Shown: one piece after another, positions 1 to 64,000 of the stretch
Layout: each line of letters opens with the position of its first letter
Position numbering within the stretch: the stretch's first letter is position 1
Assembly: GCF_004365655.1 (NCBI RefSeq)
Contig: NZ_SOEO01000001.1
Coordinates: 1,240,001 to 1,304,000, forward strand
Direction of reading: 5' to 3'
Length of the DNA stretch: 64,000 bases
Source of the DNA: Epilithonimonas xixisoli
GTDB taxonomy: Bacteria; Bacteroidota; Bacteroidia; Flavobacteriales; Weeksellaceae
Position numbers and translations under genes: made by a program
Notes under the pieces: model-generated
Seen by the model: only the letters and a program-made list of their open reading frames with translations
The model's database searches: none
Told to the model about the DNA's origin: nothing

Positions 1-1317
1 TGGTAATTCTTTAGAAGTTAGCCAATTCGTTTCTGGAATCAAAGCTTTTTCTTTGTAGGAATTGGTTTTTAATTCCTGTTGCATTGCATAATTTTTTGTG
101 ATTCCGGCAATACTCCAATGCACTTCTCCAGTATTTTTCTTCAAGATTTGTCTTGTCACATCTATTTCACGTGCAATTTCAGAAACAGGATTTGGAGATT
201 TAACAGCAACTGTGTTCAAACCCGGCCAAAGATGACGATCTTTTGTATTCTCGTCACTCCACCATTGCAAAAGAAGCGGAAAACTTTGTCCCGCCGAATC
301 TACTGGCCAATACAACTGAGGCGTAAAATAATCAATCCAACCTTGATTCAGCCATAGTTTTGCATCCGCATATAATTCGTCATATTGAGAAGAGCCTTTG
401 ATTCCTGCAGGAAAACCTGGTTTCCAAATCCCAAAAGGACTGATTCCGAACTTCACATCGTTTTTCTGGGCTTTGATTTCGTCATAGATTCGCTTCACGA
501 ATTTGTTCACATTTCCACGTCTCCAATCTGCTCTGGAAAGCGTTCCGCCAGATTGCTGATAAAGCGACCAAGATTTGTAATCCGGAAAATCCTTTCCACC
601 ATTATATTCTGCATAAGGATAGAAATAATCGTCAAAATGAATCCCATCCACATCATATCTGGAAACGATATCTTTTACGACTTTTGAAGCCTGTTCCTGC
701 GTTCTGTCATCAGCTGGGTCAAACCAGTACATTCCATTTCTTAGTTTGATAATATTATCTGGTGACTTTTTCACCATAGATTCTGAGGTGATTTGTCCAC
801 CATTGGAATGATGCGCTCGAAACGGATTTAGCCACGCGTGAAATTCCAGACCGCGTTTGTGAGATTCTTCTATCCAAAATTGCAAAGGGTCATATTCTGG
901 ATAAGGTGCTTGACCAATTTGTCCCGTTAAAAAATAAGACCAAGGTTCGTGTGGACTTTTATACAAAGCGTCTGCAGAAGGACGAACTTGCAAAATCACT
1001 GCATTGAAATTGAGGTCAACGAGAAGATTCAGTAATTGTATGGCTTCTTGTTTTTGCTGGTCAACGGAAAGATTATTTCTCGAAGGCCAATTGATATTAG
1101 CAACCGAAGCAATCCAAACCGCTCTGAATTCTCTTTTAACTTCGGGCAAATCGATGTTATCTAATTTGACAACAGGTTTTGGCGGAAGCTTGACTTCTGT
1201 CTTTACAACAGGTTTCTTAACATCTGATTTGGAAGCTGATTTTTTAGTTTTTGTAGCACAAGAAACCACAAAAACTGCCAATAATAATATTTGGAAAAAT
1301 GATAATCTGAAACGCAT
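1..1317 (-). CDS. GHL10-family glycoside hydrolase-like lipoprotein (C terminus outside window)
   Basis: Putative exported glycoside hydrolase of the GHL10 (DUF187/YngK-like) family; the substrate cannot be named from sequence. Translation from the ATG at 1317 gives a lipoprotein signal with lipobox VVSC and Cys20, then a Lys/Val/Ser-rich linker to about residue 45. The catalytic domain starts at REFRAVWIASVANINWP. Family blocks VILQVRPSADALY, EFHAWLNPFRA and DGIHFDDYFYPY follow in order. 439 codons lie inside the window and the frame is still open at base 1, so the C-terminal part is missing only because of the window edge. It is separated from purU by a bidirectional terminator and has no obvious operon partner here. 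Family assignment is from motif recognition; activity is inferred. Confidence 0.85.
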   Translation of the reverse strand, partial: MRFRLSFFQILLLAVFVVSCATKTKKSASKSDVKKPVVKTEVKLPPKPVVKLDNIDLPEVKREFRAVWIASVANINWPSRNNLSVDQQKQEAIQLLNLLVDLNFNAVILQVRPSADALYKSPHEPWSYFLTGQIGQAPYPEYDPLQFWIEESHKRGLEFHAWLNPFRAHHSNGGQITSESMVKKSPDNIIKLRNGMYWFDPADDRTQEQASKVVKDIVSRYDVDGIHFDDYFYPYAEYNGGKDFPDYKSWSLYQQSGGTLSRADWRRGNVNKFVKRIYDEIKAQKNDVKFGISPFGIWKPGFPAGIKGSSQYDELYADAKLWLNQGWIDYFTPQLYWPVDSAGQSFPLLLQWWSDENTKDRHLWPGLNTVAVKSPNPVSEIAREIDVTRQILKKNTGEVHWSIAGITKNYAMQQELKTNSYKEKALIPETNWLTSKELP

Positions 1318-1353
1318 AGTTTGCAAAACTAAACGATAATATCAGAAATACAA

Positions 1354-1381
1354 AAAAGCATCCGAATAATTGGATGCTTTT
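1354..1381 (-). terminator. Rho-independent terminator after purU
   Basis: Perfect 10-bp inverted repeat AAAAGCATCC / GGATGCTTTT with an 8-nt loop, 18 bases past the purU stop. The A/T runs on both sides mean it could work in either direction; leftward termination of purU is the obvious role. Confidence 0.8.
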
Positions 1382-1398
1382 ATAATTTGTTAACTTTT

Positions 1399-2232
1399 TT
1401 ATTCAAAAATAATGGTCTTGTTTCCGTCAATAAAAACTTTGTCTTCGAAAACCAATTTCAATGCATTTGCTAAAACAATTCGCTCAACATCTTTTCCCAT
1501 TTTGGCTAAATCTTTTGCAGTTTTGGAGTGACTGACTTTGATAATATCCTGATAAATAATTGGTCCTTCATCCAAATCATTCGTTACAAAATGTGCTGTT
1601 GCTCCGATGATTTTAACGCCTCTTTCAAAAGCTTTCTTATAAGGATTTGCACCAATAAAAGCTGGTAAAAATGAATGATGAATATTAATAATTTCGCCTT
1701 CAAAATCTTTTACAAAATCAGGAGAAAGGATTCTCATAAACTTCGCCAAAACAAGATAATCGTAGTTGTAATCTTGAAGAACAGTTTTAATTTTTTCTTC
1801 GTGTTCCTCTCTCGTGATATTTTCTGCAGGAATATAAATAAAAGGAATATTGAACTTTTCCGTCAATTCTCTCAGATTTTCATAATTCCCAACAACCGCA
1901 ACAATATTAAAGTTAAGGTCTTTGAATTGATTCCTAATCAACAAATCCGCTAAACAATGATGTTCTTTGGTTACCAAAACCACCACATTTTTAGATTCAT
2001 TTTGACTTAGTTCAATTGAGCAATCGCCTAATTGTTTTTTGAGTTGTTCAATCACTTTATCAGGTTCAGCAATTCCTGCAACTTCGGTTCTCATAAAGAA
2101 CAAAGCTTTTTCATTATCCACGAATTCATCATTCTTGATAATATTAAGCCCATTCTCCAGAAGGATTTCGGAGATTCTGTAGACCAGCCCCTTTTCGTCT
2201 TTGCAAGTGATTTTTATGGTAAATTGTTTCAT
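1399..2232 (-). CDS. purU: Formyltetrahydrofolate deformylase PurU
   Basis: Hydrolyses 10-formyl-tetrahydrofolate to formate and tetrahydrofolate, balancing one-carbon pools and supplying formate for purine synthesis; cytosolic. At 277 aa it has the usual length. Residues 1-80 are an ACT regulatory domain (start FTIKITCKDEKGL). From about 83 a formyltransferase-type catalytic domain follows with NIHHSFLPAF (Asn183, His185) and ATAHFVTNDLDEGPI (Asp221). These match the Asn/His/Asp catalytic trio of the GART family. The gene stands between two terminators and is probably monocistronic. The ACT domain is known in relatives to sense methionine/glycine; nothing in the sequence tests that here. Confidence 0.95.
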   Translation of the reverse strand: MKQFTIKITCKDEKGLVYRISEILLENGLNIIKNDEFVDNEKALFFMRTEVAGIAEPDKVIEQLKKQLGDCSIELSQNESKNVVVLVTKEHHCLADLLIRNQFKDLNFNIVAVVGNYENLRELTEKFNIPFIYIPAENITREEHEEKIKTVLQDYNYDYLVLAKFMRILSPDFVKDFEGEIINIHHSFLPAFIGANPYKKAFERGVKIIGATAHFVTNDLDEGPIIYQDIIKVSHSKTAKDLAKMGKDVERIVLANALKLVFEDKVFIDGNKTIIFE

Positions 2233-2255
2233 CCTGGTTTTTGTTTTAAATTCAA

Positions 2256-2283
2256 AAAAGCCTTCAAAAATATGAAGGCTTTT
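2256..2283 (-). terminator. Terminator between typA and purU
   Basis: Inverted repeat AAAAGCCTTC / GAAGGCTTTT around an 8-nt loop, 19 bases past the typA stop and just upstream of the purU start. It reads leftward as a stem followed by a T run. Confidence 0.8.
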
Positions 2284-2301
2284 AATTTATAAAGTATTAG
2301 A

Positions 2302-4116
2302 TTAAGACTTAGCGCCTCTTTCAATACGTTTTCTATCGTTTTCAGAAAGGATTTTCTTTCTCATACGGATGAAGTTAGGCGTTACCTCGATTGCTTCATC
2401 AGCCTGGATATATTCCATACATTCTTCAAGAGAGAATAAGATTTTTGGAGCAACTCCAGTATCTTTATCTTTTCCAGAAGCTCTCATATTGTTCAACTGT
2501 TTTGCTTCAACGATGTTCACCACCAAGTCACCTGGTTTGTTTTGCTCACCGATAACCATTCCTTCGTAGATTTCCTCACCCGGGTCAACGTAAAACTTAC
2601 CTCTATCTTGCAATTTAGCGATAGAATATTCAGTTGCTGGACCTTGAGTTTTAGAAATCAATACACCATTACTTCTTCCAGGAATCGCACCTTTGAAAGG
2701 TTTGTATTCTGTGAAACGGTGCGCCATAATAGCTTCACCAGCAGTTGCAGTTAACATTTGAGAACGCAATCCGATTAGACCTCTAGAAGGAATCTCGAAT
2801 TCCATATGTTGCATTTCACCTTTAGTTTCCATAATGTGAAGGTCGCCTTTTCTCTGAGTTGCCAAATCGATAACTCTAGAAGCAAACTCTTCTGGAACAT
2901 CAACTACCAAAGATTCATACGGCTCCAATTTTTGTCCGCTTTCATCTTCTCTCAAGATAACTTGTGGCTGACCAATTGTCATTTCGTAACCTTCTCTTCT
3001 CATTGTTTCAATCAAAACGGATAAGTGAAGAATACCTCTACCGAAAACTAGGAAAGTGTTTGCATCGTCAGTCTGTTGAACTCTCAATGCCAAGTTTTTC
3101 TCTAATTCCTTAGTTAATCTTTCTTTTAGGTGGTTTGAAGTTACATATTTACCATCTTTACCGAAGAAAGGCGAGTTGTTGATGGAGAACGTCATATTCA
3201 ACGTTGGCTCATCAATTGCAGTTCTTGGCAATGGTTCTGGATTTTCTAAGTCTACGAAAGAATCTCCAATCTGGAAAGCATCGAAACCTACAACAGCACA
3301 GATATCTCCGGCTTTTACTTCAGTTACTTTTTTCTTTCCAAGACCTTCGAAAACGTAAAGTTCTTTTACTTTTCCTTTCACAATTTTTCCGTCAGCTTGC
3401 GCTAGACCAATCCATTGAGATTCTTTGATTTCGCCTCTGATTACTTTTCCGATTGCAATTCTTCCTAAGAAAGAAGAGAAATCTAGAGAAACGATTTGCA
3501 TTTGCAAAGTTCCTTCAGAAACTTTCGGTTCTGGAACATATTGTAAAATCCCGTCAAGTAATGGGAAAATATTGTCCGTTTGTTCCAATGAAGTGTTGAA
3601 CCAACCTTGTTTAGAAGAACCGTAGAATGTTGGGAAATCCAATTGCTCTTCAGTTGCATCCAAGTTGAAGAAAAGATCAAATACTTGATCGTGAACTTCG
3701 TCCGGACGACAGTTTGGCTTATCAACTTTATTAATTACAACCAAAGGTCTCAATCCAAGTTCCAAAGCTTTTTGAAGTACGAATCTTGTTTGTGGCATTG
3801 GTCCTTCGAACGCATCTACCAACAAGATTACACCATCAGCCATTTTCAAAACTCTTTCTACCTCTCCACCAAAATCGGCGTGACCAGGTGTATCGATTAC
3901 ATTGATTTTTACGTCTTTGTAATTAACTGAGATGTTTTTTGAAAGAATCGTAATTCCTCTTTCTCTTTCCAAATCGTTATTATCCATAATCAACTCACCA
4001 CTCTCCTGATTCTCTCTGAAGATGTTTGTTGCGTGAATAATCTTATCAACCAAAGTCGTTTTTCCGTGGTCAACGTGTGCGATAATCGCTATATTTCTAA
4101 TGTTTTGCATATCCAT
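2302..4116 (-). CDS. typA: Ribosome-binding GTPase TypA/BipA
   Basis: Translational GTPase of the EF-G-like group that binds 70S ribosomes and helps 50S assembly and growth under stress or cold. At 604 aa it has the normal length. The G domain has G1 AHVDHGKTT (residues 13-21), the G2 region ERERGITI, G3 DTPGHADF and G4 NKVD. Downstream are the domain II beta-barrel, the two EF-G-like alpha/beta domains and the TypA-specific C-terminal part (SRGLIGLRSQMLTATAGEAIM). The start MDMQNIRNIAII is 13 codons before G1, as in the family. A TACATTTG -7 box lies just upstream at 4129-4136. It is transcribed alone, closed by the hairpin at 2256-2283. Nothing unusual is seen. Confidence 0.97.
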   Translation of the reverse strand: MDMQNIRNIAIIAHVDHGKTTLVDKIIHATNIFRENQESGELIMDNNDLERERGITILSKNISVNYKDVKINVIDTPGHADFGGEVERVLKMADGVILLVDAFEGPMPQTRFVLQKALELGLRPLVVINKVDKPNCRPDEVHDQVFDLFFNLDATEEQLDFPTFYGSSKQGWFNTSLEQTDNIFPLLDGILQYVPEPKVSEGTLQMQIVSLDFSSFLGRIAIGKVIRGEIKESQWIGLAQADGKIVKGKVKELYVFEGLGKKKVTEVKAGDICAVVGFDAFQIGDSFVDLENPEPLPRTAIDEPTLNMTFSINNSPFFGKDGKYVTSNHLKERLTKELEKNLALRVQQTDDANTFLVFGRGILHLSVLIETMRREGYEMTIGQPQVILREDESGQKLEPYESLVVDVPEEFASRVIDLATQRKGDLHIMETKGEMQHMEFEIPSRGLIGLRSQMLTATAGEAIMAHRFTEYKPFKGAIPGRSNGVLISKTQGPATEYSIAKLQDRGKFYVDPGEEIYEGMVIGEQNKPGDLVVNIVEAKQLNNMRASGKDKDTGVAPKILFSLEECMEYIQADEAIEVTPNFIRMRKKILSENDRKRIERGAKS

Positions 4117-4128
4117 TTTTTACGCGTG

Positions 4129-4136
4129 CAAATGTA
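4129..4136 (-). promoter_or_regulatory. -7 box for typA
   Basis: Reads TACATTTG on the minus strand, a perfect TANNTTTG Bacteroidota -7 element 12 bases before the typA ATG. No clear TTTG -33 element is seen at the right distance, and the implied leader would be very short. Confidence 0.45.
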
Positions 4137-4235
4137 GTGAATTTTTATGGGAAGATGAACTTCAATTTAATTATTTTTAAAAATATGGCTAAATAATTAA
4201 CATCTAATTAAAGCTTTGTTAATCAATAAATTAAA

Positions 4236-5408
4236 TCACAAGCTTTTCAGAATCTCTTTTCCATTAATAGATTGCGTGAAAATCAAGTATTGATTTCCGC
4301 CATCATTGAGTTTATATTTTTTCTTGATTTCTTCTGGTTTCAAAGGATAATTTTTGGAAACAATATTGTACTTCTCCCCTTTTTTCAAATCTTTGGCGTC
4401 AATTTTTTCGATTTCTAAAACGCGTCCCGGAAAGTTTTCAATTCTATTTTCCGAAGTGTAGAAATGAGAATTTGGGTGCAGTTTCTTCAAACCAAATTTT
4501 TCTGAAATGATATTAAATGCGCCCGCTTTCAGAATCGAATTGTTTGGAATATAAAGGAAATTCAAACTTCCTGAAAATTCTGAATCAGCAATTTTTTCTT
4601 CATTAAAGTTGAAAGAAAATTCTAATTCATCAGATTCCAAATTGACACAACGAATCTCAACGTCTTTATTCTTTGTTCTTTGCTCTTTATTCTCAATAAT
4701 TAAAACTAATTCTTTCACTTCATTTCTAACAGCAATAATTTGAATTTCAGTGATGTTTTCCAATTCTGAAATCAAATATGAAATATCAATCAATGGCGAT
4801 AATTTGACAATGATTTTATCTGAAATTGAATGTAATTTTTCTTCTATTTCTAATAAATTCGGAGACAAATCCTCAAGCAGAAATTTCTTTTTATTTTGCT
4901 GATCGCGTCTTGCCGGATCGAGATAAACGATGTCGAACTTATTAAAATTATCAGTCAGACTTTCTAAAAATATCTCAAAATTTTCATTAATGAAATTGGC
5001 TTTTCGATTTAAAGTTTTCCAATTATGTTCAACGATTGAAATTAGTCCTGGATTTTGTTCTATCAATGTGACTTCATCAAAATTCTTTGATAAAAAATAA
5101 GCGTCAATCCCAAATCCACAAGTCAAATCGAGGAAAGATTTTCCTATTAGATTTTGAGCTTTATATTCTGCCGTTGATTGCGATGAAGCTTGTTCCAGAT
5201 TGAGATTCGGAGGGAAGATAACTCCTTCTTTCGTGAGGAATGGAAACTTTTTTTCGGCAGTTTTTCTGCCTTTGATTTGTTGTACGATTTCCTGCATCGT
5301 CACATTATTGAACGGAGATTTCTTCAACAATAATTTAGTTAAATCAGAATTGAGATTTTGATTGATAAGGTTTTGAATATCAGAAGAAATTAATTTTGAA
5401 AAATCCAT
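4236..5408 (-). CDS. Class I SAM-dependent methyltransferase with THUMP-like C-terminal domain
   Basis: Predicted S-adenosylmethionine-dependent methyltransferase, 390 aa, cytosolic. Motif I LDLTCGFGID (about residues 93-102) and motif IV-like YLDPARRD (162-169) form the SAM pocket and active-site region. The segment from about 290 (KAGAFNIISEKFGLKKLHPN) to the end resembles the THUMP-like domain of Bacteroidota RNA methyltransferases. This suggests an RNA substrate, but no residue here fixes which RNA. The N-terminal 80 residues are helical and Lys/Asn-rich. It stands alone between typA and the MFS gene, with about 120 bases to typA. The family is fairly certain; the substrate is unknown. 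Confidence 0.85.
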   Translation of the reverse strand: MDFSKLISSDIQNLINQNLNSDLTKLLLKKSPFNNVTMQEIVQQIKGRKTAEKKFPFLTKEGVIFPPNLNLEQASSQSTAEYKAQNLIGKSFLDLTCGFGIDAYFLSKNFDEVTLIEQNPGLISIVEHNWKTLNRKANFINENFEIFLESLTDNFNKFDIVYLDPARRDQQNKKKFLLEDLSPNLLEIEEKLHSISDKIIVKLSPLIDISYLISELENITEIQIIAVRNEVKELVLIIENKEQRTKNKDVEIRCVNLESDELEFSFNFNEEKIADSEFSGSLNFLYIPNNSILKAGAFNIISEKFGLKKLHPNSHFYTSENRIENFPGRVLEIEKIDAKDLKKGEKYNIVSKNYPLKPEEIKKKYKLNDGGNQYLIFTQSINGKEILKSL

Positions 5409-5488
5409 TGAAAATTGATCAGTAAGCTATTTTGAAATTTAGAATCATAAATTCTTATTGATGCAAAGATAATCGATTCAGAAATCAT

Positions 5489-6898
5489 TTATGAAACCGA
5501 TTTCATATTATCGCCATCCCGGAAATTGAGTCTTCGGAAAACAAAACCGGAAAGAATCGTCAAGAAGCCTACAATCAAAAATGTGTATCGGAAAGCGTTA
5601 TGAACTTGATTTTTGATAAATGTGGTGTCGCCTTCAAACAATTTCAAAACAATCAAACCAAACGCGATTCCAAATCCGACCGCAAACTGCTGATTCACAG
5701 AAACCAAAGAATTTCCACTGCTATTTTGATAAGGTCGCAAATCGGCAATCGAAATCGTGTTCATCGCTGTAAATTGAATTGAATTGAAAAATCCAAGAAT
5801 CAACAAAATCGGAACGAACCAATAAATCGAACTTTGCACACTCGGAATTGCCAAACAACAAATCAAAACTCCAATAATAAATGTATTGACCATCAAAGTT
5901 TTACGATAACCAAATCGGTCCAAAATTCCAATTACATACGATTTTCCAAACATCGCTGTCAAAGCCATTGGGGCAATAATCCAACCCGATGTCAACGCCG
6001 ATTGTCCGTACGCAATCTGAATCATCAGCGGTACCAAAAGCGGAATAGAACTGATTCCCAACCTTGTAGCGAGATTCCCCAAAATCCCAACCCGAAACGT
6101 TCTGACTTGAAAAAGATTGAGTGGAAAAATCGGATTGTTGTCCGTTTTTGCGTGTTTGTAATAGAAGTACAGCATTAGAAATCCTAAAGAAAATATCAGC
6201 AAAACAGGTGTGATATTTTGTGCGTTTCCTAACAATTCTAAAGCGCTGGAAAGCAGTAATGATGCCAAGGCGAAAATTAAAAAACCTTTCAAATCAAAGT
6301 CGATGACGGGCGATTTGTAATTGGGCATATATTTTAAACTGAGCACGATTCCCAGAATTCCAATGGGTATATTAATCAAAAAAATCCAATGCCAAGTGAG
6401 ATAATCGACCATATAGCCACCAACGACAGGCCCCATTACGGGACCAATCAATGCTGGAATGATGGCGAAATTCATTGCTTTCAGAAGTTCATTTTTGTTG
6501 AATGCTCGGATCAAAGCTAATTTTCCAACCGGCGTCATCAAACTTCCACCAACACCTTGAACAACTCTCGAAATCACAAGTTCTGTAAGGTTTTGTGATA
6601 ATGAGCAAAATAATGAACCCAAGGAAAAAACCACTAACGAAAGAATAAAAATTTTCTTAGTCCCAAATTTGTCCGCCAAAAAACCGCTGACTGGCATAAA
6701 CAAAGCCAATGTCAAAACATAACTGATAATCGCATTTTGCATATCCAAAGGCGATTCCTGCAGATCTTTCGCAATTGAAGGCAAAGATGTATTCAGAATT
6801 GTGGAATCCAGCATCTGCATAAAAATCGCAGTTCCCAAAATGAGAGGAAGAAATTTTTTGACCGATTCCGGAGTAGTAATGTCGCTCATATTTATCAA
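5489..6898 (-). CDS. MFS transporter, DHA2-type multidrug efflux pump
   Basis: Proton-coupled drug or metabolite exporter of the inner membrane, 469 aa with roughly 14 hydrophobic segments as in the DHA2 (EmrB/QacA) group. Motif A lies after TM2 as GFLADKFGTKK. The TM5 motif region appears as ALIGPVMGPVVGGYMVDY. The N-terminal MQMLDSTILNTSLPSIA is the classic TM1/loop signature of this group. No adjacent MFP (EmrA) or TolC-like gene is present, so it probably works as a single-component pump. Its ATG is just left of the terminator that closes the aguB-aguA operon, so it has its own transcript. The substrate cannot be predicted. Confidence 0.9.
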   Translation of the reverse strand: MINMSDITTPESVKKFLPLILGTAIFMQMLDSTILNTSLPSIAKDLQESPLDMQNAIISYVLTLALFMPVSGFLADKFGTKKIFILSLVVFSLGSLFCSLSQNLTELVISRVVQGVGGSLMTPVGKLALIRAFNKNELLKAMNFAIIPALIGPVMGPVVGGYMVDYLTWHWIFLINIPIGILGIVLSLKYMPNYKSPVIDFDLKGFLIFALASLLLSSALELLGNAQNITPVLLIFSLGFLMLYFYYKHAKTDNNPIFPLNLFQVRTFRVGILGNLATRLGISSIPLLVPLMIQIAYGQSALTSGWIIAPMALTAMFGKSYVIGILDRFGYRKTLMVNTFIIGVLICCLAIPSVQSSIYWFVPILLILGFFNSIQFTAMNTISIADLRPYQNSSGNSLVSVNQQFAVGFGIAFGLIVLKLFEGDTTFIKNQVHNAFRYTFLIVGFLTILSGFVFRRLNFRDGDNMKSVS

Positions 6899-6900
6899 AT

Positions 6901-6923
6901 AAAAAAGTCCGCGTAATGCGGAC
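6901..6923 (-). terminator. Terminator of the aguB-aguA operon
   Basis: Six-base-pair GC-rich stem GTCCGC / GCGGAC with a 5-nt loop, flanked on the left by six A (a U run in the leftward transcript). It begins 6 bases after the aguA stop. Confidence 0.8.
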
Positions 6924-6929
6924 CTAAAT

Positions 6930-7988
6930 CTATACCAAAGGCTCTTGTTGACTCAAACAATGGAAACTTCCCAAGCCCCAGATGATGTCGGTGGAATCTA
7001 TGCCAACCACTTCTCTTTCCGGAAAACATTTTTGGATAATGTCCAATGCAAGCTGATCTTTCTCACAATTGTAAGTCGGAACAATCACCGATTTGTTTGC
7101 GATGTAGAAATTGGCGTAAGACGCTGGCAATCTTTGTCCATCACAATAAACTGGATCTGGCATTGGCAATTCGATAATGTTAAGTGGACGTCCGTCCAAC
7201 AATTTCATTTCTTTTAACTGACGAAGGTTGGTTTGAAGGATTTCGTAGTTATCGTCTTCTTTATTATCTTCAATGACTGTCAAAACAGTGTCTTCATTCA
7301 CGAAACGAATCGTGTCGTCTACGTGTCCGTCTGTATCGTCACCGATAATGCCGTCATCAACCCAAAGCACTTGCTTTTGTCCGTAATATTTTTTCAAATA
7401 ATCCTCAACTTCTTCCTTCGACAAATGTGGATTTCTATTTTCATTAAGCAAACAAGACTTCGATGTTAAAACCGTTCCAGCACCATTGAATTCAACTGAA
7501 CCACCTTCCATAATAATTCCTGGATAAAGAACCGGAAGACCTTTTTCTTCAGCGATTTTGGTCGGAATCACATCATCAAATTCAAACGGTGGATATTTTC
7601 CACCCCACGCGTTGAAACCCCAATCAACAATGATTTTCTGGGGTTCTTCTCCTTTTTTATTAATTAAAAATGCTGGACCGTGATCTCTGCACCACGCATC
7701 ATTGGTTTCGTGGAAATAGAATTCGACTTTCGAAATATCTGCACCGGCTTTGTAAATATGTTCCATTGCGAAAGCCTGCATTTCCTGATCTTTCACATTG
7801 ATGCAAACAAATTCGCCTTTCGTAAGTTCAGCAATGAATTTGGCGTAAGCCGGATAAATCAAGTCGATTCTTTCCGGCCAAGATTCTTCTTTGTGAGGCC
7901 AGGAAAGCCAAGTTGCTTCGTGTTCTTCCCATTCTGCGGGGAAAACGTATCCATTTTCTAACGGATTAAAATCTTTATCTATTGTCAT
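6930..7988 (-). CDS. aguA: Agmatine deiminase
   Basis: Converts agmatine to N-carbamoylputrescine plus ammonia, the second last step of the arginine-decarboxylase route to putrescine; cytosolic. At 352 aa it has the usual length. Guanidino-modifying-enzyme signatures include EWEEHEATWLSWPH near the N terminus, YFHETNDAWCRDHGPAF and the C-terminal GSFHCLSQQEP block. Cys344, eight residues from the end, is the expected nucleophile. The start codon overlaps the aguB stop by one base, so the two are translationally coupled. Peptidyl-arginine deiminases are the closest alternative family. Pairing with aguB makes agmatine the likely substrate. Confidence 0.93.
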   Translation of the reverse strand: MTIDKDFNPLENGYVFPAEWEEHEATWLSWPHKEESWPERIDLIYPAYAKFIAELTKGEFVCINVKDQEMQAFAMEHIYKAGADISKVEFYFHETNDAWCRDHGPAFLINKKGEEPQKIIVDWGFNAWGGKYPPFEFDDVIPTKIAEEKGLPVLYPGIIMEGGSVEFNGAGTVLTSKSCLLNENRNPHLSKEEVEDYLKKYYGQKQVLWVDDGIIGDDTDGHVDDTIRFVNEDTVLTVIEDNKEDDNYEILQTNLRQLKEMKLLDGRPLNIIELPMPDPVYCDGQRLPASYANFYIANKSVIVPTYNCEKDQLALDIIQKCFPEREVVGIDSTDIIWGLGSFHCLSQQEPLV

Positions 7989-8863
7989 TAATCCTCGTCA
8001 ATAAAGCGTTTCGTAATTGGCGAATAAGTTTCAATTCTTCTGTCTCTCAAGAATGGCCAGTGCTTTCTCATATAATCTGTTTGCGCCAAATCAACTTCTG
8101 TTACAACGACTTCTTCTTTATCGTGAGAAGCGAGATACAATAATTTCCCTTGAGCGTTTGTCACAAAACTTCCGCCCCAAAATTTCATTGCGCCATCTTG
8201 CTCGAAGCCTACTCTATTCACAGAAACTACGGGAACGCCATTTGCAACCGAATGAGAACGTTGAATCGTCTGCCAAGCATTATATTGATCTTGATTGGTT
8301 TCCTCATCTTGAGTGGTGTCCCAACCAATTGCTGTTGGATAAAACATAATGTCTGCACCCATCAAAGCAGTGATTCTTGACGCTTCCGGATACCATTGAT
8401 CCCAACAAATCAAGACTCCAACTTTTCCGAACTTTGTAGGGAAAACTTTATAACCTAAATCGCCTGGCGTAAAATAGAATTTCTCATAAAAAGCAGGATC
8501 ATCAGGAATGTGCATTTTACGGTATTTTCCAAGGTAAGTTCCATCAGCGTCAATAACTGCAGTTGTATTATGATAAAGTCCCTGCGCTCTTTTCTCGAAT
8601 AACGATGCAATAATGACAACGCCTAATTCTTTCGCAACTGGAGACAACGCATCTGTTGAAGGTCCCGGGATCGCTTCTGCCAAATCGAAGTTATCATAAT
8701 CTTCTACATCGCAGAAATATAAGGATGTGAAAAGCTCCTGCAAACAAACAATTTGTGCACCTTTCGCAGCGGCTTCTCTTATTTTTTCAATGGCTTTGTT
8801 CAGGTTTTCCTGCTTGTCTGCCACGCAAGACATCTGAACTGTACCTATTTTAACTTTCGACAT
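7988..8863 (-). CDS. aguB: N-carbamoylputrescine amidase
   Basis: Nitrilase-superfamily amidohydrolase that releases putrescine, CO2 and ammonia from N-carbamoylputrescine, acting directly after AguA. At 291 aa it has the family length. The catalytic triad is visible: Glu43 in CLQELFTS, Lys116 in YRKMHIPDD and Cys153 in VLICWDQWYPE. The block GADIMFYPTAIGWD is typical of the AguB branch rather than of beta-ureidopropionases. It is the promoter-proximal gene of the aguB-aguA pair, with a TATTTTTG -7 box just upstream at 8881-8888. Together the two genes supply putrescine from agmatine; the arginine decarboxylase is not in this window. Confidence 0.95.
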   Translation of the reverse strand: MSKVKIGTVQMSCVADKQENLNKAIEKIREAAAKGAQIVCLQELFTSLYFCDVEDYDNFDLAEAIPGPSTDALSPVAKELGVVIIASLFEKRAQGLYHNTTAVIDADGTYLGKYRKMHIPDDPAFYEKFYFTPGDLGYKVFPTKFGKVGVLICWDQWYPEASRITALMGADIMFYPTAIGWDTTQDEETNQDQYNAWQTIQRSHSVANGVPVVSVNRVGFEQDGAMKFWGGSFVTNAQGKLLYLASHDKEEVVVTEVDLAQTDYMRKHWPFLRDRRIETYSPITKRFIDED

Positions 8864-8880
8864 TTTCTAAAAATTTTTTA

Positions 8881-8888
8881 CAAAAATA
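8881..8888 (-). promoter_or_regulatory. -7 box for aguBA
   Basis: TATTTTTG on the minus strand fits TANNTTTG, 17 bases before the aguB ATG. No convincing -33 TTTG was found. Confidence 0.4.
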
Positions 8889-9004
8889 CTAAGAATCTAG
8901 GGAATCAAAAATCCAACCAAAAGATTTAAGCTCATATTTCGAAAAATTAATTTTATAATCCATAATATCTATAGTCTCAAATCGTAAATTTTCTACGGAT
9001 TTAT

Positions 9005-9012
9005 TACCTTTG
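9005..9012 (+). promoter_or_regulatory. -7 box for the acyl-CoA thioesterase gene
   Basis: TACCTTTG fits TANNTTTG and lies 25 bases before the ATG at 9038. Confidence 0.5.
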
Positions 9013-9037
9013 CAACAAATTAAAATGCCATAGAATT

Positions 9038-9454
9038 ATGATGAATTACCACACTAGAAAATGGATAAAACCAGAAGATCTCAATCCCAACCATTCACTT
9101 TTCGGAGGAAGACTTTTGGAATGGATTGATGAGGAAGCGGCACTTTATGCTATTATTCAGTTAGAAAACACCAGAACGGTAACCAAATATATCTCTGAAA
9201 TCAACTTCGTAAGTTCGGCAAAACAAGGCGACATCATTGAAATCGGAATCGAAGCAGTTGAATTTGGTAGATCTTCTCTTACACTTCGTTGTGAAGTTCG
9301 AAATAAAATGACCCATCAAAAAATTATCACGATTGATAAATTGGTTTTCGTTGCGCTGGGCGAAGATGGATTGCCAAAACCCCACGGAAAAACAAAAATC
9401 GAATATGTTGAGGATCGACTTTATGTGAAAAATACGTCTTCTGAAAATATATAA
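9038..9454 (+). CDS. Hotdog-fold acyl-CoA thioesterase
   Basis: Probably hydrolyses acyl-CoA to free acid and CoA in the cytosol. 138 aa, a single hotdog domain of the YciA/BACH type. The blocks HSLFGGRLLEWIDEEAA (helix with the catalytic acidic residue), TKYISEINFVSSAKQGD and FVALGEDGLPKPH are diagnostic. Single-domain members act as hexamers. The first two codons are both ATG, so the true start could be 9038 or 9041. The gene is monocistronic, divergent from aguBA, with its own -7 box. Chain-length preference cannot be read from the sequence. Confidence 0.88.
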   Translation: MMNYHTRKWIKPEDLNPNHSLFGGRLLEWIDEEAALYAIIQLENTRTVTKYISEINFVSSAKQGDIIEIGIEAVEFGRSSLTLRCEVRNKMTHQKIITIDKLVFVALGEDGLPKPHGKTKIEYVEDRLYVKNTSSENI

Positions 9455-9489
9455 ATTCCTTAATCTAATTAACTATCAATAAGATTTAT

Positions 9490-9497
9490 TAAATTTG
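9490..9497 (+). promoter_or_regulatory. -7 box for the T9SS-sorted protein gene
   Basis: TAAATTTG fits TANNTTTG and ends 19 bases before the ATG at 9516. It overlaps the upstream in-frame TTG at 9495, which argues that the ATG is the real start. Confidence 0.5.
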
Positions 9498-9515
9498 GAC
9501 ATTGTAGAAGAATCA

Positions 9516-11966
9516 ATGTCAAAGTCTATTTTTTTCAAATTCTTATTTTTCATTTTAATCTTCAAAACGATTACTATAAATGCTCAATTGGATTTGGAGC
9601 ATTGGTTTTCACCAATTTATTTACAAAACAATCACACTATAACCAGCATTACTTTAAATCTATCAACACCTAGTAGTAATCCTGTTGAGATTAAAGTATT
9701 TGATGCCAACAACAATATCATTAAGAATGAACTCATAAGCAATTCCTCTCCTCTTGTTTACACATTACCATTAAGTGTTTATTTGGCAAGCAAATACGAG
9801 GGAATGAGACCTATAAAAAAGGGATTTCACGTTTCCGGTTCCAGCAGTTTCTATGCAAGTGTAAAATTGAATTTTGATGGCGGTAAAAACACAGAACTCA
9901 TCACATCCAAAGGAAAGACAGCCATTGGGAATTTGTTTTATTCGGTAAATGCTCCTTATCAAAGTTTTTCAAAAAAAGACAATATCAATTTCCAATCTAA
10001 CATCATTGCCACAAAAGACAATACTAAAATCAAAATATCCGGCTATAGTCCAAAAATCACTTTTGCTGATGGAAAAAAATACCCCGATGGCATAGAAATC
10101 AATCTTAACAAAGGAGAATCTTATTGCTTGGTAACAACTAAAGCAGACAATTCTAATAATGACCCTGTCTTGGATTATTTATATTGGGATAGTTTTGTAG
10201 GCTCGAAAATAGAATCTGACAAACCAATAGCGATAACGAGTGGAAACTTTGAGGGTAATTATTTTTTTGAAAAAGGTGGGAAAATTTTGATAGACCAGTC
10301 TGTTCCTGTAAAAAGCATAGGTTCAGAATATTATATTAGAAAAGGATTTGCGTCTATTGATTGGGAAGTAGAAGGTGCGCTCATAGTTTCTACTGAAAAT
10401 AATAACAAAATATATTTGAATGGTTCTTCCACACCTTCTTTTACATTAAATGAAGGTGACTTTAAAATTTTGAAATCAACTGATTTTAAAGACGAAGGAA
10501 TTTTTGCAAAGTCGGAAAAACCAATTTATTTTTATCAATTTTCAGCCGGAAACAATCACAATGAAAAATTGATACTCTACCCCTATCTCACGCCAACTAT
10601 GGCATTTGTACCTCCGTTGGACAGCACGTTACCAAATACAATCGGAACTATCAATGACATAGAAAAGATCGATCAGTTTTCTCTAGACAATCTTGTTCAC
10701 GTTTTAGCTTACAAACCTTCAAATATATTGATTAATACTCAAAATCACACGAGTTTTCTGGACATATCAGGAAGTACAGATTGGAAATATTTAACAGTTA
10801 AAAATTTGAAAGGAGACATTAATTTATCTTCGGAAAACTCAATCATAATGGGGGTAATTGGAGGATTTGAAACTGAAAAAAGAACAGGTTCATTCTCGGG
10901 ATATTACACGGGATATTCTAATGACCCTTACATTTTGGTAAATGGCAATTGCATTCAGGAAGTTGTAACGCTTCAATTGAGCAATATTGATTTTGAAACT
11001 TTCCAATGGCAATTAAACAACGTGGATATTCCTGGAGCAAGCGCTTCAAGTTTTACACCAACACAAGAAGGAAATTACACTTGCATTGTTTCGTATAGCG
11101 GTTTTACTTTTAAAACTAGTTCTGTGGAAGTAAAAAATTGCAACTATACAATTACGGATATTTCAATTGCAAATTATTGTGGTGAAGCCAATTACAAGCC
11201 TTCATTTTCTGCACCAAATGAGAACATACCAATCTCTAAAATAGAAATATTGACTCAACCAAATAACGGTTTAGCTTCTATTACAGATAATAATTTAATA
11301 ATTAAAGCTAATCAAAATTATAGTGGTTCCGACAGGGTAATTATAAAACTAACTAGCACAATTGGCATCACGGAGATTCAAAAAATTGATTACAACATTT
11401 CTCAAAATCCAATTGCAGACTTACTAGGCAACATTGACCCTAAAGTCGTCAATAATCAAACTTATATTTATAACCTTGAAGATGCCATTGTCAATTATAA
11501 CAACGAATCATTCAAATTTTATGAAAATCGAGATGATGTTGATACCAACAATCCTATTCAGACCGACATCCGCAACTACGAAACATCATTAAACAAAATT
11601 TATGTTTTAATAACAAATGCATCCGGATGTTCAATCATTAAAGAAATTATTTTGAATAAACCAACAATAATTGACAGCGACACATTGCTTCTTCCAAACG
11701 TATTTACACCCAATAATGATGGAGTAAATGATTATTTTGATTTTTCAAAACTGACCGATGTTTCTGATTTGAAATTGAGAATTTTTGACAGATTTGGGAA
11801 AGAAGTATATCAATTCAAACCGGGAACTTCCTACAAATGGGATGGAAAAAGTAATTCCGGCATAAGCTTTCCGAGCAATACATATTGGGTTTTGTATCAA
11901 TTTTATGACCCAAAATTAAATATAACCATCAGCAAAACACAATGGTTGCTCCTAAAAAATGATTGA
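9516..11966 (+). CDS. Surface protein with IgGFc-binding-like region and type-B T9SS sorting domain
   Basis: Large exported protein, 816 aa, predicted to pass Sec and then the type IX secretion system to the cell surface or medium. The signal peptide is residues 1-24, ending in TINAQ. About residues 100-470 resemble the IgGFc-binding N-terminal domain, a beta-rich module common in Bacteroidota surface proteins. An Ig/PKD-like segment follows (about 480-550). The C terminus is a gliding-motility-associated type-B CTD with LLPNVFTPNNDGVNDYFDF, LRIFDRFGKEVY and YKWDGKSNSG. The frame also opens seven codons earlier at a TTG, but that codon lies in the -7 box, so ATG 9516 is preferred. The ligand is unknown; adhesion is a guess. 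Confidence 0.85.
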   Translation: MSKSIFFKFLFFILIFKTITINAQLDLEHWFSPIYLQNNHTITSITLNLSTPSSNPVEIKVFDANNNIIKNELISNSSPLVYTLPLSVYLASKYEGMRPIKKGFHVSGSSSFYASVKLNFDGGKNTELITSKGKTAIGNLFYSVNAPYQSFSKKDNINFQSNIIATKDNTKIKISGYSPKITFADGKKYPDGIEINLNKGESYCLVTTKADNSNNDPVLDYLYWDSFVGSKIESDKPIAITSGNFEGNYFFEKGGKILIDQSVPVKSIGSEYYIRKGFASIDWEVEGALIVSTENNNKIYLNGSSTPSFTLNEGDFKILKSTDFKDEGIFAKSEKPIYFYQFSAGNNHNEKLILYPYLTPTMAFVPPLDSTLPNTIGTINDIEKIDQFSLDNLVHVLAYKPSNILINTQNHTSFLDISGSTDWKYLTVKNLKGDINLSSENSIIMGVIGGFETEKRTGSFSGYYTGYSNDPYILVNGNCIQEVVTLQLSNIDFETFQWQLNNVDIPGASASSFTPTQEGNYTCIVSYSGFTFKTSSVEVKNCNYTITDISIANYCGEANYKPSFSAPNENIPISKIEILTQPNNGLASITDNNLIIKANQNYSGSDRVIIKLTSTIGITEIQKIDYNISQNPIADLLGNIDPKVVNNQTYIYNLEDAIVNYNNESFKFYENRDDVDTNNPIQTDIRNYETSLNKIYVLITNASGCSIIKEIILNKPTIIDSDTLLLPNVFTPNNDGVNDYFDFSKLTDVSDLKLRIFDRFGKEVYQFKPGTSYKWDGKSNSGISFPSNTYWVLYQFYDPKLNITISKTQWLLLKND

Positions 11967-12006
11967 TTAAATTTTAATTAAATTCGTACCATAATAAATT
12001 TTTGAA

Positions 12007-14142
12007 ATGAAAAAAATTCTCTTATCAGCCTTCCTACTTCCTGCAGTAATGGCTTTTGGCCAACAATACGGCGGAATGTGGATTCCGACGGAACTCAATG
12101 AAAAAGAAATGAAAAGCTTGGGAATGAAGATCTCGGCAAAAGACATCTTCGACCCAAATAAAGCGAGTATCAAAGATGCTGTGGTACAATTTGATGGTGG
12201 TTGTACAGCAGAAATCATCTCTCCAAAAGGACTTTTATTGACCAATCACCACTGCGGTTACGATAATATTCAGTCGCATTCAACCGTAGAAAATGATCTT
12301 CTGACCAACGGATTTTGGGCAAAAGATATGAACGGCGAATTACCAAATCCTGGTGTTACGGTGGATTTCATCACAGACATTAAAGAAGTAACTAAGGACA
12401 TTCTTGCTGGAACGGAAAATCTAACAGGAAAAGATTTGGATGCGAAAATTAAACAAAATACAGATGCTTATATCGCTTCTCAAAAAACGGAGACTTATCA
12501 AAAAATCTCTGTGAGATCGATGTATTATGGGAATAAGTTTTATGCTTATGTGATCGAGACTTACAAAGACATTCGTTTGGTTGGCGCACCACCTTCCGCC
12601 ATTGGAAAGTACGGTTCTGACACCGACAACTGGGTTTGGCCAAGACACACGGGAGATTTCTCGATGTTCAGAATTTATGCCGATAAAAACAACAAACCTG
12701 CGGAATATTCCAAAGATAACGTTCCTTACGTTCCAAAACATTTCCTTCCGATTTCTATGAAGGATAAGAAAGAGGATGATTTTACATTCGTTTTCGGTTT
12801 TCCGGGAAGAACTACGGAATATCTTCCGGCTGTAGCAGTTGAGAAAATTATGACCGAAATTGATCCAGCAATGATTTCAGTTCGTGATGTGACTCTGAAA
12901 ACGCTTGACGAAAAAATGAGAGTGGATAATGCGACAAGAATCAAATATGCTTCGAAGTACGCAAGAATCTCAAACGCTTGGAAAAAATGGCAAGGCGAAA
13001 TCGAAGGTCTTAAAAAATCCAATGCAGTTGGAAAAAAACAACAATACGAGCAATCATTAATTTCAAAAAATCCAGCAATCAAAACCACGATTGACGGACT
13101 GAACAAGCTTTACAACGAGCAAGCGCCTTACGCTCTCAACAGAGCTTACTACAGCGAATTACCAAGAAATGCCGAAACTTTGGCTTTAGGAAGTTTGTTT
13201 GGAAGTTATGTGGAAGCGGTAGAAAATGGAACGTCTTCTCAGAAATCTTTGGAGAATCTAAAATCCAGACTTTCTGAAATGTACAAAGATTACGAAAGTG
13301 CTCTGGATGCAAAAGTGACTGCAAAAGTGCTTGCACTTTACGCCAACAAAACGCCTCAACAGTTTTTGCCAGCCGGTTTTGATAAATATAAAGATGTGAA
13401 TCAAAATATTGCGACTATTGAAAACTGGTCAAAAACATCCATCATCACAGGTGGTGGAATGGTTAACGGCGCAACAGTTTACACAGACATCAACAAAGTT
13501 TTTGCAGATCAGAATGCATTGATTCAAGCACTTAAAAATGACCCTTTGGTTCAGCTTTATGCTTCTATCAGAGGAACTTATGTAAAATCGACTCACGAAA
13601 AAGTGACTTCTTTACAAACTGAAATCGATGCTTTGCAAAAGAAATTTATGGCGCAACAAATGGAAACGGACAAAGACAGAAAATTCTTTCCAGACGCCAA
13701 CTCCACGCTTCGTGTGACTTATGGAAAAGTGAAGGGTTCCAATCCAAGAGATGCCGTTTCTTACGGTTATCAGACGCATATTTCTGGAATTATGGAAAAA
13801 TATATTCCTGGAGATTATGAATTTGATTTGCCGAAAAAACTCATCAATCTTTACAACACCAAAGATTACGGCGTTTACAAAGATAAAACGGGCGAAGTTC
13901 CTGTAAACTTCACCGCGACCAATCACACAACCGGCGGTAACTCGGGAAGTCCGGCTTTAGATGCTTATGGAAACCTGATTGGTCTTAACTTCGACAGACA
14001 ATGGGAAGGCACGATGAGCGACATCAATTATGACCCGAAATTGTGTAGAAATATTATGGTTGACACAAAGTATATTCTTTTCGTGGTCGATAAATATGCA
14101 GATGCAAAATGGTTGCTGAACGAGATGAAAATCGTGAAGTAA
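12007..14142 (+). CDS. S46 dipeptidyl-peptidase, DPP11-like (Asp/Glu-specific)
   Basis: Periplasmic serine exopeptidase removing dipeptides from oligopeptide N termini, feeding amino-acid catabolism. 711 aa, the normal S46 length, with a signal peptide ending MAFGQ. The catalytic His lies in TNHHCGYD (His81/82), the Asp in the conserved block around residues 205-221 (DTDNWVWPRHTGDF), and Ser646 in TGGNSGSP. Arg664 lies exactly 18 residues after Ser646. In Porphyromonas DPP11 the residue at this position is Arg673, which sets Asp/Glu preference, whereas DPP7 has Gly. Specificity is therefore inferred to be acidic. The gene follows the T9SS protein by 40 bases and ends in a strong hairpin. Confidence 0.93.
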   Translation: MKKILLSAFLLPAVMAFGQQYGGMWIPTELNEKEMKSLGMKISAKDIFDPNKASIKDAVVQFDGGCTAEIISPKGLLLTNHHCGYDNIQSHSTVENDLLTNGFWAKDMNGELPNPGVTVDFITDIKEVTKDILAGTENLTGKDLDAKIKQNTDAYIASQKTETYQKISVRSMYYGNKFYAYVIETYKDIRLVGAPPSAIGKYGSDTDNWVWPRHTGDFSMFRIYADKNNKPAEYSKDNVPYVPKHFLPISMKDKKEDDFTFVFGFPGRTTEYLPAVAVEKIMTEIDPAMISVRDVTLKTLDEKMRVDNATRIKYASKYARISNAWKKWQGEIEGLKKSNAVGKKQQYEQSLISKNPAIKTTIDGLNKLYNEQAPYALNRAYYSELPRNAETLALGSLFGSYVEAVENGTSSQKSLENLKSRLSEMYKDYESALDAKVTAKVLALYANKTPQQFLPAGFDKYKDVNQNIATIENWSKTSIITGGGMVNGATVYTDINKVFADQNALIQALKNDPLVQLYASIRGTYVKSTHEKVTSLQTEIDALQKKFMAQQMETDKDRKFFPDANSTLRVTYGKVKGSNPRDAVSYGYQTHISGIMEKYIPGDYEFDLPKKLINLYNTKDYGVYKDKTGEVPVNFTATNHTTGGNSGSPALDAYGNLIGLNFDRQWEGTMSDINYDPKLCRNIMVDTKYILFVVDKYADAKWLLNEMKIVK

Positions 14143-14155
14143 ATTTTTAAATTAA

Positions 14156-14189
14156 CCTTGTCAAGGTTCTGAACCTTGACAAGGATTTT
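14156..14189 (+). terminator. Strong terminator after the S46 peptidase gene
   Basis: Two 14-base arms (14156-14169 and 14171-14184) are perfectly complementary, with arm CCTTGTCAAGGTTC, and are followed by ATTTTT. The hairpin starts 13 bases after the peptidase stop. It also contains the TTG at 14176 that could be mistaken for the next gene's start. Confidence 0.85.
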
Positions 14190-14193
14190 TCAA

Positions 14194-15207
14194 ATGAGTT
14201 TCAAAACCAAATTTTACCGAATCGCTAATCCAATCAACAGGAGATTTTCTTTTGAGAAATTTTCTCAGAAATTGCTATTTCAGGATTTGATTTTGGTTTA
14301 TCATTTGGTTTCCGATGCGGATTTGAAACACGCTAAACATCTATTTCCATATCGTTCTGTAAAGCAATTTGAACGTGATTTGGATTTTTTACTAAAGCAT
14401 TTTGATTTTATAGATTGGGAAACTTTTCTCAAACATAAATCGGAAAAAGTTAAAACTAAAAAGCCAACCATTCTCTTGACTTTTGATGATGGCTACAGTG
14501 AATTTTACGACATCATCGTTCCAATTTTAAAAAGAAAAGGAATTTTCGCTATTAATTTTATCAATCCGAAATTCATTGATAATAAGGAGATGATGTGGCG
14601 AAACAAAGCGAGTTTAATAGTTTCGGAAATCATTGAAAATAAAATACTTGAAGATAAAATTTCCAAATACACAGGTGATGAGTTGAATGAAAATGTCACA
14701 TCAATTCTAAGCATCAATTACAAAAATCAAAATCAGTTGGATGACATTGCGAATCATCTTGAGATTGATTTCAATGGTTATCTAAAAAAAAATCCGGTTT
14801 ACCTTACAACTGAACAATTAATAAAATTAAAAAACGAAGGATTCGGAATCAGCTCGCACGGTTGGAATCATCCGCTTTACAATCAACTTTCGTTGACTGA
14901 ACAACTGGAAAACACGCAGAAATCTTTGGATTATATGAAAGAAAATCAATTCTCCAATGATTCTTTCGCTTTTCCTTTTACAGATTATTTTGTTGATAAT
15001 CAGTTTTTTGAAAATATATTTAATCAAAATCCTGAACTGAAATTCACTTTTGGTTCAGCTGGTTTGAAACTCGATTCTTATGCTAAAAATCTTCAAAGAA
15101 TTCCAATTGAAACAGGAAATTATTCGGCTGAGGAAATTCTAAAAAACGAAATTATGTATTATCAAATTTTAAAGAAAATCAATAAAAATAAGATTATCCG
15201 AAGCTGA
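14194..15207 (+). CDS. Polysaccharide deacetylase (NodB-like, CE4) family protein
   Basis: Likely removes N- or O-acetyl groups from a polysaccharide during envelope or exopolysaccharide assembly. 337 aa from ATG 14194; a TTG six codons earlier sits inside the preceding terminator and is rejected. The NodB signature TFDDGYSEFYD is near residue 98 with the Asp pair that binds metal, and SHGWNHP supplies the His pair further on. No signal peptide is obvious; the N terminus is basic and hydrophobic only in short stretches, so location is uncertain. Members of this subfamily often sit near glycosyltransferases; none is next to it here. The substrate is unknown. Confidence 0.82.
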   Translation: MSFKTKFYRIANPINRRFSFEKFSQKLLFQDLILVYHLVSDADLKHAKHLFPYRSVKQFERDLDFLLKHFDFIDWETFLKHKSEKVKTKKPTILLTFDDGYSEFYDIIVPILKRKGIFAINFINPKFIDNKEMMWRNKASLIVSEIIENKILEDKISKYTGDELNENVTSILSINYKNQNQLDDIANHLEIDFNGYLKKNPVYLTTEQLIKLKNEGFGISSHGWNHPLYNQLSLTEQLENTQKSLDYMKENQFSNDSFAFPFTDYFVDNQFFENIFNQNPELKFTFGSAGLKLDSYAKNLQRIPIETGNYSAEEILKNEIMYYQILKKINKNKIIRS

Positions 15208-15323
15208 TAAATCGCTTTTGGCTATTGGCAATTTGCTGATGGCTTAGATTAAATTTCATTTTGCCTTTTTAAATTTTTCGTCCAAAATCGGTAGGTTTTT
15301 CCAAACTTTTCACAGGTGTTCCT

Positions 15324-15331
15324 TATATTTG
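15324..15331 (+). promoter_or_regulatory. -7 box for the GNAT gene
   Basis: TATATTTG fits TANNTTTG and lies 17 bases before the GTG at 15349, supporting that non-ATG start. Confidence 0.45.
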
Positions 15332-15348
15332 TTTAAAATTAATAATCT

Positions 15349-16419
15349 GTGGTAAAAATCGTCGGACTTAATAAGGAACAGCTCAAAGGATTTACAAATT
15401 CCGAAGATTTCAAAAATGCATCTTTCGCTCCGATTTCTGAACTTAGAGAGATTTCCCACATCCAAAATCCACGTGCAAAACCGGACGACATTCTGCTATT
15501 TTTAGCTTATGACGATGAGATTCTTGCCGGATATTTGGGAATTCTGCCAGACGACATCACCGGAAAAAATGGAGAAAAATTTCATTTCGGTTGGTTTTCT
15601 ACCTTGTTCGTCAGCGAGAAACACAGAGGCAAACAAATTGCTCAGAAACTACTTTTTGAAGCAGAGGAAAAATATCAGAAAAACCTGATGATTACTGAGT
15701 TTACACCAAGTGCAGAAGGACTTTACAACAAAATTGGTTTCTTCGATTATGCAAAACCGAAAAAAGCCATTCGATATTATTTCAAATCCAATCTGGCAGA
15801 GCTTTTACCTTCCAAAAAACCTGTTTTTGAAAAAAATAAAATTTGGTTGAAACGATTAGATAATTTTATCAATTTTTTCATTCCGTATTTTGGAAATGGA
15901 AAAAAACAACTTTATAAAATCTCAAAATCTCTGGACGAAAAACTGGAGAAATTCATCAATCATCAGAAAAAAAATCCGCTAGGGAGAAGTTCGGAAGAAT
16001 TCAAATGGATTTCAGATTTCCCTTGGCTATCCACAGAAAAAGAACAACAGAATTATCTTTTCTCTTCTTATTCCAAAGATTACGAAATGTTTTGGGTTTC
16101 GGTTTATGAGAATCAGGAAATTGTTTCTGCGATGCTTTGTTCCGTGAGAAATGGACATTTGAAAGTGCTTTATTATTTTGGAAACGTGAATTTTATTTCC
16201 GAAGTTCTTCCAAAAATCATCAAAAAATATAAGGCGAAAATGATGACAATTTTTGATGATAAATTGAATGATTCCATTCAGAAAAACAATTCACCAAAAG
16301 CCATTTACAAACGTCCGATGGAAAGAAAATATCTGATTCACAAAGATTTGAAAGAAAGAATCGGGAAAGATTTTGATTATGATTTCAAAGATGGCGATGG
16401 TGATTTTTCTTTTACTTAA
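15349..16419 (+). CDS. GNAT-family N-acetyltransferase
   Basis: Predicted acetyl-CoA-dependent N-acetyltransferase of unknown substrate, 356 aa. The N-terminal 150 residues carry a GNAT core: FGWFSTLFVSEKHRGKQIA near residue 92 is motif A with the RGKQIA acetyl-CoA loop, followed by LYNKIGFFDY (motif B). The remaining 200 residues include a second, GNAT-like beta-rich region (MFWVSVYENQEIVSAMLC) and a basic tail. The start is GTG; no ATG is available near the conserved region and a perfect -7 box precedes it. The MepB-like gene begins 8 bases downstream, so the two probably form one transcript. Confidence 0.75.
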   Translation: MVKIVGLNKEQLKGFTNSEDFKNASFAPISELREISHIQNPRAKPDDILLFLAYDDEILAGYLGILPDDITGKNGEKFHFGWFSTLFVSEKHRGKQIAQKLLFEAEEKYQKNLMITEFTPSAEGLYNKIGFFDYAKPKKAIRYYFKSNLAELLPSKKPVFEKNKIWLKRLDNFINFFIPYFGNGKKQLYKISKSLDEKLEKFINHQKKNPLGRSSEEFKWISDFPWLSTEKEQQNYLFSSYSKDYEMFWVSVYENQEIVSAMLCSVRNGHLKVLYYFGNVNFISEVLPKIIKKYKAKMMTIFDDKLNDSIQKNNSPKAIYKRPMERKYLIHKDLKERIGKDFDYDFKDGDGDFSFT

Positions 16420-16427
16420 TTTCAATT

Positions 16428-16928
16428 ATGATTAAAGAAATCGCAGTTCTCAACAATTTAATTTTCAAACCTTTAAAATTAAAAATCACTGAAATAATTC
16501 CTGATTTGGAATGTGAAGATTATTTTGGTTTTAATTTTAAAATTAAAGAAAATCGCATCAAATTCAGAAAGTCAAAACTCACGCCGAAGAAAGTTGGACA
16601 ATTCGTAACGTTTTGGAAACGAGATTCGGAAGGGAAAACTGTAGCGTTTGACATCAATGATGATTTCGATTTTTACATTATTTCAATCGAAGAAAATGAG
16701 AATTCTGGATTTTTCATTTTTCCAAAAGCGGTTTTAGAAAAGGAAAATTTAATTTCCAGCGAACTTAAAGTTGGAAAACGAGGTTTCAGAATTTATGCCG
16801 ATTGGCATTTCCCAAACAATAAACAAGCTGAGAAAACCAAACTTTGGCAAAAGCAGTTCTTCATTAATTATAAAGATTCAGAAAATGAATTGTTAGAAAA
16901 ATGGAGAAAAATCTTTAAGTCAAATTAG
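16428..16928 (+). CDS. MepB family protein
   Basis: 166-aa cytosolic protein matching the MepB family, named after the third gene of the Staphylococcus mepRAB efflux locus; its biochemical role is not established. Visible family features are LECEDYFGFNFKI, KLTPKKVGQFVTFWKRD, GFFIFPKAVLEK and RIYADWHFPNNKQAEKTKLW. There is no signal or membrane segment. It lies 8 bases after the GNAT gene and converges on the DUF5723 gene, whose stop is only 4 bases away, so the two transcripts must overlap or share a hairpin. No efflux gene is near, so the staphylococcal context does not apply. Confidence 0.75.
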   Translation: MIKEIAVLNNLIFKPLKLKITEIIPDLECEDYFGFNFKIKENRIKFRKSKLTPKKVGQFVTFWKRDSEGKTVAFDINDDFDFYIISIEENENSGFFIFPKAVLEKENLISSELKVGKRGFRIYADWHFPNNKQAEKTKLWQKQFFINYKDSENELLEKWRKIFKSN

Positions 16929-16932
16929 AATT

Positions 16933-18384
16933 CTACTTTTCGCAATCGCATTTCTGTCTGTTGTAGCGCTTGAAAGCATTGTCCCAAAACGGATAAAACT
17001 TGATCGCCATATAAAAATTGGCGGCGTGAAGTTTCTTATGCTGAAAAAGAATTGGAAACGCATTCTCGCTTCCCAAAATCAGCGGACCCAATCTGAAATA
17101 TGCGCCAAACTGAACATTTTTGTACTCCGACAAAGTTGTTGAAACGCCGTAACCAAAAGCTTCTTTTTGTACAGAATAATTGGCATTAAGAACATTATTC
17201 CGCTTCACCGAATTTTCGAAAACCGGAACACGCTGAATCCAATTGAAATTAACAAAATGATGTTCCTTGATCTTTTGGCTGTAATTGACATTGATACTCG
17301 TTGGCAAACCCATCTTAAAACCGTTTCCTACAAAGGATTTGTTCTCATCTCCGTAAGCTTCTTGGCTCAATAATTTCAAATATTGCTCGGGACTTTCAAA
17401 CTTTTTATTTTCAAGCTCGGGATTGTTTTGAATCCAAATTGTACTGCCATTGATGAATTGATGATTGTTCCCATTTTTAAAATTAATATAGCCCAAATCC
17501 ATAATATTGAATGAAAATTTGGAATTATATTCGTCTTCCCGAGGTTCTTTGTCCAACATTGTGATTCCCAAATCCAGACCTAATCCAAATCCGTTTTGTT
17601 TGTATTCGTAGCGTTTGCTTTCCGAGTTGTAGTTGGTAATGTAACTTGCGGAAACGTTGTAATTTGAGGCATAGATATTCCGAAGATCAGGATTATCCTC
17701 AATCGCTGGTTCGCTGGACGTGAGATCAATTGATTGATGACTGATGATGTTTGTGGCATCCAAACCAATTTCATATTTAAGATTAAATCCGAGAATCCAT
17801 TGTTTGTCGGAATTTGGAAAAATGCTGGTCGAGGCATTCAGACCAATCTCATTCCAGTTCATTACTTGTGCCGAGAAGGGTTTCATCAGATATTCTTCAG
17901 GTTGTGGAACCATTTCATTCCCATATTTCAGATAATTGTCGAAGTCCAAGACAGATGCTTGTGTTCTCATTCTGCTAAACAATCCAAAAACAAACTTTTT
18001 CTCGTTGATGTTAGCAGTCATAGAAAACGATGGACCCAAAATATCTGAACCGAACAAGAGATTTGCATTGTTTTTATTATAAAAATCGAAAGTATCTGGT
18101 GTATTTGCTCCCGTGATATTTCGTTTTGGGTTTGCTGTGTAAATAGGCGTTTTCATAATTCCCAAAAGACTTTGTTGAGAAATATAAGCATAATCATTCT
18201 GTAAAAAAAGATCCGCTGAAACCAGATTTACGTCCCAAGGATTTGGATTGAGGAATGGTTGCGTAGGCGATAATACTGCAGAGTTGATTCCGCTGTAATT
18301 ATCGTTCATAAAGGTCCAATTGTTTTGCGCTGTAATTTTGAGAAAACAGAAAACAAATAAGCAAAAACTGAAGATTTTATACAT
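16933..18384 (-). CDS. DUF5723 outer-membrane-barrel-like protein
   Basis: Exported protein of 483 aa, probably an outer-membrane beta-barrel of the DUF5723 family; the function is unknown. The signal peptide is residues 1-19 (ends KITAQ). The mature N terminus NNWTFMNDNYSGINSAVLSPTQP is typical of the family, where Asn/Ser-rich segments describe SPT-like strands. Alternating hydrophobic and polar residues run to the C terminus (LHAANFYMAIKFYPF). The last residues are CDCEK, with two Cys. It is monocistronic, converging with MepB. Assignment rests on overall resemblance to PorP/SprF-like Bacteroidota barrels, of which this family is a distant relative at best. Confidence 0.72.
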   Translation of the reverse strand: MYKIFSFCLFVFCFLKITAQNNWTFMNDNYSGINSAVLSPTQPFLNPNPWDVNLVSADLFLQNDYAYISQQSLLGIMKTPIYTANPKRNITGANTPDTFDFYNKNNANLLFGSDILGPSFSMTANINEKKFVFGLFSRMRTQASVLDFDNYLKYGNEMVPQPEEYLMKPFSAQVMNWNEIGLNASTSIFPNSDKQWILGFNLKYEIGLDATNIISHQSIDLTSSEPAIEDNPDLRNIYASNYNVSASYITNYNSESKRYEYKQNGFGLGLDLGITMLDKEPREDEYNSKFSFNIMDLGYINFKNGNNHQFINGSTIWIQNNPELENKKFESPEQYLKLLSQEAYGDENKSFVGNGFKMGLPTSINVNYSQKIKEHHFVNFNWIQRVPVFENSVKRNNVLNANYSVQKEAFGYGVSTTLSEYKNVQFGAYFRLGPLILGSENAFPILFQHKKLHAANFYMAIKFYPFWDNAFKRYNRQKCDCEK

Positions 18385-18533
18385 CTAATGGTAAAGTCTT
18401 TATAAAACAATCTTCTTGAAAAAATATTGTAGCAAATCACAAGATTATTTTATCAAAATTAGACTTGAATCTACAAAATAAGTTTAAAAACTTCGCCTAA
18501 TTTTCTTAGTTTTATAGAAATCATTTTATCCTA

Positions 18534-19151
18534 ATGAGCCATTCCGAAATGCAGAATTTCAAAACCACAGAATTAAAAAATTTAAAAAAATTGAGAGCAA
18601 TTTCGATTGGATTTCTGCTTTTGGTAAATTTTGCAATTGTTGGTTTTTTTGTTTATTTTTTCTACGATGTCTATCGGTCAAGAGATTTGAAGGAAAATTT
18701 CGTGGCTTATATCTTTCCGACTGTAGCTTCAATTCAATTGGTTTTGGCTATTGGATTTGTACCATTAATCTTGATAATTTTAAAAAGATTCTCAAGGGTT
18801 TTGAAAGAGATAGAGGATTTGAATGAGGAATTTACCATCCATTATCAGCGATATACCAATTTCATTTATAAAGTTTTCTCTGTCATTCCTTTGTATTTGA
18901 TTTCGCAGAAAGGTTTATTGATTTTCAGAAATTTTAAAACCGAATTGCTTCTGCCCAACTCTATTAAATATATAAAAATTAAGAATATAAAAATGGGACG
19001 TTTTAGGAGATCTTTGATTGATATTTATCAAAACGATGGTTCAAAATCCAGAATTACCTACTACACAACATACCCGAGAGAAGCCGAATTTTTCCACGAT
19101 AATATTCATTTGATTAATGACAATGTGCGGGTTGAGAATCAATTTAATTAA
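18534..19151 (+). CDS. Uncharacterised membrane protein, two predicted TM segments
   Basis: I do not recognise this 205-aa protein. Two strong hydrophobic segments are visible at about residues 19-45 (ISIGFLLLVNFAIVGFFVYF) and 60-84 (ASIQLVLAIGFVPLILIIL), joined by a short basic loop. The remaining 110 residues are soluble and beta-rich (LISQKGLLIFRNF, DGSKSRITYYTTYPREAEFF), reminiscent of a PH-like fold, but this is only a resemblance. It starts with MSHSEMQNF 149 bases from the divergent DUF5723 gene and ends before the hairpin at 19184. No partner gene suggests a role. Confidence 0.65.
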   Translation: MSHSEMQNFKTTELKNLKKLRAISIGFLLLVNFAIVGFFVYFFYDVYRSRDLKENFVAYIFPTVASIQLVLAIGFVPLILIILKRFSRVLKEIEDLNEEFTIHYQRYTNFIYKVFSVIPLYLISQKGLLIFRNFKTELLLPNSIKYIKIKNIKMGRFRRSLIDIYQNDGSKSRITYYTTYPREAEFFHDNIHLINDNVRVENQFN

Positions 19152-19183
19152 TATTAATCCAGCGAAAAGGATTTGAAAAACAA

Positions 19184-19211
19184 AAAAGTGAAGCATTTCT
19201 GCTCCACTTTT
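19184..19211. terminator. Bidirectional terminator, copy 1 of a duplicated hairpin
   Basis: AAAAGTG-AGCA ... TGCT-CCACTTTT with a short loop, between the convergent membrane-protein gene and the NTF2-like gene. The same sequence occurs again at 20191-20222. Confidence 0.75.
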
Positions 19212-19212
19212 A

Positions 19213-19656
19213 TTAATCATTAGCTATCGTTTTGGATTCTACAATTAGAAAATGAGCAATCCGATCTTTGATAAACCATTTTTCATTTTGATGGATGTAA
19301 AAGTCTTCATATTTCACACTGTAATCCGTCAAAATATCTTTTCCATCAGCTTTACGAATCATTTTAATTTGAGAAAAAGAAATACCTGTCGCAGTGCCCT
19401 CATTGATAGTGACAAAATGTTGTCCATTCAATGTAAAATAGGTTTTCACTTGTGAGGAATGTAAATTGAAATCCCGTTCCATTTTTTCTCTTCCAGAAAC
19501 ATCTGCAACCAAATTACCTTCCATAAAGACTTTGTAGGTCAAGTCTGAGGTAAATAAATCCATTTGTTCCGAAATCTTTTTCTCGTCGCCGAGAGATGCA
19601 TAATCGTCTATCAAGTTTCTTAGAGCTTCTTTTGTTTTTAAAATTTCTAATGTCAT
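19213..19656 (-). CDS. Nuclear-transport-factor-2-like (SnoaL) protein
   Basis: 147-aa cytosolic protein of the NTF2/SnoaL superfamily, a cone-shaped fold that binds small molecules or acts as a non-catalytic subunit; the exact role is unknown. Family features are the N-terminal helix LRNLIDDYASLGDEKK, the FTSDLTYKV strand, VSGREKMERDF and the final long strands DYSVKYEDFYIHQNEKWFIKDRIAHFLIVE. It is divergently transcribed from the HxlR regulator with 126 bases between them. This arrangement usually means the regulator controls it. The inverted repeats in that gap are candidate operators. Confidence 0.8.
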   Translation of the reverse strand: MTLEILKTKEALRNLIDDYASLGDEKKISEQMDLFTSDLTYKVFMEGNLVADVSGREKMERDFNLHSSQVKTYFTLNGQHFVTINEGTATGISFSQIKMIRKADGKDILTDYSVKYEDFYIHQNEKWFIKDRIAHFLIVESKTIAND

Positions 19657-19720
19657 AATTTTGTTGTTTTAATCAATTTTAAAATTACTTTCTGTAATTA
19701 TTTCGTGAACAAAATTATAT

Positions 19721-19769
19721 TATATTTGCTTACATTTTATTAGTCATTACCTAAAGGTTAGCGACTAAC
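19721..19769 (+). promoter_or_regulatory. HxlR promoter with overlapping inverted repeats
   Basis: TATATTTG at 19721-19728 is a perfect -7 box. Directly downstream, TTAGTC (19740-19745) is mirrored by GACTAA (19763-19768), and GTTAG/CTAAC (19757-19769) forms a second inverted repeat around CGA. The pair sits at the expected transcription start of the HxlR gene and could be its autoregulatory operator. Confidence 0.45.
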
Positions 19770-19782
19770 AAAAACCAAAGTT

Positions 19783-20175
19783 ATGGCAGAATCAAAAGAA
19801 AATCAAACAGATAACAAGGCATTTACCGAAGATTGTCACAAAGTTTTAATGGCAGTTTCAGACGCATTATACGCCATCGGCGGAAAATGGAAATTGATGA
19901 TTATCATTGCAATGGCAAGAGGAAACAAGCGATTCACAGAAATCCAGCGCCAAGTCACAGGAATCTCAGCAAGAGTACTTTCCAGCGAGCTGAAAGATTT
20001 GGAACTGAATGGATTCATCATCAAAAAAGTAGAAACAGGATATCCTGTAAGCATAGAATACGAATTGCTTCCCTACAGCCAAACTTTGGAAGAAGTTGTA
20101 ACTGCAATGACCAAATGGGGAATGCAACACCGCGAGAAAATCAAAGCAGAGATGAATGCTTCGGACTCGAAATAA
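19783..20175 (+). CDS. HxlR-family winged-helix transcriptional regulator
   Basis: 130-aa DNA-binding regulator of the HxlR/YodB type. The family core runs from about residue 22 to 115: ALYAIGGKWKLMIIIAMARGNKRFTEI, then the recognition part ITGISARVLSSELKDLELNGFI and the wing VSIEYELLPYSQTLEEVVTAM. Cys15 is a possible redox sensor, as N-terminal Cys residues are in YodB/HypR-type members, though this is only positional similarity. It is divergent to the NTF2-like gene and likely represses it and itself through the inverted repeats at 19740-19769. It is closed by the hairpin at 20191. Confidence 0.88.
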   Translation: MAESKENQTDNKAFTEDCHKVLMAVSDALYAIGGKWKLMIIIAMARGNKRFTEIQRQVTGISARVLSSELKDLELNGFIIKKVETGYPVSIEYELLPYSQTLEEVVTAMTKWGMQHREKIKAEMNASDSK

Positions 20176-20190
20176 TCATTAATTAAACAA

Positions 20191-20222
20191 AAAAAAGTGA
20201 AGCATTTCTGCTCCACTTTTTT
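20191..20222. terminator. Bidirectional terminator, copy 2
   Basis: Same AAAAGTG-AGCA/TGCT-CCACTTTT hairpin as at 19184-19211, here with longer A and T runs. It closes the HxlR gene and, leftward, the M16 peptidase gene whose stop is 20 bases away. Confidence 0.8.
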
Positions 20223-20242
20223 ATATTAGAAATCAATTAAGA

Positions 20243-23155
20243 TTAATATCCGAAAATCTCTTCCAGACTTACCTCTGTGAAAGTTCCCATTTTGTTGATG
20301 GATTCCATATTCAGGTTTTCTTTTTTCCCGATAATGGCTGTGTTGTAAGACAACGGCTTAATCTCGGTATTGTAGAAAGAAGTCAATTGTGGTAATGTCA
20401 GTTTTTCAATCTCAGCGTAAACGTCTTTTCTAATGTCATAATCTACACCCAATTTCTTAAGTGACAATTGATTATAGAAAATCGTAGTTCTGTTGATTCT
20501 GTTAGACGCAATTTGCTTAAGTGCAGATCCTTTTGCATTCTCGAACTGAGCCGGAATCTGTGGCAATTCTGCCATCAAATCTGTCATTGCAGATACAGCT
20601 GCAGGCAATTTGTTGGATTGTGTACCGATGTAATTGGTCACATAGTTCGGTTTGTTTTTCTCAGTTGCATTTGCATAAGAAACATAAGCTGAATAAGCCA
20701 AAGACTTGCTCTCACGGATTTCCTGGAACACGATAGAAGACAATCCACGTCCAAAATATTCATTGAAAACACTCGCTTTTCCGAAGTTAGAAAGGTTTAC
20801 ATTTCCAGCTTTTGCCACTTTGGACATTTCCATTTGCACCATATCATAGTTGGTAAAAAATACTTTGCCATTGGTTGCCAATTCTGGATAATCCTTAGCT
20901 TTTGCAGGCTGAAGTTTTGTGTTCACAACGTATGGTTTGATGGCTTTCTCAAGACCTTTTTGATCTACACCATACAAGAAAACTTCGTAAGGATACTCAT
21001 TCAAAGTTTTGATTTTTGACATCAACTCATTTACATTGATGCTTTGCAAACGCTCTTTGGAAATCACATCCGTCATTCTGGATTCTTTCCCGTATTTAGC
21101 ATAGTTTGCCAAAGCGGCCATAATTCTGTTTTTGTCTTTTTTCGCAACATCTCTGGATTCCAAAAGTGTTTTCACAGTTTGATCGTAGATGCCTTTGTCC
21201 GCTTTTACATTGTTGATCCAGTGGTTCATCAGCTCTACCCCTTTTTGCATATTGCTTTCCAAACCGCTAAGAGCGATGATCATTTGATCATTTGACGTAC
21301 GGAAATTGTTGGTAATTCCTAATTTGTAGAATTCTTCCTTCAATTGCTCCGGCGTGTATTTGTCTGTTCCAAGATATTGAAGAACCGTTACACCAAGTGC
21401 CAATTCTTTGTCATTATCTGTCCCGAATGGGAAAACATAATTAACTTGAGCCACTTCATTGTATTTATTCTTGATGAAGCTTACTTTTTTGTCTTTGATT
21501 GTAGAAGTTGAAATAGCTTTTTTGAAATCAATAAATTCTGGCTTGATATCAGAAGATTTTGTATTGATGATTTCCTTTAAGAAAGGCGATTGTGCGTCTC
21601 TGTTCAGTTTGATTGGCGTAATTCCTGGATTTTCTACACGCACCAATTTGTCATTCACGCCTTTTTCTTTGTAAACAACCACGTAATTTTCTTTGAAAAA
21701 CTCATTAGCAAATTTCACAACATCCGCTTTTGTAATGGCTTCGTATTGGTTTACCTCATCCAATTCTTGCTCCCAAGTTCTGTTTCCAATGTAAGTTGAA
21801 TATAAAGTTGTCGCCAATCCGTCAGCAGTTTCCCAACGTTTCATTCTCTGAACTTTCAGGTCGTTCACGATAGCATTTAACATCCAATTTGGGAATTGTC
21901 CTTTTTTAACAAGGTCAATTTGATCTAATAATAACTTTTTAGCTTCATCAAAGCTTTGCCCCTCTTTTGGCACAACGCTTAAAACAAATGCACCATAAGT
22001 TTTGAAAGGCGATTCATAAGCACCAGCACCCAAGGTTTTTTGTTTTTGATTGATGTTAAGGTCTATCAAGCCTGCATCACCACTGTTGCTCAATATTTCA
22101 GCAACCACGTCTGCTAATCTTGCTTCCTGAGTTCCGTTGGAATCCGTTCTCCACGCCATTGTCATTCTTGGTGTAGATGGGCTTTTCACAGTTCTGGAAA
22201 CCACTTTTGTCATTGGCTCTTCAGAAACCATTTTCTTCATCGGCAATTCTTTGTACTTGAACGTTCCGAAGTACTGATCTACCATTTTAATAGTCTTATC
22301 AAAATCCAAATCTCCAACCAAAACTACCGCCATATTATTAGGCACATAGTAAGTATCAAAATATTTGTGAATCGCTACCATAGATGGGCTTTTCAAATGC
22401 TCCGAAGTTCCGATCGTTGTCTGCTGACCGTTTGGATGTTTCGGGAAAAGTGCTTCCATCATTGCATAGTTTACCAATCTACCGTCGTTGTCCTGCGCAC
22501 GGTTGAACTCTTCATAAACAGCCTCCAATTCTGTGTGGAACAATCTCAAAACCAATTCTGAGAAACGTTCTTTTTCAACCTTCAGCCATTTTTCCAACTC
22601 GTTGGATGGGATGTTGTTTTTGTAAACCGTCTCGTCCAACCAAGTGTGGGCGTTGGTTCCTGTGGCTCCAAGAGAAGAGATGGCTTTATCATACTCATTG
22701 GCGATTGTATATTTAGACGCTTCCAAAGACACCTCATCAATCTTTTTGTACAATGCTTTTTTCTTTTCAGGATCTTTCTCTGCTTTGTGTTGCTCATAAA
22801 GGTCAGAGATCTGCGTCAGGTAAGTTTTTTCCTTTGCCCAATCGCTGGTTCCCAATTTGGAAGTTCCTTTGAAAACCATATGCTCTAAGTAGTGCGCCAA
22901 TCCTGTATTGTCGCTAGGATCGTTGTTGGATCCTGTTCTTACAGGGATGTAAGTCTGGATTCTGGGAGCGTCATCATTTTTGGCTAGATAGACTTTCAGT
23001 CCGTTTTTCAGGGTGTAGATTCTCACGCCCGATTTGTCATTTACTACCGTTTCGTAGCTGTAACCTTGACTATCAGTTTGATTTTTTGTTTCAAATTTCT
23101 GTGCCATTGCATTCATCATAAATAAAAGTGAAATTGAAATTAGAATTTTCTTCAT
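20243..23155 (-). CDS. Exported M16 family zinc metallopeptidase (pitrilysin-like)
   Basis: Periplasmic peptidase of 970 aa, probably degrading oligopeptides. The signal peptide is residues 1-19 (ends NAMAQ). The active N-terminal M16 domain has the inverted zinc motif HYLEH at 88-92, with the third ligand expected in ELEAVYEEFNRAQD. The blocks LSNSGDAGLIDLNIN and NYVVVYKEKG follow. A second, inactive M16 pair occupies roughly 550-970 (YGRGLSS-type motif FGRGLSSIVFQEIRESKSLAYSAY). The length equals two M16 pairs fused in one chain, as in other Bacteroidota. It is a single-gene transcript between terminators at 20191 and 23251. Confidence 0.92.
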   Translation of the reverse strand: MKKILISISLLFMMNAMAQKFETKNQTDSQGYSYETVVNDKSGVRIYTLKNGLKVYLAKNDDAPRIQTYIPVRTGSNNDPSDNTGLAHYLEHMVFKGTSKLGTSDWAKEKTYLTQISDLYEQHKAEKDPEKKKALYKKIDEVSLEASKYTIANEYDKAISSLGATGTNAHTWLDETVYKNNIPSNELEKWLKVEKERFSELVLRLFHTELEAVYEEFNRAQDNDGRLVNYAMMEALFPKHPNGQQTTIGTSEHLKSPSMVAIHKYFDTYYVPNNMAVVLVGDLDFDKTIKMVDQYFGTFKYKELPMKKMVSEEPMTKVVSRTVKSPSTPRMTMAWRTDSNGTQEARLADVVAEILSNSGDAGLIDLNINQKQKTLGAGAYESPFKTYGAFVLSVVPKEGQSFDEAKKLLLDQIDLVKKGQFPNWMLNAIVNDLKVQRMKRWETADGLATTLYSTYIGNRTWEQELDEVNQYEAITKADVVKFANEFFKENYVVVYKEKGVNDKLVRVENPGITPIKLNRDAQSPFLKEIINTKSSDIKPEFIDFKKAISTSTIKDKKVSFIKNKYNEVAQVNYVFPFGTDNDKELALGVTVLQYLGTDKYTPEQLKEEFYKLGITNNFRTSNDQMIIALSGLESNMQKGVELMNHWINNVKADKGIYDQTVKTLLESRDVAKKDKNRIMAALANYAKYGKESRMTDVISKERLQSINVNELMSKIKTLNEYPYEVFLYGVDQKGLEKAIKPYVVNTKLQPAKAKDYPELATNGKVFFTNYDMVQMEMSKVAKAGNVNLSNFGKASVFNEYFGRGLSSIVFQEIRESKSLAYSAYVSYANATEKNKPNYVTNYIGTQSNKLPAAVSAMTDLMAELPQIPAQFENAKGSALKQIASNRINRTTIFYNQLSLKKLGVDYDIRKDVYAEIEKLTLPQLTSFYNTEIKPLSYNTAIIGKKENLNMESINKMGTFTEVSLEEIFGY

Positions 23156-23250
23156 ATATATTTATTTTTTTATTTTTTCTGAGGCGTAATTTACGCAACA
23201 TTTCATTAGTCACAAAGAAATGGGGTTTGTTACTTTGATATAAAAAAAAG

Positions 23251-23278
23251 AAAAGCACAGATTTTTGTCTGTGCTTTT
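23251..23278. terminator. Bidirectional terminator between DJ-1-like and M16 genes
   Basis: Perfect 11-bp arms AAAAGCACAGA / TCTGTGCTTTT with a 6-nt loop, 22 bases past the DJ-1-like stop. Confidence 0.82.
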
Positions 23279-23299
23279 TTATTCTTATGATCTGAAATC

Positions 23300-23977
23300 T
23301 TACAACATCTTCAACAACTCCTCCGCTACTTTTTCGGATGAAGCAGGGTTTTGTCCGGTAATCAGTTTGCCATCTACCACAGCGTATGGACTCCAGTCCT
23401 CTATTTTGCTGTAGTTGCCGCCATTCTCTTTCAGCATATCTTCTACAAGGAACGGAACAATGTCAGTCAATTGTACAGCATCCTCTTCGCTATTGGTAAA
23501 ACCAGTTACGTTTTTGCCATTTACGAGATATTCTCCATCGATTTTCACGTGTCTCAAAACACCCGGCGCGTGGCATACAAATGCGACAGGTTTCTCAGCT
23601 TTGTAAAAATCTACGATCAATTGCTGAGAAATCGCATCTTCTGCCAAATCCCAAAGAGGTCCGTGACCGCCGGGATAGAAAACGGCATCATATTCTGCAG
23701 GGTTGACTTCCGATAGTTTTTTGGTATTGCTCAATTGCGCCAACAAATCTTTGTCCTCAGCCATTCTGCGTGTTGCATCGGTCTGTGCTGTTGGGTCTTC
23801 ACTTTTTGGATCGATGGGTGGCTGTCCACCTTTTGGAGATGCCAATGTGATTTCTGCACCTTGGTCAACTAACGCATAATATGGCGCCGCCAATTCTTCT
23901 GTCCAAAACCCTGTTTTCTTACCTGTGTTTCCTAAATCTTCGTGGCTCGTAAGCACGATTAATATTTTTTTGTTCAT
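23300..23977 (-). CDS. DJ-1/PfpI type-1 glutamine-amidotransferase-like protein (Hsp31/glyoxalase III-like)
   Basis: 225-aa cytosolic protein with the DJ-1/PfpI fold. The nucleophile elbow AFVCHAPGVL places Cys135 next to His136, and the acidic TEELAAPYY block (Glu27/28) is that of the Hsp31/YDR533C class. This class has glutathione-independent glyoxalase and holdase activity. The loop NPAEYDAVFYPGGHGPLWDL is diagnostic of the same class. Length matches. It lies downstream of the Crp-type regulator in the same direction with a 92-base gap, so co-regulation is possible but not shown. Which of the reported activities applies cannot be told from sequence. Confidence 0.9.
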   Translation of the reverse strand: MNKKILIVLTSHEDLGNTGKKTGFWTEELAAPYYALVDQGAEITLASPKGGQPPIDPKSEDPTAQTDATRRMAEDKDLLAQLSNTKKLSEVNPAEYDAVFYPGGHGPLWDLAEDAISQQLIVDFYKAEKPVAFVCHAPGVLRHVKIDGEYLVNGKNVTGFTNSEEDAVQLTDIVPFLVEDMLKENGGNYSKIEDWSPYAVVDGKLITGQNPASSEKVAEELLKML

Positions 23978-24069
23978 ATCAATGATTTTTTAATTTGATA
24001 AGACAAAATTGAACCAATCAACATCAAAAACACAGGACATAAGTCACAAAATTACAGTGACACAAATCA

Positions 24070-24642
24070 CTATTTTCTTGTGATACGGCTCAAAGTCTCT
24101 CTGGAAACCCCGAGATAGGATGCGATGATGGTTTTAGGAACGCGCTGTGTAAGAGTTGGATATTGGATGGAGAATTGCTCAAACCGCTCTTTGGCATCGG
24201 TGGTAAGCAAAGACAGAATTCTTTTCTGCAAAGCCACATAACCCAAACTGTTTTTGATTCTGAAAAAATGTTCCACCTTGTGGTTCTCCAGACAGATCTT
24301 TTCCAAATCATCTTTTGAAAGGGTGTACAGCTCCACATCTTCCAGACAATGGATGCTTGTGACCGATGGAACGCCCGTATAAAATGCCTGAAAATCCGAA
24401 ATCCACCAATTTTCCATCGCAAACTGAATAATGTGTTCTTTGCCGTGGGTATCTATGTAAGAGGCTTTCAGCAGGCCTTTGGTAACAAAGTAAATGTTAG
24501 TAATAGGTTCGTTCTCCTGAATCAGATATTGGTGTTTCTTCAGTTTTCTCAATTTAAAACAAGAAGCGATCGTTGCAAACTCATCGTCTGACAATGGTAT
24601 TAATTCCTCAAAATGTTTCCTTAGTTCCGAACTCATTAGCAT
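24070..24642 (-). CDS. Crp/Fnr-family transcriptional regulator
   Basis: 190-aa regulator. An N-terminal cyclic-nucleotide-binding-like beta-roll (about 20-120) reads ITNIYFVTKGLLKASYIDTH and then IIQFAMENWWISDF. The Arg/Ser phosphate-binding pair of true CAP proteins is absent, as is common in the Bacteroidota group, so cAMP binding is unlikely. The C-terminal helix-turn-helix is VPKTIIASYLGVSRETLSRI, ending only a few residues before the stop. The first and third codons are ATG; either 24642 or 24636 may be used. A TATCTTTG -7 box lies at 24662-24669. The target could be the DJ-1-like gene downstream, but no operator is evident. Confidence 0.9.
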   Translation of the reverse strand: MLMSSELRKHFEELIPLSDDEFATIASCFKLRKLKKHQYLIQENEPITNIYFVTKGLLKASYIDTHGKEHIIQFAMENWWISDFQAFYTGVPSVTSIHCLEDVELYTLSKDDLEKICLENHKVEHFFRIKNSLGYVALQKRILSLLTTDAKERFEQFSIQYPTLTQRVPKTIIASYLGVSRETLSRITRK

Positions 24643-24661
24643 TGTTTTTTAGCCTGATAGC

Positions 24662-24669
24662 CAAAGATA
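24662..24669 (-). promoter_or_regulatory. -7 box for the Crp-type regulator
   Basis: TATCTTTG on the minus strand fits TANNTTTG, 19 bases before the ATG at 24642. Confidence 0.5.
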
Positions 24670-24735
24670 AGGATTGTTTTGGGTTTGGTAAGAATTAATA
24701 TATTTCATAGTTTAAATGAAATATGTTTATGGTGA

Positions 24736-24998
24736 GATTTTAACAGGTCGCTCCTACGGTGCACCGCTAGCGCGAGCTTCTAGCTCGTGTTTTATATTAA
24801 TAGGCACGAGCTAGAAGCTCGCGCCAGCGAGGGATTTTAACAGGTCGCTCCTACGGAGCTTCGCTTATGTTCTTTATTTGGTTCTATTAACAGTATGCCT
24901 CTACGAGGCTGTGATTTGAAAATACCTCGTGGAGGTAATCTGTTAATAGAACCAGTATTAGTGTCAAACCTAGCTCCGTAAGAGCGACCTGTTAATCA
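24736..24998. repeat. Cluster of mini-palindromes and long inverted repeats left of the Y1 transposase
   Basis: Several nested repeats fill this gene-free stretch. A 24-base direct repeat (core AACAGGTCGCTCCTACGG) occurs at 24736-24759 and 24833-24856 and again inverted near 24972-24998. Arms of 24 bases at 24766-24789 and 24805-24828 pair with one mismatch. Arms of 30 bases at 24879-24908 and 24925-24954 pair imperfectly. Within these the same building block recurs, a 5-6 bp stem with a 3-base loop: GCTCC-TAC-GGAG, GAGCT-TCT-AGCTC and CCTC-TAC-GAGG. This is the layout of REP/BIME-type elements next to a REP-associated transposase. Confidence 0.75.
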
Positions 24999-25031
24999 CA
25001 TCCCTTTACAATTGTTTCTTACATACAAATC

Positions 25032-25493
25032 TTATTCAATCCATTCGAACACATATTTTTCATCATAATCGATTTCAAATTTATTCAGAAAATCTAAATA
25101 TTCTTCTTTAAAGGTTTTCTTTTGATGATGCTCTTCTTGATTCAAAATATATTGCACAACGGAATTTATACTACTCTTGGAATAGGAAAATGCACCGTAA
25201 CCTTCCTGCCAATTGAACTTACCCATTATCCAACTTTTATCATTAATAAACTTAGATGAGCCTGCTTTAATATCTCTAACCAAATCTGAAATCAAAACAT
25301 TTGGACCAATGCTCACAAGCAGATGTACGTGGTCTGGCATTGCAAAAATGGCGAACAATTTCTGACCTCTGTTGGAAACAATTCCATTAATAAATTGATG
25401 CAATTCCTTGCGATGTTGTTTTGGAATAAGGTTTTGTCTTCCTTTAACTGCAAAAACGATTTGAATGTAAATTTGGGTGTAGGTGTTTGCCAT
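25032..25493 (-). CDS. Y1-type (IS200/IS605, REP-associated) tyrosine transposase
   Basis: Single-strand DNA nuclease/transposase of 153 aa with a Y1_Tnp fold. The HUH metal motif is MPDHVHLLVS with His55 and His57, and the catalytic tyrosine is Tyr115 in VVQYILNQEEHH. The family normally cleaves and joins DNA at hairpin ends. There is no TnpB, and on both sides lie mini-palindromes rather than two clean IS ends. This points to a RAYT-like housekeeping-type enzyme acting on dispersed palindromes, though a solo IS200-type insertion remains possible. Its ATG is 6 bases from the first palindrome at 25507. Key residues are present, so it looks intact. Confidence 0.9.
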   Translation of the reverse strand: MANTYTQIYIQIVFAVKGRQNLIPKQHRKELHQFINGIVSNRGQKLFAIFAMPDHVHLLVSIGPNVLISDLVRDIKAGSSKFINDKSWIMGKFNWQEGYGAFSYSKSSINSVVQYILNQEEHHQKKTFKEEYLDFLNKFEIDYDEKYVFEWIE

Positions 25494-25506
25494 TATTTTG
25501 TGATTT

Positions 25507-25684
25507 TAGGTCGCTCCTACGGAGCTATGATTGTGATTACAATAATTATTTCTATTAACAGATTGCCTCTAGGAGGCATTTTGGATTTTCTAATATTACA
25601 CTACAGAGCTATGATTATGTTACAATAATTATTTCTATTAACAGATTGCCTCTAAGAGGCAATTATGATTTTCTAGATATGACA
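25507..25684. repeat. Tandem 84-base repeats with mini-palindromes right of the transposase
   Basis: Two imperfect direct copies of an 84-base unit, 25517-25600 and 25601-25684. Each unit starts with (C)TAC-GGAGC and includes the string TTTCTATTAACAGATTGCCTC and the palindrome GCCTC-TAG-GAGGC (second copy GCCTC-TAA-GAGGC). The first unit is preceded by AGGTCGCTCC, completing GCTCC-TAC-GGAGC. The CTATTAACAG and GGTCGCTCCTACGG strings also occur in the cluster left of the transposase. The two sides are therefore parts of one repeat family flanking the enzyme. Confidence 0.8.
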
Positions 25685-25694
25685 ATTTAGCTAT

Positions 25695-25934
25695 TTAAAA
25701 ACCACCCTCACCCACTTCGGAAGTGGCTAAAGGTGGTTATCATAGTGTCCATCACAGGTTGGTCAAGTGCCAGCAGGTACTTGGCTAGGTGGTCGCAGGC
25801 AGTCATTAATAGCCTATTGGCACTTAGGTAAATGGGTATGGACACTTATGCAAGTGCCTGCGGATACTTGCACCACCTGTTGTCGACACTTCCCCAACCT
25901 GCTGTAGGCATTTCGGAAGGTGGGATACCCCCTC
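25695..25934. repeat. Degenerate 22-base periodic array, GC-rich
   Basis: Read on the minus strand, 22-base (twice 21-base) units follow each other from 25934 down to about 25695, eleven in all. Five of them start with AAGT followed by RYC: 25870-25891, 25848-25869, 25826-25847, 25804-25825 and 25761-25782. Recurrent inner words are CAGGTGG, GCAGGCACTTG and CCACCT. The units can also pair: AGTGTCCAT (25744-25752) with ATGGACACT (25838-25846), and CAGGTTGG (25755-25762) with CCAACCTG (25894-25901). The stretch is visibly richer in G+C than its surroundings. A period of 22 cannot keep a reading frame, so it is not coding. It could be a decayed satellite or a structured RNA. Confidence 0.6.
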
Positions 25935-25945
25935 CCGAACCACCC

Positions 25946-26440
25946 CTATGAGGTTTTGTCAACGTCCGTATTGGGCGGACTGATGGGCGCTCCAGCAGTA
26001 AAGAACTGTTTCATATCTTCATAGACTACCGTAGTTCCAGGCATATTCTCTCCGGACAAAAATTTGATATTGCGGTAGAAGGTGATGGAGTTATGGTAAT
26101 TGTCAAAATCCAGCAGAATCTTGGTGTCAGAGAATTGCTCGGTCAGCGAGTTCAGCCTTTGCATTCGGCTTTCCATCTGTTGTCTTGCATCATAATCTTT
26201 GTCATACTCTGCCTTGTCCAAGAACGGCGGAACATACTGCGTGTACTGCTCCATGTACCCTTTGGCTTTGTTGACAAAGAGTTTGTTTTGCTCGGCGATA
26301 CTACCATATTGCTGTCTCTGTTCAGGCGTGAGGTTGATGGTTTTGCCTCTCAAAACATTTTCGATTGTGCTAAGGGCATCGTCTAGTTGTGTAAGTTCAG
26401 CTCTTGTAAACTCTACACTAATTAAATTTTCTAAAGCCAT
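25946..26440 (-). CDS. Hypothetical protein, Bacteroidota-type 164-aa helical protein
   Basis: I recognise no domain. The start ATG at 26440 (MALENLISVEFT) is preferred. The frame runs 30 codons further up, but that extension (MKRQLDGVIIEYYLV) is low-complexity and out of keeping with the rest. The protein is soluble and mostly helical: a helical hairpin at 15-60 (ELTQLDDALSTIENVL, LTPEQRQQYGSIAEQN) and another at 85-125 rich in Gln/Arg, then a FYRNIKFLSGENMPGT block and a Pro-rich tail. There is no signal peptide. It lies between the 22-base array, which starts 11 bases past its stop, and a long 5' region. A link between the protein and the array is possible but untested. Confidence 0.7.
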   Translation of the reverse strand: MALENLISVEFTRAELTQLDDALSTIENVLRGKTINLTPEQRQQYGSIAEQNKLFVNKAKGYMEQYTQYVPPFLDKAEYDKDYDARQQMESRMQRLNSLTEQFSDTKILLDFDNYHNSITFYRNIKFLSGENMPGTTVVYEDMKQFFTAGAPISPPNTDVDKTS

Positions 26441-26845
26441 TTTGTTTTTGTTTTTTAAATTAATATTGAATTGTAAATTGACACACACCAAATAATATTC
26501 AATAATTACCCCGTCTAACTGGCGCTTCACATCATCCCCAGATTACATACAGACGGGATGACATTGGAGTCGGTTCAATTTAAAAAAGCGCAATTGCGGA
26601 TGTGAAATGGCTACCAAAGAAAGGCAGAAAGGTGTTTGAGAAATCATCTTAATATCATTTGTGTGTAAAACAAATATATTTAAAATATCAATAGATCATC
26701 AACTTAACCTTAAAAATTTCAATTAGAACAGTAATGCTGTTTCTCACATTTACCAAACATTAACAAACTCCGATTTTCCCGCTTTTTTTATTTTTATTAC
26801 ATTTACAGAATAGACAATTCACAACCTTAAGAGAAATTTTTTATA
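26441..26845. other. Gene-free 405-base intergenic region
   Basis: No ORF with coding character was found. It holds a 7-bp inverted repeat CCCGTCT (26510-26516) / AGACGGG (26551-26557), and a TTCACATC (26526-26533) with its complement GATGTGAA about 65 bases on. It also holds a minus-strand TATATTTG box near 26670 that could serve the 164-aa gene through a leader of about 230 bases. The right end is AT-rich and leads into the GH13 gene. The structured part could be a 5' leader element. Confidence 0.4.
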
Positions 26846-28189
26846 ATGAAAAAACTCATTCTTATCCCGGCAATCGCCGCTTTATTATTATCCTGCAAAA
26901 CTCAGAATCAAACTATGGAAAACCCACAAGAATGGAAACGCACTACCAATATCTATGAAGTCAATGTAAGACAGTACACGCCCGAAGGCACGTTTAACGC
27001 TTTCGAAAAACACTTGCCAAGACTTAAGAAAATGGGTGTGAAGACATTGTGGTTTATGCCCATCACGCCTATTGCACAACTGAACAAAAAAGGAAGTATG
27101 GGAAGCCAATATGCGGCTTACGACTACACCTCTATCAATCCCGAGTTTGGAACTTTGGAAGATTTCAAACATCTGGTAGATGAGGCTCACAAAATGGGTT
27201 TCAATGTCATCATAGACTGGGTAGCCAATCACACAGGCTGGGATCACGTCTGGACCAAATCTCACCCAGAATATTATTTGAAAGATGCGGACGGAAGTTT
27301 CCACAAAGCCAGCGGAATGGATGACATTATCGAATTGGATTTTACCAACAAAGAAATGCGTCTGGAAATGATCGAAGCGATGAAATATTGGGTGAAAGAA
27401 ACCAATATCGACGGTTTCCGTTGCGACTTGGCGAGCTGGGTAGAAGTCGATTTCTGGCAACAGGCAAGACCTGAGGTTGAAAAACTGAAACCGCTTTTCT
27501 TCATCGGTGAGTTTGACGAATTGGAAAACCCTGAATACGGGAAAGTTTTTGATGCGAGTTACAGCTGGAAATGGATGCACCTAAGCAAAGATTTCTATCA
27601 AAAACAATTGCCACTTTCTGACCTGAAAAATCTTTTGGAACAATATTCAAAAATTGGAGATAACTCAATGAGAGCTTGGTTTACGAGCAATCACGACGAA
27701 AACTCTTGGAACGGAACAGAATATGAAAAATATGGAGACTTCGCACCAGCTTTAGCCGTTTTCTCTGCGACTTGGAACGGTGTTCCTTTGCTTTACAATG
27801 GACAAGAATTACCAATGAAAACAAAACGTTTGGAGTTCTTCGAGAAAGATCCAATTCCTTGGAACGGGAAATTTGAGTTGGAAGATTTCTACAAAACGCT
27901 ATTGACTCTGAAATCAGAAAACCCAGCTCTGAGAGGTGGAGATCCTGCGGTTACAACTTTTTGGATTAATACCACAGCAAACGATAAAGTTCTTGCTTAT
28001 CTGAGAAAAAATGGAGACAAAGAGGTTTTGGTTTTGATTAATACAAGCAAAGATGCCATCAATTTCAAATTGGAAGATGACCATTCTGTCGGAAGTTATA
28101 AAAATGTTTTCTCCAAAGCTAAAGCAGAATTTGCAAAAGGTTCTGATGTAAAACTGGATGCTTACGGATACTTGGTTTTTGAGAAATAG
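26846..28189 (+). CDS. GH13 alpha-amylase-family lipoprotein
   Basis: Glycoside hydrolase of family 13 acting on alpha-glucans, exported and lipid-anchored (lipobox LLSC, Cys17). 447 aa, a compact GH13 with a TIM barrel. Catalytic residues are visible: nucleophile Asp194 in GFRCDLA, acid/base Glu222 in FFIGEFDE and transition-state stabiliser Asp284 in SNHDENSW. Conserved region I is VIIDWVANH. A short C-terminal beta domain with KVLAYLRKNGDKEVLVLINTS follows. No SusC/D pair is nearby, so it is an isolated starch or maltodextrin enzyme rather than part of a PUL. The product profile cannot be inferred. It is closed by the hairpin at 28249. Confidence 0.93.
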   Translation: MKKLILIPAIAALLLSCKTQNQTMENPQEWKRTTNIYEVNVRQYTPEGTFNAFEKHLPRLKKMGVKTLWFMPITPIAQLNKKGSMGSQYAAYDYTSINPEFGTLEDFKHLVDEAHKMGFNVIIDWVANHTGWDHVWTKSHPEYYLKDADGSFHKASGMDDIIELDFTNKEMRLEMIEAMKYWVKETNIDGFRCDLASWVEVDFWQQARPEVEKLKPLFFIGEFDELENPEYGKVFDASYSWKWMHLSKDFYQKQLPLSDLKNLLEQYSKIGDNSMRAWFTSNHDENSWNGTEYEKYGDFAPALAVFSATWNGVPLLYNGQELPMKTKRLEFFEKDPIPWNGKFELEDFYKTLLTLKSENPALRGGDPAVTTFWINTTANDKVLAYLRKNGDKEVLVLINTSKDAINFKLEDDHSVGSYKNVFSKAKAEFAKGSDVKLDAYGYLVFEK

Positions 28190-28248
28190 TCTTTTTTAGA
28201 CTTTTAGAAAATTGATAAAAGATAAAAGACTTTTGTCATCTTAATAGA

Positions 28249-28283
28249 AAACCCCTTCAGAGTTTTAAACTTTGAAGGGGTTT
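28249..28283. terminator. Bidirectional terminator between GH13 and oxidoreductase genes
   Basis: Arms AAACCCCTTCA / TGAAGGGGTTT, with AGTTT/AAACT giving further pairing inside, between convergent genes. Confidence 0.85.
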
Positions 28284-28299
28284 ATTTTTGGTTTAATAA

Positions 28300-28950
28300 T
28301 TAATAAGCGGCTGTAAAACGTTGTTTCACAAAATTGTTCTGCTCCAACTCATCAACCAAAGCGACCGCAACATCTTCTACAGAAAGGATGCTTCTTCCCT
28401 CTTCGTTGAAAACTGGATTTTCCAAAGCCGTTCTGTAAGTTCCAACTCTCACGCCAGCCGTTCCCGGATGCATCTCGATGGCTGGAGAAAAGAAAGTCCA
28501 ATCCAAAGTTTCATTTTTCTTGATTTCGTTCAGATAATCTCTTGCGGCCGTTGCACCTGGTTTGATGTCTGCCGGAAAATCTGGCCCGTCAACCAACTGT
28601 TTTCCATCAATGAACAAACTTCCTGCGCCACCCACAGTGATAAATCTCTTAACGCCAGATTTTTCAACTGCTTTCTCGATGTTTCTAGAACCGTTCAAAA
28701 AGTCATCATAAAGATTCGGGTTTGTCCATCCTGGGTTGAAAGTGTTGATTACCGCATCATTTCCTTCAAGAACTTTTGCCAATTCTTCTACATTGTTCAC
28801 GTCTGCGCTGATTGCGTTTACGTTATCCTTCACCTCCACTTTTGAACTGTCTCTTGCGATGGCATTTACTGCATAACCTCGGTTCACCAATTCGTTTACA
28901 ACTTGTTTTCCTACGAAGCCTGTTGCTCCGATTACTGCTACTTTTTTCAT
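28300..28950 (-). CDS. NAD(P)H-binding SDR-type oxidoreductase (NmrA/YwnB-like)
   Basis: 216-aa atypical short-chain dehydrogenase with an N-terminal Rossmann motif GATGFVG (residues 8-14). Thr/Arg/Asp residues bind the cofactor in AIARDSSKV, and VITVGGAGSL-like FITVGGAGSLFIDGKQ lies in the middle. It lacks the YxxxK catalytic pair of classical SDRs, as usual for the NmrA/YwnB group, which often senses the NADP redox state or acts on unknown substrates. An Rrf2 regulator lies 57 bases upstream in the same direction. A perfect TGTAAT-containing palindrome sits in the gap. The pair is a typical redox-responsive cassette; regulation by Rrf2 is inferred. Confidence 0.87.
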   Translation of the reverse strand: MKKVAVIGATGFVGKQVVNELVNRGYAVNAIARDSSKVEVKDNVNAISADVNNVEELAKVLEGNDAVINTFNPGWTNPNLYDDFLNGSRNIEKAVEKSGVKRFITVGGAGSLFIDGKQLVDGPDFPADIKPGATAARDYLNEIKKNETLDWTFFSPAIEMHPGTAGVRVGTYRTALENPVFNEEGRSILSVEDVAVALVDELEQNNFVKQRFTAAY

Positions 28951-28968
28951 TTTTTATTAATTAAAATT

Positions 28969-28983
28969 AATTGTAATACAATT
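28969..28983. promoter_or_regulatory. Palindrome between Rrf2 and oxidoreductase genes
   Basis: AATTGTA-A-TACAATT is a perfect 7-bp inverted repeat around one base, just upstream of the oxidoreductase ATG. It shares the TGTAAT/ATTACA core with the longer palindrome upstream of the Rrf2 gene, so both may bind that regulator. Confidence 0.45.
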
Positions 28984-29007
28984 TGTTACATTTTGAACTA
29001 AAATTTT

Positions 29008-29418
29008 TTAATCGAATTGATTGGTAAAATCTGACAATTTCTTATCCTTCAAAAATTGAAAAACCAAATCATCGGTTTCAGAAAATAATTGATTCAGATT
29101 TTCATTAATGTCCTTCCCGACACTGCAAAGTGGATTCGGATTTAGGTTTTTCTTACCAAGAACTTCTGAGTTTTTGATGGCTTCGTAGATTTCTGCCACA
29201 TTGATATTCTCAGCATCTTTACCAATTCTCACGCCTCCATCTTTTCCCTGTCTGCTCTCTACCAGTCCGGATTTTTTCAGATTAATCAATTCTTTACGAA
29301 CGATCACAGGATTCACATTGATGCTTCCAGCTAACCAATCAGACGTCAAAAATGCCTGCGGATTTTTCGCAAGTATTGTCATGATATGGATGGCTGTTGC
29401 AAATCTTGTGTTGCTCAT
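29008..29418 (-). CDS. Rrf2-family transcriptional regulator (cluster-free type)
   Basis: 136-aa winged-helix regulator. The HTH runs over FLTSDWLAGSINVNPVIVRKEL (about 23-45, given in two parts: FLTSDWLAGSI and NVNPVIVRKEL) and the wing is SRQGKDGGVRIGKDAENI. Only one Cys (Cys98, NPLCSVG) is present, so it cannot bind an IscR-type Fe-S cluster and belongs with the YwnA/CymR-like members. It is the first gene of a two-gene unit with the SDR oxidoreductase. A TACATTTG -7 box lies at 29444-29451, overlain upstream by a perfect 11-bp inverted repeat, which suggests autoregulation. Confidence 0.9.
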   Translation of the reverse strand: MSNTRFATAIHIMTILAKNPQAFLTSDWLAGSINVNPVIVRKELINLKKSGLVESRQGKDGGVRIGKDAENINVAEIYEAIKNSEVLGKKNLNPNPLCSVGKDINENLNQLFSETDDLVFQFLKDKKLSDFTNQFD

Positions 29419-29443
29419 AATGATGCAAATTTAAAACAATTTT

Positions 29444-29488
29444 CAAATGTAACAAAAATAATTACAGTTAAATTTTATTAACTGTAAT
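29444..29488 (-). promoter_or_regulatory. Promoter and candidate Rrf2 operator
   Basis: TACATTTG (minus strand, 29444-29451) is a perfect -7 box 25 bases before the Rrf2 ATG. Behind it, ATTACAGTTAA (29461-29471) and TTAACTGTAAT (29478-29488) form a perfect 11-bp inverted repeat with a 6-base spacer. It covers the -33 region and would block RNA polymerase if bound. Confidence 0.6.
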
Positions 29489-29500
29489 TATCACCAAAAT

Positions 29501-30514
29501 TTATTTCGTTTCAATTTCTACAATTCTCTTCCCTTTCTCCCCCAAATATTGATTCATAATCGATTCATAAATTTTATAACCGTCATCCACATTGGTGAAG
29601 ATCACAAGACCTTGTTTTGTTTTCGGTAAAATGATTGCAAATGTATTAACGCCTTTGTCCGCACCGCCGTGTGATAAAGCGATTTCGTCATTTCCCAAAT
29701 CATAGATTTCAAATCCGAGCCCAAAATACTTGTTCTCTTTGGATTTTACTTGTTTGGTTTTCATTGTTTCGAAAACATCTGGAGAAAGCAATTCGTTCTT
29801 CATTACGGCAATCAAAAATTGACTGTAATCTTCTACAGAAGTCATCAAATCATCAGCTGCACTTGCTGTTTTATTTTTGACAATATCATAAGGTTTCCCA
29901 TTTTTATCATAGCCTATTACAATTCTGTCCGCTTGTTTTTTTGCATTCCAAATGTAACTTGTATCATTCATTCCCAACGGTTGAAAAACGTATTCTTTAG
30001 CCAATTCTTCTAAGGTTTTATTGAATTTTTTCTCAATTGCTTTCCTTAAATATTCAAAACCTTCGCCCGAATATTGGTACTTTGTTCCAGGCTCAAATTC
30101 GAAGTTCAATTTATTATCGTTATGCATCCATCGCCAATTTGGGAAGCCGGTTTGATGGCTTAAAATCATTCTTGTTGTCAGTTTTTTATGGCGAGAATCT
30201 TTGGCAATATCTGGGTCTGTGAAATATTTGTAAAGCGGTTCATCGAGATTCCATTTTCCGAGGCTTACCAAGCGTAGAACCGTCATTGCCGTTACAGGTT
30301 TTGTTAATGATGCGACATTGAAAAGCGAGTTGTAGGAAGCTGAAGTTTTATCATTCAATTTTCCATAAACTTTTATTTGTGTCAATTTCCCATCTTCGAT
30401 GACGCCTAATCCCAAAGTCGGAATGTTGTTGTCTTTCAATAATTGTTCTAAATCATCTGTGATTTTTGTTTTATTTGGTTCACCGTGGTTGTAGCTCAGA
30501 ACGTCGCTCATCAT
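29501..30514 (-). CDS. Serine hydrolase (class C beta-lactamase/DD-peptidase fold), C-terminal half of a stop-interrupted gene
   Basis: 337-aa penicillin-binding-protein-like serine hydrolase. The SxxK motif is SLTK (Ser69, Lys72), the YxN-equivalent is Tyr148 in YQYSGEG, and HGG appears in LSHGGADKG near residue 280. It has no signal peptide, which is odd for this exported family. The reason is visible: reading continues in frame upstream through eight codons (TGA then TKKNENW) into the DUF4440 gene. MMSDVLSYNHGEP looks like the end of a DUF4440 domain. It was therefore probably one protein: signal peptide, DUF4440, serine hydrolase. It may be translated by reinitiation at ATG 30514, but would then be cytosolic. 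Confidence 0.85.
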   Translation of the reverse strand: MMSDVLSYNHGEPNKTKITDDLEQLLKDNNIPTLGLGVIEDGKLTQIKVYGKLNDKTSASYNSLFNVASLTKPVTAMTVLRLVSLGKWNLDEPLYKYFTDPDIAKDSRHKKLTTRMILSHQTGFPNWRWMHNDNKLNFEFEPGTKYQYSGEGFEYLRKAIEKKFNKTLEELAKEYVFQPLGMNDTSYIWNAKKQADRIVIGYDKNGKPYDIVKNKTASAADDLMTSVEDYSQFLIAVMKNELLSPDVFETMKTKQVKSKENKYFGLGFEIYDLGNDEIALSHGGADKGVNTFAIILPKTKQGLVIFTNVDDGYKIYESIMNQYLGEKGKRIVEIETK

Positions 30515-30535
30515 CCAATTTTCGTTCTTCTTTGT

Positions 30536-30967
30536 TCAAACCGAAGTGAATTTTGCTTGTCCACCCAAAGCGTCTTCTTTGCCTTTTTCTCGGATAAAAA
30601 ATTGATGTTCCCCAGTTTGAATCGCGCCGTACAATTCGCCATTGTTGTATAGAGGAAAAACTTCCAGACTATTTTCGATCACTTTGCGAATTGGCTTTTG
30701 ATTTGGGTTTCCGCAGATGTTTTGTTTGGTTCTTTCTAAGAATAATTTCTTGTCCTGAAAACCGCCATTGTCGTGATAAAATTTCAAATGATCATCCATC
30801 GTTTTTTCCAGATAAGCGATGTCGCAATTATTAAAACCACGTTCGAAAAACAGACTGTCTTGTTTTTTTAATTCTAAAAATAATGGTGAATTTTTATCGA
30901 TTTGAGCCTTAAAGTTTCCAATAGAAAGAAAGAAAATCAAGAAGATGATTCCGAGCTGTTTTGTCAT
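30536..30967 (-). CDS. DUF4440/NTF2-like exported domain, N-terminal half of a stop-interrupted gene
   Basis: 143 aa from ATG 30967 (MTKQLGIIFLIFFLSIG, signal peptide ending FKAQ). An upstream in-frame extension of 26 codons exists but puts the signal sequence inside the protein and is rejected. The mature part is an NTF2-like DUF4440 domain: the helix KKQDSLFFERGFNNCDIAYLEK (as two parts KKQDSLFFERG and FNNCDIAYLEK), then DDHLKFYHDNGGFQDKK and QTGEHQFFIREKG. It stops at a TGA after QAKFTSV. Family members usually continue FTxVW..., and here the codon after Val is TGA where TGG (Trp) is expected. The rest of the domain follows in frame. See the serine hydrolase entry. Confidence 0.8.
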   Translation of the reverse strand: MTKQLGIIFLIFFLSIGNFKAQIDKNSPLFLELKKQDSLFFERGFNNCDIAYLEKTMDDHLKFYHDNGGFQDKKLFLERTKQNICGNPNQKPIRKVIENSLEVFPLYNNGELYGAIQTGEHQFFIREKGKEDALGGQAKFTSV

Positions 30968-31054
30968 TGTTTTAATTTTTGACAAAGATTCAGAATTAAT
31001 TGATTTCAATTCAAAAAAACAGCCCGACAAAAACCCGACAATCAACTGACAGAT

Positions 31055-31660
31055 TTATATCATATTGAAATTCAGCTTGTAACGAAGCTCTTTGTTTTTA
31101 TCAATTTCATAAGCATTTCTCAGAATAATAAAAATATTTAGTAGCGTTAGGCCAACTAAGGTTATCATTACCGACGCTGAACCGAGTTTAAAAAAAGCTA
31201 CGATCAGAAAAATAATAGGAGAAATAATCGCTAAAAATATTTGGAGTGAAATGATTTGTTTGACGATTGGTGATTTATCTTTCGTGAAAATCATAATCAA
31301 CAAAGGCGGTAAAAAATTCGCAATCGGAAACCACGCCAATGGAAGCGAAGAAAGGTTGATAATTTTGATTAAAGTAGAATTAAAAATTTCTTCATTTTCT
31401 ATCGTTGAAATTGCTTGTTGAGTTTCAATTTCATCCATCAAAATTGGGGAATCAATTATTATTTCTTCAGTTGGAATATCTGTGATTAATAAATCTTTTT
31501 CAGAAACTTCAAGCGTTGAAGCCAAAGTTCTCAGCGTGTAACCTTTTGGTTCTGTTCCAGCTTCTATGCGTTGAATTGTTCTCACAGAAAGTCCTGATTT
31601 TTCAGCCAATTCTTCCTGAGTTAGATTTTGTTTTTCCCTGATTTTCTTTAATTCCGACAT
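31055..31660 (-). CDS. XRE-type HTH regulator with C-terminal membrane segments
   Basis: 201-aa membrane-tethered regulator. Residues 3-58 are a Cro/CI helix-turn-helix (IREKQNLTQEELAEKSGLSV, then RTIQRIEAGTEPKGYTLRTL). Residues 60-95 are an acidic linker. From about 98 three hydrophobic segments follow (PLAWFPIANFLPPLLIMIF, ISLQIFLAIISPIIFLIVAF, SASVMITLVGLTLLNIFIIL), similar to DUF4870-type domains. It lies 87 bases upstream of the DUF4440/serine hydrolase gene, same strand, so it may control it. The signal perceived is unknown. Confidence 0.82.
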   Translation of the reverse strand: MSELKKIREKQNLTQEELAEKSGLSVRTIQRIEAGTEPKGYTLRTLASTLEVSEKDLLITDIPTEEIIIDSPILMDEIETQQAISTIENEEIFNSTLIKIINLSSLPLAWFPIANFLPPLLIMIFTKDKSPIVKQIISLQIFLAIISPIIFLIVAFFKLGSASVMITLVGLTLLNIFIILRNAYEIDKNKELRYKLNFNMI

Positions 31661-31754
31661 CTGATTATAAATGATGAGCGATAAATGATTATTGATTTTA
31701 AAAACAAATTTAGCAATTCGAAGAATGTTATAACAACTTTTATTTCAAATCAAC

Positions 31755-31781
31755 AAAAAAGCCTTCCAAAAATGAAAGGCT
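31755..31781 (-). terminator. Terminator of the acyl-CoA dehydrogenase gene
   Basis: AGCCTT (31760-31765) pairs with AAGGCT (31776-31781), and six A on the left give a U run in the leftward RNA. It lies 26 bases past the stop. Confidence 0.7.
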
Positions 31782-31807
31782 AAATTTTATTTAATAAAAA
31801 TAAACAA

Positions 31808-32950
31808 TTATTTTTTTGAAATCGCTCTGGAAATCACAATCTTCTGAATCTCGGAAGTTCCTTCGTAGATTTGAGTAATCTTTGCATCACGCATCATTCT
31901 TTCCACGTGATATTCTTTCACATAACCATATCCGCCGTGAATTTGAACGGCTTCAATAGTTGTATCCATCGCCACTTGAGATGCATACAATTTTGCCATC
32001 GCTCCACTTTCTGAGATGTCTTTACCTTCATCTTTTTCAGCCGCCGCTTTATAAATTAGCATTCTCGCTGCCATAATGTTCACGTGCATATCTGCCAATT
32101 TGAAAGCAATTGCCTGATGATTGATGATTTCTGTTCCGAAAGATTTTCTTTCCTTCGCATATTTAAGTGACAATTCGTAAGCACCAGAAGCAATTCCCAA
32201 AGCCTGAGAAGCAATTCCGATTCTACCGCCATTCAAAACTGCCATCGCAAATGCAAAACCAAATCCGTCTTCTCCGATTCTGTTTTCCTTAGGCACTTTC
32301 ACATCCGTAAACATCAGAGAATGCGTGTCACTTCCACGGATTCCTAATTTATCTTCTTTTTTACCTACAACAAATCCTTCCCACCCTTTTTCTACAATGA
32401 AAGCGTTGATTCCTTTGTGCTTTTTTTCCGGATCTGTCTGAGCAATTACAATGTAATAAGTCGCATTTCCACCGTTTGTAATCCAGTTTTTGGTTCCATT
32501 AAGCAAATAATAATCTCCTTTATCCTCCGCCGTTGTAGATTGCGAAGTTGCATCTGACCCAGCTTCCGGCTCGGACAAGGCAAAAGCTCCGATTACTTCT
32601 CCACTTGCAAGGGGTTTCAGATATTTCATTTTTTGCTCCTCATTACAGAATTTTTCTAAACCCGCACAAACCAAAGAGTTATTTACGGACATTACAACAG
32701 CTGCAGAAGCATCGATTTTCGCAATTTCTTCCATTGCCAAAACATAAGAAACACTATCCAATCCAGCGCCACCGTATTTCGGATCTACCATCATACCTAG
32801 AAATCCCATTTCGCCCATCTTTTTGACAGCATCGTAAGGAAATTTCTGTTCATTATCTCTTTCTATGACGCCTTCTAAAAGTTCTGCCTGCGCAAAATCT
32901 CTTGCAGCCTGCTGGATCATCTGTTGTTCTTCTGTTAAATTGAAATCCAT
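31808..32950 (-). CDS. Acyl-CoA dehydrogenase
   Basis: FAD-dependent enzyme for the first step of beta-oxidation, 380 aa, cytosolic homotetramer. The N-terminal helical domain reads LTEEQQMIQQAARDFA. FAD/substrate signatures are GAFALSEPEAGSDA and TKNWITNGG. The C-terminal motif IYEGTSEIQKIVI puts the catalytic base at Glu363, the position typical of short-chain/butyryl-type enzymes. It is divergent from the acyl-CoA ligase gene with 148 bases between the starts. The two together would activate and oxidise fatty acids and may be co-regulated. The electron-transfer flavoprotein is not in the window. Confidence 0.95.
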   Translation of the reverse strand: MDFNLTEEQQMIQQAARDFAQAELLEGVIERDNEQKFPYDAVKKMGEMGFLGMMVDPKYGGAGLDSVSYVLAMEEIAKIDASAAVVMSVNNSLVCAGLEKFCNEEQKMKYLKPLASGEVIGAFALSEPEAGSDATSQSTTAEDKGDYYLLNGTKNWITNGGNATYYIVIAQTDPEKKHKGINAFIVEKGWEGFVVGKKEDKLGIRGSDTHSLMFTDVKVPKENRIGEDGFGFAFAMAVLNGGRIGIASQALGIASGAYELSLKYAKERKSFGTEIINHQAIAFKLADMHVNIMAARMLIYKAAAEKDEGKDISESGAMAKLYASQVAMDTTIEAVQIHGGYGYVKEYHVERMMRDAKITQIYEGTSEIQKIVISRAISKK

Positions 32951-33021
32951 ATCTCTTTTTTATATTTTGTTCCTCCGTAAAAATACACTTTTTGAGAAAT
33001 ATTCAAAGTAATTTATAACAT

Positions 33022-33052
33022 TTTGTCATTTGAGAAAAAAAAATTATATTTA
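33022..33052 (+). promoter_or_regulatory. Promoter for the acyl-CoA ligase gene
   Basis: TTTG (33022-33025), 19-base spacer, then TATATTTA (33045-33052), a near-consensus TANNTTTG. The leader would be about 40 bases. Confidence 0.5.
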
Positions 33053-33098
33053 CGATAATGTAAACCTAAATTTAATAATATATTAATAAGCATATTAT

Positions 33099-34865
33099 AT
33101 GAATATTAAAAGAATATTTGATTTTTCTAAACTCGCTTTGGAAAAATTCCCTAACGAAGATTGTCTTGTTACCAAAAAAAATGGAACTTGGATCAAAACT
33201 TCTACAGCAGAATTCATCAACCAAGGTAACAAAATATCCCGCGGACTTTTGAAACTGGGCATCAAACCTGGCGACAAAATTGGACTCATCACTTCCAACA
33301 ACAGAACAGAATGGGGAATTATGGATCTGGGAATTTCTCAAATTGGTGTGGTAACGGTTCCTGTTTATCCTACGATTTCTGAGGAAGATTACATTTACAT
33401 TTTCAATAATTCTGAAATTAAATATTGTTTTGTTTCTGACGCAGATTTGTATAAAAAGCTGAAGAATGCAAAACCAAACATTCCTTCTCTTGTAGGTATT
33501 TTTACTTTTGATGAAATAGATGGTGCTCCCAACTGGAACGAAATCCTGGATCTCGGAGAAAACGAATCTACACAGAATGAGGTAGAGGATCTTGCAAAGG
33601 CGATCAATCCTGAAGATTTGGCAACCATCATCTACACTTCCGGAACCACAGGAAAACCAAAAGGCGTTCAATTGACGCATAGAAATCTTGTGGCAAACGT
33701 TACAGCCAGTAACCCAAGAGTTCCAAAAGATAAAAGCCTGGATTACAAAGAGTTAAAAGCACTTAGTTTCCTTCCAATCTGCCACGTTTTTGAAAGAATG
33801 CTTTTCTATCTTTATATGAGCAACGGAATTTCTATTTATTTTGCAGAAAGCATCGAAAAAATTGGGGAAAACGTGAAAGAAGTTCACCCACATTATATGA
33901 CTGTGGTTCCAAGATTGGTAGAAAAAGTTTATGACTCTATCTACAACAAAGGTACTGCTGCAGGTGGATTGAAAGCTAAAATCTTCCTTTGGTCTATCGG
34001 AATTGCAGAGAAATACGAAATTGGACAACCAAAATCTTTCATGCACACCATTGTAGATAAAATCGTTTTCAAAAAATGGAGAGAAGGTTTGGGTGGAAAT
34101 TTGATTACTTTGGTTTCAGGCTCTGCCGCTTTGTCTAAAAGATTGAACACGATGTTTCACGCCGCAGGAATTCCAATTTTGGAAGGTTATGGCTTGACGG
34201 AAACTTCGCCTGTAATTTCCGTCAACAGTTTTGGAAAAGTGAAGGCTGGATCTGTGGGAATTCCATTGGAAAATGTAACTGTAAGGATAGAATCTGATGG
34301 TGAAATCGTAGTAAAAGGACCTTCTGTTTTCGAAGCTTACTATAAAGATGAGGAAAAAACGAAGGAAGCCTTTACAGATGATGGCTATTTCCGAACCGGC
34401 GATATTGGGCATTTGGATGAGGATAATTTCCTTTTCATTACCGATAGAAAAAAAGAAATGTTCAAAACATCTGGCGGGAAATTTGTAGCGCCTCAGGTGA
34501 TAGAAAACCTTGCAAAAGCATCCAAATTCATTGAGCAAATAATGGTTGTTGGTGATGGCGAAAAGATGCCTTGTGCAATTGTACAACCTGATTTTGCTTA
34601 TGCGAAAAATTGGGCAGAATTACATAATGTAAAAATTTCTGATTCCCACAAAGAGATTGCAGCAAACCCAGCAGTCAAATCAAGAATTGAAAAAGAAATT
34701 GAGAAAATCAATCAACATCTCGGCAAATGGGAGCAAATCAAGAAAATTGAATTGACGCCGAAAGTCTGGACGATAGATGACGGACTTCTAACGCCAACCT
34801 TGAAACTGAAAAGAAAAGCTATCAAGGCAGAATTCCAAGATTTATACGATAATATGTACAAATAA
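33099..34865 (+). CDS. AMP-dependent long-chain fatty-acid-CoA ligase
   Basis: Activates fatty acids to acyl-CoA with ATP, 588 aa, cytosolic or membrane-associated. The adenylation core has the P-loop YTSGTTGKPKG (about 179-189), the A5 motif GYGLTETSPV, and A7/A8 YFRTGDIGHLDED and ITDRKKEMFKTSGGKF. The first residues MNIKRIFDFSKLALEKF lack a signal peptide. Length and the GK.KEMFKTSGGK hinge fit the FACS (FadD15-like) group. The divergent acyl-CoA dehydrogenase suggests a shared fatty-acid degradation role. Substrate chain length is not readable. It ends at the hairpin 34869. Confidence 0.94.
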   Translation: MNIKRIFDFSKLALEKFPNEDCLVTKKNGTWIKTSTAEFINQGNKISRGLLKLGIKPGDKIGLITSNNRTEWGIMDLGISQIGVVTVPVYPTISEEDYIYIFNNSEIKYCFVSDADLYKKLKNAKPNIPSLVGIFTFDEIDGAPNWNEILDLGENESTQNEVEDLAKAINPEDLATIIYTSGTTGKPKGVQLTHRNLVANVTASNPRVPKDKSLDYKELKALSFLPICHVFERMLFYLYMSNGISIYFAESIEKIGENVKEVHPHYMTVVPRLVEKVYDSIYNKGTAAGGLKAKIFLWSIGIAEKYEIGQPKSFMHTIVDKIVFKKWREGLGGNLITLVSGSAALSKRLNTMFHAAGIPILEGYGLTETSPVISVNSFGKVKAGSVGIPLENVTVRIESDGEIVVKGPSVFEAYYKDEEKTKEAFTDDGYFRTGDIGHLDEDNFLFITDRKKEMFKTSGGKFVAPQVIENLAKASKFIEQIMVVGDGEKMPCAIVQPDFAYAKNWAELHNVKISDSHKEIAANPAVKSRIEKEIEKINQHLGKWEQIKKIELTPKVWTIDDGLLTPTLKLKRKAIKAEFQDLYDNMYK

Positions 34866-34868
34866 TAA

Positions 34869-34895
34869 AAAAGCTATCTCAAAAGGATAGCTTTT
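34869..34895. terminator. Terminator after the acyl-CoA ligase gene
   Basis: Perfect 10-bp arms AAAAGCTATC / GATAGCTTTT with a 7-base loop, 3 bases past the stop. Confidence 0.85.
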
Positions 34896-35008
34896 ATTTT
34901 ATCTATTAAAAAACGGTAAAACTTCGATAAGAAATTTCAAAGACTTAATTTTTAAATATGAGGTATGTTTGTAAGATTACTGAACTTCAGATTAATTAAC
35001 AAAGTTGC

Positions 35009-35016
35009 TATCTTTG
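35009..35016 (+). promoter_or_regulatory. -7 box for the NsrR-like regulator
   Basis: TATCTTTG fits TANNTTTG and lies 19 bases before the ATG at 35036. GTTG and CAAC flank it symmetrically (35005-35008 and 35018-35021), a weak operator hint. Confidence 0.5.
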
Positions 35017-35035
35017 TCAACTATAAATTGCATAA

Positions 35036-35467
35036 ATGCTCATATTTTCAAATACCTGTCAATACGCGATCAAAGCTTGCATTGTACTGGCAACGGAAAA
35101 AAGAAAGATTGGAATTATTGATATTTCAGAAATCATAGAAACGCCAACAGCCTTCACTTCCAAAATCCTACAACAGCTTACCAAAAAACAGTTGATCTCA
35201 TCTGGAAAAGGAAAAGGTGGTGGATTCTATCTAAGCGATGAACAGTTTGAAAACCTAACCATCAAAGATATCTATGAAAACTTTGAAGGTGAGGAAGCTC
35301 TTACTTACTGCCTCTTGGGACTAAGACAATGCAATAGCGAGAATCCTTGCCCCATCCATCATCTGGCAGTTGCAGTAAGAGAAAAAGTGATGATCATGTT
35401 CCAACACAAAATCAAAGATTTGAAAGATCTCGGTACTGTGATGCAAATGATTAAGCAAGTCGATTAA
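35036..35467 (+). CDS. Rrf2-family regulator with three-cysteine cluster motif (NsrR/IscR-like)
   Basis: 143-aa winged-helix regulator. N-terminal CQYAIKACIVLA and the HTH ETPTAFTSKILQQLTKKQLI are followed by the wing GKGKGGGFYLS. Cys92, Cys99 and Cys105 lie in the C-terminal loop (YCLLGLRQCN, ENPCPIHH). This is close to the C93/C99/C105 arrangement of NsrR and to IscR, so Fe-S sensing (NO, oxygen or cluster status) is likely. The start is supported by the -7 box just upstream. It is single, converging with the DUF4249 gene; no NO-detoxification gene is adjacent, so the regulon lies elsewhere. Confidence 0.88.
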   Translation: MLIFSNTCQYAIKACIVLATEKRKIGIIDISEIIETPTAFTSKILQQLTKKQLISSGKGKGGGFYLSDEQFENLTIKDIYENFEGEEALTYCLLGLRQCNSENPCPIHHLAVAVREKVMIMFQHKIKDLKDLGTVMQMIKQVD

Positions 35468-35498
35468 ATTATTTTCATTCACTATTGCAGATTGAAGT

Positions 35499-36305
35499 TT
35501 ATTCAATAACTGCAGTTTTAAAACGTACTGTGTGCGCTGAAAAATAACCTAAAGCACCATTACTGATATTACTTGGCGGATTGGTCGGCGTAATTCCACC
35601 ACCAGGTCCGCCACCGCCAGAAAGTTGCAACAAAGCCGAATAGAAGAGATAAACTTTCTCATCAATACATTGCATTTCTACATTGATGGTGTCCCCTACT
35701 TTCACCTTCACACTGCCATCTTCATCATCATTTGGAAGTATCAGAGGTCTTTGATTTGGCATTCCGTTATTAACATTGTCGGAGAATTCCTGGAAGTTTT
35801 TCTTCGTGCGATTGTTGACATTATAACTGAATAGATAACGATTTCCCAACGCCGACGGATCTGTAAAAACTGGTAAAAGTGTATAACTCGTTTCTCCTCC
35901 AACCATAAAAGAATCCTGCTCCAGGCCTTCAAATTCTACCGCTTCCGGCATTTTACTTTGCGCTAGATATTCTTTTCCTTCAGCTAAAACTTTTAAAGTG
36001 TAAGTTCTTCCAGATTGTCCCAAGAACGTTGAAGTTTGATAATTTCCATTTCCAATGTATTCTAGGATTTCTGTTTGTCCAAGATCGTCCGTCAATGTTA
36101 CTGTTGCATTTTCGATCGCTGGATATTCATTGGCCTGAGTGAAAGCAACTGATTTGGTAATTTTCACGAAATACGGACCAGCCTGATCTGTTATGTTGGC
36201 TTCAATCACGATTTGTCCGCTTTTATCGTCCAGATTGAGATCAATTTCTTTCTCGCAGGATGTGATTATAAAAAGAGATAATATAATTAAAAATATGTTT
36301 TTCAT
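35499..36305 (-). CDS. DUF4249 family lipoprotein
   Basis: 268-aa lipoprotein (lipobox ITSC, Cys17) of the Bacteroidota family DUF4249, which accompanies TonB-dependent receptors and is thought to form the outer lid or a receptor partner. The N-terminal strands GQIVIEANITDQAGPYFVKI and AIENATVTLTDDLGQ resemble a carboxypeptidase-regulatory-like fold. A Gly/Pro-rich loop (GGGGPGGGITPTNPP) precedes the last strand. The gene starts 3 bases after the TonB receptor stop, so the two are co-transcribed and probably form one complex in the outer membrane. The ligand is unknown. Confidence 0.87.
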   Translation of the reverse strand: MKNIFLIILSLFIITSCEKEIDLNLDDKSGQIVIEANITDQAGPYFVKITKSVAFTQANEYPAIENATVTLTDDLGQTEILEYIGNGNYQTSTFLGQSGRTYTLKVLAEGKEYLAQSKMPEAVEFEGLEQDSFMVGGETSYTLLPVFTDPSALGNRYLFSYNVNNRTKKNFQEFSDNVNNGMPNQRPLILPNDDEDGSVKVKVGDTINVEMQCIDEKVYLFYSALLQLSGGGGPGGGITPTNPPSNISNGALGYFSAHTVRFKTAVIE

Positions 36306-36308
36306 AGA

Positions 36309-38645
36309 TTAGAATTTGAAGTTATAAGTAATGTTTGGGACCCAACGGAACAATGAAGTTTGCATCGCTCTTGTCGTTCCCGGATTGTTTGGATTATCTT
36401 CAAAGGTAATCGTGTAGGCATTTTGTCTTCCATAAACATTGTAAATTCCGAATGACCAAGAACCTTTGAAACGTTTGTTGGAAACTGGTTCATAAGTTGC
36501 ACTCAAATCCATTCTGTGGTAAGCCGGCATTCTGTCTGCGTTTCTGTTGCTATATTGGAAAACCGTTTGTCCGTTCAATTCATATTTTCCGGTTGGGAAA
36601 GTCACGGCATTTCCTGTGCTGTAGAGGAATAATCCTGAAAAAGACCATTTCGGATTCAGCTGATATGTTGCCACCACCGAGAGATCGTGGGTTTTGTCCT
36701 GTCTTGCGTCATACCATTCATTATCGTTGATGCCGTTGATTTGTCTTTCAGTTTTAGATAAAGTATAGGAAATCCATCCCGTCAGTTTTCCACTTTTCTT
36801 TTTGGCGATGAGTTCCAGTCCGTAAGCTCTTCCCTTTCCGAATAAAAGCTCGCTTTCTACGTCAGCCGCAGTATCAAAAGATATTTGTGCTCCGTTTTTA
36901 TAATCAATCTGATTTTGCATCGATTTGTAATAAATCTCAGCATTCAATTCATAATTATTGTTGTTAAAGTTCCGGCTGTAACCTGCGCTGATCTGGTCGG
37001 CAATTTCAGGTTTTACGGTATAACTGCTTCCAATCCACTGGTCGGTGGGGTTTCCGCTTCCGCTGTTGCTCAGTAAATGTAAATTCTGAGTATTTCTGGA
37101 ATAACCTCCTTTAATACTGCTAACTTCATTAATCCTGTAATTCGCTGTAATTCTTGGTTCAAGATTCACATAAGTTTTCCCGAATTTTCCTTTTTCAAGA
37201 TATTCAGAATCGGTTAAAACTCCATTTTGGTAGGTATTGAAAGTGTCGCCTCCCAAAACCGAAAACATTGCCAGTCTAGCTCCGTAATTAATCGTCAGTT
37301 TTTCTGTTGCTTTAAAATCATCATTAATGTAAATCGTATTTTCCCAAGAATATCTTGGATTTCTCGGAAAACTACTTACGCTCGTTCCCGTTGCACTGCT
37401 TGGTGTAATTGTATGATAAATAGATTGCAAACCAAATTTAACCGAATGTTTATTTCCGGCAAACCAGGAGAAATCCTGTTTCAAATTCCAGTCTTCGATT
37501 TCAGAATCTAATCCGAAAGTATTGTTGTTGCTGCTTAATGCAACATTATAATTGTAATTGCTATAAATGAATGATGTGTTCGAGAATAATTTACTGCTGA
37601 TAATGCTGTTCCAGCGCAAAGTTGCTGTGGCATTTCCCCAATCGGTAGAAAAAGTATCGCCCAGACCTAAAACATCTCTTCCGAAATATCCCGAAAGATA
37701 AAGACGGTTGTTGTCATTGATTTGATAATTGGCTTTTAAATTTAAATCATAAAAATACAATTTGCTGTCTTTGAAATCATCCGTAGCTTTCAAGAAAACA
37801 TCCGCATAAGTTCTTCTTCCCGAAATAATAAATGAAGATTTCTCTTTCTGAATCGGACCTTCAACACTTAATCTGCTACTGATTAAACCAATTCCTCCGT
37901 TGACATTGTAATCTTTGTTATTACCGTCTTTCATTTTCACATCCAAAACGGAAGAAAGTCGACCTCCATATTGAGCGGGACTGTTTCCTTTGATAATACT
38001 CGCATCTTTCAAAGCATCGCTGTTAAAAGTGCTGAAAAATCCTAGTAAATGTGATGCGTTGTAAACTGGAGCTTCATCTAACAAAATCAAATTCTGGTCT
38101 GTAGCGCCACCTCTTACAGAAAAACCGCTGCTTCCTTCACCGTTGCTTTTTATCCCGGGCAAAAGCTGAATGGTTTTCATTACATCTTTTTCACCAAAAA
38201 GAACTGGAAGTTTATCGATTTGTTTGATGCTTAAAGTTTCCGTTCCCATTTGTGCGGTAGAAAGATTCTTGTCCTTTTTTACCGCAGAAATCACGACCTC
38301 TTCAATGTTGGAAGTCTTCTCTTCTTCTTCATCTTGTCTTAATGAAATATTGAGTTTAAGATTATCTTCAACAGTAATAATTTGCTGAAAATCTTTGAAA
38401 CCAGGATTGGAAATCATCAATGTATATGAACCTTTCGGAAGCGAAACGGAGTAAAATCCATATTCATTTGCCAAAATTGAAATGGTAGGATCTTCTGCAA
38501 TTTTCACCGCAACTCCTATGAGTAACTCACCATTTTTTTGGTCTTTGATGGTTCCGCTGACCGAAAAATTTTGTTGTGCAAAAACGACGGAACTAAAACA
38601 AATTGCTGCAATGGAAGTTGCAACTTTAAAGGTTGATATCTGCAT
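36309..38645 (-). CDS. TonB-dependent receptor with carboxypeptidase-like N-terminal domain
   Basis: Outer-membrane active transporter, 778 aa. The signal peptide ends at VVFAQ. Residues 25-110 are a carboxypeptidase-D regulatory-like domain (FSVSGTIKDQKNGELLIGVA), followed by an acidic linker (EEEEKTSNIEE). The plug has DKLPVLFGEKDVMKTIQLLP and GGATDQNLILLDEAPVYN, and a 22-strand-type barrel runs to the terminal Phe (YNFKF). The plug signature without TonB-box consensus and pairing with DUF4249 differ from SusC/RagA systems, which pair with SusD. The substrate is unknown; iron or peptide are both possible. It is the first gene of the two-gene operon. Confidence 0.93.
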   Translation of the reverse strand: MQISTFKVATSIAAICFSSVVFAQQNFSVSGTIKDQKNGELLIGVAVKIAEDPTISILANEYGFYSVSLPKGSYTLMISNPGFKDFQQIITVEDNLKLNISLRQDEEEEKTSNIEEVVISAVKKDKNLSTAQMGTETLSIKQIDKLPVLFGEKDVMKTIQLLPGIKSNGEGSSGFSVRGGATDQNLILLDEAPVYNASHLLGFFSTFNSDALKDASIIKGNSPAQYGGRLSSVLDVKMKDGNNKDYNVNGGIGLISSRLSVEGPIQKEKSSFIISGRRTYADVFLKATDDFKDSKLYFYDLNLKANYQINDNNRLYLSGYFGRDVLGLGDTFSTDWGNATATLRWNSIISSKLFSNTSFIYSNYNYNVALSSNNNTFGLDSEIEDWNLKQDFSWFAGNKHSVKFGLQSIYHTITPSSATGTSVSSFPRNPRYSWENTIYINDDFKATEKLTINYGARLAMFSVLGGDTFNTYQNGVLTDSEYLEKGKFGKTYVNLEPRITANYRINEVSSIKGGYSRNTQNLHLLSNSGSGNPTDQWIGSSYTVKPEIADQISAGYSRNFNNNNYELNAEIYYKSMQNQIDYKNGAQISFDTAADVESELLFGKGRAYGLELIAKKKSGKLTGWISYTLSKTERQINGINDNEWYDARQDKTHDLSVVATYQLNPKWSFSGLFLYSTGNAVTFPTGKYELNGQTVFQYSNRNADRMPAYHRMDLSATYEPVSNKRFKGSWSFGIYNVYGRQNAYTITFEDNPNNPGTTRAMQTSLFRWVPNITYNFKF

Positions 38646-38856
38646 CTAATAACATTGAGCAGTAAAGTTATTGATTTATAACTTAGAAACTAGGATTAAC
38701 AAGGGGATTAAAGGAAAATTAATTTAATCACGTCCATATCTAATACAAAAAACTTAGGCAAAATCTCCCACTAAAAAAATGAGTTGTTGCTTTTTAATTT
38801 GAAATCGATTATTATTGTAGAGAATAAAAAAATGACATAAATCCTCAATAATAAAA

Positions 38857-39141
38857 ATGATTAATTTATATAGAAAAACAGCAGTAGTAGAAGGTATTTC
38901 TTATCTCATTTTGCTTTTTGTTGCGATGCCTTTAAAATACTTTTTCAACATTCCGGAAGCTGTGAAATATTTTGGATGGATTCATGGTGTTTTGTTTTTG
39001 GTGTTCCTTGTATTCCTTGTGCTTGCAGCAGTGAAATACCGATGGAGCTTGATAAGAATTGGAATTTATCTCATCGCCTCCGTGCTTCCTATAGTTCCTT
39101 TTATTTTGGATAAAAAATTGGCAGAAGAATATCCCAACTAA
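38857..39141 (+). CDS. DUF3817 small membrane protein
   Basis: 94-aa inner-membrane protein of the DUF3817 family (function unknown). Three hydrophobic segments: residues 11-30 (VEGISYLILLFVAMPL), 43-63 (IHGVLFLVFLVFLVLAAV) and 68-88 (LIRIGIYLIASVLPIVPFIL). The motif EGISYLILLFVAMPLKYF and the GWIHGVLFL stretch are the family signature. It is single, preceded by about 210 AT-rich bases without a clear promoter, and followed by a strong bidirectional terminator shared with the convergent SPFH gene. Confidence 0.88.
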   Translation: MINLYRKTAVVEGISYLILLFVAMPLKYFFNIPEAVKYFGWIHGVLFLVFLVFLVLAAVKYRWSLIRIGIYLIASVLPIVPFILDKKLAEEYPN

Positions 39142-39149
39142 AAATGTAA

Positions 39150-39179
39150 AAAGACCAACTCAATTACGAGTTGGTCTTT
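39150..39179. terminator. Bidirectional terminator between DUF3817 and SPFH genes
   Basis: Perfect 12-bp arms AAAGACCAACTC / GAGTTGGTCTTT with a 6-base loop, between convergent genes. Confidence 0.9.
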
Positions 39180-39200
39180 CTGTTAATAGATTTTTTAAAA

Positions 39201-40298
39201 TTATCTCGCAAAAATCTCTTTTAACTGAGAAACGATATTGCTGTTTCCGGAAACTGTGATGTCACCGATTTTGTCGGCAATTTTTTCCATATATTCCATT
39301 TCTTTTAATTTCCACAACGTTTCGTTTTCTTCCATCAATTTTGCAGTGTTGAGCAAACTTCTTGTGGAAGCCGTTTCTTCACGACGCATAATGCTGTTGG
39401 CCTGCGCTTTTTTCTCGGCAATCAAGACTTGGTTCATAATTTCTTTCATTTCGCCAGTCAAAATTACATCCCGGATTCCCGCGTCAGAAGCTTTCAAACC
39501 TAAGTCATCGGCTTTTCCACCCAAATTTTCCAAGATTTCTTTGCCAACAGAATCTTTTTTAATTAATAATTCATCCAAAGTCAAGGCTCCAACGAATTCT
39601 CGCAATGCCAATTGCATCAAAATATACAATTGTTTATCGTATTCTTTGTTGTTCATCAAGGCCTTTACCACGTTTTCCACTTGGTAACGCACGTAAAAAT
39701 TGATTCGCAACATCGCTTTATCTTTCGTCAACAATTCTTGTCCGGCGATTTCCATTTGTTGCATTCTCGTGTCGATGGCTTTCACTTCGATGGAAGTTTC
39801 GTTGTTCCAAAAGTAGAGCGTTCCGGATTCCAAAACTTGGGTCAATTTACCGTCAATCAACAACAAACCTTTGTATTGATTGGTAATCACAAACTTTCTG
39901 ACGAAGGTTTTCAACTTCACATTTTCCAAAATTGTTTTAGAAATATTCTCTGTGATTTCAACTTTCGTTAAATCTACTTTTTGAAATTCTCTGTTCACAA
40001 TTCCTTTCCAGAAAGCGTATTGACCGACATTTAAAACGTCTTTGAAAATTCCGTTTTCATGAACCAAAACAATTTCGCCATCTTTCACTTCAACAACTTC
40101 TATCATTGAAGCCAAGTTTTGATTTTTCAACAAAAGATTCAAATCTTCTCCTGTTTTGAACTGGGATTTCATTTCAAAAATTTCTACAGATTTGTTTCCG
40201 AAAAGCCAGTAATTACCTTCTTTCAAAATCTCAATCAAGTTTCCGTTTTTGAAAACCAAACCTACTTGATATGCTTTAATTTGTACATTTTTAATCAT
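39201..40298 (-). CDS. Slipin/SPFH domain protein
   Basis: 365-aa SPFH (stomatin/prohibitin/flotillin) family member. The SPFH core reads LTKDKAMLRINFYVRYQVEN, then REFVGALTLDELLIKKDSVG and LGLKASDAGIRDVILTGEMK. A C-terminal coiled coil (AEKKAQANSIMRREETASTR, then SLLNTAKLMEENETLWKLKE) follows. The usual N-terminal membrane hairpin is replaced by two tandem beta-rich repeats (YQVGLVFKNGNLIEILKEGN and KGLLLIDGKLTQVLESGT). This form is typical of slipins in this phylum, and it may be peripheral rather than integral. It probably assembles into ring-like membrane microdomain scaffolds. No NfeD protease partner is adjacent. Confidence 0.88.
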   Translation of the reverse strand: MIKNVQIKAYQVGLVFKNGNLIEILKEGNYWLFGNKSVEIFEMKSQFKTGEDLNLLLKNQNLASMIEVVEVKDGEIVLVHENGIFKDVLNVGQYAFWKGIVNREFQKVDLTKVEITENISKTILENVKLKTFVRKFVITNQYKGLLLIDGKLTQVLESGTLYFWNNETSIEVKAIDTRMQQMEIAGQELLTKDKAMLRINFYVRYQVENVVKALMNNKEYDKQLYILMQLALREFVGALTLDELLIKKDSVGKEILENLGGKADDLGLKASDAGIRDVILTGEMKEIMNQVLIAEKKAQANSIMRREETASTRSLLNTAKLMEENETLWKLKEMEYMEKIADKIGDITVSGNSNIVSQLKEIFAR

Positions 40299-40676
40299 TC
40301 TATTTTATTTTTATGTTTTATTAAATATTATAAAAAAAGGAAATTCTGAAATTCTCTCATCCAAAAAATAGCGGAAGAAAAGCGGTTCAGAAAAAATCTG
40401 TTTATTTCAAAACTTGATATCAAATTTGATTTTTAACGCTTTGATTTTTAATGTTAACTTCATTGATGCAAAAGCAAAAAACAAGTTGTTCATTTTAAAA
40501 TCTCCGTTTAAAAATATAGATTCAACGACCAATTGTTTATCAAACTAAACTTTATCTTTTCAAAATCATCTTTTCTTGCAAGCTTCTTCAAATTGTTGAT
40601 TCAACAACCGAAAAAACCTCAGAATTTTCCTATTGGAAATGTTTTTATTAATGAGAAAACATTTAAAAAACTCGAC
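40299..40676. other. Gene-free AT-rich region
   Basis: About 380 bases between the SPFH gene and the first tRNA-like element. I see no ORF with coding character, no hairpin with a U run and no clear promoter box, apart from long A/T runs. Confidence 0.5.
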
Positions 40677-40756
40677 TGTCGGATACAGATTTTGAGCCTG
40701 TTTCCAAAAACCTACGTTAAAAGCGTAGTGCTCTGACCAACTGAGCTACATCACCC
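40677..40756 (-). tRNA. tRNA-Lys(TTT)-like, degenerate
   Basis: The minus strand has a normal D arm (TAGCTCAGTTGGTCAGAGCA) and a perfect anticodon arm CTACG-CTTTTAA-CGTAG with anticodon TTT. The variable region is about 10 bases, and the T arm is ACAGG-CTCAAAA-TCTGT, without the TTCGA core. The acceptor strands GGGTGAT and ATCCGAC pair at only four of seven positions. It looks like a decaying or highly divergent tRNA. Confidence 0.45.
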
Positions 40757-40757
40757 T

Positions 40758-40820
40758 GAAGTGAAGACGGGAATCGAACCCGCGCATAAAAATCTATTGC
40801 TATACCGTTTAGCTACTGTT
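40758..40820 (-). tRNA. tRNA-like relic with normal D and T arms
   Basis: D arm GCTA-AACGGTA-TAGC and T arm GCGGG-TTCGATT-CCCGT are sound. The anticodon arm is shortened (ATA ... TAT with about 6 loop bases around GATTTT) and the acceptor strands do not pair. The anticodon cannot be assigned. Confidence 0.35.
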
Positions 40821-40906
40821 CAAAAACAGGAAGGATTCGAACCTTCATACCTAGACATTGGGAAGTTTTTTGGAAAACTTCTAAACCTTCAAATCAAGCT
40901 GAACAG
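40820..40906 (-). tRNA. tRNA-Trp(CCA)-like, degenerate
   Basis: A canonical T arm GAAGG-TTCGAAT-CCTTC is preceded by an enlarged anticodon region whose stem GAAGT/ACTTC encloses TTTCCAAAAA, containing CCA. The variable region is about 15 bases. CTGTTC at the 5' end pairs with GAACAG at the 3' end, but eight extra bases separate the T arm from that strand. GAACAG also abuts the D arm of the next element, so the two overlap. Confidence 0.3.
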
Positions 40907-41114
40907 AAATGGATAATGTTTCTCAACAAACCCTTCTGCAATGGCGATATACCGAAACGCTCAACGTGACCTGTCTGATATTTTGACTAAGATTTATTGC
41001 TAAATTTTAGTGTTATTTCTAATTGATGATGCAAAGTAAAACCCAAAGTGCGCAATCAATTTGCGTAGATTAGAATTTATTATTGTAAGTGGGAAAATTT
41101 TCCGTTTCCTTTCT

Positions 41115-41429
41115 TTATCCCATCAGATGCACCACCACCTGAACTTGTTTCTCCGGATTTTCGTTTGGAGAAATCCTTTGAATGGTTATTTTGAGGTTTT
41201 TCTTTAGTCCTACTTTCAACATTTTGTGGAAAATTCTGTTTTCAGTTCTTGGGATAAAACCGATTTTGCTTTTCTCATAATAAATTGCCACGGCTTTTGC
41301 ATCGTATTTATTGTTTTCTTCTAATTTCAACTTCAGTTGAGAACCGATTTTGAGTTTGCTGAAAATGCTAGCTCCTTCATAGTAGGTAAATCCCGCGACA
41401 TTGAAATTGGTTAGGTATTCTGTTTTCAT
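41115..41429 (-). CDS. HIRAN-domain protein inside the tRNA array
   Basis: 104-aa protein consisting almost only of a HIRAN domain, the OB-like module that binds single-stranded DNA 3' ends in HLTF/Rad5 and also occurs as small stand-alone bacterial proteins. Signature parts are FTYYEGASIFSKLKIGSQLK, NNKYDAKAVAIYYEKSKIGF and IPRTENRIFHKMLKVG. No helicase or nuclease domain is attached. The ATG at 41429 follows an AT-rich 50-base gap after the tRNA-Leu-like gene. Its position inside a tRNA array is unusual. Function here is unknown; DNA end binding is inferred from the family. Confidence 0.82.
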   Translation of the reverse strand: MKTEYLTNFNVAGFTYYEGASIFSKLKIGSQLKLKLEENNKYDAKAVAIYYEKSKIGFIPRTENRIFHKMLKVGLKKNLKITIQRISPNENPEKQVQVVVHLMG

Positions 41430-41481
41430 ATTGAAAGTTTTTTAATATTAATAATTGGCGAATTCTCATTCACAAAATTGT

Positions 41482-41555
41482 ACGGAGAGAGGGAGTCGAA
41501 CCCTCAATTTCTTGAGCCTAAATCAAGTGCGTCTGCCAGTTCCGCCATCTCCGCA
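41482..41555 (-). tRNA. tRNA-Leu(TAG) lacking the long variable arm
   Basis: Acceptor GCGGAGA pairs with TCTCCGT (one G-U), and the discriminator is A. The D arm is leucine-like (GGCGGAACTGGCAGACGC). The anticodon arm CTTGA-TTTAGGC-TCAAG carries TAG, and the T arm is GAGGG-TTCGACT-CCCTC. Only five bases (AAATT) lie between the anticodon and T stems. Bacterial leucine tRNAs are class II and carry a stem-loop of about 10-20 bases there. All other parts look intact. Confidence 0.75.
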
Positions 41556-41641
41556 GGTTTTGGTTAATAAGTTTTACTTTTAACTATTTAAAAATTTGCT
41601 GATTCATCAGGATTGTTCATTATCTTTTTATTTTATTCATT

Positions 41642-41720
41642 GTATTCACGAATGCTTTGCATTTCGAACCTGAACTCCAAGAATCAAAATCTTGTGTGCT
41701 GACCAATTACAGTATGAATC
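41642..41720 (-). tRNA. tRNA-Gln(TTG)-like with an enlarged T-arm region
   Basis: The anticodon arm CAAGA-TTTTGAT-TCTTG is perfect with anticodon TTG. The D region CTGTAATTGGTCAGCAC matches glutamine tRNAs. The acceptor GATTCAT/GTGAATA pairs at six of seven positions, including one wobble. The T region is about 23 bases instead of 17: CAGGTTCGAA is followed by a second hairpin AATGC-AAA-GCATT. Confidence 0.5.
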
Positions 41721-41828
41721 AATGTGAAGAAAAACAAAGCCTGTCTTTAATTTTTGGTTTGATATATGAACTTCTTCGCTCGACAAACTTTTCTTTTTCT
41801 TCGGAACTAATCTCATTTTAGTTATTTG

Positions 41829-41910
41829 AGATGGCTATGGGATTTGAACCCACTCAGTTTTCACAACGGTGTTGCAGACCGCCCCGACTCTCCCACTTCG
41901 GCGAACCATC
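41829..41910 (-). tRNA. tRNA-Cys(GCA)-like with a 12-base variable region
   Basis: The acceptor GATGGTT/AGCCATC is complete (one wobble). The anticodon arm GCGGT-CTGCAAC-ACCGT carries GCA and the T arm is GTGGG-TTCAAAT-CCCAT. The variable region is about 12 bases, more than the 4-5 of standard cysteine tRNAs. The D arm (GCCGAAGTGGGAGAGTCGG) is irregular. Confidence 0.6.
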
Positions 41911-42067
41911 AGATTTATAAATGATAATTGATAATCGATTTTCATTTAAATTTTAATTTCGAGTTAAGAAAAAGTCCGTCTATTGTAATTTGTGTTTTGT
42001 ATAAAGAACTCCTGCTCTTGACAAACCTTTTCTTTCTCTCTTTGAAACAATTAACATTAATTAATTG

Positions 42068-42140
42068 TGATTCCGACAGGATTCGAACCTGTAACTTTAG
42101 GTTTAGAAAACCTATACTCTATCCGTTGAGTTACGAAATC
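42068..42140 (-). tRNA. tRNA-Arg(TCT)
   Basis: Full cloverleaf: acceptor GATTTCG/CGGAATC, D stem ACTC/GAGT, anticodon arm TAGGT-TTTCTAA-ACCTA (TCT), 5-base variable loop, T arm ACAGG-TTCGAAT-CCTGT, discriminator A. CCA is not encoded. Confidence 0.88.
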
Positions 42141-42145
42141 TATTG

Positions 42146-42217
42146 CACTCCATAAGGGAATCGAACCCTTGTCGTTCGGTAGAAAGCCGAACGCACTAAC
42201 CTCTATGCTAATGGAGC
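42146..42217 (-). tRNA. tRNA-Glu(TTC)
   Basis: Full cloverleaf: acceptor GCTCCAT/ATGGAGT (G-U at the end), D stem GCAT/GTGC, anticodon arm TTCGG-CTTTCTA-CCGAA (TTC), T arm AAGGG-TTCGATT-CCCTT, discriminator G. It lies 5 bases from tRNA-Arg. Confidence 0.88.
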
Positions 42218-42223
42218 AAATTG

Positions 42224-42295
42224 TCTGGAAAGCAAGATTCGAACTTGCGACCTCCCGCGTCCAAGACGGGTAAACAACCACCGTTATCTTTCCAG
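42224..42295 (-). tRNA. tRNA-Pro(TGG)
   Basis: Acceptor CTGGAAA/TTTCCAG is perfect. The anticodon arm CCCGT-CTTGGAC-GCGGG carries TGG, the T arm is GCAAG-TTCGAAT-CTTGC and the discriminator is A. The D arm is weak, with about three pairs (AAC/GTT). The C1-G72 end fits proline tRNAs. It lies 6 bases from tRNA-Glu. Confidence 0.82.
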
Positions 42296-42300
42296 TTTTC

Positions 42301-42360
42301 AGATTCACTTCAAAGTTCTTTTCCGAGAGACAGTCGGAGCCAAATTTTTTCCGTGAATCT
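42301..42360 (-). tRNA. Minimal tRNA-Asp(GTC)-like element without D and T arms
   Basis: 60 bases bounded by a perfect 8-bp acceptor-like stem (AGATTCAC / GTGAATCT, ends exactly at 42360 and 42301). It contains a perfect anticodon arm TCCGA-CTGTCTC-TCGGA (42322-42338) with anticodon GTC, T33 and a 7-base loop. The D-side linker is 14 bases with no stem and the T-side linker 13 bases. It is spaced like its neighbours in the array (5 and 3 bases). It could be an armless tRNA, a decoy or a deletion relic. Confidence 0.5.
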
Positions 42361-42363
42361 TTG

Positions 42364-42438
42364 TAATCCCAGAAAGAATCGAACTTTCAACCCCCAGGTT
42401 TAAAAGACTGGTGCTCTAACCAATTGAGCTATGAGATT
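42364..42438 (-). tRNA. tRNA-Lys(TTT) with a bulge in the anticodon stem
   Basis: Acceptor AATCTCA/TGGGATT (one wobble), D arm TAGCTCAATTGGTTAGAGCA, T arm GAAAG-TTCGATT-CTTTC and discriminator A are all sound. The anticodon loop CTTTTAA gives TTT. The 3' side of the anticodon stem carries one extra C (CCAGT versus ACCTGG). Confidence 0.78.
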
Positions 42439-42448
42439 TTATAACTTT

Positions 42449-42521
42449 GGGTATCTTCGGGAATCGAACCCTGTTCTCCGGTGCCACAAACCGGCGCTTT
42501 ACCAAATAAGCTAAAGAAACC
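42449..42521 (-). tRNA. tRNA-His(GTG), T stem weakened
   Basis: The anticodon arm CCGGT-TTGTGGC-ACCGG carries GTG and the D stem is GCTT/AAGC. The acceptor GGTTTCT/AGATACC pairs at six of seven, with discriminator C as in histidine tRNAs. Only three T-stem pairs remain around TTCGATT, and the base before position 1 is T, not the G-1 typical of tRNA-His. It is the first element of the array in the direction of transcription. Confidence 0.75.
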
Positions 42522-42527
42522 ATAAAA

Positions 42528-42552
42528 AAAGCGCCTCTTCTTGGGAGGCGCT
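42528..42552 (-). terminator. Terminator between the small ORF and the tRNA array
   Basis: AGCGCCTC pairs with GAGGCGCT, followed leftward by seven U. It overlaps no gene: the small ORF's stop is directly beside it, and the tRNA-His 5' end is 6 bases past the U run. Confidence 0.8.
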
Positions 42553-42702
42553 CTATATTTTTTGACGTGTCAGTTCGTTAGCTGACCCATTATATAAGCA
42601 CCTTTTCTCCACAAATTCACTTCCTAGAATATATACCAATCCTTTCGGCTCCTGTCCGTTTAGTTTTGAATATTGATTAGCTATGTGATGTAATTGTTTC
42701 AT
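42553..42702 (-). CDS. Small ORF of 49 aa before the tRNA array
   Basis: Unrecognised. It reads MKQLHHIANQYSKLNGQE, then PKGLVYILGSEFVEKRCLYN and a short polar tail. Support for being real is contextual. A promoter-like pair (TTTG, 20-base spacer, TTACTTTG) lies 70-100 bases upstream, and a strong terminator begins at the base next to the stop codon. There is no signal peptide or membrane segment. It could instead be a leader peptide for the tRNA array or a non-coding RNA that happens to be open. No clear ribosome-binding site is seen, which is common in this phylum. Confidence 0.4.
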   Translation of the reverse strand: MKQLHHIANQYSKLNGQEPKGLVYILGSEFVEKRCLYNGSANELTRQKI

Positions 42703-42771
42703 TATATTCTTGTTGTTTTAAAAATGTCTTTTTTGAAAAATTGAAAAGTTGTTGCTTTCAATTTTCGGTTG

Positions 42772-42803
42772 CAAAGTAAATATGAATTTTTCGAATTCAC
42801 AAA
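42772..42803 (-). promoter_or_regulatory. Promoter of the small ORF / tRNA array
   Basis: On the minus strand TTTG (42800-42803), 20 bases, then TTACTTTG (42772-42779), close to the TTTG-N17-23-TANNTTTG consensus. It is the nearest promoter-like site upstream of the array. Confidence 0.5.
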
Positions 42804-43033
42804 TCTATTTTTTAATTAAATTATTGATTATCAATCAATTATGATTTAAATTGAAAATAAGAAAATCCTGTCCGTAATATTTTACAGATATCGATTTTAC
42901 CTAAATGACTGTCTCTCATTGGTTTTCCTATCACGTCTTATTTTCTAATTATTTGTTCATTGTTGATTAAATTATTTTCACTTTTATGGTTATTTTATTT
43001 CATTCTAAATAATTTCGACCTTAAAAACACAAA

Positions 43034-43058
43034 AAACGCCCCGATTATCGAGGCGTTT
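43034..43058. terminator. Terminator beyond the 42-aa small ORF
   Basis: AAACGCC pairs with GGCGTTT and the inner CGAT with ATCG. A runs on the left give a U-rich tail leftward. It lies 30 bases past the small ORF stop at 43089. Confidence 0.85.
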
Positions 43059-43088
43059 CTGCAGTATTTTGATTAAATTTTTACGAGT

Positions 43089-43217
43089 TTACAGTAAATA
43101 ATTTTCAAAGCAAGTACATTTCGCCTCATTCCATATCATCCATTCGTATCCGAATAGTCCCTTTGGTGAAGGGCTATCGCATAGATTTACATTGATATGT
43201 GCTCTTTGTATTATCAT
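43089..43217 (-). CDS. Small ORF of 42 aa
   Basis: Unrecognised. It begins MIIQRAHINVNLCDSPSPKG and continues LFGYEWMIWNEAKCTCFENY, with three Cys and two Trp, no signal peptide. A perfect TATCTTTG -7 box ends only 13 bases before the ATG, so the mRNA would have a very short leader. A strong terminator follows the stop by 30 bases. Promoter, ORF and terminator form a complete small transcription unit. The alternative is a small RNA, because the leader is too short for normal ribosome loading. Confidence 0.38.
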   Translation of the reverse strand: MIIQRAHINVNLCDSPSPKGLFGYEWMIWNEAKCTCFENYLL

Positions 43218-43230
43218 AATTTTTCTGGGG

Positions 43231-43238
43231 CAAAGATA
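43231..43238 (-). promoter_or_regulatory. -7 box for the 42-aa small ORF
   Basis: Minus-strand TATCTTTG, a perfect TANNTTTG match. No TTTG at the ideal -33 distance. Confidence 0.5.
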
Positions 43239-43527
43239 AATTTTATTCTTTAAATATTTAAAATCAAGACATTAAAAGCTTGATAAAATTGATATTTTTA
43301 GATTAATGAAAATTTGGAAATTAGAATTTTTAATATTAAAACGTCAAAAAAAATTATTGACGCTGTGACCTCAGCAGTTAATTTCTCGAATACTTTTGTA
43401 GAAGATCTAAACAAGCTTGCTTCTATTGTTTTATTTTAAATTAGACTTCAAATGTTAATCAGTATAACTTTACGATTTAGAAATAAAAAGAAGATAACTA
43501 CATCTTAAATTACACTTATAAAATGAA

Positions 43528-43552
43528 TAAACCTTGTTTTGGACAAGGTTTA
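43528..43552 (-). terminator. Terminator of the histone H1-like gene
   Basis: TAAACCTTG pairs with CAAGGTTTA around a 7-base loop, 16 bases past the stop of the leftward gene. Confidence 0.8.
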
Positions 43553-43567
43553 TTTTTTGATAAATCA

Positions 43568-43744
43568 TTATGCTTTCGATGAGTCCAAAGATTCTTTTCT
43601 AAACTCTTTCAATAGTTTTTCAAGAATCAAAGAAGCTTTACGAGCTCTTGTTCCCGCTGCCTTGTTCGACTTTTCTGATTGCAATTCTGCATCAGCTTTG
43701 AAAGCATTAAATTCCGTGTTGATTTTTTCGATGAGTTCGTTCAT
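43568..43744 (-). CDS. Histone H1-like DNA-binding protein (Hc1 type)
   Basis: 58-aa basic, helical protein of the bacterial histone H1-like (Hc1) family found across Flavobacteriia, thought to bind and compact DNA. The sequence begins MNELIEKINTEFNAFKADAE and includes the conserved KAAGTRARKASLILEKLL, ending RKESLDSSKA. It is shorter than 60 codons, so it is easily missed by automated ORF calling. The reverse strand carries a spurious 73-codon ORF. A TATTTTTG -7 box at 43771-43778 and the hairpin at 43528 define a single-gene transcript. The family match is by recognition of the TRARKAS core. Confidence 0.85.
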   Translation of the reverse strand: MNELIEKINTEFNAFKADAELQSEKSNKAAGTRARKASLILEKLLKEFRKESLDSSKA

Positions 43745-43770
43745 AATGATACGTTATTAAAATTACTGCG

Positions 43771-43778
43771 CAAAAATA
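43771..43778 (-). promoter_or_regulatory. -7 box for the histone H1-like gene
   Basis: Minus-strand TATTTTTG fits TANNTTTG, 26 bases before the ATG at 43744. Confidence 0.45.
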
Positions 43779-44335
43779 TAGAAAAAATGCCTTTACTACT
43801 TATCTTTCTAATAAACTCATCTGTTAAATCTATTATAAATAATTATTCTAAATGAAATAAATTTCATAACTCTGTGATAGTAGCAAATAAAGTAGTTAAC
43901 ATTTATTATTCCAGCGAAGCCATATCAATTACAAATCTATTTACATCGCCTTTTTATAAACGTTCAAAACATGAATATTGATGATTTCACTTTCTGAGGT
44001 AATTTTGCCTAGTGCTGAATTATCCGGAAGATTGGTTATTGATTTCTATTGATTTTGCCAATATATCGAAAGGCATCAATGTACTTCCAAAAATCGCTAA
44101 TCGTTATTTCTTAAAAAGCTAAATTGTTGTCAGTACGTATATTATTATTTGAAGTTTAGGGTTACATATTTCGATGCCGTCTGCAGTATCAATCATATTA
44201 ATAGCGGGGATTTTACAACTTCGTAATCTAATCACTTTTAGCGGTTGCTTTTGGAAATCAATTACATGAATATGTTGTTGCTAAAGGAAATATCAAGCTG
44301 TAAAAGTTTGCAATAATATATTCTTTTGGCTAAAA
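43779..44335. other. Gene-poor stretch with possible coding remnants
   Basis: No intact gene. Short open pieces on both strands look protein-like but are broken by stops. On the plus strand a piece ends LAVAFGNQLHEYVVAKGNIK near 44300. On the minus strand a piece near 43970-44010 reads NSALGKITSESEIINIHVLN. They may be relics of one or two lost genes; I cannot name the families. Confidence 0.35.
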
Positions 44336-45922
44336 TCAAATGATCTTCAACCTTTCCTCTTCCAAATCAATTTGATACAATTGTTGACGGATGATTTCCT
44401 CATTAATTTTCGGATCTTGATTCAATTCTGCGAGATATTCCCGTTGGCTTTCGAGGATTTCTACGAAAATTTGTTTGGTTTCATCGTTCATCCAGCTGTC
44501 GTCAGTAGCTTTGGCGCGTTCTTCCCATTGCTTCAGAAGCCTTTCTATGATTAGATTACCTTGGTATTTATTTTCGTATTTATCTTTCAGAACTTCGTAA
44601 ACGTGCTTTTTCAGGCCTTGTTTCATTTGAAGTCTGGTCGATTCTTCGCTTTCGTCCAGAATTAATTCATCAAAAAATTTCATTCTTTTAATGAAAATCG
44701 GAAGCGTTAATCCCTGAACTAAAAGCGTTAACAAGATCACAACAAAAGTGATAAACAAAATCAAATTACGATGTGGAAAAGGCTCACCATTGCTCAAAGT
44801 AACGGGAATTGCCAAAGCTGCTGCCAAAGAAACTACACCTCTCATTCCAGTCCAGCCCAGCAATAATGGCATTAAAAAACGGCTTTTGTTGGACGTCGCT
44901 TTTGGCGCTACACTTGGTCGGAAAATTAAGGTTGCAATCAATGCTGCATAAGAACTTATTATTCTTGCAGCAATTAAAATTCCGGTTACCAAAACGCCGT
45001 AGCCAATTGCAGTTCCGAGCGGAATTCCTTCAGATCTGATTCCGGCAACAATTTCGGGAAGTTCGAGACCGATGATGAGGAAAACAATTCCATTTAAAAT
45101 AAATACAAAACTTTCCCAAACGCCGTAACCCTGAATTCTGCTGGCGCTATTGAGAAAAACCAACCGTTTGGAAGACATATACAAACCGCCGCAAACAACT
45201 GCCATTACGCCAGAACTATGAACTTGCTCAGCAATCCAGTACATTAAATACGGCTCGATTAATGTCAGAGCGATGTCGGAAGGTGCGTCTGTTGGCAAAC
45301 GTTTGTGCGCCTGAACAAAAAACCATGCAATGAGCAAACCGATTCCGGCGCCACCGATCACCATCCATAAAAAACTCAAAGTAGCTTCCTGCCAAATGAA
45401 TTGTCCGGTTCCGACAGCGACTAATGCAAAACGGAAGATAATTAACGAGGATGCATCGTTCAGGAGACTTTCGCCTTCGAGAATTGCAGAAGTTGATTTG
45501 GGAATTTTCACGAATTTCATAATCGCTCCCGTACTGACTGCATCGGGCGGTGAAACGATTCCGCCAAGGAGAAATCCTAATGCAATGGTGAATCCTGGGA
45601 TGAAGTAATTGGTAAATAATGCGACCGTAAGCGCCGTGAAAAATACAACCAGAAAAGCAAAACTTCCGATGATGCGCCACCATTTTTTCATTTCTTTAAA
45701 TGAAATTGACCAAGCTGCCTCGAACAACAATGGTGGTAGAAAAATAAAGAAAATCAAGTCCGGATCTATCTTTACGACGGGTAAACCCGGAATAAAACTG
45801 ATGGCCAATCCGCCAACTACAAGCAAAATAGGATATGCAATGCGGAGTTTTGTAGCCCACATATTGAGAAGAACAATAATCGCAATCATTGCGAGGAAAA
45901 AAGGAAGAAGTGTGTGCATCAA
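44336..45922 (-). CDS. Na+/H+ antiporter, CPA1 (NhaP-like)
   Basis: Inner-membrane sodium/proton antiporter for pH and sodium homeostasis, 528 aa. Twelve or so hydrophobic segments cover residues 1-410. The CPA1 signature GIVSPPDAVSTGAIMKF and the ion-binding ESLLNDASSLIIF (Asn-Asp pair) are present, and GWTGMRGVVSLAAALAIP is the conserved arginine-containing TM11 motif. A cytosolic, charged C-terminal tail of about 110 residues (DESEESTRLQMKQG to the end) follows. It starts 33 bases after the bestrophin stop and is very likely in the same operon. Joint cation and anion transport suggests osmotic or pH adaptation. Confidence 0.93.
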   Translation of the reverse strand: MMHTLLPFFLAMIAIIVLLNMWATKLRIAYPILLVVGGLAISFIPGLPVVKIDPDLIFFIFLPPLLFEAAWSISFKEMKKWWRIIGSFAFLVVFFTALTVALFTNYFIPGFTIALGFLLGGIVSPPDAVSTGAIMKFVKIPKSTSAILEGESLLNDASSLIIFRFALVAVGTGQFIWQEATLSFLWMVIGGAGIGLLIAWFFVQAHKRLPTDAPSDIALTLIEPYLMYWIAEQVHSSGVMAVVCGGLYMSSKRLVFLNSASRIQGYGVWESFVFILNGIVFLIIGLELPEIVAGIRSEGIPLGTAIGYGVLVTGILIAARIISSYAALIATLIFRPSVAPKATSNKSRFLMPLLLGWTGMRGVVSLAAALAIPVTLSNGEPFPHRNLILFITFVVILLTLLVQGLTLPIFIKRMKFFDELILDESEESTRLQMKQGLKKHVYEVLKDKYENKYQGNLIIERLLKQWEERAKATDDSWMNDETKQIFVEILESQREYLAELNQDPKINEEIIRQQLYQIDLEEERLKII

Positions 45923-45955
45923 AAGTGTTTTGTTTTTTTAAATTTGGAAATGTAT

Positions 45956-46975
45956 TTACATCAAAACATCATTCACAGGTATGATCGGTTTTGGTAAATC
46001 GGTTTCACCCAGAATCTGAAGCAGGTCAATCTCGATGGTTCTGCAGATTGACAGCATCGGAATATCGGTTCCCAATCCTTCAAAAGGGTTTTCTGAGTAA
46101 TCGCCGATCAGTTCCATGACGACATAAATCCACCCGACAATTGTTCCAAAAGGAATCATCAACCAAACTCCAGCATCGCCCAGTTTAGCAAACTCAGCCA
46201 CAATTCCTAATGGCAAAAGAAATATAAAAATACAATTGAAAATAAAACTTAAATTGGCGTATTGACGTGGCAAAGGAAACTTTTTGATGCGCTCTGCCCT
46301 GCCCTGATGATCGTAAAAATCGTTCAGAATATTTTGCATATCGAGCTGTCGTCGCATATGCAGGAAATCACGCTCTTCCAACTCTGCTAAATTCTGTGAT
46401 TGCAGGTTGATGATTTGTGTAGCTTTGTTGGCAGCCGTTTCCCAATCTTTTTCGTTGGCAAAGTAGTTTTGCTGTTGTTTTCCATTCAGATAATCCTGAA
46501 ATTGTCCCACTCCGAAATTCTCTCTTCTTCGTGAAGCAATTCTTGCAAAATGATGATTCAGGCTCACGTGTTCCCATTGTGTCGGAACCAACAACTGCTC
46601 CCGAAAAGTGTACAACCAAGCGATGTGACGATAAATAAGTTCTGTTTTTATTTTTTTGATTTCCTGGTCAGAGTATTGGTTGTTCTTAACATAAGAATTA
46701 ACCATCACACCCCAGCTTCGGCTACTATTGACGATGGCTCCCCAAATTTTGCGGGCTTCCCAAACACGGTCATAACTTTGATTGTTTTTGAATCCAACAT
46801 AAAATGCGACCGCAGTCCCAACGAGTGAAACTGGCAACCAAGGGATGGAAATCCAATGCCAACCGACTACTTGATAGAGAATCGAAACGATAAGCATATA
46901 CGCAATAAGCCACCAGAAATGGTTACCCGCAAATTCGAAAATCCCTTTGAATGTGAAACTTTTTTTAACAAGCAT
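45956..46975 (-). CDS. Bestrophin-family anion channel
   Basis: 339-aa inner-membrane protein of the bestrophin (formerly UPF0187) family. Bacterial members form pentameric channels. Four hydrophobic regions are visible, with WLPVSLVGTAVAFYVGFKNN near the N terminus and LSFIFNCIFIFLLPLGIV later. The conserved YDRVWEARKIWGAIVNSSR block and ENPFEGLGTDIPM near the C terminus are diagnostic. Some bacterial homologues conduct cations rather than chloride, so ion choice is open. It is the first gene of a two-gene unit with the CPA1 antiporter. Confidence 0.92.
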   Translation of the reverse strand: MLVKKSFTFKGIFEFAGNHFWWLIAYMLIVSILYQVVGWHWISIPWLPVSLVGTAVAFYVGFKNNQSYDRVWEARKIWGAIVNSSRSWGVMVNSYVKNNQYSDQEIKKIKTELIYRHIAWLYTFREQLLVPTQWEHVSLNHHFARIASRRRENFGVGQFQDYLNGKQQQNYFANEKDWETAANKATQIINLQSQNLAELEERDFLHMRRQLDMQNILNDFYDHQGRAERIKKFPLPRQYANLSFIFNCIFIFLLPLGIVAEFAKLGDAGVWLMIPFGTIVGWIYVVMELIGDYSENPFEGLGTDIPMLSICRTIEIDLLQILGETDLPKPIIPVNDVLM

Positions 46976-47118
46976 TTGTGTTTTTTATAAACTTTCGAAG
47001 ATATTAAAAACTTTTGCACTCAGCAAAATAAATAATATTTCTAAATCATCAACATATTTTTAATAAAAAAACACCTTCTTTATGATGAAAACCTTAGTTA
47101 TTTAAAGTCTTTTTTGGA

Positions 47119-47649
47119 CTAAATATTAAATGGATATTTTGACAATAAAACACTACTCAACTCAGCAAGATTTTCTTTGTATTCAGCTTTTTGTTTTTCA
47201 TTAATTTCATTCTCTTTGCCATAAATCTCGTCCAATTGTTTGTTTAGATCTGCAAATACCAACCATTTTTCAAAGTTCAAATCAAGTTCTATAAAATTCT
47301 CTCTGCACATTTCTTCTTTGTCGTGGTCATAGAAATAAATTTTATTTTCAATGTCAAACAACCAAAGGTCGCCTTGACCATTTTGTCCGAATATACAAAA
47401 TTTTGCAATTTCATCTTGCGTATAATTTTCTTTCCAATACTCTTTGTCAGAAAATTCTTTCGTTTGATTTACGGCTTCTACACTATCGAATAAAATGCAC
47501 TCAGATGAAATTTCGGTTGTACGGATTTGAGTTGTTATTTCAACATATAATTTATCGAAGGGGAAATCTATCGCTTTTGGAAAATTCCTAATTGGTTGTA
47601 TGTTGGATAACAGATTCTTTTTGATTTCGTCTGTTGGTTTAATTTTCAT
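47119..47649 (-). CDS. SUKH/SMI1-KNR4-like protein (orphan immunity-type)
   Basis: 176 aa from the second ATG (MKIKPTDEIKKNLLSNI); the first ATG at 47661 adds four residues. The pattern PFDKLYVEITTQI, FCIFGQNGQGDLWLFDIENK and NFEKWLVFADLNKQLDEIY resembles the SUKH (SMI1/KNR4) superfamily, most of whose bacterial members are immunity proteins of contact-dependent toxin systems. The middle GQNGQGDLWLF is the most telling part. No toxin gene with Rhs or LXG features is near, so it would be an orphan or have another role. The assignment is a resemblance, not a certainty. Confidence 0.6.
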   Translation of the reverse strand: MKIKPTDEIKKNLLSNIQPIRNFPKAIDFPFDKLYVEITTQIRTTEISSECILFDSVEAVNQTKEFSDKEYWKENYTQDEIAKFCIFGQNGQGDLWLFDIENKIYFYDHDKEEMCRENFIELDLNFEKWLVFADLNKQLDEIYGKENEINEKQKAEYKENLAELSSVLLSKYPFNI

Positions 47650-47871
47650 AAAAAATTTCATTAAGATTACACTTTAACACATAGACCAAAAGTCACTGAT
47701 ATACATAGCTTTTATTGGCAGACAATCGAAACCTTTAGAATCCATATGTGTTTGTAAAAGTTAAATGGAGGAATAGTCGCTGAACTTTAGTTGTTCTAAT
47801 ATTGAGAAATTCTTGTAAGATTTAAATAAATTTAAATTTGAAAATCTATCTTGAAATCAGACAACAAATAT

Positions 47872-48210
47872 TTATTTAATACTGGATGATGGAACTTTGG
47901 ATTTTAAAAATTCAAAGACGTCATTTGTTTTTCTGGAATACAAGCTAAGTTGTTCTTCTGTACCATCGGCCAGCAATATTTTTATAGCAATTACTTTAAA
48001 AAAAAGAAAACCTCCTTTTTTCAGAAAACTTACTTCATCATATTTGAAAGAACAATTTTGACGTTGGCTCTTTGCTGCCAATCCCTTGGTCAAATTATCA
48101 GTTGCGTTTGGGACAAAAGAAAACTCATCCGCAAAATAAGTCATCTTTCCTGTACTTTGTCCTCCCGCATAATGGAGTGTGGTGTACACACTATCGCCTG
48201 TTTGTATCAT
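47872..48210 (-). CDS. Hypothetical 112-aa protein
   Basis: I do not recognise this protein. ATG 48210 (MIQTGDSVYTTLHYAGGQST) is preferred to the in-frame start 19 codons upstream. That start would overlap the DKNYY gene and adds only a Lys/Asn/Ile-rich tail. The protein is soluble and beta-rich (GKMTYFADEFSFVPNATDN, GFLFFKVIAIKILLADGTEE, LSLYSRKTNDVFEFLKSK), reminiscent of a GRAM/PH-type small domain, but this is a weak likeness. It lies 46 bases downstream of the DKNYY protein gene in the same direction and may be co-transcribed. Confidence 0.6.
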   Translation of the reverse strand: MIQTGDSVYTTLHYAGGQSTGKMTYFADEFSFVPNATDNLTKGLAAKSQRQNCSFKYDEVSFLKKGGFLFFKVIAIKILLADGTEEQLSLYSRKTNDVFEFLKSKVPSSSIK

Positions 48211-48256
48211 TTTAATTATGTTTTTTTTAAGTTTGTTCAAGTATTTGAATATAAAA

Positions 48257-49915
48257 TCAATTTTCAAAATTTTGTTTTAGATTGGGAATCCATTCTTGTT
48301 GATTTGGAAGTTTGTTGCCTAAATTTCGAATCGTTACATTATCAGAAATCTGAACAAGCCAATATCCCTCGATATTTTTGAAAAGATAATAGTTTGAACC
48401 CGGACTTCTATCTTGGCTACAACCTTTCCTATAACCAGTGAAAATGCCCAATAATTCTATATTTTTAGATTTAATAATTTTGTGATGATAATGATAAAGA
48501 AAGTTTTTATCCTTTAAAAAACCGTTGAAAGTTGGTTCTAAAGTTTCCTTGTCCAAACCATCTATCACTTGTAATCCTACTCCTCTACTATAGTTGTAAA
48601 CATTTTTGGCATCTTTATAGAAAACGCCATTTACACTACCGAATGTACCCGCATCAGCAATCGTTTTTTTACCATCCCAATAGATTGTATTGCCGGATTT
48701 GTACAACAAATAATCATAGGTTTCATCGACTTCGATTTTAGAATTTCCAACTTTATCAAGTCTTAATTTATTTTCTTTTGCCTGATTGATTTGTTCTGAA
48801 GTTAGATTTTCATACAATTTTTTGTCCCAAGGGTCATAAGCTTGGTTTTCGTATACAATATATCTTGAGTCATCTGTGATAAAAAGATTGTCTTCGCTGA
48901 TGGGTTTATTGTATTTAAAAGGAAATTTCACATAAATAACTTTCTTATCAGCTTCAATCCATTCCCGTTCATAAACTCCGTTTTTATCGAAACAAAAATC
49001 TGAATGTGGGAGCATTCCAAATGTTTTGGCATCAAAATTATTTTTAAGGTCATTATCTCTTGAGTACACTTTTTCCCCATCCGAAAGATAGGCTCTGTTT
49101 ACCTGGTCCCAAACTTTGACATTTTTTAAATTTTCTTTTTTTACAGGCAAAACTGCTGTACCATAATACGCATTGTTATCATCTACAGAATAGCTTCTGG
49201 AAAGTCCTCTCAATGTTTTTGTATCAACATTTGGATGGATGGTGAAATTGTCATTATTTCTAGTTAAAACAAATGTAGAAGTCTTCAAAAAAACATCGTT
49301 TACAGGAATTATTTTTTCGTTTTTATAGGTAATGATTTCGCCTTTTAAATAAGCGTTATTCTTATCAAAAGTAAATTCGTTGCAGGATTTTTGGACAGAT
49401 GAGCCATCAGAGTTTTCTATCATCTTATCAAAATAATAGACATAGTTTTTGTCTTTGAAATAATAGCCATTAAAACATTCAACTACCTGAAAGGTTTCTA
49501 CATCTGAAACGGATATTGTCTTGTTGTTTTTATACACCGCATCTTTTATTTTCCAAAGCACTTCGGGATTTTCATAATTATTATTTCTGCCAATAATCTT
49601 AAATCCCGTGGTATCAGTTTTAATTTTTTCTCCTCGGAAATAAACTCCATTCTTATCTAATGCGAAAAATCCTCTTTCGTTATGTTTTGGAAACCGGAAA
49701 GATTTCATATCAGGATGCAAAACTTTACGACTATTACAATTTTCATAGACAACAAAATCTTTATTAACCAGATACATATCTTCATCAATATAATCACAAC
49801 CAAACGATGTGACCTTCATATTTGTGCTAATAATTGGCTCTATAATTTTTATTCTTTTTTCCTGGGCCATTCCTAAAAAAGGAAGGATAGAGAATAGTAT
49901 TAATATTTTTTTCAT
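48257..49915 (-). CDS. Exported DKNYY-repeat protein
   Basis: 552-aa exported protein built from DKNYY-family repeats, beta-hairpin-like units each beginning with a variation of DKNxVYxxxxxI. Copies are visible as DKNGVYFRGEKI, DKNYVYYFDKMI, DKNNAYLKGEII, DKNGVYEREWI and DKNFLYHYHHKI, plus DDNNAYYGTAVL and DAKNVYNYSRGV. The signal peptide is residues 1-17 (ends GMAQ). Such proteins are common in Bacteroidota and Fusobacteria, but their function is unknown. They are often next to small immunity-like genes, as here. Cys residues are scattered. No lipobox. Confidence 0.85.
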   Translation of the reverse strand: MKKILILFSILPFLGMAQEKRIKIIEPIISTNMKVTSFGCDYIDEDMYLVNKDFVVYENCNSRKVLHPDMKSFRFPKHNERGFFALDKNGVYFRGEKIKTDTTGFKIIGRNNNYENPEVLWKIKDAVYKNNKTISVSDVETFQVVECFNGYYFKDKNYVYYFDKMIENSDGSSVQKSCNEFTFDKNNAYLKGEIITYKNEKIIPVNDVFLKTSTFVLTRNNDNFTIHPNVDTKTLRGLSRSYSVDDNNAYYGTAVLPVKKENLKNVKVWDQVNRAYLSDGEKVYSRDNDLKNNFDAKTFGMLPHSDFCFDKNGVYEREWIEADKKVIYVKFPFKYNKPISEDNLFITDDSRYIVYENQAYDPWDKKLYENLTSEQINQAKENKLRLDKVGNSKIEVDETYDYLLYKSGNTIYWDGKKTIADAGTFGSVNGVFYKDAKNVYNYSRGVGLQVIDGLDKETLEPTFNGFLKDKNFLYHYHHKIIKSKNIELLGIFTGYRKGCSQDRSPGSNYYLFKNIEGYWLVQISDNVTIRNLGNKLPNQQEWIPNLKQNFEN

Positions 49916-50298
49916 TCAAGTTGTGTTTTTATGCTGAGAGTTAGCATTGATAGAGCAATATTTCGAACAAAATTTAAACCAAATAATTAGCTTTGAATTT
50001 TATCATTGACTTCTCATATCGAAAATTTCATTGGTACTTCTTACGAATTCATCAAAGAACTATGATTAAAATTGATATTTCATAAAATTATATAAAATAC
50101 AAGAATAAATACTTATTACAATAAGGAATTCTTTAAATTTAAATAATTAAAATCTTGCAAAAATGGAATATTTTTAAACAAAATCAATGATTTAATTTCA
50201 ATCTTTAAACTCTGCGCACGACATAAAAGCCAACGACAACAAAATGTAAATAATTTACAATTCGTCATTTAGTTTGAAAATAAAATAATATTTAAAAC
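49916..50298. other. Gene-free AT-rich region
   Basis: About 380 bases with no coding ORF, hairpin or repeat that I can support. It separates the DKNYY gene from the end of the frameshifted kinase gene. Confidence 0.5.
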
Positions 50299-50425
50299 TT
50301 AATTACTTATCGGAATATTCAAAGTTACCGTTGTTCCTTTTTCGTTTTTAATGGTTTCGATGCTTCCGTTTTTTCCCAATAACTTCAATCGTTCGTTACT
50401 GATAATGCCTGATAACGAGCGGTGA
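50299..50425 (-). pseudogene. Out-of-frame C-terminal end of the LytS-type kinase
   Basis: Shifting the frame at the four-A run (50426-50429) continues the kinase as NHRSLSGIISNERLKLLGKN, then GSIETIKNEKGTTVTLNIPI and a stop at 50299. This is the G2 region and last strand expected in LytS-type ATPase domains (SLG..I..ERL.LL and GT.V.L.IP). The in-frame version instead ends in unrelated residues at 50385. One missing A explains the break. Confidence 0.8.
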
Positions 50426-52217
50426 TTTTAACAGTCTCATTGGTTTCATTCTTACCGCTATCGGTAATGTTAGCATGCAAAATTCCGTCCTTCAAGAAAA
50501 ACTGAATCTTGATGTGCGCAGAACCATCAGACAAATCAATTCCGTGTAAAATGGCATTCTCAACGTAAGGTTGCAACAACATCGGCGGAACCATAATCCC
50601 ACAAGTGTCCTCTCCTTCCGGTCTGATAACTTCGTAAGTGAACGCATCTTCAAAACGCATCTGCTGAAGGCTTAGATAATTGTTCAAAGCTTCCATTTCT
50701 TCGCCCAGAGGAACAAGATTTTCACGGCTCAGCTCCATACTGCTTCGCAAAAGTCGGCTGAACTGATTAAGATATTTGATAGCTTCTTCTTTTTTATCAA
50801 GACGAACAAAACTTTGAAGCGCAGAAAGCGTATTGAAAATAAAATGTGGTTCCATCTGTGTTCGCAACAATTGCTGTTGATTCAGTAGTTTTTCTTTCTC
50901 TTGAACCACTCTTCTTTGTCTGTAATTATAATAAAAGAATCCGATAAAAGTGATGAGCAACAGAGCAAGCAACGACGTGATAAGAAGCCAAAGTTTGTTT
51001 TGCTGAAGCTGTAATTCGTTGATTTTAATATTTTTACTCAATGAATTAATAGACTTGTCTTTTGCCTGAAGTTGAGAAAGAGAGTTCATCTCAGCAACAG
51101 CCTGCGTATTCTCAGTTTCAAAATTTTCTTTTTGAAGTTCTGATACTTCTTGCATCAGCTCAAAAGCTTCACGAGATTTACCTTCCAGATTCAAAAGTTT
51201 TGATAGGTTTTCTTTGTACAATATGTTTGCATCAAAGGAAATAAGTTCTTTATTTTCTTGGATCAACTGTGTCGATAATTGCAAATATTCCTTCGCCTCT
51301 GGAATATTTTTTTTCACAATATAAACTGCAGAAATATTGAGGTAGCTATTTAGCAGATTATTGATATTGACCTGTTCTTGCGGGTCTTGTATTAAACTTT
51401 CCTCATCCAAATTAGCTTTCAGTTTTTGATAATAAAGTAAGAAATCTGGTTTTTTAGTCAATTCAAAATATCTCGATTTGCTGTCGTACAAATGTTTTAT
51501 ATTATATTCTTTCGGACTTTCTTTCTGCAATTGCTCTAGTTTTCGGATATACGGCGGAATACTGTCCAACTTGTCCTGCTTTCCAAATACCATAATCATC
51601 TGAGTGAGCGGACGCTGGCGATTGGTATGAAATGGAGAAAGTTGTGGGGATAAATCAAGTGCCGCCTTATTCATTTTCTGAGCCAAATCGTACTGATAGA
51701 GAACGTTATTACTTTGCGCCCCAGAGAGAAGGATAATGGTTTTCGCAACCGGTGGCATCTCCAGACTATCACTTGACAATACAATCGTCGCAGCCTTGTT
51801 ATAGTAATAATTGGCCTGATGTTCTTTTGCTTTGCTGTTGGACAAATTACCCATTCCGCTGTAAACAAAAGCTTTTGTATCAAGATTTCCTTTGGTCTTT
51901 TCAATCAGTTCCAACGCTTTCTCCACATAGATTTGGGAGGAATCCATTTCGCCAGACATTCCATAAACTCTCCCGACATAATATTTAGCCCTTGCTTGTA
52001 GCTCGGTATCTTTTTTAATGAGTGGATTTTCCTCGATGTTTTTCCACGCCATCAAAATCGAATCTTTGTTTTTGGGCGAAGGTTTTTTGTCTGATAAATT
52101 TTTAATTTGAGCTTTAAAGGATTCCAAATCTTTAGAGATTTCCTCTTCTTTTTCACACGAAAAAGCAGTCAATATCAAAATCAAAGTGATACAAAAACGA
52201 ATCATTTTATTTTTCAT
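50385..52217 (-). CDS. LytS-type sensor histidine kinase, frameshifted near its C terminus
   Basis: 610 aa as read, about 639 if a missing A is restored. The N terminus is a lipobox-like signal (LTAFSC, Cys21). A periplasmic TPR-rich region runs over 30-400, one transmembrane helix lies at about 409-431, and a His_kinase domain follows with MEPHFIFNTLSALQSF (His458). The ATPase N box is YVENAILHGI. The frame breaks after SGKNETNETVK, removing the last part of the ATPase domain. Its ATG overlaps the response-regulator stop by four bases (ATGA), so the pair is coupled. Signal is probably sensed in the periplasm. It may be non-functional, or the indel is a sequencing artefact. Confidence 0.88.
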   Translation of the reverse strand: MKNKMIRFCITLILILTAFSCEKEEEISKDLESFKAQIKNLSDKKPSPKNKDSILMAWKNIEENPLIKKDTELQARAKYYVGRVYGMSGEMDSSQIYVEKALELIEKTKGNLDTKAFVYSGMGNLSNSKAKEHQANYYYNKAATIVLSSDSLEMPPVAKTIILLSGAQSNNVLYQYDLAQKMNKAALDLSPQLSPFHTNRQRPLTQMIMVFGKQDKLDSIPPYIRKLEQLQKESPKEYNIKHLYDSKSRYFELTKKPDFLLYYQKLKANLDEESLIQDPQEQVNINNLLNSYLNISAVYIVKKNIPEAKEYLQLSTQLIQENKELISFDANILYKENLSKLLNLEGKSREAFELMQEVSELQKENFETENTQAVAEMNSLSQLQAKDKSINSLSKNIKINELQLQQNKLWLLITSLLALLLITFIGFFYYNYRQRRVVQEKEKLLNQQQLLRTQMEPHFIFNTLSALQSFVRLDKKEEAIKYLNQFSRLLRSSMELSRENLVPLGEEMEALNNYLSLQQMRFEDAFTYEVIRPEGEDTCGIMVPPMLLQPYVENAILHGIDLSDGSAHIKIQFFLKDGILHANITDSGKNETNETVKITARYQALSVTND

Positions 52218-52957
52218 TTTACCGGAAATAACTGATTAAGGATAAAACTTTTGCGACGTGTTGAGATGGGAATTTCCTCGTTATTATTCAGCAACAAATA
52301 TTCAGATTGTTTGATGCAGGAAATATATTTTCTGTTAACTAAATACGATTGATGCGTTCTGAGAAAATTTGGAGCAGACAATAGTTCTTCATAGAATTTC
52401 AGTAGTTTGGAAATCAGTTCCTTTTCACCATTATTAAGGAAGAAAAATGTATATGGACCTTCGCCTTTGCAATAGATAATATCCTGAACTTTGATGATTC
52501 GTACGTTGTTGATAGAATTCAGGGCAATGGTTTCCGGAATAGCGTCTGATTCCAAAGAATGTTCGGAAAGAGAGATTTGTTTCATCCATTGCGGATTGTT
52601 TTCTTTTTTCCGTCGATAACGTTCCAAAGCTTCTTTTAGCTCGATATGGTCAATCGGTTTTAATAAATAATCCAACGCACCATATTTTATCGCACGAATA
52701 GCAAATTGATTGTAAGCCGTAAGAAAAATAATATTTTCCGGTAAAGTCTTTAGATTTTTAAGAATATTGAAAGCCGTCCCATCCTGAAGTTGGATATCCA
52801 TCAGAATCACATCAGGATTTTTTTCTTCAATCAGTTTTATCGCATTTGTAATATCTGCGCTCCAGCCGATAATCTGTGTATCAGTTTCTTGCTCTATGAG
52901 GTAGCTGACTTCTTTGCGGATGGCAGTTTCGTCCTCTATTATGGCTATTTTAATCAT
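52214..52957 (-). CDS. LytTR-family response regulator
   Basis: 247-aa response regulator: receiver domain (1-120) with the acidic pair Glu8/Asp9, phosphoacceptor Asp54 in ILMDIQLQDG, Thr in FLTAYNQF and Lys in LLKPIDH. A LytTR DNA-binding domain follows (about 145-245: LNSINNVRIIKVQDIIYCKG, then FLRTHQSYLVNRKYISCIKQ). Partner of the kinase encoded directly downstream (4-base overlap). LytTR regulators bind direct repeats upstream of their targets; none was identified here. It is first in the transcript, so an intact regulator is made even if the kinase is broken. Confidence 0.95.
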   Translation of the reverse strand: MIKIAIIEDETAIRKEVSYLIEQETDTQIIGWSADITNAIKLIEEKNPDVILMDIQLQDGTAFNILKNLKTLPENIIFLTAYNQFAIRAIKYGALDYLLKPIDHIELKEALERYRRKKENNPQWMKQISLSEHSLESDAIPETIALNSINNVRIIKVQDIIYCKGEGPYTFFFLNNGEKELISKLLKFYEELLSAPNFLRTHQSYLVNRKYISCIKQSEYLLLNNNEEIPISTRRKSFILNQLFPVK

Positions 52958-53180
52958 TTGTTGTTTTTTGTAAAAATATTAATTTACAAAATGATTTTGC
53001 TTAATTATTTTATAAAATCAACAACTTTATGTAAACGAACACAGAAATATTTTAGTTTGAGTTTTAAACTATCAAAATTTAGTTTGTCACCATTTGAAAT
53101 TATTATTTAACTAAAGAGGAACTTACATACCGAAAGAGTACCATAATTTTAATTGATTTTAATATGAAAATCAAAAAAAA

Positions 53181-53207
53181 CAACGCCAATGATTTTCATT
53201 GGCGTTG
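53181..53207 (-). terminator. Terminator after tRNA-Arg
   Basis: CAACGCCAAT pairs with ATTGGCGTTG around a short loop (an inner GA/TC adds pairs). Leftward it is followed by eight U. It lies 22 bases past the tRNA 3' end. Confidence 0.85.
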
Positions 53208-53229
53208 TTTGTTGTTAAAAAGTAATTTG

Positions 53230-53303
53230 TGACTTCGAAGGGATTCGAACCCCCAACCCTCGGAGCCGAAATCCGATATTCTATCCAGTTGAACTACGAA
53301 GCC
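53230..53303 (-). tRNA. tRNA-Arg(TCG)
   Basis: Acceptor GGCTTCG/CGAAGTC (one wobble), D arm TAGTTCAACTGGATAGAATA, anticodon arm TCGGA-TTTCGGC-TCCGA (TCG), T arm GGGGG-TTCGAAT-CCCTT, discriminator A, no encoded CCA. It starts 8 bases after the stop of the outer-membrane barrel gene, so it is probably processed from that transcript. Confidence 0.93.
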
Positions 53304-53311
53304 ATTATTAA

Positions 53312-55090
53312 TTAAAAAGTAATTTTCACACCTCCCCAAACCTGTGCTCCCAAAACTTTGTAGCCCAAGTAATTTTGATATTTGGCACCTAGAAGATTAT
53401 TTCCGAGTGCGAAAATACTGAAATTTTTGTGAAGTTTGTACTCTGCGGACAAATTTAAATCTGCATAACCGCCAACTTTCTCATTCACTAACTCCATTGA
53501 GTTGTAACCGTTGGATGTAAGTGGGTCTTGATAAAGACTGAAAGCATTTGAAGTTCTATCGGTTACGAAATATCCTTTAAAACCAAGTGCCAGTTTTTTC
53601 TCCAGCATTGTATATTTTGCACCAAGATTTAATTGAACCAAAGGCTTGTAATAAACTTCTTCCAAATTGTCCAATTTATATTTTATAAAGTGTAAACCTG
53701 CATCTACTGTAAGATTTTCCATCGGGAACACTTGTAAATCTCCTTTGATTTCCATCAATGTTCCGTTGTCATAGATTGAATTAAAAGTGTTTGCGTAATC
53801 AAATCCAGGTCTTTCCACAGCAATTGAATTATTAAACAAACCATTACTCACAAAAAACTGAGCGTTATTCACTTTACTAAAACCTGCATTCACATCATAT
53901 TTGAACATTTGGTCAATATCGCCTTTCAAACCGAAATAGAAATGGTATTTAGTTTCAGTTGGTGTCAATGTCAAATCAGAAATCAGAAATGGATTTTCCT
54001 CCAAAAGATTTCCGTAAGTGTTCAACTTCAAACCGCCATCGATTCCTCCATAGAATTTGAATTCATCTGCCGCCGCAACCAAAACTTCCGCTCTTGGGAA
54101 CCAATAGAATTTGCTTCCTTTATTTTCTCCCGTAAAATCGGATAATTTTGAATTAAGAAAACTAAAATCCGACCCGATCAACAAATAAGATTCGCCTTTG
54201 TAGAAAGTGACTTTTGGAGACAAAGTGAAATTCAGTTGGTTGGAATTATTTTGATCTAACAATTCGAATTTTGAATTAACGGTTTCCAAATCGATTCCCA
54301 GATCTGCGTTTGCCGTGATGTCATTGCTAATCGCAAAATCGTGTTTCGACAAATTCAGTTCAACATCAGCATAACTTTCTTTCGCATTGAAATGGTCGCT
54401 TAGGAAATATGACCGTACTTTTACATTATTCAAAATCTCGTTGGAATAATGGTCGTAAGAAGCATTGACGCTGAATTTATTGACTTTTTGCTGTAGATCC
54501 AAATCAGAGTTTTCAGGCGTAAAAGCATAGATTCCATAGTAATTGTAATTGTTAAAACCATAATTCGCGTCCAGATTGTACTTTCCTTTTTCCGCATAGA
54601 TGTTCGCATAAGCGCCAATCTTTGCCTGACTGCTTTTTGAATCCCAATCGTAATCTTTCTTCAGTCCAGTCGTCGATAGATAATGAACGTCCGCTCCTAC
54701 TTCCACATTGTCCTGCACTTTTCCCGAGATATTCGCATCTGCCAGGAACTTTCCATAATTCCCGTAACCCAATCTGAAATAATTGGACTGAAAATCATTG
54801 TTGAATTTTGGAGAAATATCTTCGCTTTGGATCTCGGTCGTTTTGAAGTCAGAAACCGGGGGAACATTCACAATATCATATTTCAGATTGAGAGAATCTT
54901 CCTTCTTCTTATTTTCCGGCGGATAATTTTTCTCTTGGATGACAGACGTTTTTTTCTTCTCGATCTTCTTAACTTCAGGTTCACGTTTTCTGTTCAGGAT
55001 CAGTTGCTCTTCTTTGATCTGTGCTCCGATTTCCGAAATTCCAAAAGTTCCTAAAAATGCCAGAACGGCGATATATTTCAGTTTGTTCAT
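53312..55090 (-). CDS. Outer-membrane beta-barrel protein, TonB-receptor-like without plug
   Basis: 592-aa exported protein. The signal peptide ends at EIGAQ. A highly charged Lys/Glu linker (IKEEQLILNRKREPEVKKIE) and a Pro-rich stretch lead to a barrel from about residue 100 (FRLGYGNYGKFLADANISGK) that ends KVLGAQVWGGVKITF with a terminal Phe. No plug domain or TonB box is visible, so it is a barrel of TonB-receptor type by strand pattern only. It lies about 135 bases downstream of the large TPR gene on the same strand. In Bacteroidota these two often occur together, perhaps as an envelope complex. Confidence 0.75.
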   Translation of the reverse strand: MNKLKYIAVLAFLGTFGISEIGAQIKEEQLILNRKREPEVKKIEKKKTSVIQEKNYPPENKKKEDSLNLKYDIVNVPPVSDFKTTEIQSEDISPKFNNDFQSNYFRLGYGNYGKFLADANISGKVQDNVEVGADVHYLSTTGLKKDYDWDSKSSQAKIGAYANIYAEKGKYNLDANYGFNNYNYYGIYAFTPENSDLDLQQKVNKFSVNASYDHYSNEILNNVKVRSYFLSDHFNAKESYADVELNLSKHDFAISNDITANADLGIDLETVNSKFELLDQNNSNQLNFTLSPKVTFYKGESYLLIGSDFSFLNSKLSDFTGENKGSKFYWFPRAEVLVAAADEFKFYGGIDGGLKLNTYGNLLEENPFLISDLTLTPTETKYHFYFGLKGDIDQMFKYDVNAGFSKVNNAQFFVSNGLFNNSIAVERPGFDYANTFNSIYDNGTLMEIKGDLQVFPMENLTVDAGLHFIKYKLDNLEEVYYKPLVQLNLGAKYTMLEKKLALGFKGYFVTDRTSNAFSLYQDPLTSNGYNSMELVNEKVGGYADLNLSAEYKLHKNFSIFALGNNLLGAKYQNYLGYKVLGAQVWGGVKITF

Positions 55091-55227
55091 TTATTTTTTT
55101 ATTTTTTAAAATTTCATCAAAATTATTTCCCCAAACCTAAAGGGAGTAATTTTAATGAAATTTTTAAAACAATTCTCCCTTTAGGGTCGGGGTAAAAATT
55201 GATTTAAAAATTTGTAACCTTTATATT

Positions 55228-58200
55228 TTACTTCTTGATCTGCGCTTTCACTTCCTTCGCTTCCGCCACAACTTCTGGGAAATCACCGTAATTATTGATG
55301 ATCTCGTCCAATGTGTAACTCGCTTGGTAATTGTCCTTCAAAGCCAAATAATTTTTCGCCATAATCACCAAAGCTTTTGCGCCCCAATATTCTTCCGAAG
55401 CATAATTATTTGCCAATTTGAAAATGGTTTCATTGGACGATTTGAAGGCTTTTCCTTTGTTTTGATAGAAAGCTTTTGCGTAAAGCGCTTCCGCCGCAAC
55501 TTCTGTGTTTGAAGATTTTTCTAAAGCTGTGTAAGCCGCTTGCGCATCTTTGTCTTTCGATTGTTGCATCAGACTTCTTGCTTTGATGACTTTCGCCTGT
55601 TCTAATGTCGCTGCAGAATTTTTCGAATTTGCAATTACTGTGTTGGCGAATTTTTCCGCTTCGGCAAAGTTCTTTTCGTCTGCGTAGATTTTCATTAATT
55701 CAATCGAAGCGAAGTTTTTGATATTCACATTCGTTGAGTTGGCAACTTGTTCCAGATATTTTTTCGCATCCGAAATTTTATCTTGTGAAATGTAAATCTG
55801 AGCCAATCGAACCTGCGCATCTTGCTGATAATCATTCTGGAAATCGGCAACATTCTGCAACGGCAACATCGCTTTGTCAATTTGTTTCAATTGATAATAA
55901 CTTTCGCCCAACTCGTATTGAGATTTGAAAAGATTGTCACCACTTGGACTTTGCTCCAGATATTTCTCGTAGTAAGAAACGGCTTTCGCATAATCTTTCT
56001 TAGCAAAACTCTCCTGCGCCAGATTGAAATTGATCTCATTGATCTCTGAAGTGTCAACTTTCACATTCAAAGTTTTAGCAAATTGTTCGTAGCCGGTAAC
56101 GTCACCTTTCTTCACGAAAGCAGGTTTGGAAGCCAAAACAATCTTTTCGGCAAACGCTGTATTTTTATATTGATTTGCCAAAAGCTGGAACTCAGCAATT
56201 GCTTTATCAGTTTGATCTTGATCGATGTAATTCTGCGCTCTGTAGATCTGGGAATTTGCTACCAAATCTTTGTCCGGACTTGATTTGATGACTCTATCGA
56301 AGTATGAATTTGAATTATTAAAATCATCATTCTGCGCATAAGCCGTTCCGATTTCGTAGTTCGCGTCATCCACATATTCAGAATTTGGATATTTTGAGAT
56401 CAAGGTTTTCAATTCCGCAATTTTTGCAACCGTATCACCTTTGAAACCTAAAGCCAAAGATTTTTGATACAAAGTGTAATCGCTCGCGTTTTCGGTTTTG
56501 TTATAAATATCTAAAGCTTCATTCAACTGATTGTTAGCATAATATGTATCCGCCAATCGCAATTCTGCATCCGCTTTGAATTCCTGTTTCGGGAATCTCA
56601 GATATTCCTTAAAATATTCCTGAGACGAAGCAAAATCCTTAGCCTTGAAATAAGCATAACCTAAATCGTAATCCAGTTGCTCACGCTCTGGAAAGCCTTC
56701 CGATGTTTCATTTTCGAGTTTTGTGTAAGTTGCAATCGCTGATTTGTAATCGCCTTTTTGATAGTAGGTTTGACCCAACCAATATTGCGCTTTCTTGTAA
56801 AATTCTTTATTTAAATTAGATTGAAGACTTTGTTTGAAATATTTTTCAGCCACATCAAAATTCCCTTTGTTGAATTCCTCAGAACCCAAAAGGTAGGAAA
56901 CCTCCTGCTCTATTTTTTTGGTCTCGTTCGTTTTCTGGTCAAGCTTTCCAAGTGCATCCAAAGTCGCTTTGTAATCTCCCGAATACAGATAAGATTTAAC
57001 CAAAAGCGACCTCATTTCCTGAATTTTCGCACTCTTCGGATATTTATCAATGTACCTCTGAATTACTTTCGATGAATTCTCAAACGGATTTCCCAGTTCG
57101 TAACTCAATTTTGCATATTGTTCCAAAGCCAATTGCTGAACTTTCGGGTCATAATTCATTTGTGAAGAATTACGATACGCAGACAATGCTTCATGTTTTT
57201 TCCCCGTTTCCAAATATGCATTTCCCAATTGGTAATAAGCGTTTTGAGCCAACGGAGAATTGCTGTTGATCAATTGGTTGTAATAGCCAACCGCTTCGTC
57301 ATTTTTCTTCAACTGAGCGGAAACAAATCCCATCTCGTAAAGGTCAGATTCTGAAGGCGTTTGTTCTTTGTCCAAGAACAATTTCAAATGCGGATAAGCC
57401 GACTGGTAATCGCCTTTCATAAAATAACTTTCACCAACGATCTTATGGATTTCCGTATCGTAATTGGTTGATTTTCCATTATTAAGAAGTTCATTTCCTT
57501 CCGAAATGGCAAGGTCATAATTCTTCTGATTGTAATACATCTGAACATAATAAGGCTTCACGAGATGTTCATATTCCTCATTATTTTTGATCTGGTCAAA
57601 ATAGATAAAGGCATTATCATTCTGTTTGTCAGCATAATACAAATGTCCTAGCATATAAGAAATCGCAGGTTTGCTGGTCTCGTCCGCCGATTTGAAAGAT
57701 TCTTCCAAAGCCTCGATCGCGCCGGCAGAGTCGCCGGTCATAAACTTGGCGTAACCCAACTTCATAATATGTTGTGTGTTTTCCTCTTTACTCAATTGAT
57801 ATTGATTGACTTTCTGCAAAGTTTCCAACGCTTTCTCAAAATCTTTTTTAGCCAAATAATAATCCGCCAAAGGTCCATTGGCCTGTGCAAAATAAGCCGA
57901 ATTAGGATATTCTTTCATAAAAGCGTTCAGACCTTCTTCCGCATATTGTTGCTGAAGAATCACGCCAATCACGTTGCTGAAAAATGCCGAAGCTTCCTTT
58001 CTGGAATTGCTAAGATTCTTGTTGTAGAAATATTGTTTGGAATATTCGTATTGCGAAGCGTTGTAGATCTTGGTCTGGTAGAGATTATCTGCCAAACCGA
58101 AATGATAATCTTCGTTCTTTGTAAAATATTGAGATTGTTGCGCCTCGGAAATCCCGTAAAGAGAAAGCATTGAAGCGATTATTATTTTTTTTGAATTCAT
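55228..58200 (-). CDS. Large exported tetratricopeptide-repeat protein
   Basis: 990-aa periplasmic TPR protein. The signal peptide is short (about residues 1-20, ending GISEAQ). More than twenty TPR-like helix pairs fill the rest, for example FEKALETLQKVNQYQLSKEE, AQYWLGQTYYQKGDYKSAIA and AKAVSYYEKYLEQSPSGDNL. TPR solenoids bind partner proteins. Length and repeat density resemble YbgF/BamD-like envelope scaffolds. It sits upstream of the outer-membrane barrel gene and the tRNA-Arg gene, so one long transcript could carry all three. Partner and function are unknown. Confidence 0.88.
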   Translation of the reverse strand: MNSKKIIIASMLSLYGISEAQQSQYFTKNEDYHFGLADNLYQTKIYNASQYEYSKQYFYNKNLSNSRKEASAFFSNVIGVILQQQYAEEGLNAFMKEYPNSAYFAQANGPLADYYLAKKDFEKALETLQKVNQYQLSKEENTQHIMKLGYAKFMTGDSAGAIEALEESFKSADETSKPAISYMLGHLYYADKQNDNAFIYFDQIKNNEEYEHLVKPYYVQMYYNQKNYDLAISEGNELLNNGKSTNYDTEIHKIVGESYFMKGDYQSAYPHLKLFLDKEQTPSESDLYEMGFVSAQLKKNDEAVGYYNQLINSNSPLAQNAYYQLGNAYLETGKKHEALSAYRNSSQMNYDPKVQQLALEQYAKLSYELGNPFENSSKVIQRYIDKYPKSAKIQEMRSLLVKSYLYSGDYKATLDALGKLDQKTNETKKIEQEVSYLLGSEEFNKGNFDVAEKYFKQSLQSNLNKEFYKKAQYWLGQTYYQKGDYKSAIATYTKLENETSEGFPEREQLDYDLGYAYFKAKDFASSQEYFKEYLRFPKQEFKADAELRLADTYYANNQLNEALDIYNKTENASDYTLYQKSLALGFKGDTVAKIAELKTLISKYPNSEYVDDANYEIGTAYAQNDDFNNSNSYFDRVIKSSPDKDLVANSQIYRAQNYIDQDQTDKAIAEFQLLANQYKNTAFAEKIVLASKPAFVKKGDVTGYEQFAKTLNVKVDTSEINEINFNLAQESFAKKDYAKAVSYYEKYLEQSPSGDNLFKSQYELGESYYQLKQIDKAMLPLQNVADFQNDYQQDAQVRLAQIYISQDKISDAKKYLEQVANSTNVNIKNFASIELMKIYADEKNFAEAEKFANTVIANSKNSAATLEQAKVIKARSLMQQSKDKDAQAAYTALEKSSNTEVAAEALYAKAFYQNKGKAFKSSNETIFKLANNYASEEYWGAKALVIMAKNYLALKDNYQASYTLDEIINNYGDFPEVVAEAKEVKAQIKK

Positions 58201-58319
58201 CCGAAATACATTTTCTGGAAAACTTTGTCAAAGATTTAGAACTTTGACAAAGTCTGTTTCATTTTCAACGAAAATAGGGAAAAGATATTATTTGGAGGGA
58301 ATTTAATTGGGAATATATT

Positions 58320-58415
58320 ATAATTTTTAACGCAAGAGGGCGCAAGGATTTTTTTTAAATTATTGAAAATATTTTTAAGGTTCGCAAAGGCGTAAAACTC
58401 AGCAAAGATTTTAAA
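58320..58415. repeat. Flavobacteria-type intergenic repeat
   Basis: The stretch has ACGCAAGAGGGCGCAAGGAT and later TTCGCAAAGGCGTAAAACTC with AGCAAAGATTTT. Strings of this GCAAAG/GGCG type recur between genes in Flavobacteria in my experience, but copy number here cannot be tested from one window. Confidence 0.35.
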
Positions 58416-58426
58416 TTCTCATTAAA

Positions 58427-59329
58427 TTAATTTTTTGCAGAATCAATCAATTTGAAATATTCTTTCTTGACATTAAATGGAGCAAGGATTTTCATCCTTC
58501 CTGCGTGCGTGAGAAGTTCCTGGTAGAAATCGTAGGTTGGAGCGAGCGTTAATTCGATTCTGTATTCTGAATCATTGTCGATGAGAACTTTTTGAGAGTG
58601 ATGGATTGGCAGAGATTTCACGAATTTGCCTTGTTCATAATCGAATGATAAAACAATGATTTCTGGCTTTTGACCCAAAGTTGAAATGATTCCAAAAGAA
58701 TTAACAAACATCTCATTGACATCAATATCTTGCTTAGAAAATAGCTTGGTCGAAATCTCCAAATCCGAAATTCTATCCAGTCCGAATGTTTTGATAAATA
58801 AATCTTTCCCATCAACCTCATTGGCTAATAGATACCAGCGATTCTTAAATTCCTTCAAAGCGTACGGTTCTACAACTCTTTTTGTTGAAATCCCTTCCCA
58901 ATTTTTGGTGTAATTGAATGTGATGATTTTAGAATTTTTGATTGCGAAAACCAAACCTTCCAAGTTATGAAGACCCGAAGCTTGCCTTTTCTCGAATATC
59001 ATAATTTCGGAATTATTTTCGGCTTGTTTGTAGGCATTTATCAAAAGAAGGTTATCAAAAATAGTTTGCGAATGGTCGGAAAATCTATCCTCGATAATCT
59101 GATAAGTCATCGTGGAACGTTTGAATTTAATCTCGATTCCCAATTCCAAAAGCAGTTCTAAATCTCTTTTAAAAGTTTTTTGACTGCTAGCCAAATCATT
59201 AGAAAAACTTTCTTTGTGATGCAATTCCTCCAAGTGTTTCAAAATCTCTTTGAAGTTGGCACCTTTTGGTTTGCTTCTCAGAAATTGGACGATGTTCATC
59301 AGGCGGAAGTTTTTGTCTTGGATGGCCAT
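58427..59329 (-). CDS. WYL-domain transcriptional regulator
   Basis: 300-aa regulator with an N-terminal winged helix (FRLMNIVQFLRSKPKGANFK to about 60) and a WYL domain from about 130. The motif Trp-Tyr-Leu is present as RWYLLANEVDG, with the preceding VVEPYALKEFKN. A C-terminal WCX-like part ends HAGRMKILAPFNVKKEY. WYL domains bind nucleic acid or small ligands and often control anti-phage defence genes. The next genes to the right are a two-gene unknown cassette on the same strand, which makes it a candidate regulator or neighbour of an accessory system. No operator was identified. Confidence 0.9.
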   Translation of the reverse strand: MAIQDKNFRLMNIVQFLRSKPKGANFKEILKHLEELHHKESFSNDLASSQKTFKRDLELLLELGIEIKFKRSTMTYQIIEDRFSDHSQTIFDNLLLINAYKQAENNSEIMIFEKRQASGLHNLEGLVFAIKNSKIITFNYTKNWEGISTKRVVEPYALKEFKNRWYLLANEVDGKDLFIKTFGLDRISDLEISTKLFSKQDIDVNEMFVNSFGIISTLGQKPEIIVLSFDYEQGKFVKSLPIHHSQKVLIDNDSEYRIELTLAPTYDFYQELLTHAGRMKILAPFNVKKEYFKLIDSAKN

Positions 59330-59380
59330 TTTAAAAATTTATGGTTTAAAGATTCAAAATTAATTGTGTAAAGAAGAAAC

Positions 59381-59406
59381 ACCAAACCGCCAAAATACGT
59401 CCGTTT
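59381..59406 (+). repeat. 26-base direct repeat, left copy
   Basis: ACCAAACCGCCAAA, AT, then ACGTCCGTTT. It matches the right copy at 60884-60909 at 24 of 26 positions. The left copy is extended by GGTTTTTT, so ACCAAAC/GTTTGGT can also fold as a terminator for the cassette. Confidence 0.7.
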
Positions 59407-59421
59407 GGTTTTTTAGGTATA

Positions 59422-60120
59422 TTAATTTTTATTCCAATTTATAACATTTTCAATAATCGTATCACAATAGATTTGTTGTTTCATTGGCGGTCTTGAAGGA
59501 TGATACGCATCTACAATCATAAGATTATCATCATAATAAAACTTCATTTTATTTTCAGTCTTTTCTTTCATTTTTTGATAATCACCGTCGTATATTTCTT
59601 CCAAAATCCCATCGGCTAAATCAAAGGTTCCACCACAAATAATAACATCTGGTGCAAAAAGTTTTATCTGCTTTTTCACTATGTCATTTTCCGATAAATG
59701 CATTTTCAACTCACTATGAACAGCTTTTTCTTTACCTGGTAATTTTTTCAAATTAACATATGCAATATTTTGAAGAACTTCAGCGATTTCGGGTTTGTCA
59801 TTCGTGTTTGGAATATCTTCCCAGACTAAATTATTTAGAATCCCATAAACAACATAAGTCAATGGAGAAAATGTTTTTGACCAACCGTCTTTTGCAACAA
59901 AACGAGTTTTCATATCAGAAATTACGTCTATCAAACTCCAATCATCATTGTCATTCTCACTATTCACTTCTTTATTAATCCATAAAATTTTCAAATCACC
60001 TTTCACGTATTTTTCTACATCAATAATCCCATCTGGAATTGGCGTGCAACTATCAGTTCTTAATGATTCTATTTCTTTTATAATTATATTTTGCTGTTTC
60101 TGAATTTCTTTGTAGTTCAT
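59422..60120 (-). CDS. Uracil-DNA-glycosylase-superfamily-like protein
   Basis: 232-aa cytosolic protein. The order of motifs resembles the UDG superfamily: a first motif DLKILWINKEVNSEN in place of GxxPG/GQDPY, AYVNLKKLPGK in the place of the N-x-K strand, APDVIICGGTF as the central strand and DAYHPSRPPMKQQIYCDT as the HPS motif. The catalytic Asp of classical families is not evident. It may have lost glycosylase activity or belong to a divergent group acting on modified bases. ATG 60120 lies within the 3' end of the neighbouring gene as read, or 14 bases after its stop if a missing base is restored. Function is inferred only. Confidence 0.6.
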   Translation of the reverse strand: MNYKEIQKQQNIIIKEIESLRTDSCTPIPDGIIDVEKYVKGDLKILWINKEVNSENDNDDWSLIDVISDMKTRFVAKDGWSKTFSPLTYVVYGILNNLVWEDIPNTNDKPEIAEVLQNIAYVNLKKLPGKEKAVHSELKMHLSENDIVKKQIKLFAPDVIICGGTFDLADGILEEIYDGDYQKMKEKTENKMKFYYDDNLMIVDAYHPSRPPMKQQIYCDTIIENVINWNKN

Positions 60121-60859
60121 AATTAGTTCTTTTGTTAAATTTCTTCACAAATATATAAATCCTTTTCACCCAATTTTTCTTTTTTCTCGACACAACAATC
60201 TCATTATTTATCAGTTCCAATTTCTGTTGATTATAAGAATCAAAATAAATCTTAACAATTGGCGGAAGATTATAAAGGTTTTCTTCTTCAATTTTACTAG
60301 AAAAACTGTCTGAAACATTTTCGGAAGATTCAAACAATTTTGTAAAATCGAATGTTTCAAAATTATCAAAAATCGTTTTCCAAATTTGATGTATTATTTC
60401 TTTAAATTCTTCAAAAATCATCAAAACTATTTCATCTAACGCAATTTTGGTTTCTAGAAAAAAATAGGATTTCATCCATCTTTCTGTCGCGAAAATAATC
60501 TGTGCTCTTTCAATTAATTTCTCATCAATCTGAGATTTTAAAACAATTGAGTTTTCATTTTGGCTGTAGAATTTTTCATTTGTAAATAGAAAATCTAATT
60601 TTTCATAAAATTTATTTCTCAATTCTGTATATTTTTCATCATCAATTTCAAAATTAAATTTCAAGAAAAAACAATCTTTTTCGAAAATTAAAACATAATC
60701 ACAACTAAACTTTTTGACTGGAAAAATTAAACTAAATCCATCTGGCTCATAATCACGATTCGGAGCATCAATTTCTTTAACTTTGAAATCACAAATTACC
60801 CGATTAACATATTTGGAAAATTCTAATCTACTGTTGACAGATGTAATTAATTCGCTCAT
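60053..60859 (-). CDS. Hypothetical protein, probably frameshifted near its end
   Basis: 268 aa from ATG 60859 (MSELITSVNSRLEFSKYVNR); an in-frame ATG 14 codons upstream lies in the direct repeat and is rejected. I recognise no family. The protein is acidic and Phe/Glu/Lys-rich with alpha/beta pattern (FSCDYVLIFEKDCFFLKFNF, IALDEIVLMIFEEFKEIIHQ). As read it overlaps the next gene by 68 bases and ends in a basic tail unlike the rest. Restoring one A in the run at 60180-60185 replaces that tail by EKLGEKDLYICEEI and a stop at 60135, leaving a normal 14-base gap. The break is therefore probably an indel. Confidence 0.6.
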   Translation of the reverse strand: MSELITSVNSRLEFSKYVNRVICDFKVKEIDAPNRDYEPDGFSLIFPVKKFSCDYVLIFEKDCFFLKFNFEIDDEKYTELRNKFYEKLDFLFTNEKFYSQNENSIVLKSQIDEKLIERAQIIFATERWMKSYFFLETKIALDEIVLMIFEEFKEIIHQIWKTIFDNFETFDFTKLFESSENVSDSFSSKIEEENLYNLPPIVKIYFDSYNQQKLELINNEIVVSRKKKNWVKRIYIFVKKFNKRTNYELQRNSETAKYNYKRNRIIKN

Positions 60860-60883
60860 ACAATTTTCCCACAAACCTAAATT

Positions 60884-60909
60884 ACCAAACCGCCAAACCA
60901 CGTCCGTTT
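60884..60909 (+). repeat. 26-base direct repeat, right copy
   Basis: ACCAAACCGCCAAA, CC, then ACGTCCGTTT. Two mismatches against the copy at 59381-59406. It sits 24 bases upstream of the start of the cassette's first gene. Confidence 0.7.
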
Positions 60910-60963
60910 AAAAAAAAGCAAATACTGTTTAACAAATTTTTAACAGAAACATCAAATTTTTAT

Positions 60964-60971
60964 TACATTTG
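60964..60971 (+). promoter_or_regulatory. -7 box for the amino-acid permease
   Basis: TACATTTG fits TANNTTTG and lies 27 bases before the ATG at 60999. Confidence 0.55.
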
Positions 60972-60998
60972 TTTCTTGCACAAAAATTTTAAACTTAA

Positions 60999-62687
60999 AT
61001 GAATTCACTTTTCAGAAGAAAACACTACACAGAAAATGCAGATTCCGGACAGCTCAACAGAGTTTTGGGAACATGGGACATCGTATTTTTTGGAATTGCA
61101 GCCATCATCGGAGCTGGAAGTTTCAGCAGTTTGGGAGAAGCGATTTTCCGTGGCGGTCCGGGCGTGATAGTTTTGTATCTGATTTGTGGATTTGCCTGTG
61201 CTTTCACTGCGCTTTGTTATGCGGAATTTGCGAGTAGAATTCCCACCGCAGGAAGTGCTTACACCTATGCTTACGCTAGCTTTGGAGAAATGATTGCCTG
61301 GATTATTGGCTGGGCTTTAATTATGGAATATTCTTTTGGTAATATTTATGTTGCTTTCTCTTGGTCAGATTATTTTACCAGTTTTATGGGAAGAATTGGA
61401 ATCCATATTCCGGATTACTTCACTTGCAGTTATTCCGAAGCTAAGAAAGCTTTTCTCAATAATTCTACCAATGGAGAATTGATCAACGCTTGGAAATCCG
61501 CTCCAATCATCGGTGGTTTAAAGATTATTCTTGACATTCCGGCATTGGTTATCAACGGACTCATCACTTGGCTTTGTTATCAAGGGATTAAAGAAAGTAA
61601 GAATTTCAACAATTTTTTTGTGATTTTAAAACTATTCGTAATCCTATTAGTTATTGCTGTTGGAATTGGTTTTGTGAACACGGGAAATTGGTTTCCAACA
61701 AGTTCAGTGACTTCGGAACCTTCTTTTATGCCCAATGGATTTGCTGGTGTAATGTCCGCTGTTTCGGGTGTTTTCTTTGCATATATTGGGTTTGATGCGA
61801 TTTCAGTTTTGTCCGAAGAAACTAAAAATCCACAGAAAGATCTTCCCAAAGGAATGTTGATTTCGCTTGGACTCTGTACTGTTATTTATATCATTTTAAC
61901 TTTAACATTAACGGGATTAGTCGATTACAAAAAGTTTGATGGAATTGGTGATCCTTTGTCTTTCGTTTTCGAAAAATCAAATCTCAACCTTCCTTGGATG
62001 GAGTTCATTGTCGCATTGATAGCAATTGTTGCCATTACAACCGTGCTTTTGGTGTTCCAAATGGGACAGCCGAGAATCTGGATGGCAATGTCGCGTGATG
62101 GGCTTTTACCAAAGAAATTTCAGGAAGTTCATCCAACTAAAAAAATCCCGTCTTTTGCAACCATCATCACAGGAATTGTAGTGGGTGTTCCCATCTTGTT
62201 TACAGACAAATCTTTCATTCTGGATTTTACAAGTATCGGAACTATTTTCGCTTTTGTTCTGGTTTGTGGCGGCGTTCTGTTGCTTCCAAACAAAGAAAAA
62301 GTGAAAGGAAGATTTCATTTGCCTTATATTAATGGGAAGTTCATTTTCCCTTTGATCTTCATTGGCGGATTGGTATTTTTCTATTTTTATCAGCCAGAGT
62401 TTTTTCACAATTTAACCAACTTCAGTGATCCAAAAGAAGGTGAATTCCGTTTGGCAATCATCGTTTATATTATTATTAATTTGATTCTATGCGTCTTGAC
62501 ATTCATCAAAAATTTATCATTAATTCCTTTGATTGGTCTTAGCTCTTGTATTTATCTTTTGACGGGAATGAGCCACAACAATTGGTTCTGGTTTGGACTA
62601 TGGTTTGCTATAGGCTTGGTAATCTATTTCATTTACGGATACAAAAACAGCAAACTTGGAAAAGCTTCTCAAAATGCTAATTCTTAG
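60999..62687 (+). CDS. APC-family amino-acid permease
   Basis: Inner-membrane amino-acid transporter of the APC superfamily (CAT/YfnA-like), 562 aa with about 14 hydrophobic segments. The TM1 signature GIAAIIGAGSFSSLGEA and TM3 YAEFASRIPTAGSAYTYAY are those of the family, and GFDAISVLSEETKNPQKDLP is the conserved TM6/loop motif. Length and two extra C-terminal helices fit the cationic-amino-acid branch. It has its own promoter. The PAS kinase starts 33 bases downstream, so the two may be co-transcribed. The substrate is probably a cationic or small neutral amino acid. Confidence 0.93.
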   Translation: MNSLFRRKHYTENADSGQLNRVLGTWDIVFFGIAAIIGAGSFSSLGEAIFRGGPGVIVLYLICGFACAFTALCYAEFASRIPTAGSAYTYAYASFGEMIAWIIGWALIMEYSFGNIYVAFSWSDYFTSFMGRIGIHIPDYFTCSYSEAKKAFLNNSTNGELINAWKSAPIIGGLKIILDIPALVINGLITWLCYQGIKESKNFNNFFVILKLFVILLVIAVGIGFVNTGNWFPTSSVTSEPSFMPNGFAGVMSAVSGVFFAYIGFDAISVLSEETKNPQKDLPKGMLISLGLCTVIYIILTLTLTGLVDYKKFDGIGDPLSFVFEKSNLNLPWMEFIVALIAIVAITTVLLVFQMGQPRIWMAMSRDGLLPKKFQEVHPTKKIPSFATIITGIVVGVPILFTDKSFILDFTSIGTIFAFVLVCGGVLLLPNKEKVKGRFHLPYINGKFIFPLIFIGGLVFFYFYQPEFFHNLTNFSDPKEGEFRLAIIVYIIINLILCVLTFIKNLSLIPLIGLSSCIYLLTGMSHNNWFWFGLWFAIGLVIYFIYGYKNSKLGKASQNANS

Positions 62688-62720
62688 ACAGAAATGGATT
62701 AAAGATTCGAATTATCATTA

Positions 62721-64000
62721 ATGAAAAATTTTATAAAAACTAATATTTCTCAAGAGTCCTTAGCCGTTTTGCTGACTCAAGCTCCGATTGCGCTTTCCAT
62801 GCTGATGGGCGATGATTTTATGATTCAGGTTGCAAATCCACAAATACTGAAACTTTGGGGGAAAGAGCGGGAAATCATAGGACTTAGATTGATTGATGCT
62901 TTACCTGAAATCAAAGATCAACCCTTCATTGATATTCTGACCAATGTAAAAAAGACCGGAAAACCTTACAAAGGTTACAAACATCTGGCTTACATCGAAA
63001 GAAATGGTGTAACAGAGGAATGCTATTTCGATTTTATTTATGCTCCAATTTACAATGATGACCAATCCGAAATCATTGGAGTAAGCGTCGTGGCAACGGA
63101 AACTACAGAACAAGTTTTAGCAGAAAGAAAGTTAGCCGAAACGGAATACAAATTCGAAAATCTCATCAAGGAATCCGACTACGCCATTGCCATCTACAAA
63201 GGTGAAGATTTCATCATCGATATGGCAAATGATAAGATGCTGAAGACCTGGGGAAAAGACAAATCCATCATCGGAAAAAGAATTGAAGAAGGAATCCCGG
63301 AACTCGTTGGGCAGGCATTTTTGGGGCTTTTAAAGAATGTTTACGAATCTGGGAAAACGTATTCCGCTAAGGAAGACCGAGCAGATCTCGTAGTCGATGG
63401 GCAGTTGCAGACTTTCTATTACAATTTTTCCTATCAACCACTGAAAAATCACAACGGCGAGGTTTATGCCATTGCCAATGTGGCTGTAGATGTTACAGAT
63501 GTGGTTTTGGCAAAAGAAGAATTGCATAAAAATCAAGAAAAATACAGAAATCTTGCAGACAGTCTTCCAATCATCATCTGGACAGCCGACAAAGATGGAA
63601 AGATTGATTATTATAACAAAAAATGGTACGACTATACAGGTTTTGAAGGGATTGACACCCGTGAAAAAGCGTCACACAAAATTTTACACCCCGACGATAC
63701 CATTCGCGCCATCAACCTTTGGGAAGTAAGCAAAAAAAACAAATCTGGCTACGAGATAGAATATCAATTTAAAAATTACAAAAAAGAAAACTCCTACGAA
63801 TGGTTTCTCGGCCGTGCTGTTCCTATAAAAGATCAAAACGATGAAATCACCCAATGGATTGGGACTTGTACAGACATCAATGAGTTCAAACAATTTCAGC
63901 AACAGAAAGACAACTTCCTGGGAATCGCCAGCCACGAACTTAAAACACCACTGACGAGTCTGAAACTCTATTCTCAGTTTCTTGAAAAAAATCTAAGAAA
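62721..64000 (+). CDS. Multi-PAS sensor histidine kinase (C terminus outside window)
   Basis: At least 426 residues are inside the window; the frame is open at base 64000. Three PAS-type domains are visible, about residues 12-130 (VLLTQAPIALSMLMGDDFMI), 145-270 (YKFENLIKESDYAIAIYKGE) and 275-395 (YRNLADSLPIIIWTADKDGK; PAC end WIGTCTDINEFKQFQQQKD). A HisKA domain starts with FLGIASHELKTPLTSL, phosphoacceptor His405. No transmembrane segment is seen, so it is a cytosolic sensor. The ATPase domain and any partner regulator lie beyond the window. It follows the permease by 33 bases. Confidence 0.9.
   Translation, partial: MKNFIKTNISQESLAVLLTQAPIALSMLMGDDFMIQVANPQILKLWGKEREIIGLRLIDALPEIKDQPFIDILTNVKKTGKPYKGYKHLAYIERNGVTEECYFDFIYAPIYNDDQSEIIGVSVVATETTEQVLAERKLAETEYKFENLIKESDYAIAIYKGEDFIIDMANDKMLKTWGKDKSIIGKRIEEGIPELVGQAFLGLLKNVYESGKTYSAKEDRADLVVDGQLQTFYYNFSYQPLKNHNGEVYAIANVAVDVTDVVLAKEELHKNQEKYRNLADSLPIIIWTADKDGKIDYYNKKWYDYTGFEGIDTREKASHKILHPDDTIRAINLWEVSKKNKSGYEIEYQFKNYKKENSYEWFLGRAVPIKDQNDEITQWIGTCTDINEFKQFQQQKDNFLGIASHELKTPLTSLKLYSQFLEKNLR

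Follow-up and report, generated by a model that had tools for sequence, protein, structure and literature searches.

A tRNA array of Epilithonimonas xixisoli as the putative RNA half of a chromosomal slipin cassette proposed to respond to tRNA damage

Our analysis of a 64,000-nucleotide stretch of the Epilithonimonas xixisoli genome (the window) showed that its cluster of tRNA and tRNA-like genes is the upstream part of a chromosomal slipin cassette, being neither a phage array nor a product of decay. The elements of this cassette follow one another in the order leader, terminator, tRNA array, (HIRAN), large structured RNA and SPFH/Band-7 slipin. Its anatomy, conserved linkage, covariation, isotype-specific sequence changes and the company of RNA-repair genes were all observed here. 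They incline us, at a probability of about 0.55, to regard the array as the RNA half of a slipin-based tRNA-damage response cassette. In the best reading of these sequences, the whole would act as a conditionally expressed response that unites tRNA replacement, anticodon baiting and a scaffold for repair.

The array occupies the minus strand, where ARAGORN called seven tRNAs between positions 41480 and 42521, accompanied by two tRNA-like elements. Six of the seven, together with two stretches at 40687-40822, matched the Rfam model RF00005 at the gathering level, and the seventh (Cys) was recovered in a finer scan. The clear members are tRNA-His(GTG) (42449-42521; with a weak-looking T stem that, judged by eye from the alignment, is common to the array His genes), tRNA-Lys(TTT) (42363-42438; called by ARAGORN as '???' ttta, with a one-base anticodon-stem bulge present in the window copy only), tRNA-Pro(TGG) (42223-42295; divergent D arm, A37), tRNA-Glu(TTC) (42145-42217; U37) and tRNA-Arg(TCT) (42067-42140; RF00005 69.8 bits). 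The more deviant ones are an 83-nt tRNA-Cys(GCA) with an enlarged variable region (41828-41910; 36.6 bits in the finer scan), a form shared with three other loci; a tRNA-Gln(TTG)-like gene recognized by eye (about 41643-41722), in which another hairpin takes the place of the T arm, as it does in L112; and a 75-nt tRNA-Leu(TAG) devoid of the long variable arm (41480-41554). This inventory partly bears out the earlier note, which had listed the five clear genes along with Cys, Gln, Leu and Asp-like members with missing or enlarged arms: Cys is indeed enlarged, the T arm of Gln replaced, and Asp lacks both D and T arms, the abnormality of Leu being the lost variable arm. The packing of 3-10 bases given there applies to the His-Lys, Pro-Glu and Glu-Arg gaps (10, 5 and 4 bases), the rest being wider or occupied by the Asp-like element, and the interval accommodates a HIRAN protein gene (41115-41429) as well. 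The supposed decayed copies at the left end (40677-40850), on the other hand, proved to belong to a structured RNA that is conserved (40660-40986; see below).

The Rfam E-values and the recurrence in other genera show that the array is not a chance assembly. Genome-wide we obtained 47 RF00005 matches, 9 of them in the array, a total that is a lower bound since 150 of the 291 first-look candidates were scored. Each isoacceptor of the array has a normal gene elsewhere in the genome, making it redundant to the housekeeping set. A tRNA-Arg at 53230, also matched by RF00005 in the window, is unrelated to the array.

The Asp-like element (42299-42363, minus strand), likewise recognized by eye, is a rod hairpin composed of an 8-bp acceptor-like helix, an AU-rich helix and the anticodon arm TCCGA-CTGTCTC-TCGGA, with no D arm and no T arm. 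This mini-Asp was found in five species (the window and loci L108, L115, L116 and L125); the window copy has a folding energy of -16.8 kcal/mol (z -2.57), and folding predictions for four of the five copies gave z scores of -2.57, -2.85, -2.37 and -1.79. Its alignment (A3) is given without pair counts because it consists of five sequences and contains a misplaced indel. Two spacer hairpins were detected on the same strand, one at 41960-42040 (z -4.82; unmatched by the spacer pattern) and one at 41718-41805 (z -3.86), with related copies in L109, L112, L115, L116 and L125; the pattern also produced one stray match inside a gene elsewhere in the window.

A comparison across genomes showed that the array tRNAs group into families that span genera and differ from housekeeping tRNAs (63-72% identity to the housekeeping gene of the same isoacceptor), and that their odd forms recur isotype by isotype in alignments with other genera. 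The array Asp has U37 in 14 of 14 genes, compared with a CTGTCAC loop in all 22 housekeeping Asp genes (an array Asp occurs in 13 genomes, 12 of which supplied these genes), and A37 is found in array Pro (13/13), Gln (9/9) and Arg(acg) (5/5). Changes of the anticodon loop relative to host tRNAs are thus seen at position 37 for these four isotypes, Asp being compared within the array genomes themselves (12 genomes) and the others with the window's genome. Such changes are not general, because array Lys, Arg(tct), Asn and several others have a loop identical or nearly identical to the housekeeping one; U37 also occurs in one of two housekeeping Glu genes. The long variable arm is missing from 15 of 15 array Leu genes, and array Leu(tag) is 74-75 nt long in 13 of 13 cases versus 83 for the housekeeping gene. 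The low identity to housekeeping genes and the missing arms could be taken to indicate a graveyard of functionless, decaying tRNA genes. We rejected decay, as the odd forms recur between species, the large RNA covaries through compensatory changes and the orientation to slipin is fixed; of all explanations we give this one the least credence.

The 141 ARAGORN tRNAs of the slipin loci (four of which are structured-RNA fragments and one a housekeeping Arg(tcg); other single ones, such as those of L078 and L139, are possibly ordinary too) have full acceptor stems of seven pairs in 117 cases and full T stems of five pairs in 123, a result more in keeping with working tRNAs than with baits. Since ARAGORN overlooks damaged members, the array counts are minimum values. 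Ala, Val, Thr and Met are absent from these 141. The preserved stems of most members would also suit a stress-induced backup operon of the Anabaena L-array kind, merely adding decoding capacity and accumulating oddities by drift in rarely used genes; the Anabaena operon has been reported to aid survival under translation antibiotics (PMC10272220). Against this alternative, the same oddities recur isotype by isotype in other genera, the mini-Asp is not a normal tRNA, and the isotype set is skewed; we consider it rather unlikely.

The linkage of the array to slipin is strict in orientation. Within 6 kb of slipin at 48 loci in as many genomes, the 138 tRNAs located by ARAGORN are all upstream and on the slipin strand, the opposite strand and the downstream side having none; 133 array tRNAs in 26 loci remained after dropping the four structured-RNA pieces and the housekeeping gene. 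Three more loci carry arrays farther upstream than 6 kb (14 tRNAs in L116, 6 in L114 and 2 in L111). The array is nevertheless an optional part, because array tRNAs are missing within 6 kb at 22 of the 48 loci, and at 19 from all of the sequence covered there. The same type of array adjoins slipin in many Flavobacteriales, and in a genome of another family, outside the 48 (G722), the structured RNA, slipin and tRNAs occur together, with one tRNA-Leu downstream of slipin as well.

These chromosomal occurrences bear directly on the origin from a phage or an integrative element that had been proposed. In favor of such a tRNA cluster are its multi-isotype packing, which resembles that of phage arrays, the patchy distribution of slipin (found in 4 of the genus's 23 genomes), suggestive of horizontal transfer, single phage tRNAs with up to 85% identity, and matches to PHROGs of unknown function for 5 of 10 neighboring proteins, HIRAN included. 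Sequences from the array matched 67 phage records, but each match among those shown covered one piece the size of a tRNA (55-96 nt at 75-86%), no more than 7% of the query. Slipin itself matched none of 50,697 phage records and no PHROG, the scan of proteins around the array named neither an integrase nor a virion gene, and the same cassette resides on many chromosomes. Based on the comparison of array and slipin with phage records, PHROGs and PADLOC we rejected a phage origin, which now appears very improbable. An empty-site analysis over the 23 genomes matched the flanking antiporter in 19 and the TonB receptor in 11; by their listed places the two genes are not neighbors elsewhere in these genomes and a clean empty site was not found (in G013, about 26 kb separate slipin from the TonB gene).

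A conserved companion of slipin is the structured RNA (40660-40986, minus strand). It comprises a 5' domain, two tRNA modules in circular permutation, each running from a T arm through a closed acceptor hairpin to a D arm, and two anticodon-type hairpins, and its window copy scores 148 bits with model R1, in which this copy is included. Its anchor motif is present at 47 of the 48 slipin loci, in a search that tolerated 6 mismatches over 17 bases and required a downstream T arm (0-2 mismatches at most loci, 6 in L109 and 5 in L139). Alignment A1 (33 of the 47 sequences, 14 divergent ones being omitted) had 96.0% of cells paired versus 75.8% in shuffled controls and 489 double changes versus 153, the structure being taken from the alignment on which pairs were counted; for the RNA with its permuted modules, 67 pairs were counted, 55 of them with double changes. 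By its anchor motif and covariation, therefore, a tRNA-like RNA adjoins the Band-7 gene. In a survey of 395 genomes of the phylum, R1 yielded 23 matches at E ≤ 0.001. All 14 strong ones (56 bits or more) had slipin in the fetched locus, 13 of these genomes being already within the 48 and G722 the one new, whereas the nine weak ones (28-31 bits) were taken as chance, slipin being absent from their roughly 3-kb loci. No convincing R1 match was obtained in the enterobacterial and Subdoligranulum loci (10.9 bits, E 0.39 for the enterobacterial element).

The anticodon arm of this RNA reads CTACG-CTTTTAA-CGTAG in the window, and a second anticodon-like hairpin reads ACAGG-CTCAAAA-TCTGT, as retrieved by a search whose filter demands U33 and a purine at 37. 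Among 33 arms read, three without five pairs (L079, L114 and L115) were set aside; the remainder, of several stem types, keep U33 in 29 of 30 and display 13 anticodons. The stem CTACR is common to 17 species, yet there are 11 anticodons among them. Shuffling, which preserves base composition only, gave a mean of 0.37 and a maximum of 3 in 200 trials against 27 observed. The exchange of the anticodon between species, with arm and U33 retained, is the contribution of this RNA to a possible, albeit tentative, extension of our reading: a dedicated anticodon-display system, in which slipin-bound permuted RNA, rod hairpins and loop-rewritten tRNAs might bait, sense and outlast nucleases, the displayed anticodons being a record of those the lineage has met. 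The presence of the RNA at 47 loci, compared with array tRNAs within 6 kb at 26, might instead speak for a scaffold or regulatory role only, RNA and array serving as Y-RNA-like platforms or sensors through which slipin, HIRAN and exonucleases control the RNA-repair response. Weak matches of the YrlA model in the T-arm/D-arm part and the RNase T and RNase H-like proteins of some loci agree with that role, but it leaves the many isotypes and preserved cloverleafs of the array unexplained, and we deem it improbable.

The remaining elements of the cassette, all on the minus strand, frame the array. Leader RNA 1 (43032-43245) has a Bacteroidota-type -7 box (TATCTTTG), a 42-codon ORF (43089-43217) and, at its end, a terminator-like site found by scan (hairpin 43060-43032); it is also present in C. 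piscicola (L032) and nine further fetched loci. Leader 2 (42525-42785) shows in its sequence and ORF list a -7 box (TTTACTTTG) and a 49-codon ORF (42553-42702), and its terminator hairpin (42554-42528) stands directly ahead of the first array tRNA. Against 1.7 in shuffles, the terminator scan of 40000-43600 returned 8 sites, some of which are tRNA-like arms or one hairpin seen again on the opposite strand. The terminator ahead of the array hints at its conditional expression. The HIRAN gene (41115-41429) encodes a stand-alone 104-aa protein (PF08797, E 7e-15; PADLOC candidate PDC-M03B, E 2e-19). In C. piscicola, leader and HIRAN are present, and 16 kb of the locus contain no ARAGORN tRNA and no R1 match. 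Elsewhere HIRAN mostly occurs without tRNAs: these were seen only at L035 among 15 other-genome HIRAN loci scanned, and, among ten wider loci, at L063 and in scattered form at L067 and L068. Slipin (39201-40298; 365 aa), which has relatives in other genomes, possesses an SPFH/Band-7 domain (PF01145, E 3e-27).

RNA-repair genes accompany slipin at many loci. Within 6 kb, RtcB was found at 13 of the 48 (L133 and L136 having 11 and 13 array tRNAs), WYL at 13, metallophosphoesterase at 15, RlaP-type nucleotidyltransferase at 3 and T4-type RNA ligase with PNKP at 1; single examined loci contained cREC, RLIG1, RNase T, RNase H-like and RF-1 (PrfH-like) proteins. The RtcB-RlaP-WYL set of the window's genome lies about 266 kb from slipin, not beside it. 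In Citrobacter, a slipin-nucleotidyltransferase pair adjoins rtcR, the gap holding, by eye, a T arm and an acceptor hairpin.

Toxins, defence systems and competitors commonly attack by cleaving tRNA. Because of the altered loops, the rod-like Asp hairpin, the changing anticodons of the structured RNA and the company of RNA-repair genes, we read the array tRNAs as possible decoys or replacements against anticodon nucleases, a view that finds indirect support in these sequences. Stress induction, nuclease resistance, bait action and binding of RNA by slipin are the proposed features of the cassette. Under stress that cuts tRNA or stalls translation, transcription would read through the terminator before the array, supplying spare tRNAs of isotypes attacked by anticodon nucleases, several of them with anticodon loops or bodies altered so as to be poor substrates. 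Hairpins of the mini-Asp type, showing an anticodon arm and unusable as tRNAs, could keep the nuclease busy, and the tRNA-mimicking scaffold RNA, made with slipin, could collect damaged tRNAs or nucleases; meanwhile, RtcB and partners encoded elsewhere in the genome would repair the collected tRNAs. If true, this would provide slipin, a widespread scaffold protein, with a concrete RNA partner and reveal how bacteria protect themselves by a chromosomal counterpart of altered phage tRNAs, joined to RNA-repair machinery. The claim is directly testable, since every tRNA of the array has a housekeeping twin.

Several known systems resemble the cassette in part. A trcR mutant of Anabaena shows derepression of rtcB, a slipin gene and an operon of 26 tRNAs, which were also upregulated under chloramphenicol (PMC10272220; also PMC9938897). 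This redundant, translation-stress-induced operon (the trn/L-array of the TrcR regulon) is thus co-regulated with rtcB and slipin; there, a megaplasmid carries the 26 tRNAs, the chromosome has rtcB and the slipin gene (alr0740) lies elsewhere, under TrcR control, whereas in the window the array follows a terminator, is linked to slipin and contains hairpins that are not tRNAs. The YrlA-type bacterial Y RNAs of rsr-yrlBA-rtcBA operons (RF02553; PMC7790460) share with the structured RNA a T arm followed by a D arm (a permuted tRNA mimic) and the RNA-repair setting, but its partner is slipin instead of Ro60/Rsr and it has anticodon arms. Membership in RF02553 was rejected at 29.7 and 30.4 bits versus a gathering score of 69. 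Phage tRNA arrays, for which anticodon-loop changes have been proposed to evade tRNA nucleases (PMC10264068), are alike in their many isotypes and altered loops; they differ from the array of the window by its position in an RNA-repair cassette on the host chromosome. The cassette has a Band-7 protein, a cognate tRNA-like RNA and, at part of its homologous loci (RtcB within 6 kb at 13 of 48), RNA-repair gene company in common with yet another group, the modules of 2016. Burroughs and Aravind reportedly described in that year SPFH/Band-7 RNA-repair modules with a 'novel tRNA-like molecule'; to our knowledge, that description did not include arrays of altered-loop tRNAs, a mini-Asp hairpin or changing anticodons. 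Set beside those modules, the slipin cassette appears to be a variant of an already known kind of Band-7/tRNA-like module.

In the window, the array (minus strand, 41480-42521) comprises seven tRNA genes recognized by ARAGORN together with Asp-like and Gln-like elements found by reading the sequence, which in part confirms the tRNA array described in the earlier note. A gene for a HIRAN-domain protein (41115-41429) follows the array and is itself followed by the gene for slipin, an SPFH/Band-7 protein (39201-40298). The array accounts for 9 of the 47 RF00005 matches in the window's genome. Each of its isoacceptors also has an ordinary gene there; the array tRNA and its housekeeping counterpart are 63-72% identical.

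Slipin relatives were detected at E ≤ 1e-30 in 10 out of 118 related genomes and at E ≤ 1e-60 in 44 out of 395 genomes from the order. Our slipin survey covers 48 different genomes, and the surroundings were read in all of them, with some stretches ending at contig ends. Within 6 kb upstream of slipin (275,621 bases, 48 loci) ARAGORN reported 138 tRNAs on the same strand and none on the opposite strand; within 6 kb downstream (256,342 bases, 48 loci) it reported none. After taking out four pieces of a structured RNA (see below) and one housekeeping gene, 133 array tRNAs remain, spread over 26 of the 48 loci (at least 2 tRNAs in 20 loci, at least 4 in 16, at least 5 in 13 and at least 10 in 4). 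Three more loci have arrays 7-10 kb upstream (L116 with 14 tRNAs, L114 with 6 and L111 with 2), and 19 have no array tRNA anywhere in the stretch read. Isotype and loop counts are based on a 7-kb limit (raw, 141 tRNAs in 31 loci).

The array tRNAs form isotype families that are common to several genera and differ from the window genome's own housekeeping genes. The long variable arm is absent from array Leu(tag) (74-75 nt in 13/13) and Leu(taa) (75 nt in 2/2), as compared with 83-84 nt for housekeeping Leu. With the window genome's housekeeping genes as the reference, position 37 differs in Asp (U in 14/14 array genes), Pro (A in 13/13), Gln (A in 9/9) and Arg(acg) (A in 5/5), and no difference was seen at this position for Lys, Arg(tct) and Asn. 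U37 is found in 6/6 array Glu genes, yet one of the two housekeeping copies carries it as well. Asp was also compared within 12 of the 13 genomes having array Asp (five genera, the window's genome not among them); of 29 matches, 22 proved to be Asp genes, each with the loop CTGTCAC. Isotype usage is uneven (Asp 14, Leu(tag) 13, Pro 13, His 12, Tyr 12 and Gln 9, among others), and Ala, Val, Thr and Met are absent from the 141 tRNAs. Only one of the 141, an Ile(tat), has an anticodon with purine-35 and pyrimidine-36, the class that serves Ala, Val, Thr, Met and Ile; elsewhere, one Ile(gat) lies farther upstream in L116, and one Ile(tat) in G722, a genome of another family.

The window's sole Asp-like array member is a rod hairpin between Lys and Pro (42299-42363), or mini-Asp, with an acceptor-like helix, a perfect Asp anticodon arm and neither D nor T arm (-16.8 kcal/mol, z -2.57). 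It occurs in five genomes of five species, and in L116 it adjoins a full-size Asp gene. In the Gln-like gene the T arm is replaced, with the same replacement in L112. Two array spacers form hairpins alike in look (z -4.82 and -3.86); the spacer pattern matched spacer 2 (41718-41805) and eight copies in L109, L112, L115, L116 and L125, and did not match spacer 1. This repeated hairpin, which keeps the interior GCGCAGAAGTTCTTATATCAAAC, could be a processing signal or a separate RNA.

The "decayed copies" of tRNAs at the left end of the array proved to be part of a large conserved RNA located immediately 5' of slipin (40660-40986), whose anchor motif is present in 47 of the 48 slipin loci; the remaining one, L145, has similar modules by eye. 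Aligning 33 of these 47 sequences gave 67 pairs in 12 helices, with 96.0% of cells paired (75.8% when shuffled) and both-side changes at 55 of the 67 pairs (489 cells vs 152.7 in shuffles); partners shifted by 1-3 columns give 41-49% pairing. The modules run as T arm, closed acceptor hairpin and D arm, then repeat once, which is a circularly permuted tRNA order. These modules have no free acceptor end and are therefore presumably not chargeable. The anticodon arm 3' of them has 5 pairs and a 7-base loop in 30/33 sequences, with U33 in 29/30. Variability peaks at positions 34-36 (entropy 1.95, 1.53 and 1.51 bits; position 33 has 0.21, and no position of the 5' stem exceeds 1.30), and the 30 arms, which combine several stem types, display 13 anticodons. 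Among the 17 arms sharing a CTACA or CTACG stem there are 11 anticodons: TTT six times (including the window), ACG twice, and TCA, AGG, TAG, ATA, AAG, CAA, CAT, GTA and GTT once each. Many loci have a second anticodon-like hairpin after this arm, with the loop CTCAAAA in the window. At gathering level, Rfam 15 identified tRNA and no other family over this RNA in the window and seven loci; YrlA membership was rejected (29.7-30.4 bits vs a gathering score of 69). R1, a covariance model of its 5' part, gave 14 strong matches when run on 395 genomes from the phylum, and each of the 14 fetched loci contains slipin. The one outside the 48, G722, has two ARAGORN tRNAs (Ile and Cys) and a Tyr-like Rfam match upstream of slipin, and a tRNA-Leu about 2 kb downstream. 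Upstream of slipin in several loci (L109-L113, L116), an element, GCGTGAGCGATGGTAACGGATATCC...GGGACAC, separates it from the structured RNA and is perhaps a repeat insertion.

A leader with a promoter-like box, a small ORF and a terminator is found in 11 distinct loci (the window, C. piscicola L032, L063, L074, L075, L079, L108, L109, L112, L115 and L125). The ORF (about 42 codons, 43089-43217 in the window, NLCDSPxxKGLFG-like in many) overlaps a hairpin, with the terminator next; by eye L079 and L075 have a disrupted ORF, and the leader may therefore work as an RNA and not through a peptide. A second terminator (42554-42528) stands directly 5' of the first array tRNA, and the arrangement suggests conditional read-through into the array.

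Neighbouring genes (reference proteins named by Pfam) were scored within 6 kb of slipin in the 48 loci. Metallophosphoesterase was found in 15, RtcB and a WYL regulator in 13 each, RlaP-type nucleotidyltransferase and HIRAN in 3 each, and RNA ligase with PNKP in 1. RtcB accompanies a large array in L133 (11 tRNAs) and L136 (13), and single loci carry RNase H-like, RNase T, cyclic-phosphate receiver (cREC), RLIG1, RF-1 (PrfH-like) and TPR proteins. The window's genome encodes RtcB, RlaP and a WYL regulator together in about 9 kb, at a distance of some 266 kb from the array. On a plasmid record from Citrobacter, rtcR, the RNA-repair activator gene, adjoins a slipin-nucleotidyltransferase pair. 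The 448-base gap between rtcR and slipin (L182 5553-6000) contains a sigma-54-like promoter motif and, after it, what by eye is a T arm with an acceptor hairpin behind it, a layout suggesting that the locus is controlled by RtcR, the tRNA-damage activator. In an E. coli record the pair recurs with a similar RNA element, with no rtcR annotated in the stretch; R1 does not recognize these enterobacterial elements (10.9 bits). Overall, the slipin cassette and its link to RNA repair are well supported. A TerD-family gene lies downstream of slipin in L109 (one protein scanned), with by-eye look-alikes in L108, L112 and L115.

HIRAN has no general tie to tRNAs, which lie near it in only one (L035) of 15 other-genome HIRAN loci scanned. 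The sole close relative of the window's protein found in named genomes is that of C. piscicola (88%), which has HIRAN without tRNAs. The stand-alone window protein matches the PADLOC candidate defence family PDC-M03B.

Burroughs and Aravind reportedly named, in 2016, a Band-7 module with a "novel tRNA-like molecule". In titles and abstract starts, among the matches listed for Band-7/slipin with tRNA-like RNA, RtcB or tRNA arrays, we found neither slipin-joined arrays nor altered array loops, mini-Asp or changing anticodons. The cassette would serve as a tRNA-damage response, and we infer a split of roles among replacement tRNAs, anticodon baits and a slipin-bound scaffold. Changed anticodon loops in phage tRNAs have been proposed as an escape from anticodon nucleases (PMC10264068). 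In Anabaena, one report describes derepression of rtcB, a slipin gene and an operon of 26 tRNAs in a trcR mutant, and their increase under chloramphenicol (PMC10272220); in another, these genes were altered in expression in a complemented strain that carries erythromycin selection, which its authors offer as a possible cause (PMC9938897). Together, the Anabaena induction and the phage loop changes fit the proposed response.
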